A stretch of 64,000 nt of DNA from Owenia fusiformis (Eukaryota; Annelida; Polychaeta; Sabellida; Oweniidae), in NCBI GenBank assembly GCA_903813345.2, contig CAIIXF020000007.1, positions 16,970,714 to 17,034,713 of the forward strand, in the 5' to 3' direction. Both the position numbers and the translations under genes were made by a program. Below the pieces are notes generated by a model, which saw only the letters and a list, made by a program, of their open reading frames with translations, was not told where the DNA came from and did no database searches. The stretch's first letter is position 1. Each line of letters starts with the position of its first letter. This document shows positions 1 through 64,000 of this stretch, one piece after another.

Positions 1-268
1 TACATATGTTTATATAAACAAATCTGGGTCATTTGAAATAAGTTCAAACATATAGAGAAATGGATTAAAAACAAAAATAGAACAACAGCGTTAATATGCA
101 AAATATCACCACATGCTATTTGCTACAGATGCCAAACACCAACCATCGAGTGTTGAACATTGAACAATATCCACAAAAAAGTTGGAGACTATACAATATG
201 TCACTACTTGTGGTGGTGACATAAAAATGGAATGAATACTGTATATATGTACTGAGTTTATGTAGTAC

Positions 269-3200
269 CTGTTCCATGACTTCAGGTGCCATCCAACATG
301 GTGTTCCTACAAATGTGTGTCGACATTGATCCCTGGACAGATCTTTACCAGTTGCCAGCCATGCAGATACTCCAAAATCTGAAAAATGAGGAAGAGAAAT
401 TATTTCACCATATAGTAAAACCTGAACATGCCCCGTGTAGACTGTTTTTGTAACAATATTACTCATATTTTGAAGACTGGAACTGCCAAGGGAGCTTGAA
501 TAATACCATAATATTTGTAATGACCATCTCCCAACAAAATACTTGGTCCAAAGAGAACCTTATATAAATATTTTTACCAAATTGTTCCACTGCATGCAAC
601 AGAGTATCGAGAATAATGTCTGCAAATCCTCCTTGGAGTGACCTTGAACTCCCATGAGCAAATAAGCATGTTTTGACATTTGACCTTTCAGGCAAACTGA
701 TAGCACAGGCTTCACTTAAGCAATCAATTTACAGAGAGAGATAGTGGTTGATTAATTTTGAATGAAATACAAAGAAAATATGAACTTAGTCTTAACATTC
801 ACGTCAAGGGCTAGAGTTATGTTATCATTGATATATTTTGACATTTCAGCTATAAATGTGCATACCTACTAACAAGAATCTTCATGCCTCACACTAAACC
901 ATAAACTAACAAAAGTTTAACCCAAACTTTTTCACTCTTATTTATATGTAATGGTATGATTTAGAAGACTCAATAAAATATATTATACTATCTTGTGATG
1001 ACTCCTCAATCTTGATTTGTGATGACTTCTTCAAAAGGCCTATATGTCATGTGCTTCTAGGCTTGCTACCTTCATATTTTTAAAGGCTGTCTTGTCAGGG
1101 TATTAAGAGTAAATCTACATAGTGTTTCGATATTACTGTCCCCCATTCTTGATAGTTTCCCCTCATGTTATATATCATGTGACTTGTTCAATCAATGTCA
1201 CAAAGTTGAATTTTAAAGAATGAAAATTTTAACACAATCAATCATTTTTCATTGAACACACACTCATTCATAATTTAATTTCTCTTATTAAAGTAATGGT
1301 GGCCCTGAAAAGGGCCGTTTTGTTTGTTTGAGATCTTATCTCATTATAAGATCTGGTTAAAGGCCTGTTGTAGGCTGGCTTCAGCAATAGCAGTGTCATA
1401 TTCATACTTCTTGGTCTCTGCAAAGACACAGAACATCTGCATAGTCTCTTCATAGCACGCCATCTTCAGGCGTAGACTGTAACAGAAGGCTGATTTCTGG
1501 TTTCTCTTGGCTCTTTTGTAACGGGTCTTCAGCATGGAGATCTTGTACCTTATGGCCACCACTTGCTCAGCTGCCTTGATGCATGCTTTACGTAGGGCTG
1601 CAATCCTGTCTGGGTCACAGGTATACATGGGGTTGTCAATGGCAAGGCTGTTTGATGATTCCATGTTGATTGATTTGATTTTGGTTGTTAGCTTGTATGT
1701 TTCAGTTGTAGATAATGATTCCCTTCCAGTCTGCTTGGTATTTATAAGAAATCGGAGTGACATTTGAGCAAGGGATTTAGACTGTGACATCTCTTCTCAG
1801 AGAATGACATGACATTGAGTAGTGTTGTCAAGACATTGAGCAGCTAGTATGACATCATTTTGAGTAGGTGTCAAATGGATATATTTCTATAATGGAAAGA
1901 TTTCAGTAGATTGCATTGTTTATAAAATCATGGGTGTATAAAACAGGGGATTATTTTGAGCAGTCATGCCAAACAGGAGATTAACCGTAGGAGATTAACA
2001 GGGAGATTATGAGGAAGATTATCTGTGAACAAATAAACATAATCAGGAGATTAAAACATAATGTTGAAAAGTAGGTGATTACAAATCCAGGGATAGATTA
2101 AAAAAATCTAAAATTATAATCTCAATCATTTACAACCTCTGTATGAGTAACTAAATTCATTCCAATGACATAATATGCCTGCATCATAAAGTTAACTTTG
2201 CATCTCTATTTTTAGAACTTAATATTTCTATCATTGTCAAATATGTATTAGACAAAATGCCCTAAGAGAAAGTAACACCCAAGATATGGCCAGTCATAAC
2301 ATACATGTGCAAAACACTCGTGAAATAATTCCTAATTTTTTTTTGCAAAAACTTGGGTTTGTGAAAATTTTGCAGTATTCTTTTAAGACATTTTTGAAAT
2401 ACTGACATTTTACAATACAAAAACTGGAAAGATGTTTGAAAGAAATCACTGATTCAAAGAGGATTTGCCAGATGAAATCATATTTGTGATGGCAGTAAAT
2501 TGATTGAAATAAACAATTTAAAACATAACCATATGAATCAATGAATCAGTTTCTATTTTGTAAACAAAAGGTGGCCCAGAAAGTATCTTAATTAAAACTG
2601 AATAATAAATACTAGATAAAGATTTAATCAGACATAGCTGGTATTCACATTCATCACACACAACCATAAAAATCATGATTCAGTTTCTCTTTTGTAAGTA
2701 AGAGGTGGCCCTGAAAAGGGCCGTTTGTTGTTTGAAATGTCTCATTATAAATACCGCATCCAAGCAGCAGCTATCGCACTGTGATATTTACACTTCTTGC
2801 ACTCGGCATCATCATATAACACTTGCAGTGCCTCCTCATAGTGGCTCAACATCTTGAGACGTAGACCGTACATGTAACAGAATTTCTGCTTCTGGCTCTG
2901 CTTCAGTTGCTTGTAGCGGCTCTTGATCATGTGGATCTTGTCACAGAGGTTGATACACTGCTCAGCAGCCTCCATGAAGTCAGTGCGAAGCTGAAGGATC
3001 TTGTATTTCTCACAGGATGACATTAGAGGGTAGACAACACTCAGGCCATCTTGCAGATTGTCAAATGCTTTCATTGTTGTGTTCATTGTGTGTTCTTGGG
3101 AGGTTATGAATCACAATCCATCTCCCTGTGTATTTATTGGAAATTGGTCACATTTGAGCAAGGGATTTAAACAGTGACATCTCTTCTCAGGGAATGACAT

Positions 3201-6200
3201 GACATTGAGTAGTGCTACAGAGATATGACATCATTTTGAGTAGATGTATTACTGTCATACCAATGGATTATGTCTTGAAATCTTGGATACTTACAACAAA
3301 GAGATTATCTCTGATTGTTTTTTATTGCACAACAAACATCTTTATCTTATTACAATCCCAATTGCTCCCACTGTTGGGACGGAACGGATACAACATTTTC
3401 CTATTACATAGAATGATTTCTATGATCATAAGATTGCATTACGTGGAAGTTTAAAACATGGGGATCACTCTTACTATCAAGAACTTTATACATTTTAGAT
3501 GTTTTGAACAGACCAGGCTCTATGTCTATAGAAAATATCAAAAAATGGCTCTGTGACAGCTTTTTTTTAATAATGTACTACTAAAACATAGTTTTACCTG
3601 CAATTCTAACTGTTCCATCTTCACCTAGTAATATGTTCCCAGCCTTGATGTCCCTATAACAGAAAACATGCACCAATGAGAATGGCAAGGATGTGCTCTT
3701 CTGCCAAAGGTAATGCATCATAGGGTTTTCATACATTTTCATCTAATCTCTTATGTGTAGTGGGTGAATATATTTTTAGTGGAATATTTTTACAGAACTT
3801 CTGTAGGTTAATGATGAAGAGTGAAAAATTCAGGGACTAAAATATGACACTTAATATCTACAAATTCAAAAAATAAGATAAAACCAAAAAATCTACAAAT
3901 TCAGGCCTCCTAGGTTTTGACTCATGCGGTCGTCAGAACCAGTCTCGCTGACCTCTTCTGAGCTTATTTCCCCACTCGCGCATTGACTTCGTACATTGCT
4001 AACCACACACCTGATTGGTTCTTTGGAAGGGAACTTGATGCACGTGTGGAGAAATAAGTTTGGGGGACAGGAACTGGTGGTTCGCGACTGAAGAAATGAT
4101 ACTCCCATTATGAGAATGTTGTTCGGGTGGAAGGAATGCGGTCAGCGAGGTCGAGGGAATCTCAACTAGGATGCCTGAAATTGCTGATACTAACAATGTT
4201 CTCCTTATATGTAGGTTAATGTTACCTGTGTATTTGTCCGTTGGCATGGAAATAATCTAGCGCCTTAAGTACTTCTTTTAAAATAGTTGCTATAGTTACT
4301 TCATCTAAAACGCCATTTTTATAATTGCCACTTCTAACTCTCTGTTTTATTATATCGAGTAGAGAGCCTGGAAAAAAACATCAATTAATATTTAAATCAA
4401 TTTTTGTTTTAGTGTCAAAATATTACTAAATATTTTTCATTATGCTAACAATAGCCATATATAACATCTAAATCTTGTGCATGTAACAGTAAACCAGTCA
4501 ACTGCACATTCTTTTCTTCATCCCATTACTTTTGTTTGAATATAATTGAATAAGCTTGAATGTACATTATACATTACACATACCAGTTACTGTATATGAT
4601 TATCAAACATGGCATCAACATTTTAATCATGTATGAACATGATCTTAACCTTTAGAGGACAACCAAAAATATAACCACCTACTATTCAACATGAACACTG
4701 ATCCATAGACGAGTATCTAGTCATTTTTACCATTTACATGAACCAGTTTACAAGTTCCATAATTCTTTATCAAAACAACCATACCATTTAACTATGGATT
4801 TGAAAAATAAATCAAAAATCATTCCGACATAAGACCTACCTCCACTTACTAATTGCAGGACAATCCACAGTTCATCAACATCCATGAAAGACGTGTGATA
4901 TTGGACAACATTCTCATGTTTACACTGGCTCATCACAGTGATTTCTTTCTAGAAATTTAGCCTCTTCAATTTACAGTACATCTCAAAACCTTTGATCCTT
5001 ACTAGGTCATTTAAGATCAATTTTGAGATGGGCTGTAGATTAAAGTAATATGTTAAGACATTTCCCCAGAGCTTGGTATGAGTAGTTTAAGCATGATTTT
5101 TATCTAAATGCCTTAGAGTTCTAAATATTAAGAAAAAGTGAACCTTATGCTAAAGGAACCCATTTTGCTGATCTTCCCAAATTGCCGTAAACAAGGTAAT
5201 GGAAGGTAATATTTCTTGAATAACATTCAAAATAACAGGTGCAAAGCAATGCCATTTTTGTATGTATGTCTGCATTACAGACCCTTCTACTCCACCATTT
5301 GTTGGGTGTAAGTAAGTCAGACAAACTTGCATATGCATGGGGGAATATTACATACAAGGACTTATGGCTTACAGTATCTAGACGTGTCTAGAAATAATAC
5401 CAATTAGACCCTTTAGGGAAACATGTCCAAACATAGATAACCGAGAATGTAATCCTCTTTCCAATTTAAAGGCCACCATTTTCAAAATGGTTGCTCGCTA
5501 GACAAGTTGTCACCAGCAGAAGTAATATGCTTTTAAGTAGCCACATATAAAATTGAAAAAAATCGCCCACACATACATGTAAATGCTGGCCATTTTCTAA
5601 AATGGCCACCTAATACCCAAAATGTCATAAGACAGTGTGCAATCCTTACCAGTATTCACATATCAAATATGAACAAAATCGCTCTATTACTTTTTGAATT
5701 ATAATAAAAAATGTAAAATAACACACATAAAAATAGTGGCCATTTTTCAAAATGGCCGACTACTCCCCAAAGTTTTATTTGACAATGTGCCATGCTTAAG
5801 TATTCACATATCAAATATGAACAAAATCGCTCCAATACTTTTTGAGTTATAGTAAAAAATGTAAAAATGACAGCCATTTTTAAAATGGCCACCTACTACG
5901 CGAAGTGTCATGAGAGAGTGTGCAAGGCTCATAAGTATTCACATATCAAATATGAACAAAATCGCTCTACTACTTTTCAAGTTATAGTAAAAAACGTAAA
6001 AAATGGTGGCCATTTTTCAAAATGGCCGCCTACTACCCAAAGTGTCATTAGACAGTGTGTATAGTATTCACATATAAAATATGAACAAAATCGCTCTACT
6101 ACTTTTTGAGTTAAAGTAAAAAATGTAAAATAACGCACGTAAAAATGGCGGCCGTTTTTCAATATGGCGGCCTACTACCCAAAATTTCATTAGACATTGG

Positions 6201-9200
6201 GCCATACTTAAAGTATTCACATACCAAATATGACCAAAATCGCTCCACTACTTTTCAAGTTACAGCAATAATCGTAAAAAGACATGCAAAGCTAGGCAGC
6301 CATTTTTCAAGATGGCTGCCAGGTATTTCTTCTGTATTTACATTTCTAGATTAATCAATGTCCTATATAACTTTTTTTACATTTAAAACATATTGCTATT
6401 ACAGTTTTATATGCAGTACCTAAATTACAGTAAAATCGGCACTAAAATGGCCGCCTTTTTTAAATGAGTGGCCATTTTGAAAATCGGTTTTCGAGCAGAA
6501 CTTCTACCCCCATTGCCATTAGGTATATGTGTACAAAATATGAACAAAATCGGGCTTAGGGTATTTGAGTTATTGCCAGGACAGACAGACGGATGGATGG
6601 ACGAACGTACGTACGGACGGACAGACAGACGGACGGACAGATGGACGGAGGCGTTCCCTATATCCCTCCGAACTTTGTTCGATGGGATAATAATTAACCT
6701 ACCTTATAACTGAGCTCATCTTCTAGAGGAATGTCTACTCTATGACTTATATAGAAGATAACCTATGATCTTTGAGGGATGCGGTATATATCATTCAGGG
6801 GTATACATTTGAAAAAAGATATCTACAGTAGACTGGCTTTGGTAGGATTATTTCATTTTTGAGGCTAATATTCTAATCTAATATTATAAGGAATACCACA
6901 ATACTAGATTTAATATACCTTCTATTAAGAGAAAGATTCAAATGGTTTGCTAACCAAGGGTGGACCATTGGATCTTGGGGAATCCTGACATTTTTACACA
7001 CAACCAGTTGATTCAAAATGAGGAAAGAATTGGACCCATTCTATGTTTTATGCATAATGAAAGCTAAAATACTTTTTCTCACTTAGCAATGATTTAGAAT
7101 ATAAGAAGAATCAAACACAGGACTTTATGTGAAATAACTTGTTCAGTCCGAAAAATATATCTTTTTCTAAAACTGTTTGGTTATGCCTCTCCCAAGATTC
7201 AATGGCGCCCCACTTAGGGGAAAGGATCTTGCCTACCTCCACTACATAATTGCATAATAACCCAGAGCTCATCCTTAGCCACAAATGAAGTGTGGTAAAA
7301 TACAACATTTTCGTGGTTACATTGACTCATAGCCTGGATTTCTTTCTGCAAATAAATTATTTATTTAATTAAACTTATCTAGAGTGAATAAATAAATGCA
7401 TGTTCCCTAGGTGGTCTTCTATCGATTAAATACAGCATTGTGTCTCAACAACAATTTAGATCTGAATATACTCATGTTAATCAAAGAAATGTAATTTTAA
7501 TGACTTTAGAAATTTATAAAATTTCACATGAGTTTTTTTTATTAATCTTCACACTTCACAGTACATTTACTCAAAAATAAGCAATTGACATACCAAATAC
7601 AGTGTAACTGCCAACATTGACAACATTTTGAACGTTTTTAACATCTTATCCATGGAACAAAGTTCTATTCACCAATATTTAAACATAATGATTGTTGACA
7701 AACACAAGGTGTATGTACGATAGAAGACACTTACATACAAGGAAGGTAATATATTGGGCGAAGGGCGGGTATGGTTATGCACATTCTTGATAAATGAAAG
7801 GTATTTTAAATAATACAATTATCTATTCTATTGTATTTATTTTGCAAAAATACTTTTTATTTGGTATAACAACATAGTCATGTTGAATAAATGGTAGCGA
7901 ATAAATACTATAATTAGATACAATAAACCAGGCCTGTAGCCAGGATTTGCCAAGGGGGGGGGGGTCAGTTTTCAAAAATTTCCAAGGGGTCACATTTGAC
8001 AATTTTGGCCCAAAAATCACTTGAGAAATGCTCAAATTGGTGAAAAACTGCATGATTTTGAAAGAATTTTTGGCCAGGGGATCCTTGCGAACCCCCCCCC
8101 CCCCCCCCACTGGCTACGGGCCTGTAAACAGATATCTTAGATTCAATAATGTAAGCTTTATAGTTCACTATACAGTAGTTCACATGTTATAAATCCTTTT
8201 CATTCTTGAGTAAACAAAATAAAATGTCAACTGATTTATATGAATGGGTCAGAGACTTTAAAAGTTTGAGAACAACTTTCATCATTGAGCCCGCTCAATG
8301 TTTACTTCGTAAAGTTGGCATTTAGATAACTAGCATCAAAGCCTGGTAGAATAGAGAGTACAGTAAGTTAATCTTCACTGAATCAACATCCAATTTATAC
8401 CTAGCTATATGACAAAAATCATTTATACATTTTCATATATACACATAGCATAGGGTGGCCAGATCATTAAAATAGACAAGGCAAATTTAAATAGGTGAGG
8501 AAAATTGAGCTGAATGAGACATTATTCTACCATTGGACTTTCACTGAATAAATATATCTGCAAAATTTTGGTGACGCAACTGCCTTGTCTGTCTTATGCC
8601 TGTCTGTCTGATCAGTGATACCATTGACTATTATAGATGCATTCACGATATCATTCACATTGTAACCCTACAGCTCATTTGGTAATAGTTTACTGAATAA
8701 TTTATCAATTCCCAAGAGAGATTATTTCAAAACAATGTAAATATAGAAATTTTATTTGATATAATCTCTAAAGTCAACTCATAATCAAGGCAATTGTATG
8801 GATTTTCAAGAGTTATGAATCATGATCATGACAGCATTAGGCTGTTACTTTCTTTTGGCCAAACTTCCTCCAGGGATATCTAGATCCTTATTAACTATGA
8901 ATTATCTGTTAAAATTAAAAGTCAAAATTATCGAATTTTTAAGAACATTATTTACTTTTACTCATGAGTTTAAGATATAAACCAAAAACAAATATTGACA
9001 TGTTTTGGTGTGATGTCCCAAATATTTAAACAACTGGGTGCTGCCCATGTGGAACATTTGAAAATGTACCACCTTGCTGAAAATCTGTTTGCACCTTGTG
9101 ATGCAATATTATATCTAATATTCACCAGAACAGCTTCACCAAAACAGCTCAATCTAGTATTACTAAATCTTTCAGCTGTCATCAAGTTGGTCACCCTCCA

Positions 9201-12012
9201 AATGCAGAACTTCATACCTCATACACTCTGAAGGAAGAAACAGAGGGGATTGTTTCTGAAGCCCTGCATTTGGAGGATGCCAGATGATGTCCAAATCAAT
9301 AATCTCAGTAGGAAGACTTACCAAGAGTTCTTCTACAGTTGTGCTGCATTTCTCCAGGTTTATACGTTTAATTGCTACTTTCTCATTGCGAGGCTTACAT
9401 AATGCAACTTGAACCACAGCAGTGGCTCCAGCACCTGGAACAAAATCAATTGAATTGTCAACACAGTAATGGTAAACTCATCTCCTCAGCAGTTGATCTG
9501 GCATCTCATCACTGAACATATTCATCAATAGTCATTCTAATCAATCAAGAGACTCATCTTGATCATTTGTGAAAAATTTGATGAAAATGTCATCCGATGT
9601 ACTTGGAACTTTTCGTGATTGACAGACATAGAAAGTCTTCCAATTTTCAATATCGCAGTTCACTCTTTGAATCTGAACGTTCGCAAATATGTAGCAAATA
9701 TGTACTCAAAAAGGACTAAATTTGATTGGTCAATATTTTCCCACAATGCATTTTGCGTAGCTATTTGGGTGACCCGAAAGTTCTAAATCAAACTAATTAT
9801 GCAAATTTGTTTTTACACCCGCACGCTAAATAAATAAAACAATGACACCATCGGAAGTATTCTTCTTTGTCATTGCTTTAATAGTCAGTATACCGAGTCT
9901 AATCAATAAAAGATTGTACAATGAACAACAAAATTCGTAAACGAGTACTATAGATTTACTTTTGAACCACTGAACAAATTGACCTAGATAATAGCAATGC
10001 GTCTTCTTTGGTCAACTGCTCAGTTGTTTGTGGGTTTTCAAGTGACAACGTAACTCTATAATGCAATTTGAAAATGAGTCGAATGGAATTATTTTTTCCA
10101 ATATGGCAACTGTTCAACTGATCATGTGACCTTCTCTTCATGTCTTACGGAATATTTTCACTTTTCAATCATAGTTTTCACCACACTATAAACAAATATA
10201 ATGAAAAAAATATCTGTTTTATTAAGATTAATAAGAGATCAATTGTTTCTAATAAAATATTTTCTGTCCTCTCGTACGGGAATATGAACGAATATATCGT
10301 TTGTAAACTGGATTATCACATTTGAATCTGTATATTTATAATTTTGGATATTTATCACCCCTTCAAAAATTTAACTTCTCTTCATTAATGGAATTCTGGC
10401 AAATTCTTGGAACTCTCACTTGAACAGAGAGTGAGAAGAAACTTCTTCTTCTTCTTCTTCTTCTATTACAGTGGCGTAGCGTGGCAATTTAACTAGGGGA
10501 CGCAAAATTCCAAAATTGGGATGGGGGGGGGGTTTACCCGATACGCATTCATTTCCACTGGATTCGGCACATGAGCAGCCATTATGTACTTAATACGGGG
10601 GGGGGGGGTCATATGGATTACATAAGAGTATTCACGAAATTATGAGAGTATAATTTGAAAGAATCATTAATGACATGTCGGGACTAAAATAAACACCTAA
10701 TTTCTATGGTTGAACCCTGTTCAAAGATACGAAATGATAAGGTTGAACAATGGCTTTGCTTATTAAAACTTGAGAAATTTAGAATTTCCAAATATTCAGA
10801 TAAACATTGGATTGTTCCAGTGGACGCATTTGCGTACTTTGCGTAAACGACGCTACGCCACTGTATTAGAGTACAGACTCCTCTTTAGGATATTTCGTAC
10901 TATGTGTGCTTGCGTGTTATCCCGTTCCCGGACTATAGTCCTGCACTGATCGCATTCATTTGCCTGTACGATTACAACTTGGGAGAATTATCTACGCCCC
11001 TTACACTTAAGATACCTACCTCAATGCATTATAGAACTCAAGATGTAACTTCTAATATATTGGAACCGCCGATTGTCTGGGTATATAGGCAGAACGGGAA
11101 CATTTTCTCTTTTTCATCGAGAGAGATTCCATCACTTTTCAAAATGGCGGTTGGATTTAAAAGGGGAATCCCCCATTTGGCTGTCCCGGATGTAGCCCGG
11201 AAGTACCAATATGGAGGAATTTGACGGTTGAAATAAGTTAAATGTTACACGCAAATATTGCGATCAAAAACGAAAATGTCTTCGTTCTGCCAATAAACCC
11301 AGACAATTGTGGATTCAACTACACGAAGAGAATGCTAAATTACCAAGGAATCTATTGAAGTAGGTATCTGAAGTGTAAGATCAGTAAAAAATTCTCCCTT
11401 GTTGTAATCGCACAAGCAAAAGATTGAGATGTTCACAGGACCATAGTCCGGGAACGGAATAACTTGCGTGTGGTGTATATACAGGAAAATGACTGTGTAT
11501 TTGGATCCAATTCGAATATATGCTTACTGACTACCCAAGTCATGTAAATAAAAGTAGACCAAATGACTTGATTGAGGGATTTGAACTTTTTCTAGAAATT
11601 GATTTTTTTGACTGTCGGACAGAAACTGAAAAATATTTTAGTAAGTTCATGACCAAACTCGCGTTTCTCCTATATAACAACAGTCAAATAGTTGACTGAG
11701 TAAGCAAAACTATATATAATCATATTAATCGGGTAAGTAAGATGTTAGATCTAGGACTAGATCAACTCCTTTAGAAATACTGGTATCACTTCCACTTTCG
11801 GTTTTGATGAACTTCGTTTCTAAAAAAATTAGGACCCTAACATTATAGCCTCGATTCTCAACATTTCAGTGTTGCTTATTAATTTCCTGAGTATCAGCTG
11901 ATTAAATTATATATTCTCTTTTATTCTTTTGTATTAATATCATATTTTACTCACCGATAACTTCTCCAAGTTCATAGTCATCCTTGTTATTTGGCCAAGA
12001 ATCAGAGGCCAT
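269..12012 (-). CDS. OXSR1: OSR1/SPAK-type Ste20 kinase, 5' part of the gene
   Basis: Ser/Thr kinase that is activated by WNK kinases and phosphorylates cation-chloride cotransporters (family knowledge). Exons read on the minus strand: 11955-12012, 9322-9434, then 7237-7345 or 4840-4948, then 4226-4367, 3598-3653, 269-378; the rest lies off the left edge. All have AG/GT borders and matching phases. Visible landmarks: N-terminus [20 protein letters not shown], glycine-rich loop GAGATAVVQ, catalytic Lys in [14 protein letters not shown] loop IHRDIKAGN, DFG as ADFGVSA, activation loop [16 protein letters not shown] containing the Thr that WNK phosphorylates in OSR1. The close match to OSR1/STK39 makes the family secure; which vertebrate paralogue it pairs with cannot be told. 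The start Met at 12012 fits the usual short OSR1 N-terminus. The PASK C-terminal domain is not in the window. Confidence 0.95.
1301..1316 (-). terminator. Histone-type 3' stem-loop of gene A
   Basis: On the minus strand this reads GGCCCTTTTCAGGGCC: a 6-bp stem with a TTTC loop, preceded by AAAAC and followed by ACCA. That is the metazoan replication-dependent histone mRNA signal bound by SLBP. A purine-rich stretch AATAAGAGAAATTAAA about 12 nt further (near 1275-1290) fits the U7 snRNP histone downstream element. It lies 28 nt after the stop codon, the usual distance for histone genes. Confidence 0.93.
1344..1664 (-). CDS. Intronless small protein gene A with histone-type 3' end
   Basis: A 106-residue protein starting [17 protein letters not shown]. 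The open frame extends upstream to an ATG at 1790, but a TATA-like TATAAATA at 1739-1746 lies between the two, so the ATG at 1664 is chosen; it gives a 5' UTR of roughly 45-50 nt. The middle is basic and looks helical ([20 protein letters not shown]). It is homologous to gene B over LRxxxxxAAEQ, KIxMxKxRYK, FCY..LRLKM and YEE. The stop is followed 28 nt later by a perfect histone stem-loop. I do not recognise the family; it is not a core or linker histone. Three predicted helices with many Lys and Tyr are all that can be said. It sits inside the OSR1 intron 379-3597, same strand. Confidence 0.85.
   Translation of the reverse strand: MESSNSLAIDNPMYTCDPDRIAALRKACIKAAEQVVAIRYKISMLKTRYKRAKRNQKSAFCYSLRLKMACYEETMQMFCVFAETKKYEYDTAIAEASLQQAFNQIL
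1739..1867 (-). promoter_or_regulatory. Promoter of gene A
   Basis: TATAAATA at 1739-1746, then 15 bp upstream a 64-bp block (1761-1824) that matches the gene B block (3151-3214) at 61 of 64 positions, and a second shared block at 1849-1867 (ATGACATCATTTTGAGTAG on the plus strand) also found at 3225-3243. The near-identical spacing to the TATA box in both genes supports a real compact promoter. Confidence 0.8.
2527..2582 (-). pseudogene. Decayed 3' end of a third stem-loop gene
   Basis: Plus-strand aaccatatgaatcaatgaat, cagtttctattttgtaa and ggtggccc follow in the same order as the gene B terminator region at 2662-2711, but the stem-loop's second arm is lost. This looks like the remnant of another member of the tandem family; no coding remnant is evident next to it. 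Confidence 0.55.
2707..2722 (-). terminator. Histone-type 3' stem-loop of gene B
   Basis: Minus-strand GGCCCTTTTCAGGGCC, preceded by AAAC and followed by ACCTC. A strong U7-type downstream element, AAAAGAGAAACTG, lies near 2682-2694 on the minus strand, about 14 nt beyond the stem-loop. Stem and loop are identical to those of gene A. Confidence 0.94.
2745..3086 (-). CDS. Intronless small protein gene B with histone-type 3' end
   Basis: A 113-residue protein starting [18 protein letters not shown]. It shares [33 protein letters not shown] and HYEEALQ with gene A, so the two are diverged tandem duplicates in the same orientation. The stop is 23 nt before a perfect histone stem-loop and a TATA-like AATAAATA lies at 3131-3138 with CCAAT motifs just upstream, giving a 5' UTR near 20 nt. 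Intronless, TATA-driven, stem-loop-ended layout is that of a replication-dependent histone gene, but the product is not a histone. I infer S-phase-restricted expression of an unknown basic helical protein. It lies in the same OSR1 intron as gene A. Confidence 0.85.
   Translation of the reverse strand: MNTTMKAFDNLQDGLSVVYPLMSSCEKYKILQLRTDFMEAAEQCINLCDKIHMIKSRYKQLKQSQKQKFCYMYGLRLKMLSHYEEALQVLYDDAECKKCKYHSAIAAAWMRYL
3131..3243 (-). promoter_or_regulatory. Promoter of gene B
   Basis: AATAAATA at 3131-3138, overlapping and followed upstream by two CCAAT motifs (3136-3148), then the 64-bp block shared with gene A (3151-3214) and the distal shared block at 3225-3243. Gene A lacks the CCAAT pair at this position. 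Confidence 0.75.
3902..4177. mobile_element. Short inverted-repeat transposon (MITE)
   Basis: Ends CAGGCCTCCTAG and CTAGGATGCCTG are inverted copies and the element is flanked on both sides by AAATT (3897-3901 and 4178-4182), a likely 5-bp target duplication. It lies in the OSR1 intron between exons 5 and 4. Open frames inside it are not meaningful. Confidence 0.7.
4840..4948 (-). CDS. OXSR1: OSR1 alternative exon 3b (alpha-C/beta4-beta5/hinge)
   Basis: A 109-bp exon with acceptor tttctag and donor G/GTAGGT encodes [20 protein letters not shown], then [16 protein letters not shown] plus one base. It has the same length, phase and protein segment as the exon at 7237-7345, with 25 of 36 residues identical. 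It encodes the end of helix C, strands beta4 and beta5 and the start of the hinge. Including both copies would shift the frame, since 109 is not a multiple of three, so a transcript should carry only one. Aligned to human OSR1 the gatekeeper position is Leu here and Met in the other copy. No stop codon or splice defect is visible in either exon. Confidence 0.85.
5455..6692 (+). repeat. Pearl/HINE-like element, 3' end intact, 5' end not found
   Basis: Degenerate direct repeats of about 127-151 bp, each with ATGAACAAAATCGCTC and a GGCCATTTT/AAAATGGCC pair, followed by a GGAC/AGAC tetranucleotide tract (about 6580-6650) and the 3' end hairpin CGAAC-TTT-GTTCG with terminal GTTCGATGGGAT (6677-6688). 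The matching 5' end seen in other copies is missing. It lies between the two alternative OSR1 exons. Confidence 0.75.
7237..7345 (-). CDS. OXSR1: OSR1 alternative exon 3a (alpha-C/beta4-beta5/hinge)
   Basis: A 109-bp exon with acceptor tttgcag and donor G/GTAGGC encodes [20 protein letters not shown], then [16 protein letters not shown] plus one base. KEIQAMSQC is the closer match to vertebrate OSR1/SPAK, so this is probably the ancestral-like form. It is separated from exon 3b by 2288 bp that contain a Pearl-like tandem repeat element. Substitutions against exon 3b concentrate after the beta4 TSF motif and in the strand leading to the gatekeeper and hinge. Confidence 0.88.
7930..8124. mobile_element. 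195-bp MITE with G/C-tract flanks
   Basis: The ends are inverted copies, CAGGCCTGTAGCCAGG and CTGGCTACGGGCCTG, next to a run of G near 7953 and a run of C near 8092-8109. It lies in the OSR1 intron between exons 3a and 2. Confidence 0.65.
8125..9321. other. OSR1 intronic sequence, nothing recognised
   Basis: A+T-rich intron. The short open frames on both strands have no homology I recognise and no consistent splice context. Confidence 0.5.
10442..10463. repeat. (CTT)n microsatellite
   Basis: About seven consecutive CTT units, immediately beside the transposon that starts at 10469. Confidence 0.9.
10469..10863. mobile_element. MITE with CAGTGGCGTAGC ends
   Basis: Perfect 14-bp inverted ends, CAGTGGCGTAGCGT and ACGCTACGCCACTG, flanked on both sides by TATTA. 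CAGTGGCGTAG ends are typical of hAT-like non-autonomous elements, although a 5-bp rather than 8-bp duplication is seen. It contains poly-G runs and no coding sequence. Confidence 0.75.
10918..11462. mobile_element. Foldback/Mutator-like element with 9-bp target duplication
   Basis: Two arms of about 220 bp are inverted copies starting TATCCCGTTCCCGGACTA and ending TAGTCCGGGAACGGAATAA. The element is bracketed by an exact CTTGCGTGT on each side (10909-10917, 11463-11471). Long inverted arms with a 9-bp duplication point to the Mutator/Foldback superfamily. The 106-codon open frame in the left arm is a chance frame. It lies in OSR1 intron 1. Confidence 0.85.
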
Positions 12013-12110
12013 TTTCATCAACCTTGACCTATATCTTCTCACCTCAGGTTTGAAGAGTTGAAACTCCGAACGTGACTCAAACGTGAATCAAACGTTCCGT
12101 AAGTCAGTTA

Positions 12111-12560
12111 AGGCCATAAGAAGTAGATTCTTCGTTTTGCGTCCCCTTGCTTGTACGATTTTGAGTAAATCAGAAAAAACAAACACATCCAAATAGCAAT
12201 CACAAGGGTTTTAAAGTACCATCGCATTTCGTTCAATCAGAATCAGATGAAATGGTGGATAATTTGATGTGCGTCAAAATTGACAGTGTCTTATAATTAC
12301 TTTGGCAAACATGGTGTATTTTCTTATTTTTTACCTTTGAATCATAGCTATGTTCTAATATATTGTATAAAATGTATAGATATGTGTTTGTAATCACTGC
12401 GAATTGGTAGGCCTATGTCATCCCTTTCATGCCCATAAAATGTATACATTTCTCAGAAAACAAGTTTGTTTTTTCTTGAGTTTGTGTTTGTTTTCCTTTT
12501 ACCCTTACATGATATGGATTTTGCCAGGACGCAAAACAAAGAATCTACTTCTTATGGCCT
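12111..12560. mobile_element. 450-bp MITE just upstream of the OSR1 start
   Basis: Inverted ends of about 36 bp, beginning AGGCCATAAGAAGTAGATTC and closing with the complement. It begins 99 bp upstream of the OSR1 start codon and so lies in or beside its promoter. The interior shows no coding potential. Confidence 0.75.
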
Positions 12561-14990
12561 AATCAAACAATAAGGGATTCTGACTCTGGGAACTAAATTG
12601 ACCCACTCAACTTCAAGGAGAGAAGTACAATAGAGGAGTTTCTAAATTGCTTTGAAATCTTGCTAATTCTCGTTTTTACATGAGATTATAAGATATTTGC
12701 ACTTTTTTCCTCTAATGAATTACTTTTCTTTATTTTTGATAGCATATTTGGATTCAGTGACAAATTTTCTCCAATTATAGCTTTGATCTAAACAGTTATG
12801 TCATTTAAATCATTTTCCGTGACATTTAAAAAAAACTTGGGCCAAATCTCCATTGGTGCAATGCTGAAATTCATTAAAACCTTGGTTTATTCGTATGGCA
12901 ACCAATATTTTCACGGTTAATCACAATATGTACATTGACAGGATCATCCAATAGTATGCCATTCAAGTTTCAGACAGATTCAACCAACACTCTTTGATAA
13001 ATCATGAAATTAAGTGACTGTTGCAAGTTTCTAGCATAGGAGTGAGTGGAGGTCTGGCCCTAGAAAATCAAAGACAAACAAGGGTGACATCTATTATGTC
13101 AGCCTTTTTCAGCTATTTAGAAACTATACTATTGTCATAATTTATCCAGTACAAAAACTATAGTCCTACACCCTATATCAAAGTGATCTAATCAGGGCAC
13201 TGAGTTTGTTTAGATTACTAAACCATTTCAGAGAAAATGGCGATTAGTACTGAATACTCTTTCAAGATATGGAGATGTTTCACAGCTAGTTCAGCGCCCA
13301 ATACTACAGCGCCCAGTCTCTAGGGAATTGATTGTACTTTGTATAGAGGTTACTTTGCTAAGGCCTTTTAACTCTTCTATCCACAGGTGTACAATTGTTT
13401 CCTATACAGAGTACAATCAATTTTCGCGATCCTGCAGGGGGATCAAGGATCTAACAAGGGTGGGGCCCATTTGAAGTCTAAAAAAATTTCTGCATAAAAA
13501 TTTTTTGACTCCTAAATCCAAACTGTGGGCCCAAATTTTGAAAATTTAAAGCCCATTTTCCTAAAAATTTGGCCTAAATTCCAAAATAAAGCCTTACAAG
13601 TCCTATATTTGCCAAAAAGACCACCTTAAAGGCCTATTTTTGCCCCAAAGACCCATCAAAAGGACCATTTGAGAGTTTTTGGGCACTTTTATTGAGCCCA
13701 ATTTTTTTTGTTGGCCCACCCAAAGGAGCAGAAGCACTCGTTGCCATAAGTCGCGCCCTCAAAACCCGGGTTTGCCGTCATCCAAACCCGCCTTTGCAAA
13801 AAAACGAACGGTGCATTATTTGACTCGTTCGTGTTATTTTCGAGAGTTTTCAAACCAGAATTTTCATTGCTTTTATTAGAAGGGTTCCTCGTAATTAACT
13901 CTTAACTATGGATATGTTGACTTAAATGCAACGGACCTTTAACGAGATGTTTTGGCATAGAGTTATGAATGAAGTAACTAGTATGATGAACAAGCTCACT
14001 GGCGGATCTGGGGGAGGGACAGCCCCCCCCCCTTGGGTGGGCCCAGAAAAAAATTAAGCCCCAAAAAGCCCAAAACGAGTGTGCCTTTTTGGGCATTACT
14101 GGGCCTTTTTTACTGTTTTATCAGCCTTGAAATTTGCACCCCCCCCTCCCACTTTGTTGGTTTCTGGATCTACCCCTGAAGAAAATTAACAAGGGGGGGG
14201 GGGGGGTAAATTTAGTCTGTAAAAAAAATTCTTAGCTTGCACCTTTAAAACCAAAAATTGGGTCCAATTTTTAAAACAAAGTTAAGGCCCTTTTTTGATA
14301 AATTGGCCAAAAATGCCCTTTAAGGCCAAATTATGCCCAAAATACCCATTTCTTAAGGCCTTCCCCAAAATTTTGGGTCCAAAAAGTAAAAAAAATCTGG
14401 GGGGCAGGTCCTAGTGTTGTTTTAGAGCAATTAGTAAATACATTGCCAGGTTTGTGAAATGGATTAATTTTAGCAAAATCAAGTATATCTGTTGGCACAA
14501 TCAAGCACAATTGTCACAATCAATCTCTATCTAAAATCACTATATCATGTCATGCCATATCATGATCAAATCCCTTCAAGAGATTAATGGGAATGAATTG
14601 AAGAGATGAAGAGAACAGTAACAAGTAAATACAATATCAAGTCATTTGGGAGTTGAACCCAAACCAAAGAATATTACTTCCTTGGTGAAGCCCACACAAC
14701 TTTGAACAATATTGTAAAAACACATTTATGTTCATTTTTGACAAACTTGCCCTCTGCTTTTACAAGGACTTGGGACCTTCTAGCTAGGCTAGGTAGCATT
14801 ACAAGTTTGTCGGTCTTCACTCTTCACTAAACTTGGACACTCTATCGCTTAGTGGCTTTGCCGTCCATCTTGTTCTTCTCCACTCTTTTCCTATAGGATT
14901 TCGTACTCCTGGGTATCGCGACTTTAGGAACAAAGGCCAGATTAACCAGGACACAGCTAGTCCCTGGAGTAGGAGCAATCATAACATACC
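12561..14990. other. Intergenic DNA with degenerate repeats
   Basis: Contains an imperfect inverted pair at about 13326-13420 (ATTGATTGTACTTTGTATAG against CTATACAGAGTACAATCAAT) and two runs of compositionally odd sequence at 13430-13680 and 14000-14420 rich in GGCCCA, AAAATTT and poly-G/poly-C, in opposite orientations, probably two decayed transposon ends. No gene is recognised. Confidence 0.45.
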
Positions 14991-15184
14991 TTGGAGCAGG
15001 AGCTGGAGGAGCACTTGCACTGGAGGTGAATGAAATCAAGTTGGAAGTTGGTTGAGGGTTGGTTGAGGTTGAAAGGCAAGAGTATCAGGAAGAATCCTCC
15101 TGTTCACTCGTGAATAGGGCACATATATGCTATCTTGGGCATTGAACTCCTCCAGATGCATAATCCCTTCTTCAAAAACTCTCA

Positions 15185-15315
15185 TCTGCATCACCCTCAA
15201 CAGGCTCCATGTTGGCTGCCTCCTCACTTTCAGGATCAGTTAGGAAGTCCTGGAGTGTGTAGCTTGTTTTTGGGTAGAGGTACTCTGCCCCAATCAACTC
15301 TCCAGAAATATTTAA
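15185..15315 (-). pseudogene. Coding-like fragment, unrecognised protein
   Basis: The minus strand reads ELIGAEYLYPKTSYTLQDFL, then TDPESEEAANMEPVEGDADE, a soluble acidic protein-like stretch that soon meets a stop. A neighbouring frame (15036-15190) continues with protein-like proline- and serine-rich sequence, as if a frameshift had broken a single reading frame. This resembles a decayed exon of a larger, perhaps transposon-linked protein; I cannot name it. Confidence 0.35.
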
Positions 15316-16332
15316 CAATTTTTAGTGAATGGAAGGTCTTGTAGGTGTCTACATTTCTGCACATTTATAAAGATAAAGGTACATTTCTGCACATTTAATA
15401 GGTATTGCCCTTATACACTCTCCAGAAATTTTAAATGTTTAGAATTTTTTTAAAGAATCAAAGGCTTCAGAGACACCACATATTGACCAGAACAGATGGA
15501 AGCAAAATAACTTGGTATTTTTCAAGCTATAGCAGGTGGTGGGAGCTCAACAGTAATTTCAACCTAGTTTACATACCTATGTCCCTCCTAAGAGGGGTGA
15601 ACTATTTCTGGAGCTATTTCTACATCAAACACATTAAGCCTAAACTAGCCAACTGCACTTTGCAGCAGAGTGTCTTAGTGGAAGGATGGCTAGATAAGGT
15701 TGCTGCATGGACCCTGTGCTCATTCCATCTTGCTAAACCTTCCTGAAATGCAAGGCACTGGCCCTGGTTCCTTAAAGTAAAGTTCAAACATTTTTAAACA
15801 TTTTAATAATAACATACATAATAATATTATATTATATATATTATAAGACCCATCAAAGCAGTATTCACATATGCTAATATTTAAAACATTCTCTGAGACA
15901 GTCTGCATTGTCAGACACTACAAAATTATTTATCAAATGGATAAAGGCCCCATGTCAAGTTTGGATATATAGTTTTAATCATTTAAATATTACTTTTAAT
16001 GACTTAAAAAACTATTAAGATAGGTTGCTCACTTTGTAATTTTCAAATATTTGAATTTTAAATGGGGCCTTTAATTTCTTCAGAATATTCCAAATAAGTA
16101 AAGACGCAAGCGATGTTGAGCCCCGGGGACATCTGTAGATGGGAAGTGTTACCCTACCTTTCACTAATGTCCCAACCTCCATGTACAGAGGAACAGGTTC
16201 TCAGATCTAGGTCCAGAAGTTGTGCTCGATAGTATTGCGTCCATCTCTACCTTTAAAGGTATTGAATGCTTAAAATAATTATCCGACCTTGGGGGACTTT
16301 GGGATTTGGGAAACGATTGAAGGACCACATCT

Positions 16333-16411
16333 CATGTTGCTTGCAGCAGCTCTGTATCTGTCACATCATCTGTGAAAAGATCCTCTTGTTGCCCTTTCTT
16401 CACTCCACTGT
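16333..16411 (-). other. Possible terminal coding exon
   Basis: Downstream of a plausible acceptor (tttacag) the minus strand reads SGVKKGQQEDLFTDDVTDTE, then LLQAT and a stop. Composition looks coding, but there is no homology I recognise and the phase does not join simply to the upstream candidate at 19590-20396. Confidence 0.25.
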
Positions 16412-17104
16412 AAATAAAATAGGTCCATTTCAAAAGATTAATGTGAAAAATATGTATTATGATGAGTATAACATACAATGCATTTGCCAGTTTGATCACT
16501 TGTGTGCAACAAAGGGTTAGGCTAACCTGAGTGGAAAAATCTGGAGAAGCCCCTAGGATCATTAAGTGCATTCATTATATATCGGACTCAAGATATTATT
16601 TGATTTTTAAGATATGTTGACAAGGTTTTCATTAGCAGCAGGCAAGAGGCAATTTTCACCTGTTGTTTTCACAAAATCACCTGTTGTTTTCAGGGATTTT
16701 TCAACTTTTCCATGTTAAATTTATGATTTCCATAAATTTTTCCTGTTTTCTTTTATTTAGCCTGTTGTGAGAAATTCTAGTGAAACCCCTGTGTTTATGT
16801 AATACTATAGAGTTCACATTAGCTTCGTCAGGTTTCAAAATAATTTTATAACATGTTTGTATATACTAGGAATATTATTTGAGGTGTAACAAAAAATTGT
16901 TACATACTGTAAAAAAATTTATACCCCAATCAAACATTTAAACACTAATATATTCACTGTTGTAACAGTGAATATCTTTCAGTGTTTGAATGTTTGATTT
17001 CTAAATTTTGTTATACGTCCGTACATGCTAGAAATAAAGTTAGAGATCCTACATATTGTGGATCAAAAAAATGTTTGCATGTGTAAAAATTAGTACCGTG
17101 GGTA

Positions 17105-19338
17105 CTGGGCTCACATGGTCACATTTTTTGTTGATTTTTTTTTACAAAATTATTTCAAGCCATCTGTCTCTCAGTCAATGGCTGAAAAAAAACGGATATA
17201 ATTTTTTGCCAATAATTTGTAACAAAATTATTTCATACAACTACTCTTTACAGTGACATGGCTTTTTGCAATGCAAGACACCTGAAATTATTTGTAAAGC
17301 TAGGAAATGGGCCAAAATTGAATTTCGCGAGACAAAAATGGCGACCATTTTGAAATCAGGCAAGCTTTTGAACCAGGAGTCATAGGGGAGTTTTTTGTAT
17401 TGATGTTGAACAAAAATAACTTGAAACTGGAATCCTATCGACAGAGGTTTTAAGCAAATGGTCCAAAAGAGGATTTCGCGAGACAGATGGACAAATCTAT
17501 GTTAACTAAAATGGCTGAAAATGAAAAAAACGGATATAATATTTTGCTGATTTTTTGTAATAAAATTATTTCATACAACTACCTTTTACAGTGACATGGC
17601 TTTTTACAATGCAGGACAGCTGAAATTATTTGTAAAGCTAGGAAATGGGCAAAAAGTGAATTTCGCGAAACAAGAATGGCAACCATTTTGAAACAAGGCG
17701 AGCTTTTGAACCAAGAGTCATAGGAGAGTTTTTTGTATTGATGTTGAACAAAATTAACTTAAAATGGGAATCCTATCGACAAAGGGTTTAAGGTAAATGG
17801 TCCAAAAGTGGATTTTGCGAGACAGATGGACAAATCAATGTTAACTAAAATGGCTGAAAATAAATAAATGGATATAATTTTTCGCTGATTTTTCGTAACA
17901 AAATTATTTCATACATCTACTCTTTACATTGACATGGATTTTTACAATGTAGGACACTTGAAATTAGTTGTAAAGCTAGGAAATGGGTCAAAAGTGAATT
18001 TCGCGAGACAAAAATGGCGGCCATTTTGAAAATAGGCGAGCTTTTGAACCAGGAGTCATAGGGGAGTTTTCTGAATTGATGTTGAACAGAAATAACTTTA
18101 AACAGGAATCCTATCGACAGAGGTTTTAAAACGTGCCACAGAAAGTGGATTTCGCGAGTCAGATAGACAAATCAATGTTAACTAAAATGGCTGAAAATAA
18201 AAAAATGGATACAATTTTTCGCTGATTTTTTGTAACAAAATTATTTCATATATCTACCCTTTACATTGACATGGATTTTTACAATGTAGGACACCTGAAA
18301 TTATTTGTAAAGCTAGGAAATGGGTCAAAAGTGAATTTCGCGAGACAAAAGTGACGGCCATTTTGAAAATAGCCGAGCTTTTGAACCAAGAGTCATAGGA
18401 GAGTTTTTTGTATTGATGTTGAACAAAAATAACTTAAAATGGGAATCCTATCGACAGAGGGTTTAAGGTAAATGGTCCAAAAGTGAATTTTGCGAGACAG
18501 ATGGACAAATCAATGTTAACTAAAATGGCTGAAAATAAATAAATGGATATAATTTTTCGCTGATTTTTCATAACAAAATTATTTCATACATCTACTCTTT
18601 ACTTTGCAATGGATTTCTACAATGTAGGACACTTGAAATTATTTGTAAAGCTAGGAAATGGGTCAAAAGTGAATTTCGCGAGACAAAAATGGCGGCCATT
18701 TTGAAAATAGGCGAGCTTTTGAACCAGGAGTCATAGGGGAGTTTTCTGAATTCATGTTGAACAGAAATAACTTAAAACAGGAATCCTATCGACAGAGGTT
18801 TTAAAACGTGCCACTGTTATTGACAGAAAGTGGATTTCGCGAGTCAGATAGACAAATCAATGTTAACTAAAATGGCTGAAAATAAAAAAAATGGATACAA
18901 TTTTTCGCTAATTTTTTGTAACAAAATTATTTCATATATCTAATCTTTACATTGACATGGATTTTTACAATGTAGGACACCTGAAATTATTTATAAAGCT
19001 AGGAAATGGGCCAAAAGTGAATTTCGCGAGACAAAAGTGACGGCCATTTTGAAAATAGGCGAGCTTTTGAACCAGGAGTCATAGGGGGGTTTTCTGTATT
19101 GATGTTGAACAGAAATAACTTAAAAGAGGAATCCTATCGACAGAGGTTAGCTAGGAAATGGGCTAAAAGTGAATTTCGCGAGACAAAAGTGAAGGCCATT
19201 TTGAAAATAGGCGAGCTTTTGAACCAGGAGTCATAGGGGGTTTTTCTGTATTGATGTTGAACAGAAATAACTTAAAACAGGAATCCTATCGACAGAGGTT
19301 TTAAAACGTGCCACTATTGTTGACGGACAGACGGACGG

Positions 19339-19373
<35 letters not shown>

Positions 19374-19413
19374 GACAAGTGAGTGATTGCAAAAGCTCAC
19401 CATGTGAGCTAAT
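17105..19413 (+). repeat. HINE-like element with 338-bp tandem core
   Basis: About six and a half direct repeats of about 338 bp: GCGAGACAAAAATGGC-like phrases recur near 17326, 17664, 18001, 18340, 18677, 19025 and 19173, so the last unit is short. They are followed by a GGAC/AGAC tract (19321-19376) and the hairpin AGCTCAC-CAT-GTGAGCT (19394-19410). The 5' end carries GCTCACATGGT (17109-17119), the inverted copy of ACCATGTGAGC (19399-19409). No protein is encoded. Confidence 0.8.
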
Positions 19414-19589
19414 AACTTGAAATAATACTGGCTTTCAGAATAATGCTAGAAATAAGACTAGAGCTCTTAACAGCTCCAAAATATTTTTTAGCATGTACGC
19501 ACATATAAGAATATTGCTCGGGCTATTAAGAAAATTCTTACTGCGATTTCCCTAAAATGTTTAACATGTACGTAAATGAGAAAATGGAT

Positions 19590-20396
19590 CTATATACAGT
19601 ACTTAATCAGCTTCTGGGGTCTTTTCTGCTTGGAACCCTTTAACTTCTTCATCTCTAAGGCCTCTTTGCCCTCCAGAAATCCCATAAGGTACTTGACCAG
19701 GGCTGCCTTGTTCTGGCTCAGGGATGCAGGAGTTGCACACTCTTTGTCGACAGATTCTACAATGTATGCAGCATACCCAAAGAATTCTTTACAAGCCACT
19801 TGAAGGTCTTAGACTATATCCTATTTAGTCTGAATTATATTCAGACTATAAGGCACCTATGTTAAAGTTTGGTAATATGAAATATTTGTTTACATAGGAG
19901 GTGCTATTCAAAATGGCCGATTGGTAAAATTAATTTGCTCATTTGTTACTTCAACTAGCTTTATTTCCACTTGACAATATGCTGTGTTACTTTTTATTGC
20001 ATTTAATTGTACCTCACTATTTAATTGAAATTTTGTAATGTTTATTTTATTGAAGAAATGGTTCCTCTAATTGATAATTTTGTGCAAAAAATTTCACTGC
20101 AATTTCCACAGGAAAGTAGTACATCATAACAGACTGACTTCTAGTCAGTCTGTTGGATACATACTATTGAAGGTCTGGCCTCTGAAGGCAGCAAACTGTA
20201 ACATGAAGTGAGGGAGCCAATCCCACTCTTCCTTCGCACCAGGTCCAGTTTTCTTTGCTTGTGCCAGCACCTCAGCTAGGGCCATGGCCCTCCCAACAGG
20301 CTTCCTCGCCTTATTGACTTGGGCAGCTTTTGCAGCTTTCTTGCTCAGACACAGCTTTCCACTCGATAGTCTCACGAAGAGGCTAGACATATTCTG
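19590..20396 (-). CDS. Candidate two-exon gene fragment, unrecognised
   Basis: Exon 1 candidate about 20155-20391 (acceptor tgtttcag, first residues NMSSLFVRLSSGKLCLSKKA, donor GTATGT) ends in phase 1. Exon 2 candidate about 19590-19800 begins with two bases completing that codon and reads ACKEFFGYAAYIVESVDKEC, later NKAALVKYLMGFLEGKEALE. The protein is rich in Ala and Lys and looks helical and coding, with phases that agree, but the second acceptor (ttcaag) is weak and both ends of the gene are missing. It could be a decayed transposon gene. Function unknown. Confidence 0.35.
20127..20153. repeat. Short perfect hairpin
   Basis: ACAGACTGAC and GTCAGTCTGT flank a short loop. It adjoins a 19-bp sequence shared exactly with 29185-29203. 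Confidence 0.7.
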
Positions 20397-20399
20397 AAA

Positions 20400-21480
20400 C
20401 ATACCCCCAGGTTATTTTTCTTATTTGTTATCATTTGAGTGCCAATTCTTTGCTAGTCTAACACTAAACTGCTAAATGTCAAGAATAAGGCTCTTAGTTC
20501 TTCATTTCAAAAGTCTGAGAAAAGTAAACATCAAAACTACGACTCGAAACCTGCATATATATTTTTTGAAAAAATGAAAGAATGTTTCCTGCTACAATGA
20601 AGCTTTCTATACCCTCTCAGTTCGTCAGAAATCGCCGATGAGTTTTCAAAGTACCAGTAGATCTAAAAAAATCCGTTTTTTGAAATATTTCAAAATTCGA
20701 TCGATCATTTCGTAGAGAAATACTTCGATTTTAGAGTGGAAACTTACCAATTCTCGTCTCTGGGTAGATATTCTTCAAAACATACCATGGTTTTGCTATG
20801 AAAAACAGTTATCACGGAGTAAATCCAACTCAAAGTACGCATTTTCTTCATTTCAAACTAGTTGAAAACAAAGATGGCTGAACTATGAAGTGACAAGTTA
20901 GAGTAGAAGGGGTCTTTTGACTTTTGGTACTTTAGGCCACTGATAAAAATAACTGAATTTCATGTGTTTAACATTTACTAAGTACAAAATACCAGGTATA
21001 TCATTCTAATTAAGCACATTTTTCTATTTCTTAGCCTCATTAAACACTTATTTCGTTTGGAATGCCCTTAAACCCTGCTGAACCCTGGTCTAAGAAACAA
21101 AGATCTAAATAAGGCCAAAGAGCACCCGGGTTCACTGTTAAACCTCCTGCTCACTGTAGTATGAATCATGAATGTACTTTCACACAGGGTTTAACAGAAA
21201 GAAACAGTGAACCCTGGTCTAACGAATCCGTGTTTCCAGGGTTCGCCTAGCATGCCTTCGACTCTTTCTCCAAAGGAGGGACCCCCCCAGATCCCCCAGT
21301 GTACTGTGCGCAGTAGAATCATGCACAAAACTAGCTGTGCAACATTATCTCAATTGCCGTAGAGTAAGGTCACCATTTTACCAAAATTATCAGTTTTATC
21401 CTGTAGTTATATAAACAAACCCAGTGCCATGGATTAAATCACTTGGATAGTGTGTCTACGCTCTCATATATACTTTGTCT
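20400..21480. other. Intergenic DNA; small inverted repeat at 21127-21218
   Basis: GGGTTCACTGTT and AACAGTGAACCC, with an inner AAACC/GGTTT pair, form a probable short transposon. Nothing else is recognised. Confidence 0.4.
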
Positions 21481-21504
21481 GTATAATTACAATTTGGTAA
21501 ATTT

Positions 21505-22105
21505 TCAAAATCTACCGTAAAACTACCGCATTTTTTCAAAATCTTCAGCAAAAGTACTGGTATTTCGAAAAATTACCGTAAAAACTACCGCAATTTTCAA
21601 AATCTACCGTAAAACTACCTCATTTTTTCAAAATTTTCAGCAAAACTACCGGTTTTTCAAAAAACTTCCGTAAAAACTACCGCATTTTTTCAAAATCTAC
21701 CGTAAAACTACCGCATTTTTTCAGAATCTTTCGCAAAACTACCGGTTTTTCAAAAAACTACCGTAAAAACTACCGCATTTTTAAAAATCTACCGTAAAAC
21801 TACCGCATTTTTTCTAAATCTTCCGCAAAACTACCGCTTTTTTCAAATTTCTACCGCAAAATTACTCTTTTTTCAAAAATCTACCCCAAACCTCTGAAAC
21901 TACAGTATTTTTTGAAAATCGACCGCAAAAACTACCGTATTTTTTAAATCTACCGCAAAAACTACAGTTTTTTAAAAAATCTACCGCAAAAACTGCCGTT
22001 TTTTTCTAAAATCTACCGCAATTTTGTTGAAAAATACCGCAAAAACTACCGTATTTTGAAAAAATCTACCGCAAAAATACAGCAATTTTAAAAAAATCTA
22101 CCGCA
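21505..22105. repeat. Minisatellite of TCTACCG(T/C)AAAA units
   Basis: Degenerate units of roughly 30 bp made of CTACCGTAAAACTACCGCAT, T-runs and CAAAATCT repeat for about 600 bp, with the early copies carrying CCGTAAA and the later ones CCGCAAA. Confidence 0.85.
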
Positions 22106-22245
22106 AAATTTTGGTCTTAGGTTGGCAGGTATGCTACTGCTTACTTCACGCAGAGTCATATAAAACATATATTATATGTCTCTGCTTCATGTACTTAGAG
22201 CTTTTTACATACTTTGATATTTTCAGAAAAGAAGATTTGTGTCCA

Positions 22246-22345
22246 AGTCTATTGATTGTATGTCTCTTGATTGTATGTCTTTTGATTGTATGTCTTTTGA
22301 TTGTATGTCTATTGATTGTATGTCTATTGATTGTATGTATTGATT
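22246..22345. repeat. 15-bp minisatellite
   Basis: About six copies of GATTGTATGTCTNTT. The unit length is a multiple of three, which produces a spurious open frame with an LIVCL peptide repeat. Confidence 0.9.
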
Positions 22346-23050
22346 GTATAAGTTACATATTATTACGAATTACAAAATTTATGATGAGAGTTACAGCTAT
22401 TGGTCCTTTTATTATTAATTAAATCTAGCATAGTGATACTTATGTATTCATTTCTCAAAATTAAGACATCAAGAAATGTATGTCCTAAAGCTGAACACTT
22501 TGCTCCTATGCTACAGGAAGGGCCCACCTTTTAGCATTTTAGCAATGAATATCCAAGTCTTCATATACTTAGTACATGCAGTCTCATTGTGGATCTGCGT
22601 TATTCTTCTGATAGGATGGAATAATATCCAGTAGTAAGATGAACATGAACAAAAAGTTAAATTTTCTACAAATTGCCATTCTATTCACTATTCACATACA
22701 ATTTACATATAATTTATGATTTTACACTGTTTTTGCAGTCATTGGTGAAACTGTTTAATAAAACAATTAATTTTCAACCACTGATGTTTATATCCAATGA
22801 ATTCAACACATTTTACTAACTACAATTTAAGAGTGCTGTAAAATCTGTAATCATTATGCAGCAATTTTCAAAGTTACAATTACATTTGGCACATACACAT
22901 AATTGCCAAATTATATAGATGGATTGATATGAACTTCTGTTTAGATAGGAAACACAATTTCACAGCATGACATCAAATGTTTTGCTCTATTTGGCCATAT
23001 GATGTTCGTTACCATGGTAACTGTATATAATTGTCCTAGTGGATCTGTTT

Positions 23051-24032
23051 TCATGACTCAAATTTTCCCATTATATCACCATCTCTGAATAGTGTGTATT
23101 CCTGGAAAATACGATACAGAAATTAATTGTTAAGTATTATAGGGTCTGGGACCATGCATGGAGAGGATGTCTGCCAAGGGCTCTAGCCTTTGCTTCCTGA
23201 ACAAGAATGAAAAAAACTTCCATGCATGTTACAGCAGTTAATTTATATAAAGTGACATTTCGAGTGCAATATCATTCATAAAATATATTCAACAAGGTTA
23301 CAAATCCTACAAAACGATACATATACATGTAATATCAAACTTCATTTTGATCTTGTATTATATTAATTATATGAAGGGTCCTAGATTACATCTTTCACAA
23401 AAATGATTGCCATATTGGAAATTCATTCTCGAGCAGAGATATCATTGGTCATATATTAGTCATATACTATAGCATGAAGCTATCTTTAGCTAGAGAATTA
23501 CTTCAAACAAGGAATGTCAAGGGTTTCTTCATTACCTGGTCATCTAATTTGATTTTAGTTCCTCCATATTCAGGTAAAAGTATTTGATCTCCAGTTTTCA
23601 CACTGCATGGAACGTGTGAACCATCCTGTAAGTATGTACAAAATAAATTATTTTCAGTGTTCTCTCAAGCATTCAATAAACAGGTAGCTGGATCAAGATT
23701 GAAATATCTCATCCAGTAAAAACATGGTAAAATGATATCATCCAGTAAAAACATCCAGTAAAATCAGCGTGAACTTTTTTCACTTTTTAACAGGTTCCTC
23801 TTTAGCACATGCCTGTAGGCTTTACAGCAGTGAAATGCACATAGTTTTTATTTTTTATACTACATAGCTTTACCTCAAGTCTGGCTCCAGGGCCTACTGC
23901 AACAACTGTAGCACGTAAAATTTTTTCCTGGGCTTTCTCTGGGATCATTAAACCACTTGCTGTCTTTGTATTGGCAGCTACACGTTCAACCAGGATTCGG
24001 TCAAACAGGGGCAAGAACTTTTTGAATGCAGA
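23051..24032 (-). CDS. HSPE1: HSP10 / mitochondrial co-chaperonin, exons 2-4
   Basis: Lid of the mitochondrial chaperonin; a heptamer that caps HSP60 (family knowledge). Exons: 23874-24032, 23536-23625 and 23051-23101 with stop; all phase 0 with AG/GT borders. Together they encode 99 residues: [18 protein letters not shown] at the start, [19 protein letters not shown], then [19 protein letters not shown] and [16 protein letters not shown] at the end. Human HSPE1 is 102 residues, so only the initiator exon (Met plus about two to four codons) is missing. I could not find it with confidence: short ATG-donor candidates exist between 24033 and 28520 but none stands out. The gene is divergent to HSP60, as in vertebrates. 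Confidence 0.96.
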
Positions 24033-24240
24033 CTGAAAACAAGAAATGGTCATATAAATATCTATCGCGGAGATATCCTTCTTTAGACCAACATGTTATA
24101 ATCCCATATGATAATGTTGCAATGTGGTCCTTCAATCGCTTTTTTAGATTTAAAGTTGTCAAGGAAATTGTGAGGAAGACTGAAGATAACACATCACTAG
24201 ATCATAGTGGGAAGTTCTAATATTACTATAGCTGATATAT

Positions 24241-24860
24241 ACAGGGTGGGCCAAAAAAAACGCCACTTTTCTTTCAAAATGCTATAACTTTTTTAATATT
24301 TGATACAAAATCATAATTTGCATACCAAATGAAACTTGAAGTTGTTATCTAGCCATGGTCCATGAATTAAACACTTTTACTTGAATAAAACATGTCACCA
24401 GCGTCTCAGTTAAACATGTGGTGTGCCATGACAAATAAGCATAATTTGCAAAATGTTCCTGAACTGATATGGCCTGATAACAGCCAATCTAATAGGCCTG
24501 ATGCAAACCCCAGTGAGTATAGGGTATGGGAATGTCTCCAGGAGATTGTATTAAGGCACCCAATCTCAAAAATTGCTCAACTAAAGCCGGAAATTAGGAT
24601 AGGTTGAAAAAAACTTAGCTAACATTTCATTGATACTGCTATATCAGCAAGGCGACTAAAACTAAAATCGATCATCAAATAGGGTGGCGGACCAATTGAA
24701 CTCCTCTTTTAGATCAAATATAATCCATGTTGAAGGACTTGTTACATTATAATATTGTTATGAACCCCTGGCACTATATAACTGCAAAGTTTGGGAAATG
24801 TAGGTTGGAAAAAAAAAAGTTGTAGTGTCTTGAAAAAAAAGTGGCGTGAAAAATTCAAAA
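24241..24860. mobile_element. Decayed mariner-like element
   Basis: Left end CAGGGTGGGCC followed by an A-run and CGCCACTTTT; right end has the inverted AAAAAAAGTGGCGTGA. Inside, the plus strand at about 24463-24604 reads RPDANPSEYRVWECLQEIVL, which corresponds to the last catalytic Asp region of Tc1/mariner transposases (usually PDLNP followed by VWG.LQ). The rest of the transposase is gone or frameshifted. Confidence 0.65.
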
Positions 24861-25251
24861 GATTCTGTTCAGTGACCTTCCCTATCTCATACTTTTAGCT
24901 ATTTTTCAGTCACATTTTCAAAGGGCTGAAAAGGTTATATCATCATGTTTAGGGTCATTCTGACCATGCACATTGTGATCCTGGTCATGTAAATGATATG
25001 TGGAAATATTTGAATTGACTGGAGGTCAAAACAGAACTCTGTTATCTTTGTTTAAAAAATGTCTAAAAATGCAAATTTTTTTGTCACTTCCTGTTTCGTC
25101 ATTTCCTGTTAAGTATCATGGCACTTTAAAATTAAACTATTAGCGAATCGAAATTGTTGTCAAATAGATTGATAATTATTATTGCGATTACTCGGGATAA
25201 AAAGATCAATTTTGATATTTTAATATTACCATGTTTTCAGGGTTTAATCAG

Positions 25252-25705
25252 TAGTGTTGTCGCGATTAATCGATACATCGCGATATACATCGCCAAAGCT
25301 GATTCTGGCAATGCATCGATGTCTGAAACAAAACATCGATGTTTTTAAAAAAATTTTATTTGCTAAAAATCACCCTTATCTTATTTTGACGCAAATCGCT
25401 TACCTTTCTCATGTCTTATTTCATTTTCCAATGTTTTCTGATATTCTTTCGCTTTAAAACTGTTTTAGCTAGTTGAAATGAACCATTAATCTAAAAAAAA
25501 TTACTTTACTTTCATTTCACCGTTACTAGAAGTTCCCGGATGTACCAGCGTACTCTTATTAATTTGTTCTGTTCAGTATTTTAGTGCATTAGTGTTCGGT
25601 ATTTCAGTGCACTTTTCTCAGACTTTTTCGCGATGTGCATCGATGTTTACTACTGAAAATTGCCGATGCATCGATGTACGATTATGGCACATCGCGACAA
25701 CACTA
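25252..25705. mobile_element. hAT-type MITE with 8-bp target duplication
   Basis: Inverted ends TAGTGTTGTCGCGAT and ATCGCGACAACACTA enclose 454 bp rich in CATCGATG. It is flanked by exact TTAATCAG at 25244-25251 and 25706-25713. A related, uninterrupted version of the host sequence occurs at 54681-54715. Confidence 0.9.
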
Positions 25706-25910
25706 TTAATCAGTTCCACTTGTCGAAACCTGTGGAACACATCAAAGGCAAAATGATCATGGAAGTTAGACCTAGCCCATAAGGGCTCATAAGATATTAT
25801 CAGATAAGAAATGAGGCCCAGACTTACTTCCTGCGAAAGCTATTTGGATTTTGATATAATAGCTTTCCCACGGAGCATTTGGACAGCTGAATGATTGTGA
25901 CCTTTGAAAT

Positions 25911-26342
25911 CGAGTTAAGGACAGGGTGCATGTTGGGAAATTTTCTGCATTCCTCAATTGAGTCACATGTTATTTTTCAAACATGAATAACTCCTTTCCC
26001 ACATTGTCTACATCTTCCAAGTTTGCACAAAGAGTGCACTTCTGTGCCTAGAAAAGCCTTGTGAGAAGGTTTGTTTTGTAAAATGTATAAAAAATGAGAA
26101 AATTCAGTGAAAAAAAATTCTGAAAATTTTCTGATTTTTTTTTCACTGAATTTTCTTGTTTTTTATACACTTTATCAAAACATTCTTCTCACAAGTCTTT
26201 TCTAGGCACATAAGTGCACTCTTTGTGCAAAACTGGAAGATAAAGACAATGAAGGGAAGGAGTGATTCTTGTTTGAAAAATAACATGTGACTCAATTGAG
26301 GAATGCAGAAAATTTCCCATCATGCACCCTGACCTTAAGTCG
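25911..26342. repeat. 432-bp near-perfect palindrome
   Basis: Two arms of about 205 bp are inverted copies with few mismatches (CAGGGTGCATG near 25922; CATGCACCCTG near 26321) around a centre near 26126. No target duplication is obvious. It lies in the HSP10-HSP60 spacer. Confidence 0.85.
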
Positions 26343-26812
26343 ATCAGCGGCTTACTTTTGGTCTCTAACTGTCTCTTACACCAGTATCATCAATCCGTGT
26401 AAGTATTAGAGCGCTGAAATACTTCTTTTTCGATCAAGACTTGTAAATTGTTCATCGAGTGAATGTTCTTTAGACCTATTTACAATATCGCGGTTTGCTA
26501 GGAGCAAGATACGCAACGAACGAAATGAATTTTGAGAATTAGTTAGGTTCGGACAACCTCCGGAGATTTACGAAAATGTCCGAGCAGAAAACGCAATTGC
26601 ACTTACATGATAGAGTTGACCTAAATGAAAATCCACTCCCATCCAGTGCCCCATCTGAATCTTCTGATTGAGATTCTTCTAAGGCCTAGGATTTTTTAAA
26701 ATTATTCAACACACCAAAAATCAATTCATGAAGAACATGCATAGATCTAAGGAATGTTAAAAAAAGTATACCACTTTATCATATATAGTTAGCACATGCA
26801 AAGAAAGTACAT

Positions 26813-27047
26813 TACAGTTGGGGACAAAAATAAATGACAGGTCGATTTTCGATCACCATTTCCTAATTATGGTGGTCTGAAAGCCCATAATTTCCAATAT
26901 TGTCTAGATATATATCCCTTAAAATTTGTATATTTTACATTTTGTATAACCACTGATGTATGGCCTCTTGTAAATTCTCTTATTTTTAACATGGGAAATC
27001 CTCACTTCAGCAAATCCACCTGTCATTTATTTATGTCCCCAACTGTA
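26813..27047. mobile_element. 235-bp MITE, copy 1
   Basis: Terminal inverted repeats TACAGTTGGGGACA plus AAATAAATGACAGGT. An inverted copy of the whole element lies at 60708-60950. TA-bordered CAGT ends suggest the Tc1/mariner group. Confidence 0.85.
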
Positions 27048-28136
27048 TGTAGCTATATGCTTTGCAATAGCTTATTATCTTACCATTTTGTAGATATTTC
27101 TCGAAGTTTCAGAATAACATGTGGGTAAGAGCCTCGTTCTGAAAACCGGTTGAAGGTTAGGAGAAAATAGGATTTAGTAGCAAAGGTCACTCTGACATTT
27201 ATCTTATGCACCCTAATTTACCGCATGTCAGCCCAAATTAAAGTATTTGCGTGTATATTGAAATAAGTGACTTTAAATTGAATGTAACATAAAGGCTGTA
27301 ATGGCTATTTTCAGGTAGAAATGGAAGATTACATCAGCCCATTTGATTATGAAAGGTCAAATGTATGGACCTTTAAATTTCTGCTATGTACACTAAAACA
27401 AAATGTATGATTTGATGTGGAAAACCAACACAAAAATGACGAGTCTAAGTCCGGTAGAGAGAAGACTGAACACTTAGTCTAACCATATCATATTGGATAA
27501 CATAAAATGTAGATTCAAAGTGTAAATTCACACTTGATAAGGAGGATATCAAATTATCCATGTTCCGCCCACAGGGCCTCGTTTTCACCCAGCTGAAGCA
27601 GAAGCTTGACCTTTCCCACAGAAGTCTCTAGAATATTACATCTTATTGCGTCTAACGCATATATTAGATATAACAGACATACAAAATGTAAGTATTATAC
27701 ATTTCTTTATAAGTTGCACAAGTGTCACTACCTAAATCTGTGTAAATAATGCACAATCTAGATTTGAAGTTCAGCCATGTGATTTTTTTGAAAAAATTAA
27801 ATTCAAAATGGCACTTCCCATAGAAAACACGTGAGATTCTATCTGTGGACTAATCACAGATCCGGAGCCAGATCCAGTTCCTATTGGTAGTAGGCTCAAA
27901 GGATAAATGGGAAGATGAGACACGAGCCAAAAATGCTACATCAAAAAAATGACCACCCAAAAATATGACCCTCGTACTGACCTTTATTTTTTCCATCTGT
28001 CAGACATTGATTGATAATTATTTACCGTGTAATTTCTTCTTTATGTATTAGTTCGAATGGTTGCATGATATCCATTATTGACGCTGTAATTCGAATTTTC
28101 CCGGGACATTTATTTCAAATTTTCAGAGCGTAAAGA
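27048..28136. other. HSP10/HSP60 spacer with one heat-shock-element candidate
   Basis: Positions 27620-27634 read aGAAgtCTCtaGAAt, three alternating heat-shock-factor units with one mismatch in the middle unit. This could belong to the shared HSP10/HSP60 promoter, but the first exons of both genes are not located, so the assignment is weak. Nothing else is recognised in the stretch. Confidence 0.3.
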
Positions 28137-28405
28137 TAATGGAGCGCTTCGGTAATTTCCGGCAGTGTCCGATGTTGTTCGTCTCTCATATTACGTCACA
28201 TCGCAAAAAAAACAGCCAATGAAAGTAAAGAATCGCGTAGCCTAACAAACCGTTGTTATTGTTTCTACGGGATTTTAAAGAAACGTCAGGACTTCTCGGT
28301 TATCTCTGATGTGACGTCATCCGGAGTGGCGTCACATTCTCAGAAAAGGCATTTGACTTCGGGAATAATCATTTGAACAACGGAGATAGCCGAAGTGCTC
28401 CATTA
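28137..28405. mobile_element. 269-bp MITE
   Basis: Ends TAATGGAGCGCTTCGG and CCGAAGTGCTCCATTA are inverted with one mismatch. Internally it carries TGACGTCA and TGGCGTCAC (CRE-like) sites. Confidence 0.65.
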
Positions 28406-28779
28406 AATATACGCTCGCTTATTTTATGCTTTTATCAACAGACGCTTTCTTGGATGTTTGGCTTTAGTGATTGGAGTTGAAGCTACCAGCACTTACGCAT
28501 CGTTTGAGGTATGACATGTGATATTTATTGATAAACTGACTCCAAAATCAAGGAAAATTTTTTTTTCCGAAGATGGCGTGTCTTGTCCTTGAGTATATTT
28601 ATTGAGCCTAGACACAGAGGAGCTTATCTGGCAGAGGTCCATGGGACTAATAACCTCATCAAGGAGTAAAAAATCTTTTATTTAAGAGAGCAGCATACTT
28701 TCTTCTTGGAATTTCAATTACTATCGAAAGCAGTGCGAACTTTCTCTTCTCTGATGGTGATCTGATGCAATTTGCAAAC

Positions 28780-29620
28780 TCAATCCACAGGGAGCATGCA
28801 TGGTAGGGTGTTTTTGGGGCTTGTACGATCCTCCCTCCTTCGCCTTGAAATCCCCTTTCATTATAGAACCAACCCTTGGCTGGGAACAATCCCCTTTTCT
28901 GAAAGATCAAGCAACCCCGTGGTACACCAGAAGGGAACGAACCCCACTCTCAGAAGAGTCAGAAGGATGACTATTTTTGAGGAACAATGAATTATATATT
29001 TATACCAGCTATTTAGTATTTGATGATGTGCATACATATTCTGCAATTAATTGGTTCGTTAAAACTGATTTTATCATACATACTCCCTACGCCCTTTGCC
29101 TGGAATCCCCCCATTTTGTTATAAAACATACTCCCGGCCCTGGGGGGAGTACTTCGACTGTATCCTTCGTCTGAATAATATACGGTCTGTTGGATACATA
29201 CTAGGGGAGTACTGGTCAAACTTTTGTACAGGGGGATGCCGCTAAGACTCAAAATATCTACCCACATCTAGGAATTTTTTCTCTAAAAATGGGCACACAT
29301 CTAGGGCTTTTCTTTCAAAAGTAGACTCACTTCGAGGTAATTTTTAAAAAACAAGACCCACTTCTGGCGATTTTTCTCAAAAACAGTACCCAGTTTTAGG
29401 ATTTTTCAAAAAGTAGACCCAGCTCTAGGGATTTTTTCATCAAAATGGGACCCATATCTAGGGTTGTTTCTTCAAAATGGGTCCCATCTCTAGGATTTTT
29501 CGGTGAAAAAGTGACCCACTTTAGCGGCACGTCCCCATATAGCCAATACATGGAAGTACCCCCCCCCCCCCGGGCCCCTGGCCAAGGAAAATTAAACCCC
29601 CCTTGGTAAATCCTGGCCAT
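28780..29620. repeat. Degenerate interspersed repeat with local tandem copies
   Basis: At 29270-29530 a phrase like GACCCA.(C/T)TCTAGGGATTTTT recurs about every 33-40 bp; the flanks carry poly-C/poly-G and GGGGGGAGTAC. There is no transposase remnant. Confidence 0.4.
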
Positions 29621-30010
29621 TTCCCTTTGGTGTTAGTCACGCACACCTTACCTCTTTCAAAGGCTGATTGATCTGTTAAAACAACCTAAGAAGGCCCTAT
29701 GAATCTGAAACCTGCTGGTCAAAATGGCAATACAGACCAGTTGCAATGTAATTTTCCTATACATGTACCTACAGTCTGTTAAACTGCCTCAAAGCAACCA
29801 GTTGAACCTAAAAAGGAAATCTAAACACCATTGTGCAATAATATACAGAGAAGTAAATTCACATTGCACACAAATGACATTTGTATATCTTGGATTGTGG
29901 GTGATTTGGCTTATAAGGTCTGTAACTTCTTATACTTGTGATGCTTCTCTGGCATGTTATGACAATGAGTAGATTAGAATGCTATCACGAAAATTCATAT
30001 AATGTTCTTT

Positions 30011-31570
30011 TTGGCTCACACAGTGAACCTATGGGATCGACCAGGCGTCCGTCCGTTGGTCCGTCCGTCCGTCCGTCCGTTGGTCCGTCCGTCCGTCAAC
30101 ATTGGCCGAACAAGTTGAAACTGCTATTCGGATTGAGTCATATCCACAGTCATTTTATGCATTATCCATAATGCCTATTTGACCTATCATCGCCATTTCC
30201 CAAGTTCGCCCGGTTTCCGAGAAAAGTCAAAAAGTCAAATTTTCTGTTTATACTAGACACTTTGTTGAAGTAGAACTTTCAAATAACTTTTAGTAGTTGC
30301 TGTATATGCAACTTATGTCCTCTGAAGATTTCAAAGCTCTTGGAATTACAGTTTTTGGTGTTTACTAGTGGTGTCAATTAACCGCTTGAGCATTAACCGG
30401 TTAACCGGGTTTTTTTACCGGTTAAAGTCGGTTAACCGGCGGAAAATTTGAACTGATAATTTCAAATGAAATCTTCATCTTCGATCTTGAAAGTTGAAAA
30501 AAATTGGAAAAATGATATATCGGCGTTTATTTTTACGTTCGTCAAGCTTTACTCTATTCTATGTAAGTAAGCGCGGGAAAGCAATGTGGCAGGAATTAAA
30601 TTTGCTGATTGGATGTTTGTAAGGAATTATCGGACCTATCACATGTATGAGTATCTCACATGAAACTGACGCTTGAAAAACAAACAGATTAAAATGCAAA
30701 GTAAGCGCGGGAAAGCAATGTGGCAGGGATTAAAGTTGCTGATTGGATGTTTGTAAGGAGTTATAGGACTTATGACATGTATGAGTAGCTTACGTGAATT
30801 TGACACCATAAAACCAAACGGATTAGCATGCAAAATAAGCGCGGGAAATAACAGAATTATACACGGTCAACTAACCGCCCATAAAAACACAGACCGGTCA
30901 AGGCATTATCGGCGGTTAACCGGTTAACCGGTTAATACTTGACACCTCTAGTGTTTACTCTTTAAAATTTGACAAAAAGTAGGACTTCATCATCTTCAGG
31001 AAACTTTCTCATGTATAAAGTCAATGGCAGATTTTGTGATTGACAAGTTTCTCAAAGTTTGCCTTATACTTGATCATTTCTTGCAATGAATTACATCATT
31101 ACTAGATTTAAGCATTCCCTACATATTGCTCAATATATATCAGCATCAAATTTTTACAGTTTTTGAGATATTTGACGTCATAAAACAGTAAAAATAAGTT
31201 ATTTTTCAACTTGCTTCAATTTGACCAAATGTTTTTTTGAAAACCATCTACGAGTTGCCAGGAGCTCAAATCTGACATTAGTTTTAGGATTTGACCTTTA
31301 CTTGACCTTCAGTGATCTTCGAAAGGTCAAAAAGTTGATTTTTCAAATTGATTTTTGGATGTAAATTTTGGTCAGCTTAATCACAAAAGACCTTACTGAG
31401 CTCTGAATAAGTAAAATTTTCAAGGTCAAAGGTCATCAAACTAGGTCACACAACTGTGCTATCAAAGTTTATTTCTCAAAGTTCGAGACTACAAATCCAA
31501 ATCAATATTTTTGTTTTAAAGTCAGGATATACATTCCTCTGAAGGTTCCAAACTGTGTGAGCACAGGACC
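30011..31570 (-). repeat. HINE-like element, family 3 (inverted)
   Basis: Left end: hairpin GGCTCAC-ACA-GTGAACC (30013-30029), then a GTCC tract (30050-30100). Right end: CTGTGTGAGC (31553-31562), the inverted copy of GCTCACACAG (30014-30023). The hairpin and tetranucleotide tract mark the 3' end, so the element is inverted relative to the window. A hAT element is inserted at 30367. Confidence 0.7.
30367..30951. mobile_element. hAT-like element nested in family 3 repeat
   Basis: Ends AGTGGTGTCAA and TTGACACCTCT with GGTTAACCGG repeats inside; exact 8-bp flanks TGTTTACT at 30359-30366 and 30952-30959. A 130-bp internal direct repeat (AAGTAAGCGCGGGAAAGCAA) occurs near 30568 and 30700, with a third partial copy near 30835. 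Confidence 0.85.
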
Positions 31571-31842
31571 ATGGGTCCTATTTTTATCCCATTGTTCACA
31601 TATGAAACAAAACATTTCAAACAACATTCAATTTTATTTTGTCATTTCAAGTGTACATGTATGCCAATACATTTATCATTTCATCATAACGTAACGTCAT
31701 GAAACCGCCATGTAACAGTGCATATCACAGCTGGCGAGAGTTTTCAAATCCGTAGAAAAAAGTGATATATTTCATGGGTTTCACTAGAATTCTCACAAGC
31801 TAAATAAATGAAAAAAGAACAGGCAAAATTAATGGAAAGTAT

Positions 31843-32229
31843 AAAGGACGATTCTCGGTTTGGAGAACGAAGTTCTTCAATCTAAATGAGCATTATCCCT
31901 GTTTCGGACAAATTTGATTTTTTTACATAATATAGATTTGAATGTTTTCTTTTGAATGGTCATAATTTAATTTGGGTAATATTTTTAGATTTTTCGCAAA
32001 AAAATATTACACTGATGAACTTCTTTCCCCAAAATCAAGACTTGTATTTTATTGAATCGGTCTAATTGAGTATTATCCCTGTTTCAGACCAATTTGTTAT
32101 TTTTACATCTTGTAGATTTAAATGTCCTCTTTTAAATATTCATAGTTTAATTTGGGTAATATTTCTATATTTTTCATGAAAAAAATTATTAGCCCAGGAG
32201 ACTGTTCTCCAAACCGAGAATCGTCCTTT
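31843..32229. mobile_element. MITE 79 bp upstream of the HSP60 start codon
   Basis: Inverted ends of about 26 bp, beginning AAAGGACGATTCTCGGTTTG. Internal halves resemble each other (GAGTATTATCCCTGTTTC). It lies in the 5' UTR intron or promoter of HSP60. Confidence 0.8.
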
Positions 32230-32307
32230 AACATGGAAAAGTCCTTAAAAACAACAGGCGGTTAATTTTTCTAATTATATAAACATTTTTGTAGTTTTAG
32301 TGCCAAA

Positions 32308-35300
32308 ATGTTCCGCTTACCATCCATTGTGCGTCCTGCCCTTACCCGCCTTGCTACAGCTAACAGATGTGCTCCTGCTGCCATAACAAACCAGAGAGGC
32401 TATGCCAAAGAGGTGAAGTTTGGCCCAGAGGCAAGATCTGCAATGCTTATTGGAGTTGATGTACTTGCTGATGCAGTTGCTGTAACCATGGGACCAAAGG
32501 TATTCTTATGACCTTTCTTACATTTCTATAATAATTCTGTTTAATATCTTCTTGGATATAATTTTCTGCAAAAATTAAATAGCCAAATATTTAGATGAAT
32601 GGATCTAATATTGATACTGATATTTGAGTATTTAAAGACCTTCACCATTTTATGTTTCCAACAAAGGACAAATGAAAAAAACCTTGTAACAACTTTGATT
32701 TTAGGGACGAAACGTTATAATAGAACAAAGCTGGGGCAGCCCCAAAATTACAAAAGATGGAGTTACTGTAGCTAAATCAATAGAACTGAAAGATAAAATG
32801 CAGAATGTTGGTGCTAAACTTGTACAAGATGTTGCCAATAACACAAATGAGGAAGCTGGGGATGGTACAACTACAGCAACTGTTCTAGCCAGGGCCATAA
32901 CTAGGGAAGGATTTGAAAAGATGAGCAAAGGAGCTAACCCAATTGAGATCAGAAAAGGTATGATCAAATAGATTGTCAGTTAGGACCATTTTGGTAGACC
33001 ATCTTTCTATGTAGGCCTATTGATGAATCATTACTCTCCATACTGATGAGAAAGGTTATAAGTTTTTTTTTATATTTGAGAATTAATAGTTATTACATCA
33101 GCAATGGATCGAGACGGAGGTGTGCCCCCCTAAAAGTCAGAATTCTAATTTTTTAATGCACATTATAACTGCTATTTTAGCCCCCTTAAGAAGTCATTGT
33201 TGAACCCCCCTGCCTGCACAATATTAACCTGGACGCTACGTACATGTATGCATTTCACATACCGTATTCTCTGTAATTACCGCCCACTCTCTAATAAGCG
33301 CCCACCCGCTTCACAAAGTTCAAGAAACATCAAGGAATCATAAAAATCCATAATGAATGAAGGAATTGTTCTTTATCGGCATTCAGAAATTTCAAAAGCT
33401 ATTGCGCAGATGTTCTGCGCATGTCAAGGTCGTGAACTTTCTGGTTTCTTTTTAATGTTTCTCGACTTTTACACGACTTTTGCACGAATAATGATGATCT
33501 CTCATCAAATTAGAAATAATGTATAACTTTAGATCGATATCCAGCAGTCTCTAGTGGAAATATTGAAGGTAATCGGCGATAATGACAAAGTGGGCGTGCC
33601 GGAAATAAATTAGACATAGACGGGTCTTCAACCACTGTCAATATTGTCTAAGCGATCTTTACCGTATTCTCTCCAATAACAGCACTTGTCATATTATTAT
33701 AAAAATATGTTGAAGAAAATGCATTCTTGTCAAGAAAAATTGCCATACATGAAATTCCTCGGGATTTCTGATTTCTTTCATACATGGGCACTTATTAGAA
33801 TGGTCTAAATAATGTATTTTCAATTTTCTAAACGCCCTGGGCGCTAATTACAGAGAATACGGTACTCTAGTTATATGTGAACGCTTTGTCTCTTTGTAGG
33901 AATTATGCTAGCCGCTGAGAAAGTTATAGAAGAACTTAAAAATATAGCAAAACCAGTAACTACCCCAGAGGAAATACAACAGGTAAAGATGAGATGTGAA
34001 AATCAGTGCTTTATAATAATAATTATAAGATAAAGAGAATGTTTTTTGTATTAGCAATTGGCATATATTCAGCACAGGTGATTTGCTTTGCATGTATTTT
34101 GTCAATGTGCATTATTTAGGATATCAGTTCTACTCTTAATTGTGGCGACTCAGTAATTTGATCTCTAGTGTTCTCTTTAATTAATGAACAAATCTGACAT
34201 TAGTTTTATTGTTAATTTAAGGTTGCCACTATATCAGCCAATGGTGACAGTTCAGTGGGTGAGCTGATCTCTAGTGCAATGAAGAAGGTGGGAAAAGAGG
34301 GTGTAATCACAGTCAAAGATGGCAAGACGCTCCAGGATGAGCTAGAAACCATCGAGGGAATGAAGTTTGACAGGGGATACATCTCTCCCTACTTCATCAA
34401 TACAACTAAAGGTTAGAAGTGATCATTGTCAACTGTCACAGATTTTTGGGCCCTTAAGCTCCTGGGAATAGAATAATTTATAATACCGATAAAACAACAA
34501 CATGCATTTTCACCCTACTGGTCAAACCAAATTATCTGATTTTTTGTTAACAAGCTGAACTTGTCTGGTTGATAGTAATCCATTGTGCATTAGTGTACAT
34601 TATACTGTATTCTGAAACCCATATTTTTCATGTATATAAATTTATTAAATGACTATTAATATGATTTCAGGCGCCAAAGTAGAATACCAAGATGCATTGG
34701 TATTATTCAGTGAGAAGAAAATCTCAAATATCCAATCCATGATTCCCGCCCTAGAGCTGGCCAATACCAGTCGTAAACCACTCATTATCGTAGCTGAAGA
34801 CATTGATGGGGAAGCTCTTACCACATTAGTATTAAATAGGTAAGACTTTGTATGAAGAGAAAACACATGGGGCGATATGAAGAAAACAGAATATAACTGA
34901 ACAAACTATGAATTGCTCGGAGAAAAAATAAACACAATAAACCAAAAGAGGGGAAAAAATAAAATGGAATCTAAAAACACCTATTGGAATCTGAAAACAC
35001 CTATTGGAGTATCGCGCCTGAGTTTGACTTCTTACTGGCTCTGTCTGAAATTCAAGACTCAAGAAAACATTTGTAGTTAAGAAAATGACCAATGAAAAAC
35101 AATTAAAGAATAGGGGATCACCTTTTGATGTTTGATTGGTGTTCTGATAAAGACTTTAAGATATAAATAGCATAATGTTGTTTAATATATGCATCCATTG
35201 CTTTTAGACTGAAGGTTGGTCTCCAGGTGTGTGCAGTTAAAGCACCAGGCTTTGGTGACAACAGGAAGAATACTCTCAGGGACATGGCAGTTGCCTCAGG

Positions 35301-38300
35301 TGGAATCGTAAGTACCATATTATAAGTGCTGAAGAGACATTTGGTGGGATAAAAGTGTAAATTTTGGGAAACACATCAACATATTGATTTATGATAAAAT
35401 GTTAGGAGTGAGAGGGATCACTTTTGTTTGCATGGGGTAAATCTATTTCAACTCTCAAAATATGAATGACTCAAATAATTTGGCCAATATATCAGTAGAC
35501 TGATCCTACTCTCCCCACCTTAAGCCTTTTTGTATGTTTTATAGGTGTTTGGAGATGATGCCAACATGTACAACCTTGAGGATGTTCAGCTCAATGACTT
35601 GGGAGGTGTTGGTGAGGTGATTATCACCAAGGACGACACTCTCCTTATGAAGGTAAGATACATCCAGCTTTCCGTGCATACCATCCCCTTCACACTATTT
35701 TATACATGTTGATAGATGCATACAACATTCAGTGCATACCATCTCCTGCAAACTATTGCTCAAGATTCTCTTTCCATTTTTACTTGAATGATTTATTTTG
35801 TAACTCATTCTGTTCCTGTCCATATTTGATGTAATTCAAAGTAATTGCAAAGAAAATATATAGGGGTTATGCACTGGGAGGTTTTGGATACAGGGAATAT
35901 CCCGAGGGATATACAATATATCTTCCCGAGGGCCCGAAGGGACCAAGGGAAGATATATTGTATATCCCAAGGGATATTTCCTGTATCCAAACCGACCGTG
36001 CATAACTGTTGTATTCCATACCTGATGAGGTTTGAAATTATAAGCATGTATCCCATATGCTCTGGTGTGTTTACTTGCAAAATATGTTATCATTTTCAAA
36101 AAAATTCAAATTTTTTTTTCAATTTTTTTTTCTCAATTATTTCCATAATTTTTTTTAAAAAAAAGAATTAAAAAATAGGTACATAATTGAATTACCACTC
36201 CAAAAATATTAAATATGAGGGTTTAAAGAAAGAATATTGAATATGAGATTCAAAAAGACAAGTGGCCTCATGTCTCACATTGCCCAAACCCCAGATCCTC
36301 GATGTCATATATACTTGTATACTGTATATCAATGTTATTTACTGGGAGGATTAAATATGGAGTGTATAGCAATGGTCAATACGATATTTCCAGATGGATA
36401 TTTTTTCCCTAGAAGCGGAACCCAAACTCAGTCATGACATAGAAGCTAACTTTTGCAATTAATAGAAACTTTTTTTAAATATATTTTTGTGTTCTATATT
36501 TGAGATGAAATAATATGAGATTCATTTCTACAAGAGGATGGAACAAATGTGAACTTGTATATTGAACTATACTCCTTTTCTGAATAAATAGAACAACATT
36601 TATCCAAGCCAATTAAGAAAACCAAGCCCAATGAGTGTAATGTATGCCCAGTTAAACTAACACAATAACAACTTTTTGTCTGGACTCACGTATTATGTAA
36701 GAATGAATTGTATTACTGTTTACTGCATTAAATGTCAAGTATGCTATCTGTATTTAATTTCAAATGCCTATCTCACTTATCGAAGGTACACAAGAAATGT
36801 TATTTTGAAACAAATTCAGCACAACCAAAACCATGTCCACATAATATGACAAATCCAAGATGGCTGCCACAATTTTAGATCCATGCACATGTGAAGAAGT
36901 TAGAAATACACATGGTCCACAAGTTCCATCCCTAATAAAATGGGAAGTTTAAGGTTTTCACTCATATTAACTCTATTCCTATATACTTTATATTTGTGGT
37001 AAGGCTTGTGATCTAGGTAAACTTAGCATGTTCATGTACCTCCTATCCTCTGAAGCTAAAAACAGAAATAGTGACTTCAATTGAGAAAAATGAATCTTAT
37101 GGGCTCCATATACATTTTGAGTGGCTGTCCGGCTTAAGTTAGATACTACTGATAATCTGAGATTGAAAATTATGTCAAGTTTAGTCCTCAGCCTCTCATA
37201 ACGGATAACTTCGAGGTAATTGTGTTGTTACTGCAAAAACCTCTATTTCTTCATCACAAATCTACCATCTTTTGCATCTGTCAAAACCCTTCATTTCATG
37301 TTAATTTTCAGACTTTTGCTTGTGCCATCATTAAATATATATATTCAACTTGTTATTCAGAATATTTTAGAACTTTTCATGATTTTTTTTATTTTCACAC
37401 TTTTGAAAAAATGACTAAGTCAGAGAATGTCCTCTTAATGGCATGTCCCCTTTATTTTTGAGCGGGACATACGATTTATATGTCCCGGAGCTCCGTTGGA
37501 GCGGGACATACGAAAAATATTTGCCCGGATATGGAATATATTCCCGGTTGATATGTCCCTGAGACCTCATCAGGTATGGAATACATCTTTTTACACCTAC
37601 TTATTGCATTAGTATGTCCCTCACATTTAATTGTTATTTGCATAGGGTAAAGGCAGCCCAGCTGACTTGGAGAAGAGAGTTAACCAAATCAAAGATGAGA
37701 TTGAATTGACCACATCTGAGTACGAAAAGGAGAAACTCCAGGAACGACTTGCCAAACTTGCTAATGGAGTTGCAGTAATCAAAGTAAGTTGATGTTAAGT
37801 ATGATAGGACCTCATGTTATACAAGTATACAATTTTGCAATGACTGGAGTTTTTTTTTATGGTATGTCACCACCAAAAGTGGTGACATATTGTTATGGTC
37901 TCCGTTTTTTTTGCGACGGCGTCCGGCGGTTGGCGTCCGGCGGTTGGCGTCCGGCGTCTGTAACAATTTCTTACAACTTCCTATAACTTAACAAATACTG
38001 TTTAGACTGACTTCAATTTTTTTCTAAATCATCTACATGTTCTCAGAAGTTCAAATCTGACTTTAGATTTGACATTTGACCTTCAATGACCTTCTCAAGG
38101 TCAAAAAGGTCTTTTTTCAACTTGCTTCACATTGACTAAATTTTTTTTCAAAATCATCTACATGTTCTCAGAAATTCAAATCTGACTTTAGATTTGACAT
38201 TTGACCTTCAAATCTGACTTTAGATTTGACATTTGACCTTCAATGACCTTCTCAAGGTCAAAAAAGGTCAAAAAGGTCTGTTTTCAACTTGCTTCAAATT

Positions 38301-40840
38301 GACTAAATTTTTTTTTCAAAATCATCTACGTGTTCTCAGAAATTCAAATCTGACTTTAGATTTGACTTAAGATTTGACATTTGACCTTCAATGACCTTCT
38401 CAAAGTCAAAAAAGGTCAAAAAGGTCTTTTTTCAACTTGCTTCAAATTGACTAAATTTTTTTTTCAAAATAATCTACATGTTCTCAGAAATTCAAATCTG
38501 ACTTAAGATTTGACATTTGACCTTCAATGAGCTTCTCAATGTCAAAAAAGGTCAAAAAGGTCTTTTTTCATCTTGCTTCAAATTGACTAATTTTTTTTTC
38601 AAAATCATCTACATGTTCTCAGAAATTCAAATATGACTTTAGATTTGACTTAAGATATGACATTTGACCCCTTCAATGACCTTCTCAAGGTAAAAAAAGG
38701 TCAAAAAGGTCTTTTTTCAACTTGCTTCAAATTGACTAATTTTTTTTTCAAAATCATCTACATGTTCTCAGAAATTCAAATCTGACTTCAGATTTGACAT
38801 TTGACCTTTAATGACCTTCTCAAGGTCAAAAAAGGTCAAAAAGGTCTGTTTTCAACTTGCTTCAAATTGACCAATTTTTTTTTTCAAAATCATCTACATC
38901 TTTTCAGAAGTTCAAATTTGACTTTTACAAGTTCTCAGAAGTTCAAATCTGACTTTAGATTTGACCTTCAATGACCTTCTCAAGGTCAAAAAGGTCTTTT
39001 TTCAACTTGCTTCAAATTGACTAATTTTTTTTTCAAAATCATCTACATGTTCTCAGAAGTTCAAATCTGACTTTAGATTTGACATTTGACCTTCAATGAC
39101 CTTTTCAAGGTCAAAAGGTCTTTTTTCAACTTGCTTAAAATTTACTTAATTTTTTTTTCAAAATCATCTACATGTTCTCAGAAGTTCAAATCTGACTTTG
39201 ACATTTGACCTTCAATGACCTTCTCAATGTCAAAAAAAGTCAAAGAGGTATTTTTTCAACTTGCTTCAAATTGACGAATTTTTTTTTCAAAATCATCTAC
39301 ATGTTCTAAGAAGTTCAAATCAAACCTTCTTAAGGTCAAAAGGTATTTTCCAACTTGCTTTAAATTGACCAAATTGTTTTAGGTGGTGACATTTTGTCAT
39401 GTTAATGCCTTGTTTTTTTTATTGTTTATTACTGTATGGGGTGTAGCTATCACTTGCAATGATGTTAGAATTTCTTCACCTGAGTGATTTTAATGTTTTG
39501 ATATCACACTTGATAGATGTATGACTTCTGAGCAAGTGGTTTACATATTGATAACTTCATCTCATGATATTGCCATGTCATATGATTTTTTACTATAAAT
39601 AGATTTCATTTCTACTTCAAATATTTCTCTCGGTCAAAAAATGATTCCACCCTGCCGATCTTAGGAAATCAAAATAAATGTGTCATTTTCACTTTATTTC
39701 CTCAGGTTGGAGGATCCAGTGAAGTTGAGTGCAATGAAAAGAAAGACAGAATCAATGATGCCCTCAATGCAACTAGAGCTGCTGTAGAGGAGGGCATTGT
39801 ACCAGGTGGTGGTGTTGCCCTCATCAGATGTCTCAAAGCCCTTGAGGGACTTCAGACTCCAAATTCTGACCAACAAGTCGGTAGGTCAATCAATCTAGTC
39901 TCAATTAATTTTATATCAATGAGACTTCACTGATTATTAATTGTGTAACTTGTAACTCAGCAAAGCGTAGAATAACAATGAATTCAGAAAAGGGGTGAAC
40001 TTGAGATTGTTGTTACTGGCTTTTTGTTAATATATGTATTCCTATTTACAGGTGTTGATATTATCCGTAAGGCTGTCAAGATCCCCTGCTTCCAAATTGC
40101 CTCAAATGCTGGAGTTGATGCCAATGATGTAGTACAAAGAGTCATGACTGAATCTGCAGAGAATGGTTACGATGCAATGAACAACACATTTGTTAATATG
40201 GTAGCTAATGGAATTATTGATCCAGCAAAGGTGAGTTATCATCTCATATTGTTTTCTCAACTATTGTGATATATGATCACTTGCAATGATGCTAGAATTT
40301 CTTCACCTGAGTGATTTCAATGTTTTGATATCACACTTGATAGATCCATGACTTCTGAGCAAGTGGTTTACCTTTTATGAATAGATTTTCATCTATTGAA
40401 TTTAATTATATAAAATCTTAGACAAAATTTAATGATCTCATAAAAGAAAGACAAAATAAACATCTGTCTAGGCAACAACTCAAATATTGGTTGATTGATT
40501 TAGTTCAAATATCATAGGCTGATAGCTTATGGGCCTAGGACCTTAATAAGTTTATCATTGGATTGTTTGTAAAACAGAGATTCTGTATACTATTATTTCA
40601 AAGGGCCCCGGAGGAATATATTTTTTCACAAATGTTCGATTACTATTCATTTGTATTATATTTTCTCTCCAGGTTGTCCGAACTGCGTTAACAGATGCCT
40701 GTGGTGTTGCCTCATTATTGTCTACAGCTGAGGCTGTTGTCACTGAATTGCCCAAGGAGGACCCTCCCATGCCAGCTGGTGGTGGAATGGGGGGAATGGG
40801 AGGCATGGGGGGAATGGGAGGAATGGGGGGCATGATGTAA
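32308..40840 (+). CDS. HSPD1: HSP60 mitochondrial chaperonin, complete coding region
   Basis: Matrix ATP-dependent folding machine that works with HSP10. Eleven coding exons: 32308-32499, 32705-32957, 33900-33982, 34222-34411, 34671-34839, 35208-35307, 35545-35652, 37646-37783, 39706-39880, 40052-40230, 40673-40840. All junctions are AG/GT with agreeing phases; 584 residues, against 573 in human. The N-terminus [20 protein letters not shown] is a basic mitochondrial presequence, cut probably before [12 protein letters not shown]. Seen: [13 protein letters not shown] (nucleotide site), [19 protein letters not shown] with the catalytic-type Asp, VPGGGVAL, and a C-terminal GGM repeat ending in MM. 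An acceptor (tttag, ending 32300) just before the ATG implies a non-coding first exon upstream, as in vertebrates. The gene is convergent with COQ10. Confidence 0.98.
33261..33863. mobile_element. MITE in HSP60 intron 2
   Basis: Ends ACCGTATTCTCTGTAATTA and its complement, bordered by TA. A degenerate internal copy of the end lies near 33661. Confidence 0.8.
35866..37584. mobile_element. Hairpin plus 20-bp-TIR element in HSP60 intron 7
   Basis: Inverted arms 35866-35934 and 35938-36008 form a long hairpin (AGGGATATACAATATATCTT in both). It abuts an interval 36011-37584 with perfect inverted ends, GTATTCCATACCTGATGAGG and its complement. A second GGGACATA-rich hairpin lies inside the right end (37455-37550). 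No coding sequence is seen. Confidence 0.7.
37860..39396 (-). repeat. HINE-like element, family 4, in HSP60 intron 8
   Basis: Left end: 10-bp-stem hairpin ATGTCACCAC-caaaa-GTGGTGACAT (37864-37888) and a GGCGTCCGGCGGTTG tract. Core: about nine units of roughly 120-165 bp, each with TTCAACTTGCTTCAAATTGA, a T-run, TCATCTACATGTTCTCAGAA and TTTGACCTTCAATGACCTTC. Right end: GGTGGTGACAT (39382-39392), the inverted copy of ATGTCACCACC. By analogy with the other families it is inverted. Confidence 0.8.
39448..40371 (+). repeat. 97-bp direct repeat flanking HSP60 exons 9 and 10
   Basis: Copies at 39448-39544 and 40276-40371 match closely (ATCACTTGCAATGATG at the start, GAGCAAGTGGTTTAC at the end), one in intron 8 and one in intron 10. 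No inverted ends are visible. Confidence 0.85.
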
Positions 40841-43800
40841 TTCATGAATTTCAGTGAATCATGAAGTAACCAGATGTCTGTTGTGATTGTAGCAGTAATG
40901 TGACCTTGAACTTTTAGTGGACGGATGGCTGCTATGTTGGAAGATATTAGTGACCTTGAACTCTATTTAGTGGACTTCTGTTCTACATAAAGGAATTGTC
41001 AAGTGTCATCGAAATAATTTTATCAGTTGACTGTTCAATATTGTAATATGGACCATTTGATGAACACTTAACAGTGGTCTGCTTAAAACCTGGTTCATTA
41101 TGGCACGAGAAAATACAGAAATCAGCAGACAAATGGTTGCTAAGATCAGGAATTAAGAACAAAATGAATAAAGTGTGTTGCTAGGATCAAGACAGTGTAA
41201 ATTATTCATTCCACTGTGACATCATCATTTATATGTGATATCATCATGTTTATAATCATGTGACGTGATGTGGATGTAACACAATTTCATGGTTAAAATC
41301 CTCTGATCAAATGTATGCATTCTTCAACAGTGGAATGTTATACCATAAATTACAATGTTTTATTAAATTATTCACTTAAATTGTGATGATGAAATGCCAA
41401 AATAAATAGTTTAGTCAGTCATTAGGTCAGAACTCGGGATGCTAACCTTTTGAATATGGAGCTTGGTTTGTATTGATTTATGAGAGTCAGTATTCCATCT
41501 ATAGTTTGTTTTATGTGTTATGTATTTCAATTACATATGATTTGTCAATAGTGTGATGTGATGCAAGAGTTTAAGAAATTGAAATCAGAAAGCTTTGCTA
41601 AAAACAAATGGATAACATGTATGTTTCAGTTTGTGTACAATAAATTGTTATACAGTAACGATAGCATGAAATGTTTACATGTACATAGAACTGAGAATAT
41701 AATACAATTTTGTAATATAAATAAATATTTATTTGTTTTGTTTGTTTCATGTATATGATAATACATTGTGCATGGAGCATTCCACCCAGGGTGTTCCAGA
41801 ACTCATGAAAATGTTTAGAGGGATATTGAAGGCACTTTTTAAACATCCATTGGAGAATAACTTACTTTCAGGCACATATTAGACTTCTCACAACAAATCC
41901 CAAGTTGCCAGAGAAATACAACAGTTTACAGTTAATTTTTACACAAACTTTAGTAAGTACGACCGCAATTTCAGTAAGGTCGAATGACATTGAAGAAAAT
42001 GTTACAATAACAACATATATTTCAAAATTAAAACCTCTACCTAATTCAGCAGTTGATAATAATTTTGGAAAATGTTATCAGAAAGTAATGTTGCATTAAT
42101 TGAAATGTTGAGGTGTCACTCCGGTAAATACCACTTCCAGGTCCTATACCACTTCCGGGTCAGTGTTTTTTAGTACTTTAGAAACGAAGCCATGCCAACT
42201 TCAATGGTGTGTATAGTAGGTTTAAGTGTATGCAATGTGGCCATTTGAGGTATGTATGTAAAGCTGAGGCCAAGTACTTTCTAAATGTGCCATTTTAAGA
42301 AAAAAATCGCAAGAATAGTCCCGTAAACCGGAACTACTTTATTCGTTAATTTTCATCGGTGAAGCAGGGATTTTACACTAAAAATGAGTCCCTATGTTGG
42401 CGTAGTGATATTTAAAAATCGAGACGCAAACCCTACGTTAAATATAGTGTCAAGATGAAGGTTATGTATAGGGGAACGCAGAAATATAGTCATTGTATGG
42501 GCTAGTTCCTCCGAATTTTGTGATTTATTTCAATATTTTTCAATGATTTACCGTAGTGACACCTTGAATGTTCACTGCTTTGAGGTTTGTTGCGACATAA
42601 TTATCATATGACAAAAACAATATAACAGAAAAAATGCCAACCTGGCTGAAAAAGTAAGACACCTATTCCCCAGTAAACATTGTATGACGTGGCAGTCTGG
42701 CAAGTTTCAAGTAAATTTACAAATGCCTTATACCTCCCTTGAATCATTCTCATGAGTTCTTAGGACACCCTGAATGTAACTAAAATAATACAGATCCGGT
42801 ACATGTGGGCAGCTAGAGCAGACAATCAGAAACTATTCTGAACTTGAAGAGACCTAAATTTAATCTTGCCTCAGAATTCTGCTGCATATTCCACCTACCT
42901 TCAACAATTTTACAAAATGAATATGAACAAGCATATTCTATATTTTACAAATGTAGTGTAAGTACCAAAGAAAAAAGGATTTGAAATATGTTCCAATATT
43001 TGATATGTAGTACTTGATATTTGACAAATATAAGAAATGCAAGTATGCAGTTATGCAACATTATCGTACATTCACATAAAGCTAGGCATAATATATCACA
43101 TTCAAGTCAATCAGAACACAGCAGAAAATATACAAACTCCCATGCAGTGTCTGGGAATTAGAATATGCATTCTATTTTTTCAATAATCATTTTTACATTC
43201 AGTGAAACTGATGACCCTCATCAATTTCATAATTAAATTACTACAATATTATAGTATATTTATTATCAACTTGAACAAGTATTACATTTCTCCACAACAA
43301 TTTAAATGATACAGAATCAATTTTATTTAAACACTATTTAGTCCACATTATGTTTCAAACTTGACCCAAGAAAGCTATATTTTCAATGCTGTTAATGCTG
43401 TTGCAAATTCACAGAACAAAATTAAATCGCCAACGCAAATTAAAATCCAGTTACACATCCTCTTGAAAATCCTCTCTAATTCAGTGAGGAAAATCATAGG
43501 ACACAATTGATTAATTGATCTTACCCTTCCAGAGGGTTTGCATATATTTGTTATCCATTTCTACAAATCATCTGAGTTTTTTTTTTGATATAAGGCATAT
43601 CCTTAAAACAGAGGATATGATAGCTTCCTGGTTACCCAGACTTTTAATAAAATTTCTTATTCATCTATACATTGTACACTGTGTATTCATTTTACCAGTT
43701 TCAAAAGACTAAAATATACATTCATGGGATCTTATGATCAAAACAATAACACAGTGTGTGATTGAAATATATTAGACAGTGAGTCCAAATCAAAACAATA

Positions 43801-43963
43801 TTTTTTCATAGTATAATCTATTTGCTACTATTGGAATTATAGGAGTTAACCTATTCATAACTAGACAGCTCAACAGCAATTTGTTAATAATCACTATTAT
43901 ATGCATGTAGAAAGTATACAGTGTTGAAAAGCATATTATATAATTCTCCTAATTGCAGTCTTG
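40841..43963. other. HSP60/COQ10 convergent intergenic region with one MITE
   Basis: HSP60 3' UTR sequence with AATAAA signals near 41167 and 41401. A MITE occupies 42111-42564 (AGGTGTCACTCCGGTAAA against TTTACCGTAGTGACACCT). The remainder is A+T-rich DNA, probably including the COQ10 3' UTR on the right; no further gene is seen. Confidence 0.6.
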
Positions 43964-45279
43964 TCAAGAGTCAACTATGGCACGCTTCTGACTCTTCATT
44001 GATTCCTGTCCATATAAATGTCTTGCTCGCTTAAGGAAAGCTTTCACCATCACTTTCACCACCTCATCAAAAAAGAAATGCGAAAATTGTGAGTGCAGCG
44101 CTGATCGAAACTCAAATGACACCTGGAAAATAGCAGAATTTAAGTGACATTTTTCACCGTCAATATATTTTTAGTGTCACAACAGGATAGGATAAAAATA
44201 GATAGCTTTCTCTTTATCTATAGCATGAAACTTCATCAAACATAATTTACGGTTCTTATACTTAAAACATACTCTTCTATTTGGTTTGGATGAATGGATT
44301 CAAACACGATTAACAAGTGTGTGTGTCTCTGCTCACCAGTTGTCCTTAAAATAAGAAAATCTGAGAAATGGCAGAAAACATAGGAAAATTTTTGAGTCCC
44401 CCCACCCCTATTAATTACTGGATCCCCCATCGAAGCATATTCTTTAGAAAACAGGTCTGGAGAATAAGGAGTTGCAAAACCTGAAAATTGGGTGATAAAA
44501 ACTGATTTTTAAAAAGAATTAAAAGCTGTAAAAAAGAACAAACTAGATAACGGCAACTCCGCGGAGTAGCAAATCCCAACGAACAAAATATCAATTACCG
44601 AATTCCAATCAATTATACTCATTACTTTGGTTGAAAATGAAAAAATTAGATTTTAGAATTGCGAATTCCTGCAAAGCAGCCATTTTGAATTTTCTGAGGT
44701 ACAAATCTGAAAAAATACCATAATTGTGATCTACTCCAAAATTCCTTCAATTTGAGTATAATATAGCCATACTTTGAAGGGATCGAAAAATTATTGCGAA
44801 ATCGTACATTAGACGGCCATTTTGAATTTTACGAGGCTCGAATCAGAAAAAAGATACAATATCTGCAATCTACTCCTAATTACCTTTCATTTGAGTATAA
44901 TAAAGCTATACTTCAGAAAGATCTAAAATTTAGCGAAAATTTCTGTTTTCCTGTCCCCCCATACATGGCCCCTGGGGGTCAGGATGAAAAACACGGAATA
45001 TATGTGAAAAAGATAAATGTTGTGAATACACTACCAAAATTTCAAACAATAATATTAATCACTTTGGTTTAGAATGAAAAATTTATGATTTTTGCGAAAA
45101 AGTCCCGTCATTTTTAAAGCGGCGGCCATCTTGAAAAAAGATTTTTTAGCGTAAAACTATTCATCAATATACATCTTTCCACTAAATATGAAGAAAATCT
45201 GTTAGCTAGTATTTGAGTTATCTTCCGGACAGACGGACGGACGGACGGACTGACTGACTGACTGACTGACTGACTGACT

Positions 45280-45318
<39 letters not shown>

Positions 45319-48300
45319 GGACAGACAGACGGACGGAGGGCTTCACTATATCCCTAACGAACTTCGTTCGTTGGGATAATTAATGGGATTAACAGATTTT
45401 TTGAATTTAGCAGACTTACTTGGTACATGTGCAATTACAAAAGTCTAAGGTACATATGTACTTACAGAAAAATCTATTGTACATGTGTCCTCTCTGCCAG
45501 GCAAACCTGGACTGAACCTCCAGTATGTGATCAGGTGGTTAAATAGCATACCATCAGTGCACTCAGACTGAAATACAAACACAATTAAGTCTAACATACA
45601 AATGTATATGCTTTAAATATGTCATGGTGTGATTTAAACCAAAATGTTGAAAAAATGATATTGCATCTCAAAAAAAGTTGGCCATTATTCAATAAAATGT
45701 CATTAACCATATCTATTCCACATTGTTGTTCTTACCTTAACTAAGTGTGGTTCCACAAGGGTGACAACAGAGGTATATTTCTCTACCAATGGAGGGAAGC
45801 CAATCTTCATAGAACACTTAGCTGTATTCTTCCTCTTAGCAAACATGGTGGATTCTACGCAGTATGGTAAGAAGTCTTTGTATTTATCTACACTGCTCAC
45901 TACATCAAACATTTCTTTCATGGAAAAACTGAAAAATATAAAATGACACTCTTTAACCTGATTAATATACTGTATATACCATGTATGCACTATGGCTGAT
46001 TAAATGAAAATTTTACACATCGTCGATTAAATGATTATTCCATGAATGTTAACAATTTAATTTGAAAAAAAATATGTACTTTTCTTTCCGAATCTCATTG
46101 GAACAAAATGACATAAACACAACATGTTTAGGTCTCTCAATATTGTAATTGTACAAAGGAAATTTGCTTCATTTAAAAAAAGTATCTAATTCAAAAAATA
46201 AAAGGTTTACTTTTTATCTATTTTGTGGGTTTTTATTTGAATTTTTTGAACACCTTTTGTTAAACGAACCAAACTTTCCTTTGTTATAACGATAACATTA
46301 AAAGGTCTGAGAAAATGTTGTATATGCTATTTTGTTCCAACAAGGTTCGGAAAGATATTTTATTTCATTCTCAAAAATTGAGAGAAAGGAACAAAAAACA
46401 ATTGCACTAAAAAAAAATGTTAACAAAAACAGTTATATAAAATATATAAAAATAATTTTCGCATTAAATTTTTCTCTATCAGTGACCATTGTATAAAGGA
46501 CCATGATTTTTAAAGAATGTTTTCAATAATTGATTTAAGAGAAAAACAAGGTTTAACTCAGTTCGCCATATTGATACCAATCCTTTTGATGACAAAATTT
46601 TTGTGGAGCCTGCTCGACCCGTACATGCATAAAGGCCCATATAGGCACATGCCCATGAGTGTTTCTATGTGTACATAGAGAAGTGAGCATTAACAATAGC
46701 TCACCAATGTAAGGTAACTGTCACAAACTTAATTTAAATATATACACAGTTAAATATTAAAAAATTTACTTTTGTAAAATTGCATGTCTGGCTATGCTCA
46801 TGGAAGTAAATATTACAGAACAATTAAACTTTATCACTGCAAGACTAATGCTTTACATTTTATATATCAGAACAGTGCATCATAAAATATTAAATGTATA
46901 TGTAGACCTTGGCCTATTTCATTGTATTTGTTCATCTATTGGACAATATTTAGTATTTATTAAATTCATGCCATACCGATTACAGACAAAGATTCTGCTC
47001 ATAGGAACCCAAGCATAATATTCCTTTCTTTTCATTCAATTATAGAACATGGCTATTTGTTCATGCTAAAAGGTTTTGAATTTATTTGTTGCTGATGGAT
47101 TATTTCTTTACAAGTAGATTATAGTATATCAAATACCATTTCACAAAAACATGACAGTATGAACTCTACAAAAAGGTTATCAGATTTTGCATTATTTATT
47201 CACAATTCAACCATTCTTCATTTATGCAATTTCTGTATTTGTCAATAATAAACATTAAATTTTTATTACAATTCTTAATAACAAAAACCTCCAGCTTAAT
47301 TTTTTTCAAGGTTATTTATTTCATATGAATAACATTTTGCAAGTTAGTACATATAATATTATAAACAATGTGTATGAAACCCAAGCCAAGGTCAACAGAC
47401 ATTTTTGGCTTGGTACCCCCAGCTTAATCCGAGATACTCAGACTGAATACAATAAATTACCCCCCCCCCTACCACATTGGTCAGCCTCCCATTTATTTAT
47501 TTAATCAGGAGCATATCAGGTACAATAGAGGACTGTTAAGGATAGATGGCAATTATAGCACTGGTGAAGCTTATTATTATTATTATTATTATATTATTAT
47601 TATTATATCTTGGTTACCGCCATATTTTGACGAGCAATACCTCATTGGTATATTCCGTAATTTACGTATTTTTACACTCGAAGATAGAGCCAGAAACCCC
47701 TCCTTGAAGGAGCCTTGTTTTCTTTTATGTGCACAGGTACACAGACATACAGGTACACACCACAGCCTTGTCTACGAGTCGTGAACCACTCAGTCAAACA
47801 CCCAGAATTACATAACGCACAAACAACTTGTCTGAACCGGGAATCGAACCCGGGGCCAAGCGATATTGGTAATCTTGACTCTCTCTGCCACTGAGCCATA
47901 GCGGGTGGACTAATATAATACTCTTCCTCTATATTCAAAATATACATATTACATGTTTATTGAGTTGATAAAAGTCTTTGTTAATATCAATGATCACTTA
48001 GTAGAAAATTCAAACAGGAATCAAATATGTCATCAAATAAAATAAAAATATTAGCTCTTGATGGTTTAATATTCAAACATCACAACAAAAATGAGACTTC
48101 AATGAGATTTCAAGGCTTTATAGCAAAACTTCTATTACAGACCTAACATCGAAAAGTATTTTAACTAGAAAAACAGCAACTCCACGGAGTAGCAAATCCC
48201 ACCGAACAAAACATATTATGCTTATTATAGCTAGTGTAAATGTTGAAATGGTTGTGCACTTTGAGATAGAAGCATGAAATTTGGCACAAAGTTAGTTTAT

Positions 48301-51300
48301 ACCATTGTGAACTAGGCATCATCATATAAAATTTGAACCAAATCTGTTCACTGGTATATGAGTTATCAAAGATTACGTTTTTTTACGAATATGGGCCGCC
48401 ATCTTGAAATTCAGCCACCATCTTACAAATTATTTCTTGAACAGAGCTACTGTGTCCCTAGGCATAATCATATAAAATTTCAATCAAATCTGTTCACTGG
48501 TATTTGAGTTATCAAAGATTACGTTTTTTACGAAAAATTGCCGCCATTTTGAAATTATGCGGCCATCTTGAAAATGTTTTGTCGGACATAGCTACTGTGT
48601 CCCTAATAATAATCATATAAAATTTGAACCAAATCCGTTCACTGGTATTTGAGTTATCAAAGATTACATATTTTTACAAAAAATGGCCGCCACTTTGAAA
48701 TTAAGCGGCCATCTTGAAAATCTTTTTTTGTGCGAAACTCCTTTGTCCCTAGGCATCAGCATATATGAGTTATCAAAGATCACGTTTTTTAAGGAATTTG
48801 GGCCGCCATCTTGAAATTCAGCCGCCATCTTGAAAATTATTTTTTGAACAGAGCTACTGTGTCCCTAGGCATAATCATATAAAATTTCAACCAAATCTGT
48901 TCACTGGTATTTGAGTTATCAAAGATAACGTTTTTTACGAAAAATTGCCGCCATTTTGAAATTAAGCGGCCATCTTGAAAATGTTTTGTCGAACAGAGCT
49001 ACTGTGTCCCTAAGCATCATCATATAAAATTTGAACCAAATCCGTTCACTGGTATTTGAGTTATCATACATTACATATTTTTAAGAAAAATGGCCGCCAT
49101 TTTGAAATTAAGCGGCCATCTTGGAAATCTCTTTTTGTGCGAAACTCCTTTGTCCCTAGGCATCAGCATATAAAATTTGAACCAAATCCGCAAACTAGTA
49201 TTTGAGTTATTAAAGATTACATTTTTTACGAAAAATGGCGTCCATTTTGAATTCAGTGGCCATATTGAAAATTCCTTCTCGAGCAGAGGTCCTACACCCA
49301 TAAGGCATAAGCCTATAAAATTTGAATCAAATCCATGAAACGGTATTTGAGTTATCGCCCGGACAAACAGACGGACGAACGGACGGACGGACGGCTTTCC
49401 TATATCCCTCTCGAACTTCGTTCGGTGGGATAATGAGCCCTCAATGCTTGTGGAAATGGATATTCAAATAAGTCAAAGTCCATTTTATAAAATTCAGATA
49501 AATTTTCCAATTGATTAATTGATAAAGTTGAATAAGCTTTCTCCATAGAAAGATTTTTTGATTTGTTATATGGTTTTTCCTCAATGACTGAATGTTTTGC
49601 CCCAAGTTTCTTGAAAATGAAATTCCCTTCTTTGGCTAAGTTTTCATATTTGCCAATGTAATCATACTGTACATTACATGGACTACAAAGTTGAAAAAAT
49701 GGCAGCCAGTGTTCATTGGGGAGTTTTCTCTGCAGAACTGCATAATCCACAAAGTCGACAAAAGGAGCAATAGACATAATTTTTGTCCCAGAATTCTTGT
49801 GATATTTTTCCAATAGTTTTTTTCGATGTTTTGAAAAATGATCATCACCACTTCGAACTATTTTATCATTGTATGCTGAGAGTAGTCGAGAGAAAGGTTC
49901 TCTGACAAATGTGAATTTAGTATAAGTCTTCAAACGATACAAGATGTCTGCTTTTTTGTATTTCAGCAATCTGGTAACATATTTTCCATCATAATGTATA
50001 TCCACTGGTAGACTAATATTCCCTTTGGACAAATGTATAAGACTTTTTATTATATATGTAGAACTAACTTTGGGAATGTAACAATAAATTACTTTCAAGT
50101 TGTCATCAACAAGAATATTTTTTGACAGTCGGATTTTTTTCGATTTTTTTCTGTGACAAGTTTCTCTTATTTTCTGCCTTCTTTGTTGCATGCATCTTTC
50201 TATTTCTGTATCATTATCTGCTTGAAACTTCATGGCATTTTCCACCATTGTATTAAGTTTAATTAAGGTTTCATTTTTATATATGTTGTCCATCTGTGCA
50301 TTATCCACTATGTTGCTAAAAGTTATGTCCTCACCATTATCCGTTATATTGATATAAGTTATGTCCTCACTTTCATTTGACGTAAGAGTTGAAGACTGCG
50401 CTTTTATCAAGCTTTGGGATAAGATTTTCTTTACCGCCAACTCCTGTGGGTGTTGTATCTTTAAGAAGAGAGCTACGGAAGCAATACAGGAGATAAGCAT
50501 CAAACCCTTTAAGGACACAAGTCCAGTGAGTCTACAAGTTCTAAGCCTCATCACAATTGTTCTTTTTTGGCATCTAATCAGAGTGCAGTCTATATATTAA
50601 CTGACTCTTACCAGAGGAATAAAATAATGTTTTATCTATATCCAAGCTCTTATTGTCTCATGATAATAATTTACTGCTTTATAAACCCATGCCATGGGTC
50701 CACTCATTTTTGTAGTTTAACATAGCCAGATTTAAAGTTGTCCTGTTGCAAGCCTGTTTTAGAAAGCAGTGTTCTTAGTATTCTATAGCAGTACAGGAGT
50801 GGCGAAATAGTCTATTGTCACATAAATCCCCTTATTTAATGCTTGACAATACTCCAATATACATTATGTCTTAGTGCAAATAAAGAAACAGTTGCTAAAT
50901 CTTCCAATGCAAATCCTGGGAGCTTATACATTGAGCTGTTTGCAGAGTGGGTAGGGGTCTTAATACCAATGTAAGGCAATGAGAAATTGGTCATTTAAAA
51001 TAAATATTTTCTATTATTATATCACTGTCATATTCCTCACACTCTGATTGGTGTATGTCCTACATGTGACTTAACTAGATAACAGCAACGTCAAAACATA
51101 GCAAATCCCATCAAACAACCATTGCTGCCATTTTTAAAATGAGCGCCCACTAGCCAAATTGTCATAAGAATGTGTAACATGGTTCTAACTTTTATTGAAT
51201 ATTCATATATAAAATGTCTACAATTTAGTCCTTTACTTTTCTAGTTATAGCACAAAAACGTAAAATAACAAACATCAAACATGTCAAAATGGTGACCATT

Positions 51301-54300
51301 CTTCAAAATAGTCACCTATTAGCCAAAATACCACAAGACAGTGAGAATGAGAATTCACATATCAAATATGAACAAAATCACTCCACTACTTTTCGAGTTA
51401 TAGTAGAAAAGATAAAATAACTCATGTAAAATGGCTCGTCAAGACTACTAGCCAAGTTGTCATAAGATGTGTATGTGTAACATGGTTATGAGAATTCACA
51501 TATCAATTATGAACAAAATCACTCCATGGCACTATTTTTCCATTTACAGCAAAAATGAAAAATCTCAAAAAAGCGTGCTACAGCCACCATCAAGATGGCC
51601 ACCATGTTTTTAAATAATAAGTTTTTAAACTTAATTCATATCCTTTACAATTTTTGCTTTTAATACATAGCCTACTTATCTGCTAATATTGCAGTTTTAT
51701 ATGACGTACCTAAAAGACTGTAAAATTGACACTGAACTAAAATGGCGGCAATTTTGAAAACAGGGCCATGTTGAAAATACAGCATAATATATAAACACCA
51801 GACTATGTACACGACTATTCAATAATATGTTCAATACTCTAGTATTCTTTGACTATTAAACTCCAACTCAAAATATAGATGGTTCTGCAATCAACTCAAA
51901 ACAACTGCAGTTTGAGAAAATGTCATCATACAGTGATGACCAAAAATAATCGAGAAGTTGTGTATTTGACATATTTTCTTGAATTTTGACATATAATGTC
52001 CCAAACTCTCCCAAACTGCAGAGAAGTGCAAATTATATTTACCAAAATGAATGTCTCCAATGTTTCAAACCAGCGTATATATGATGCATTTCTCACAAGT
52101 TTGAGTTCACTTTCTGATAAAACGAGGTAGGGGCAATCTCAGGCAGGTTTATTTATTTTTAGGGTAAGTAGTAAGGAGTGAATAATTCCTGAGTGTGAAA
52201 TATCAAATAATCAGATTTGTTTAAACTTACAGTCATGCATGAGCAAATGTGCCATGCTTTTTTCTTTTCCTTTTTTCCGTTCGATGGAGTTGGTGTTTAG
52301 ATGGAACAAAAACAGATCTGATAAAAATGGCAGACAAAATGCAGAACTAAAAGGTAAAATCACATCAAGATTTCAGAGATTTATTTTGCCTCCGCCTATA
52401 ATAACAAAACACTTGTTTCTTTTGTGCATTCTATCCTTGAGATAACAGTTTCAGGTGTGTATACGCAAATGCATCTCAGAAAAAAACGTCCTTTAGCTTG
52501 AAAACCCAACCCTTATTTCATAAGGTCCAGACTGAAAAGTATAGCTTCAGTTAATAAAGACTCATTCAAACAATCTTGTGTGTTTGTAAATGCTTTGAAA
52601 TGTACCTTTTTCTCATTCTATTCCTCCTAGATTTTTTTAAATTAATCTAATATTTACTTAATATCATACTTACCCTACGATTCTCCGCTCTGAATATTCC
52701 TTCTTTTTACTTGCAGTGAAAGGGTTAATATTTGGCAGCTTTGGAGGGTGAAAGAATGCCCTATGTTGTATATGACAGTGATTATGATATCTTGTCAATA
52801 TAGCATTCTTGAATTGTCTATTGCTTGTGATTGTGACTGGACAGTTGCATATACACCTGAAATGGAAACATAGAACATCTTCGTTTAACTAATTAAAACA
52901 AGACATAGTGATAAATAACCAATAAATAATAAACTTTGAAAGGAAATTGTAGATATATGAGTGTACATGTATATCAAAAAATGTCTCTGCCATGTGATTC
53001 ACCCAGCATGCCCTAAATAAAATAAAATTAGATCTTGGCACTAGTTGGACAGATAAGCAGCTTTCCTGGAATTTCAATGACACATGACTAACTGATGACA
53101 TGGCAAGTGCTAGAGGTTCTAGACACAGAAACAAGCATATGTGGGGGGAAAACCTCTTCAGTTTGAAATGGATAAAACTTTTTTTTGACTTCGGGAGAAT
53201 ATATCAGATGGATGTTTCAATTTATGGAGGTAAGAAACATAACTTTAGGGACTGTTGTTTTATTGTGTAGATTACGTGAACATCAATGAAAAACAATATA
53301 AACACGGATTATAAACACCAAGGCTCTTTAGCTAAAATACCATGTTCGCTGCTAAATAGCCTTAAATATTAAGGCTCTTTAGCATTTTGGCTAAAGAGCC
53401 TGAAAAATTTAAGGTTCTCTAGCCACTTCAGTAAATATAATAAATATAACCAGGCAAGGCAAATTAAAAACAACAAAGAGTGGCCACACTCAGTGGCCAT
53501 CAATTGCTTGGCTTGTGTTGAAACTTAGATAGGTGGCAAAGAAGGCAATTTCCTGATGGAAGCTTATTGAGTCAAGGCTTGCTCTATTGACTTCTTTTTC
53601 CTTCTACTCCTTATTACATGTTAAAAAAGGCAAAACATCGACATATGAGACCTGATAAATGGGACCCTCATGTGCCTTCCAAATGGTAGTAAACGAACTC
53701 CAGTGTAACTACATCAGCTTATCTTTCCATCCGATCAACAATAAGTACAGTTATACAAGAAATGTAAATGAACTGTAAAAATCCCCAAAAAATGTTACTA
53801 CTGGCTTGTCATTTCCGGAAGTGATGTTCAGATGTTCGCATTTTATTTAGCCCTTGTAAAATGAACGATCAAACATTCAATTTTGACACATGTTCGGTAA
53901 TATAACGTATCATAACTTCCGGAAATGACAAGCCAGTTGTAACATTTTTGGGAATTTTTACAGTTCATTTACATTTCTTGTATAACTGTACTTATTGTTG
54001 ATCGGATCAAAAGATAAACTGATGTAGTTACATTGGAGTTTGTTTACTACCATTTGGAAGGCATGTGAGGGTCCCATTCATCAGGTAGGGGAAATGGTCC
54101 CATCACCACACAGGTACTCTGGAAAAACTACTGACGATTTCAAATATGACAACTTCAACTTACTTTGAGAATATGAGACGAAATATCAACCTTTCTTCTG
54201 AAATTTAACTAGTGTTTCACATTTCTCAATCTCCGAACGCTAACACTTTAAGACCCCTTAGACTCGCATGTGCAGGGGTCCTAATTAACGCACAGTCGTC

Positions 54301-57300
54301 CAAATTATCGCACAGTTGTGTTTCAGATGTTATTTCACGATACTGTATGTATACATTTCTCTGTTTATAACAGATACATACATTAGTTCAACGTCATTAA
54401 ACTCAATAACAGCGTTCTTTACTATTAGAATAGAAAATAGTTATTAATTGCAAACCTACTGTTTGTAAATGCAGTGCCGCGATGACGGTTAATTTCTGAT
54501 ATGATTTGCAATTTTGATGTTACCGAAACTGGCCGACATTTTCGTTATATTCCAAACCTGTCTCCAATATTTTCGTAATTATGCATCAATAGGGTCTAAG
54601 GGGGATACGGGATGGTGTGTATGTATTCATAAGGTATGTATGCATGCTTGAATCACATTCTTTGTGTAATATGACCATGGTTTCAGGGTTTAATTAGTTC
54701 CGCTTGTCGAAACCTGCTGAACGATTATATTAACACATCAAGGGCAAAATGATCATGGAGGTTAGACCTAGCCGGGGCCATAAGACATGTCAGATAAGAA
54801 ATGAGGCCCAGGCTTGGTCTAATGTTGTTGGACTAATACATACATATGCTATAATCATTTTTCTATCAGTTTTAGTGTAAAATATCAACAAAATATACAT
54901 TTTACACTTACTTTTCTGTCTTTAAATGAAGAGATATTTCTAAATATATGAATAAATCATGAAGATTGGGAGTAATGGTGTTGAACTGTTTTTCGTAACA
55001 CTGGTTTAAAAGATGCTGGTTGTTACTCCCAACGAGAGCTACCATGTTAGATTTTGAAAGTATAGCTCTATATCGCTAGAATCAACAGCTTAAGAATCCT
55101 GACTTCAAAGAAAATTCCGGGGAATTCAGCTGACTCATGTTGCATATTATATACCTGAAAATGTATCCTACATCGCCATCTTTCATTCAGCTCAACTATA
55201 GAACGTCTCACTGCCCTATGTATCGATCAGGACTTGATTTTATTGGTCGTGTCAAAAGTTTTGGCCAGGTATATTCAATATGGCGGCTTGACGTTTCCCA
55301 AGTTGCGCATGCGTCGATAATATTTCAGTTTAACCGCCATATTGGAAATGGGTATCAAACAATGAATTCAAAAAACGATTAGAACTCCTGATCGCCATGG
55401 AAGCACATCAGCGATCCTACATGCACGGGGAAAGTAGACACATATGAGCCCATATGTGGGCTACAGTTTGGAGATGGAGAGCTATACTTTCAAAATCTAA
55501 CATGGTAGCTCTCAACGTGAGTAAGCTGGTTGCATATTTTATAGCTATAAGGACAATGGTGCGATAATTAGTAGTGACCAAGAGGTTGAGGCTTATTTTC
55601 AGCTCGTATCTGTTCACATGTTAAATTATGAAACTTTACAATTTATTTTACAATAAACTATTGCACCCAATTCCATGAAATCGGTCTCAAATTAATAATT
55701 AATGAAAGTCTTACCATTGGGTATTTAATATGTAGCGTAACCTGTCTTGTGCTGATTGTTATGAAGCAAAATATGAGAGAGGTGAAACCATTTTCGCCGC
55801 CATTTTCGAAAATTTTTGTTGACATTGGCAATTCACCCAAGTTTTGATGACCGTTTTTTGAATAATAAGGGGACAGATAATTACTCTCAATACATCGAAA
55901 TGAAGTAATAACATGTGAAATATTTCACTTTTGTTCAATTTTGCCCAAATAAACGCTTATAATTTTTCGAAAATTGAGTTTGAAGTGGAGCATATTTTTG
56001 ACTGAACTATTGCACATTGTTTTACTCCCCGTCAACTCCATGTCAAAAGCTCAATCGCAAGAAAAGTCACTTTTCTTTTGAAATTTATAAAAATAAATTA
56101 AAAAATCAAGTGATCCCGGTGTGCACCGTTGATTTAAAAAAACGCAGGCTACTTCCGCCATATTGTTTTGGATCTACTTCCGCCATTTTGTCATGTTCAA
56201 GATCAGTCACTCAGTCAGTCTTCTGGCCAAGATTTATGCAAGCCTGTCAGCATATTTGGTTTAAGATATATGCTACCTACCTCTATAAATTCATCTTAAG
56301 GTCTGTATCACATTTATTTGATCAGGAAAGCAGAAGAAAGTTATAAATTTTTGCAAAACGTGACTTCCGGAAGTGGGCGATAATAGGGTCAAATTCACTT
56401 CAGTCAATTTGAACTACCCTTGAACTTAATTGTTAAGGTATGAGGTTCCATATCCATCCGCCAAAAGGTATGACCCCTATATAGTCCATTTAAAAACTTG
56501 TGGTTTTGTTCTAAATAACGCCATGGTTGGCTTCTAGGGTACCTAGTATGCCAGTATTTGGTATCAAACTAAAGAAGAGGAGTTCATCTTTCATTTGAAT
56601 TACGAAAATAGCGATGTAGGTCAAAAATAGTTCCGACGTGAGCATGTTTAGTACGCGTTTGCCCGTCGTCTAAGAATTGAGGAAATGGTAGCAAACGCGA
56701 GTTACAATAAATGGACGCTGATATCTCAAAAAGTAACCTGACTCCCTATAATTTGATGTAGATCAATCGAACCCCTATATGAACAGGTACATTTTGATAT
56801 ATAACACTATGGGGGGTAAGCGTTTTATAGTTGATCAGGAACGCCATATGTGCAAAGTATTGTTCTGAATTTTCGAATTTGGTGTTGGATTACGGTACTC
56901 ATACCTTAATATGAGGCCTAAAATTGTCTGCTAGTTGGCCAGAGACCAATATTCTAGCAGAATTTGAGAACAGAATCGATTTTTTTCGTTCTGCGTAGAG
57001 CAAACAATGATTTAAAATCACTTTCAACCCTTTTGTGCGTATAAGAATGGTCATAAGAGGCCCTTGGAGGGTCATACATGAAAGAAAGCCCATTGAAATT
57101 CCGTCAAAATGGCAGGATATTTCTTCATTTTTTGCTAAAATTACATGATTTTGAGGGCCCACATCTCACTGAAATTGCTACAATGTAGCGATTTTTCATT
57201 TTCACAGGCTAGATACACGTGTCAGGTCAACAGAAACAGTAAGCATATGTGATTTTTAAATTGCTACATTGTAGCAATATTTATTTCAAAATACAGCTGT

Positions 57301-59769
57301 GGGGGAAACTGCTATTTACTTAGATTTGGGCGAAAATGGCCAAATTTCAGTCAAAATCCTCGGGGCATAGGGTCTTTGTCGTAGATTTAGTCAATGATGC
57401 AACTCTTAGTAGAAGGTGTGCCATATAGGGAATGAAAGCTGTTTGTCAGACGTATCATTTTCTTCAATAAACTCAGAGATAGTCAGGTTAGATTTGTGAC
57501 GTCACAGTGGCAAAGTTAGACTAGCATATTTAGACGTATTTGGGGTAGGGCAAATTAACCCTTTCTAGCCTAAATGGAAATTTTTTTCACATATTCAGCC
57601 AGTTCCGACGTTTTTATGCATTTTTGAACTAAAAATTATATTTTTTGCCAAAAAAAGTTGCAGAGACAAAAATTAGTGTGATGTCATAAAACGTTAATAA
57701 CGTTTGTTAGTCTTATCATATATCATTTAAATGATAATATAAGAAACTAAATATGATTCAAATTCATATTATTTTGCATGATGTTGTGGATTAATCCAAA
57801 ATTAGAACTTTTGGGAATTAAAGAGGCATAATCTGATTTTCTTAGAGGCACATATTATAATTCTGCTTCTGCTTGACCAGCTGCACATCTATTTCTAATT
57901 GATTGGAGTGACACACAATTATAATTGAGATTGATAACCATCTGACTATTTAAAGGCACAAATTAGCCTTTACATTTGTATTTATTCAAGATATTAAAAG
58001 AGGCAGAAATAATCACATTGCTCTTGCTACTCATCAAAAAGGCAACATTTAATCAAAAGGTTAATAATATTTGAGAATTTAATTTTTGTATCAGCAATAT
58101 TTTGAGCCATTTACTAGACTTAAACTTTTTGAAAATACAGAATAAACATAAAGAGGCACATCTAAATTAGACTTCTTATTGATCATGCTCAAGCTTAAGA
58201 TGCACTTACTCGTTTCTACAAGCATTCCTACTTGTCTTGAACAGCACGTGATGATAATTAAGATTATTGATTATTAATAAAGAGGCACAAGTTGATCTCT
58301 ATAATTGAAGGTATTATTTGGGAGTCAAATTTTGAGAGCCAAATAATACTTAGTAGTAGTCTCATTGCTCTTGCTGCCCATCAAAAAGATCTAAAGGTAT
58401 CTTGTTAATATTAGAGAGGCACAAGATAAGTGATACCTCAATACCTAAATCATAAATGTCGAAATAAATAGCCTTTATGTTTCATGATTTATTTATTCAT
58501 GCTGCTTAACTTATATGTAAATAAAGAGGCAAAGCCTGAGTTTTGCATCAAGATAAAAATATTCCTCACACCATCCTACATGTCCTAGTAGCTGTAAAAT
58601 ATAATTTTGAATGAATTGATCAATATACTTGACTAAACAGAATTTTAAAATATTTATTATGTTTAGCCAAAATATACCTTATTTTTTTGATTTAGTCATA
58701 AAAACTGAACCAATCATCATCTGCTTGTGGTTTTCAGAATATTTATAGCTTTTAAGTCTTCTTCAATGTAAAAAAAGATTGGACAAATATCAGTGACATC
58801 ATATATGACATACTGTGTCATATGACTATTATAACATATACTTTTTGACATTTTTTTAGCTTTCTTTCATCTTTAGACCCCTATAACTTTTTAATCATTC
58901 AACATTTCAATTTGAAAATGATTTCATTGCCTTTCTTAGCCAATTGTACACATATATGTAGATTTTTCAGATTTTTTGCTGCATAGTTTAATAGATATTT
59001 GTCTTCCCCACCCTGATACACTTGAAATGAAAACTTCAAACAAATACTTTTTTTTATGATAAAAACACACTTTTCTTGTTTTTGTTATAAAAATTGAACC
59101 AATAATGCTATCTACATTTGGTTTTCAGATTAATAATGCCTTTTTTGTATACTTTGAGAAAATTAAAAAATATGACACCCATCAGTGACTCAGAATATGA
59201 CATCCCATGTCATGTGGCACACACTTTTTGACAAAACTTTTTTTTCGATTTTCCATCTTTAGACCCCTATAACTTTTTAATGGTTCAAGCTACAACTTTG
59301 GGAATGGTTTCATTGATTTTCTCAGCCAATTTTACATAAATATGGATTTTTTCAGATTTTTTGATGCATTTTTTAAAAAACCTCTGTGGTCCCTATAATT
59401 AGGGCCGTGCGATAATTAGGGCCATTTCCCCTAACACTCATATGTCGAAGTTGAGTTCTTGCCTTTTTTAACATTTAACAAGGAGTAGACGAACTCCTGT
59501 GATTTCTTCTGTCTGGATCATTAGTTTTTATCTAGCCTAGCATGACCATGGATTTGGTGGAATGTTTTTCATTTTGACTTGACATTTTTGCATTTTCGTA
59601 ACTCATTTTGAAAAAGAACTCGTGAAATCAATACAAATCTAAAACCAAAATCTAATATATAGCCAAAGTAAATAGTCATGTACCTGATCCTCTGAAATGT
59701 TTCCCCTTCCAGTTTCATCTGAGGTAGAAATATACGTCGAAAATCTCTTAAATTTCGTATATGTGCCAT
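43964..59769 (-). CDS. COQ10: COQ10, mitochondrial coenzyme Q-binding START protein, complete
   Basis: Lipid-binding chaperone needed for coenzyme Q function at the inner mitochondrial membrane. Exons: 59684-59769, 52674-52856, 45736-45928, 45466-45567, 43964-44122; phases 2, 1, 0, 0 agree at every AG/GT junction; 240 residues, against 238 in human COQ10B. Exon 1 ([20 protein letters not shown]) is a basic, acid-poor presequence. Exon 2 ends [12 protein letters not shown]; exon 3 reads [20 protein letters not shown] and [19 protein letters not shown]; exon 4 [17 protein letters not shown]; exon 5 [12 protein letters not shown] then [18 protein letters not shown]. This is the polyketide-cyclase/START fold core. 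Exon 1 is inferred from phase, presequence character and its position 233 bp from SF3B1; the other four are secure by homology. Intron 2 hosts a sulfotransferase gene. Confidence 0.93.
44543..45382 (+). repeat. Pearl/HINE-like element, complete copy
   Basis: 5' end AACTAGATAACGGCAACTCC with ATCCCAACGAAC (44573-44584); short core with GGCCATTTTGAATTTT; a long ACTG/ACGG tract (45233-45345); 3' hairpin AACGAAC-TTC-GTTCGTT and terminal GTTCGTTGGGAT (45366-45377). It lies in COQ10 intron 4. Confidence 0.85.
45929..47671. other. COQ10 intron 2, nothing recognised
   Basis: A+T-rich intronic sequence; a (TTA)n microsatellite lies just before the SINE at about 47572-47606. Confidence 0.5.
47672..47909 (-). 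mobile_element. tRNA-derived SINE
   Basis: The minus-strand head carries RNA polymerase III boxes: A-like TGGCTCAGTGGCAGAG (near 47885) and B-like GGGTTCGATTCCC (near 47843). A body of about 150 bp follows and ends in an A+T-rich tail. It lies in COQ10 intron 2. Confidence 0.8.
48173..49434 (+). repeat. Pearl/HINE-like element overlapping the sulfotransferase 3' end
   Basis: 5' end AACTAGAAAAACAGCAACTCC-type, with ATCCCACCGAAC (48196-48207); core of about seven units of about 140 bp, each carrying GCCGCCAT.TTGAAATT and GCGGCCATCTTGAAAAT; GGACGG tract; 3' hairpin CGAAC-TTC-GTTCG and terminal GTTCGGTGGGAT (49420-49431). The sulfotransferase stop codon lies inside this 3' end. Confidence 0.88.
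49400..50554 (-). CDS. Carbohydrate sulfotransferase (CHST8-14 type), intronless
   Basis: Golgi type II membrane enzyme that transfers sulfate from PAPS to sugar chains (family knowledge for Sulfotransfer_2). 384 residues. Start [12 protein letters not shown], then one hydrophobic segment at about residues 12-30, a long stem, 5'-phosphosulfate-binding loop [14 protein letters not shown] near 165, 3'-phosphate-binding motif [18 protein letters not shown] near 220, then [19 protein letters not shown] and [10 protein letters not shown], all hallmarks of the HNK-1/dermatan/chondroitin group. Specific acceptor unknown. The last residues [11 protein letters not shown] and the stop come from the 3' end of a Pearl-like transposon. 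The gene lies within COQ10 intron 2, same strand. Confidence 0.93.
   Translation of the reverse strand: MMRLRTCRLTGLVSLKGLMLISCIASVALFLKIQHPQELAVKKILSQSLIKAQSSTLTSNESEDITYINITDNGEDITFSNIVDNAQMDNIYKNETLIKLNTMVENAMKFQADNDTEIERCMQQRRQKIRETCHRKKSKKIRLSKNILVDDNLKVIYCYIPKVSSTYIIKSLIHLSKGNISLPVDIHYDGKYVTRLLKYKKADILYRLKTYTKFTFVREPFSRLLSAYNDKIVRSGDDHFSKHRKKLLEKYHKNSGTKIMSIAPFVDFVDYAVLQRKLPNEHWLPFFQLCSPCNVQYDYIGKYENLAKEGNFIFKKLGAKHSVIEEKPYNKSKNLSMEKAYSTLSINQLENLSEFYKMDFDLFEYPFPQALRAHYPTERSSRGI
51068..51785 (+). repeat. Pearl/HINE-like element, 3' truncated copy
   Basis: 5' end AACTAGATAACAGCAACGTC with ATCCCATCAAAC; core units with ATGAACAAAATCACTCCA; no tetranucleotide tract or 3' hairpin follows. 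Same orientation as the copy at 48173-49434, on the other side of the sulfotransferase. Confidence 0.7.
53330..53420. repeat. AGGCTCTTTAGC inverted repeats
   Basis: Several copies of AGGCTCTTTAGC and its complement GCTAAAGAGCCT within 90 bp, able to form a hairpin. Confidence 0.6.
53650..54086. mobile_element. Foldback element, 437 bp
   Basis: Inverted arms of about 180 bp (ACCTGATAAATGGGACCC at the left, GGGTCCCATTCATCAGGT at the right; CTTGTCATTTCCGGAAGTGA inside the left arm). It directly abuts the TAGGGGAAATGG end of the next element. A related uninterrupted junction occurs in inverse orientation at about 59433-59490. Confidence 0.75.
54377..54836. mobile_element. Insertion splitting the left 7.2-kb arm
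   Basis: The inserted block starts TAGTTCAAC and ends GTTGGACTA, flanked by ATACATACAT on both sides; removing it restores continuity with the right arm. It contains a sequence related to that hosting the hAT element at 25252, without the hAT insert. Confidence 0.65.
57820..58540. repeat. Dispersed AAAGAGGCACA motif array
   Basis: AGAGGCA-type motifs recur about eight times (near 57824, 57845, 57953, 57997, 58150, 58281, 58413, 58525) with unrelated sequence between; CATTGCTCTTGCT.C.CATCAAAAAG occurs twice (near 58018 and 58367). Confidence 0.55.
58680..59400 (+). repeat. Diverged tandem duplication of about 370 bp
   Basis: Shared in order by both halves: AACTGAACCAAT-like, GGTTTTCAGA, CATCTTTAGACCCCTATAAC plus TTTTTAAT, TCATTG and TTTTTCAGATTTTTTG. 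Confidence 0.7.
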
Positions 59770-60002
59770 TCCAAATTATATCTAGCCTTGACCTGAGAAT
59801 TGAGGTCATTCATTGTGCAACGACAAAATCCGAAGTAAAATCGGATCTTCATTTGGAAATGAATGATTTATCATCCAACATAAGATGTAGCATAATCCTT
59901 TATCGATATCAATTTATTGTCGTTGTTGACAGGAATCGTCTAAATACTCATAAAATATATAAATTGAAAAGTTACGGAAACAGCCGAAGTGAGGGAAACA
60001 AA
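59770..60002. promoter_or_regulatory. Divergent COQ10/SF3B1 promoter region
   Basis: The start codons of COQ10 (minus) and SF3B1 (plus) are 233 bp apart, so both 5' UTRs and a shared promoter must fit here. No TATA box is evident near either start, as is common for housekeeping divergent promoters. Confidence 0.75.
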
Positions 60003-63000
60003 ATGGCTGCCAAAACTCACCAAGGTAAATCCTCACATTTTTCACCATAGCATTAATATTATACGGTAAAATCACTAGTCCATATGCGAAAAGCGCTTTA
60101 ATCTTAACACATAACATTTGATTTATCAATCGGTAGCTTTATAAGTCTTGAATTTGTTGTTATAGCAATTCTATTTGAAAAATTTCAGGACGTGTTTTTT
60201 CACTGTTCGAGACGTTCTATGTTCATCGTTGATCGATTTGAAAAAATCGAAATCGAAATTCCAAATCGTATCAGAAATTAATCATCATTGCGGCACTGCA
60301 TTAACAAACAGTGGGTTTGCAATTAATAACTATTTTGCGTGTATCCACGTGCTATATAAATCAGGTACCTGTTCCTCAAAATTGATCTTTCTATCCTGAG
60401 TAATCGCGATAATAATTAGATCTATTTGACAACAATTTCGTTTCGCTAGTAGTTTAATTTTACGATCCGGGACACTCGGGAGAACAGACACAAAATGACG
60501 GACATACGGAAATGTCAAAACAGTGTTACAAAAAACAGTTCAACACCATTACTACCAATCTTCATGATTTATTCATATATTTAGAAATATCTCTTCATTT
60601 TTTAAGAATTGTTTACTTCCGCTATTGTCATGTATGCTATTGCGCAAAAAGTGAAATTCGTCTGACAAAGTTTGACCCCCCTCCAAATAAAGACAGAAAA
60701 GTAAGTGTACAGTTCGGGACATAAATAAATGACAGGTGGAGTTGCTGAAGTGAGAATTTCCCATGTTAAAAATAAGAGAATTTTCAAGAGGCCATACATC
60801 AGTGGATGAGATTATACAAAATGTGAAATATACAAATTTTAAGGGATATGTATCTAGACAATATTGGAAATTATGGACTTTCAGACGACCATAATTAGGA
60901 AATGGTGATCGAAAATCGACCTGTCATTTATTTTTGTCCCCAACTGTATAATGGATATTTTGTTGATATTTTACACTAAAACTGATAGAAAAATGATTAT
61001 GGCATATGTATGTATCTGTTATAAACAGAGAAATGTATACAGTATCGTGAAATGACATCTGAAACACAACTGTGCGATAATTAGGACGACTGTGTGATAA
61101 TTAGGACCACTGCACATGCGAGTCTAAGGGGTCTTAAAGTGTTAGCGTTCGGAGATTGAGAAATGTCAAACAGTACTTAAATTTTAGAAGAAATGTTGAT
61201 CTTTCATCTCATATTCTCAAAGTAAGTTGAAGTTATCATATTTGAAATCCTCAGTAGTTTTCCAGAGTACCCGTGCGGTGATAGGACCATTTCCCCTATT
61301 TGACAACAATTTCGTTTTGCTAATAGTTAAATTTTAATCCAAGACACTCGGACGAACAGACAAAAAATGACGGACATGCGGAAATGTCATTTTAGAGATT
61401 TGTAAGTGTAGCCTGATTTTACTTGTATAAATGAACATTTAACACTGTGTTACATTTAATATTGTATTAAATTCCTTGATGTTATGTGTTTTTATATTAT
61501 TGTCAAGTATCAGTTGCATGTTATCGTAGAAAAATGGTTTTGATGGATCCAGAACTTACAATAAAGGAAAGAATAGTAAGGAGGTTAAACCCAATAACGG
61601 GCAAGAAAATTCCTAATTTGTAAAGAACCCCGTTATTGGGTTTAACGACGTTGAACTATTCGACTCATAGCTCCTTCAAGACTTTATTCTCGAGAGTTAA
61701 GCGTATTAGTCAATGTCATTTCGATGATGTCCAATAGAAAAATTGGTGAATTTACTCCAGAGAAAAAAACTGCTTTTTCAATGTACAATTAGCGCTGATA
61801 TCTGAATAAACATTATTAAAGATATACTTACATGTTCCAAGTATTACATTTTGTATTTCTAGTAGGTTTCCATCGTTGAATAGCTGCTAATTAATAAGAA
61901 GGAAACGATTGAACATAGCAAAAAGAAAAATTCTTCTGCAATTCTCGGCTGCTTATTTAGTTCAGAACAGCATTCGTTCAGTACAACAAATTAAAAATCA
62001 TATATTCTATCCATCATATACGTTTCCAGTCTAACTACGACATGGATATGTCAGTTTTATAAAGTAATTTACGTAATGATGGCAAATCTTTTGAACAAAT
62101 CTTAAGATGCAAAGAATTAAACATGGTGTGTACCCAATCTGAAGTTTCTCCAGTTTAACTATTGTCCGATTCAAAATTCTATTGAATACTTTGAATTTAA
62201 AAAATAAGCAATCAAATGGGCATCTTGCAACAGTATATGAAAAATTTGAATATGACTGTATTCACGCCTTCTATAAACTGTGAACAAAGTCAAAATTTCA
62301 CCCAGGGTATATTCGGCAACACTACCGCTGGTAATATGAGTAATGTGTGATGTCATAACGTTGGGCCGTAGTAATGGCGGACCATTTAATTAATATTCGA
62401 AAAATTTTGGTGTGTTTTCATGTTTGAATCGTAATATAGACCTCAGAGCAGGTGTAATATCAACGAATACACCCCCTTATGGCTAGGCACAAAAGCTTTC
62501 AAACCCAGAAAATGTTTGTGCCTATCCCTGGTAGTGCCTTTTGGTAATGCCGGGTTGTCGGCAGCAGCAGTAGATACTCTCAATTGCCGGCAATAAAATC
62601 CATTGCCGATAATCGCCACGCTGCTGCAACATGACAATTGGCATTGCGATCCATTGTCAAATTAACGAAACAATTGTTCGTTTAAGAATGTTTTATCATG
62701 TATATTTCTCCACATATTTCTCCACATTTGAAGAGCTTATCTGTCAATCAACTGCACAGCATTCGTAAAGGGTGGATAAGCAAAAGGATTTTTCCAAATA
62801 TTTTAGTTTCACTTTCAGGTTTTTCCCTGGGATTTTAAAAAACATTATCAGTATCAACGATTATCCGTAACGGCAAGGTAATGGAGGTGAAATTTACCGG
62901 CAGTGAGATCCAATACTGTTGCAAGCACTAATCCCTGGGGGTATATTTGTCGATGTAAGACCTGTTCTTTGGTCTATATTTCTTAAAAAGAAACAAATGT

Positions 63001-63982
63001 TCATAGCATATCTTTTGTATATTTCAAATAGTAGTGGTATAATATGCAGCAAAGCTGTAGCCTTTTGTAATTTAGGGAGTTTCAGCCATGTTAATTTTTT
63101 GAAAATAACATGGCAGAGAAGCATCAAAATATATGACACATATGATAGCCAGACTCAAATTTAGAATATCGATTAGAACAAAGAATATGTTCATTAAATT
63201 ACATACATTGAATAACAATCATACCTGTAGTCTAGCGGTGGGATTCTCTACTACAGCGCAGGGTGTCGTGGTTTGATTCCCACCCCTGTCGTATTTTATT
63301 CTTTTATTTTTTTAAACTACTCAGAAAAAAACATTTATAAGTATAACCATGTCATCTTAATATTAATGCATTAATCATGTAGTCAGTTATAACAAATGAT
63401 ATATGTCCAAATATTGCATTTTGGAGTAATATCAGCCTTTAATACCTCCAGAGTTGAAAACATATGCCGATGTTATCATGTTACAAGTCTATATTATGCC
63501 ATTAAAAATATTTAAAAAGAAATGGTACATTTTAGAGTATGATACTCTGGCGCCATTTGCAATAGCTTTTTCTCGTAGCGTTATTGGACTTCAAACAGAA
63601 ATGAAGGTTAACGGCAAATGATATACCCATTGCGCGGAGTAGATATTTTCTTTGTTATAACGAAATATATGAGTTGGTCAAAATAGCCCCACAACGAAGG
63701 AACCCCTTACTTCGAAGTTTCATAAATTACTCTTACCCTTACTAGCCTAACCTAAATTTTTCTGCTTTAGAAATCGAGCGGCAGGTGGCAGCCCTACAAG
63801 AAAAGAGAGCTAACCTGAAAGCACCACCAGGTGGAGCTGGCGATGATGAAGGTACAGAAAATGGAGGAGATGCTCGCGTTGGACTAGGAGTAGGTGGAAG
63901 GTTTGATCCAGATTTGTACAGCACAGCCAGTAGTAAATATGAAGGTTACAACACATCCATTGGGACCATGGACGAGGCAGAT
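60003..63982 (+). CDS. SF3B1: SF3B1 splicing factor, first two coding exons
   Basis: Core subunit of the U2 snRNP SF3b complex, which holds the branch point (family knowledge). Exon 1: 60003-60024 (MAAKTHQ plus one base, donor GTAAAT). Exon 2: 63771-63982, acceptor tttag, reads EIERQVAALQEKRANLK, a Gly-rich linker, then GRFDPDLYSTASSKYEGYNT and SIGTMDEAD, donor GTGAGT. This aligns with the human start MAKIAKTHEDIEAQIREIQ and [20 protein letters not shown]. The linker is longer than in human. The HEAT-repeat body is off the right edge. Intron 1 is 3.7 kb and carries repeats. Confidence 0.93.
60420..61390 (+). repeat. Direct repeat in SF3B1 intron 1
   Basis: About 95 bp starting TTTGACAACAATTTCGTTT occurs at about 60425-60520 and 61299-61390; the phrase GACACTCGG..GAACAGACA is shared. 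A related sequence in inverse orientation is at about 25140-25170. Confidence 0.7.
60708..60950. mobile_element. MITE, copy 2
   Basis: Inverse-orientation copy of the element at 26813-27047, with the same TACAGTT.GGGACA ends. Confidence 0.85.
61584..61646. repeat. 18-bp perfect inverted repeat
   Basis: GTTAAACCCAATAACGGG and its exact complement are separated by 27 bp, in SF3B1 intron 1. Confidence 0.9.
61650..63225. other. SF3B1 intron 1, nothing recognised
   Basis: A+T-rich intron. A CAGCAG-rich and GCCGGC-containing patch lies near 62550-62650. Short open frames lack homology. Confidence 0.5.
63228..63298 (+). tRNA. tRNA-like sequence (pseudogene or SINE head)
   Basis: TAGTCTAGCGGTGGGATTCTC resembles the D-arm/A-box half and GTGGTTTGATTCCCAC forms a T-arm with a B-box-like TTTGATTCC. 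A canonical acceptor stem does not pair cleanly, so this is more likely a tRNA pseudogene or SINE head than a working tRNA. Confidence 0.45.
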
Positions 63983-64000
63983 GTGAGTACATGATTGATG

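Follow-up and report, generated by a model that had tools for sequence, protein, structure and literature searches.

The closest described systems are the replication-dependent histone genes, which work through SLBP and U7. In the portions of the literature cited here, the histone 3' signal is described as occurring in histone messages only (PMC1924863), and SLBP as being without known non-histone targets (PMC2781718). Among the matches listed from the open-access literature, titles and opening lines of abstracts contained no report of non-histone genes with a histone-type 3' end. We analyzed such a gene pair in a stretch of the Owenia fusiformis genome of 64,000 nucleotides (hereafter the window), and consider it probable (about 0.7) that its members belong to a large superfamily of genes that encode small helical proteins, resemble replication-dependent histone genes in structure and form part of a non-histone regulon of SLBP and U7. 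Like the histone genes, those of the superfamily have a TATA promoter, one exon, the stem sequence, the ACC flank and an AAAGAG-type element (AAAGAG being the purine core of a mouse H2a element in the cited part of PMC7026596). The H1, H2A, H2B and H4-like genes of this genome present the same appearance. In contrast to histone genes, the superfamily encodes proteins unrelated to histones, and their upstream promoter words differ, as compared by eye. The distance from stop codon to stem also departs from that of histone genes in half of the 36 superfamily cases: it is at most 36 nt in 18 and ranges from 51 to 151 nt in the other 18, mostly of subfamily II. A second comparison concerns H2A.X-type variants with two alternative 3' ends, as far as the cited sources describe them: superfamily genes may likewise also use poly(A), although H2A.X is itself a histone.

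The features of the pair are distributed as follows, all on the reverse strand:

379..3597 (-), host intron (GT..AG) of an OXSR1/STK39-type kinase gene, containing genes A and B and splitting the Asp codon of DFG
1282..1286 (-), gene A purine core AAGAG (in AATAAGAG), 14 nt past the stem
1301..1316 (-), gene A histone stem-loop GGCCCTTTTCAGGGCC, RF00032 39.3 bits
1344..1664 (-), gene A coding sequence, 106 residues, single exon, frame open to 1796
1737..1748 (-), gene A TATA box CTTATAAATACC
1749..1871 (-), conserved upstream region of gene A
2523..2582 (-), relict of a third 3' end, with just the right arm, the ACC and the downstream stretch, 83% identical to 2658-2716
2687..2693 (-), gene B purine core AAAAGAG, U7-type downstream element, 13 nt past the stem
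2707..2722 (-), gene B histone stem-loop GGCCCTTTTCAGGGCC, RF00032 39.2 bits
2745..3086 (-), gene B coding sequence, 113 residues, single exon
3129..3140 (-), gene B TATA-like element CCAATAAATACA, weaker than that of gene A
3140..3243 (-), conserved upstream block of gene B: proximal block 3140-3222 and CTACTCAAAATGATGTCATA at 3224-3243

Both genes carry the 6-bp stem, the 4-nt loop and the flanks at the level of the Rfam model: the RF00032 matches (1277-1321(-) and 2681-2727(-)) exceed the gathering score of 34, in agreement with the perfect histone stem-loops that the initial annotation had reported. With up to two mismatches, the stem 16-mer pattern occurs twice in the window for 0.04 expected, and none of 100 shuffles contained two. 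The 3' stretches of A and B fold more strongly than shuffles (z -4.25 and -3.15, respectively). The ACC flank and a putative, purine-rich U7 element shortly downstream, both claimed earlier, are found in the two genes, the core of gene A (AATAAGAG) being weaker than the AAAAGAG of gene B. The distance from stop to stem, previously given as 23-28 nt, measures 27 nt in A and 22 nt in B; it is indeed short, and the range was slightly off. The genes are intronless with short UTRs, and each appears to have its own promoter, the transcription start being placed from the TATA element only; the description of both as TATA-led holds, with a weaker element in B. We discarded a 148-residue form of gene A, since it would begin at an ATG upstream of the TATA box and since gene B has a stop in the matching frame. 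Open reading frames of at least 106 residues in six frames were found in 34 of 500 shuffles of the host intron, so that ORF length by itself is insufficient evidence for A and B.

The initial annotation took the pair alone; in fact it has many relatives in a large superfamily, and stem-loop genes extend further than the superfamily. Using one superfamily relative as protein query, a search blind to stem-loops gave 83 matches in the genome, at least 52 of which are followed by a stem-loop, which answers positively the proposed check for this signal in homologues. They are distributed as follows: in 42 cases, a listed GGYCC..GGRCC stem lies within 320 nt downstream. In 10 further cases, all in the C3:20.03 Mb array and matched to stems by reading coordinates, the stem is AGTCC..GGACT, in which both bases of the outer pair differ; the one gene of this array that was read retains AAAAGAG. 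The other 31, among them clusters at C12:1.46, C6:36.39 and C4:2.12 Mb, were unpaired with a listed stem, 13 of them where the GGTCC list is incomplete and 18 (some of them fragments) where it is complete, a count based on the stem list. Homology between subfamilies was evaluated by HMM searches with Z set to 100,000. With the target group left out, the links reach 3e-10 for I versus V, 2e-9 at best for I versus II, 1e-17 for II versus III and 5e-29 for II versus IV. The HMM of I matches proteins of II, IV, V and four of the five of III at 3e-10 to 0.008, and that of II matches all six subfamily I proteins at 1e-10 to 0.012. The window pair thus has detectable homology to subfamilies II-V, the HMM of III reaching only E 1.2 with the B-type window protein.

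To place these genes among the stem-loops of the whole genome, GGYCCTTNTNAGGRCCA was counted: it occurs 244 times, and the reversed pattern never. RF00032 scoring, which took in 75 of 98,199 candidates, gave at least 74 matches (73 over the cut-off). By our sorting, 25 of these follow histone genes, 28 superfamily genes (counting with them a truncated member, a frame-broken member and group VI, whose link is weak) and 21 something else. The upstream DNA was read for 102 stem-loops, comprising these 74 places and 28 taken mostly from pattern lists outside the long histone arrays: 33 follow histones, 36 superfamily genes and 33 something else, proportions that do not represent the genome since the set is not a random sample. 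One further stem-loop in L096 was left out, and L089, with two stem-loops, is counted twice among the 36; some of the proteins behind these 36 also went into building the superfamily HMM, and the HMM searches with the target group left out provide the independent test. Histone classes were assigned by BLASTP to seeds (H4 and the frame-broken H2A of L107 by eye), and the labels GDSL relict, DDE relict, RING-like, helical VI/VII/L103 and ORF-less are our own reading. The GGTCC..GGACC stem was rejected as a non-histone marker: the core histone array of C8 uses it too, and the H4-like gene of this array has the same type of 3' end.

The strongest competing explanation is that the genes carry a working stem-loop but are dual-ended: in most tissues they would be polyadenylated downstream, the stem-loop end being reserved for the germ line or for dividing cells, as is described for some histone variants. 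ATTAAA lies 65 and 117 nt past the stops of the two genes, so polyadenylation of the pair is conceivable, and the cited extracts report dual processing of H2A.X (PMC7807067) and both signals in C. elegans histone genes (PMC1924863). However, AATAAA is absent from the 344 nt scanned past each stop, and the downstream element is about as well kept as in histone genes, AAGAG being present within 36 nt past the stem in 32 of 36 superfamily, 27 of 33 histone and 32 of 33 other cases. We consider this explanation rather unlikely.

According to the reading that we prefer, RNA polymerase II would start at the nested promoter within the kinase intron, SLBP would bind the stem-loop of the nested transcript, and U7 snRNP would pair with the purine element. 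The CPSF73 cut would then fall between stem-loop and purine element and leave the mRNA without poly(A). Such an mRNA would be made, translated and destroyed along with histone mRNAs in S phase, and might be stored in oocytes and early embryos. The initial annotation, whose interpretation is partly supported overall, likewise proposed a non-polyadenylated S-phase mRNA and a possible oocyte or cleavage-stage role. TATA-like elements were found in 26 of 26 superfamily genes tested, 22 of 25 histone genes and 4 of 7 others, a count made without shuffle control in an AT-rich genome. Promoter words common to the H1 and H2A/H2B genes of this genome were not seen by eye in superfamily promoters, and joint transcription of the two groups is therefore not implied.

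The stem-loop is also carried by unrelated non-histone genes, among them a DDE transposase and genes for GDSL-like and Cys-rich proteins. Since these share the same 3' end, SLBP and U7 appear to control here a regulon that extends beyond histones. A broader proposal, to which we give slightly less than even odds, is that this lineage turned a histone-only pathway into a general module of S phase and germ line. The tandemly arrayed superfamily, zinc-finger-like genes, hydrolase genes and even DNA transposons of Tc1-like type would all possess complete genes of the histone type. If this proposal is true, transposase production would be timed exactly to DNA replication. No inverted repeats of 12 exact bases were found in the flanking DNA examined around the DDE transposase (L028), whose mobility is therefore unproven. 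With dozens of non-histone users in one genome, it would become testable why histones alone usually have the signal, by what route new targets enter the pathway, and which other products need dosing with histones.

The position of the pair raises another explanation. Kinase-like exon translations flank the intron on both sides (best PDB matches SPAK 5d9h and OSR1 3dak), and the pair is nested on the same strand as its host, a context that the initial annotation had not recorded. Both signals being in sense orientation, the stem-loops could act mainly on the host, U7-dependent intron cleavage in S phase truncating the OXSR1/STK39-type pre-mRNA before the DFG exon. We judge this improbable: a search of 17 kb around each of the other two B-A pairs (C7 15.85 and 16.78 Mb) gave no match to a kinase at E<=0.001, and both ORFs are under selection. 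Purifying selection is detected between A and B (omega 0.32, p 0.0005) and is significant (p<0.05) for 13 of 15 gene pairs.

A further explanation is that the 3' ends are hitch-hiking remnants: the ORFs would have arisen from former histone genes or been inserted into them as copies, and the stem-loop would have no role. The decayed third 3' end and the 9 of 102 stem-loops that follow no ORF would fit such an origin. The relict was rejected as a third stem-loop (such a stem is absent, z is -0.70 and RF00032 gives no match). Against remnants, the stretch from stop to stem is 93% identical between A and B (38/41), compared to 51% (36/70) past the downstream element; the element recurs in subfamilies I-V with its purine core mostly 12-14 nt past the stem; and stem changes are compensated. 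In 8 stems picked as representative, all 48 cells pair, and the two of six pairs that vary do so on both sides. None of 500 shuffles reached their covariation score; 52 had at least as many pairs with two-sided changes, and 490 at least as many pair types. A role-less stem-loop is thus very improbable. Identity between A and B is 88% in the proximal promoter (73/83), 62% in the coding sequence (203/330) and 53% from TATA to ATG (28/53). Four words of 15-20 bases are common to the two upstream blocks and are found nowhere else in the window; the 9-mer TGATGTCAT of these blocks is also found at 3 further places in the window. The TATA-like element of the 16.78 Mb copy is TATAAATA.

To characterize the proteins, A and B were searched against Pfam and PDB sequences, without any significant match. 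Word-based protein searches (B alone, and an alignment of A and B, which are less conserved than subfamily II) gave no homologue, a method that can miss relatives of low identity, and no relative was found among viral contigs. Neither was found in a set of 5.8 billion proteins that contains another protein of the window, a sign that annotation relying on poly(A) may miss non-histone genes of this kind. A and B show neither a histone fold nor a linker-histone domain, and the same Pfam search recognized the histones of this genome (PF00538 in H1, PF00125 in H2A and H2B, and PF00125 only below its cut-off in the H4-like protein). That A and B are extremely diverged histones, as their gene architecture, size and basic charge might suggest, is barely credible given that histone matches are lacking at Pfam E<=10 and in PDB sequence searches, that the AlphaFold models are a two-helix hairpin (A) and one long helix instead of a hairpin (B) with no histone fold, and that the superfamily has acidic relatives; the earlier description of two intronless non-histone genes is upheld.

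That description also proposed a new family of small basic helical proteins. Helicity agrees with the models; basic charge applies to the six window-type proteins (pI 8.7-9.4), whereas 23 of 34 distinct superfamily proteins have acidic tails, with at least 8 D/E among their last 25 residues. The predicted hairpin of A and the acidic tails of many relatives recall acidic histone chaperones and small helical chaperones (prefoldin, TBCA). From these weak signs of function, the superfamily, with chaperone-like acidic-tailed members and the basic window subfamily, is likely to be a stoichiometric aid to histones or new chromatin. None of 415 Foldseek matches reached E<=0.001; TBCA and prefoldin were among the generic structure matches, and TBCA is also a sub-threshold Pfam match (E 0.03) of one subfamily II protein.

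In O. fusiformis the histone-type 3' end is carried by genes other than histones. The rule that ties this signal to histones is thus genuinely departed from, in multiple genes and under selection; no report of such non-histone genes was found among the open-access papers searched. The departure was analyzed starting from two adjacent genes of the window, A and B, located as follows.

379-3597: host intron of 3.2 kb containing A and B, placed by its donor and acceptor letters
1344-1664, minus strand: gene A, open reading frame of 106 aa
2523-2582: third, decayed 3' end
2745-3086, minus strand: gene B, open reading frame of 113 aa

The stem-loop GGCCCTTTTCAGGGCC lies 3' of both genes, 22 nt past the stop in B and 27 nt in A. 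It scores 39.2 bits (B) and 39.3 bits (A) against the Rfam histone 3' UTR stem-loop (RF00032, cut-off 34), and its 16-mer pattern, with up to 2 mismatches, occurs twice in the window vs 0.04 expected. The purine core follows the stem at 13 nt in B (AAAAGAG) and 14 nt in A (AAGAG); that of a mouse H2a element is AAAGAG (PMC7026596). The stem-loops and U7-type elements described in the initial annotation are thus confirmed, while its interpretation is partly supported, and extended. As for the TATA-led 5' UTRs it described, a TATA box precedes A and a weaker TATA-like element precedes B. ATTAAA is present downstream of both genes, which counts against histone-type processing. At the decayed 3' end the hairpin is no longer formed and RF00032 has no match.

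That the two proteins are not histones was also borne out. Pfam searches (E<=10) gave no match for A and one sub-threshold match for B (0.18), and the best values against PDB sequences were 0.37 (B alone) and 0.1 (profile of A and B). No relatives were found in a set of 5.8 billion proteins, from which a control search with a sulfotransferase of the window recovered that protein plus ten more, six of which are named as animals. AlphaFold models A as a two-helix hairpin (pLDDT 84, pTM 0.63) and B as a long helix (pLDDT 75, pTM 0.37); the histone fold is absent from both predicted models.

The proteins are 42% identical across 99 residues. Codon models reject neutrality between them (omega 0.32, p 4.6e-4; for the 88-codon core, omega 0.25, p 8e-5). 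The regulatory ends are better preserved than the protein, since the proximal promoter is 88% identical (73/83) and the sequence running from the stop through the stem region 93% (38/41), whereas the coding sequences share 62% (203/330). DNA beyond the genes is 51% identical (36/70).

The search was extended to the whole assembly (498,259,871 bases, 525 contigs). RF00032 has at least 74 matches, 73 above cut-off, a lower bound based on 75 of 98,199 candidates scored. Reading of the upstream DNA placed 25 of the 74 behind histones, 28 behind relatives of A and B, a count that takes in the weakly linked group VI, one truncated and one frame-broken copy, and 21 behind neither. The exact pattern GGYCCTTNTNAGGRCCA, with places listed as far as C8:9.855 Mb, occurs 244 times vs 0 for the reversed pattern, and the GGCCC form 115 times vs 0. 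Among 102 stem-loops with upstream DNA read, a non-random sample, 36 belong to the superfamily of window-pair relatives (locus L089 being counted twice), 33 to histones and 33 to something else; AAGAG is found within 36 nt past the stem in 32/36, 27/33 and 32/33 of these, respectively. The histone-linked ones comprise 24 H1, 5 H2A (one frame-broken), 3 H2B and 1 H4-like gene. An array at C8:9.8 Mb looks like a core histone cluster, with an H4-like gene in L100 (recognised by eye; PF00125 under cut-off) and a frame-broken H2A in L107. Linker histone genes are numerous and diverse, H1 standing behind 24 of the 33 histone-linked stem-loops examined. On contig C335, stem-loops recur from 433 onward with a spacing of about 2.66 kb, and the one read is behind an H1. 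A further linker histone with a stem-loop (L092, C11:24244200-24246200; PF00538), which looks like a sperm-type H1, has an RS-repeat N-terminus and a very basic tail.

The superfamily joins subfamilies I (window type) to V, which detect one another by HMM with the target group left out; by eye they share a Y-S-L-R-L motif, located in the second helix. III connects weakly with the B-type window proteins (0.37-1.2), VI is likewise weakly linked (0.3), and VII remained unlinked. A genome search with one subfamily II protein gave 83 matches, fragments included, mainly in clusters on C3, C6, C8 and C12; it is a fair test of the stem-loop association because it is blind to stem-loops. In 42 of the 83, an exact stem among those listed follows on the same strand at a distance of no more than 320 nt. 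A second form, AGTCCTTTTCAGGACT (16 in the genome, 1 for the reversed pattern), explains 10 more, all in the C3:20.03 Mb array, where the one member read has the same purine element. At least 52 of the 83 homologues therefore carry the stem-loop, as the initial annotation had proposed to check. Of the other 31, 13 are in regions beyond the GGTCC stems listed; for 18, some of them fragments, none of the listed stem forms was found, which counts against the association.

Eight hand-chosen stems show no unpaired cell, and 2 of 6 pairs vary on both sides. Their covariation score was matched by 0/500 shuffles, the number of two-sided pairs by 52/500 and that of pair types by 490/500. Of 15 superfamily gene pairs tested, 13 show significant purifying selection. 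The two that do not, 35-72 and 62-63, are close pairs; among the significant ones, 42-28 and 18-55 are saturated. TATA-like elements were counted (raw counts) in 26/26 superfamily genes tested, 22/25 histone genes and 4/7 others. The description of the family as basic holds for the six window-type proteins, all of pI >8, and fails for the superfamily at large, where 23 of 34 distinct proteins have at least 8 D/E within the last 25 residues. One superfamily gene, L089 (C8:35005000-35007000), is followed by two consecutive stem-loops, with a purine core after the second and none after the first.

The 33 stem-loops linked to something else are of varied composition. L028 (C3:1550800-1553600) encodes an intact 337-aa Tc1-like DDE_3 transposase (PF13358, 7.8e-18), with a TATA-like element 58 nt 5' of the ATG, a stem-loop 52 nt past the stop (C3:1551305-1551350) and AAAAGAG. 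Three transposase relicts also occur: L057 and L075 hold stem-loop-bearing copies, and L080 one of another type. There are two GDSL-like proteins, one above the Pfam cut-off (PF00657, 5.4e-8) and one below (PF13472, 1.2e-4), with two further possible relicts; three Cys-rich proteins of 92-100 aa; a protein judged RING-like by eye (Pfam gave no match) and one relict; a family of 203-229 aa with two members and two partial copies; and four further helical-looking ORFs (by eye), one frame-broken. Nine places have no ORF and three more are unclear. An ORF-less repeat bearing stem-loop and downstream element was seen at L037-L041, L045 and L050, with extra stem-loop-like hairpins immediately upstream, e.g. 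AGTCCTTTTCAGGACT in four copies.

In histone genes, PMC7026596 and PMC1924863 describe SLBP on the stem, U7 snRNP paired with the downstream element and CPSF73 cleaving between the two, which yields an mRNA without poly(A). Because the anatomy found here is that of the genome's own histone genes, the non-histone stem-loop genes are expected, by analogy, to be processed in the same way: SLBP would bind, U7 would pair and CPSF73 would cut, leaving a poly(A)-less mRNA from genes of the A/B type. The promoter words of H1 and H2A/H2B were not seen by eye in superfamily promoters, and TGATGTCA-like words recur, by eye, in those of subfamilies I and II. Judging from these differing words, transcription of the superfamily may be tuned differently from that of histones, with processing shared. 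Acidic tails, the hairpin, the arrays and probable co-expression with histones hint at a chromatin or histone-handling role, the one favoured here, although with low confidence.

Same-strand exons flanking A and B encode a kinase whose closest solved structures are SPAK (8e-81) and OSR1 (5e-79), the next kinases being at 2e-35. A and B sit, in the sense orientation of the host, within an intron that splits the Asp codon of the kinase DFG. The same chromosome holds two more B-then-A pairs, at 15.85 and 16.78 Mb; a search of 17 kb around each gave no kinase at E<=0.001. Elsewhere in the window (23805-64000), HSP10-like and HSP60-like exons stand head to head, with a COQ10-like and an SF3B1-like exon (by eye); the human neighbourhood is similar. 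A SNORD36-like match (39454-39536, plus strand; 31.5 bits, cut-off 30, E 0.47) lies between HSP60-like exons, and a single-exon sulfotransferase-like ORF (49406-50551, minus strand; PF03567) shares no more than 34% identity with any relative found.
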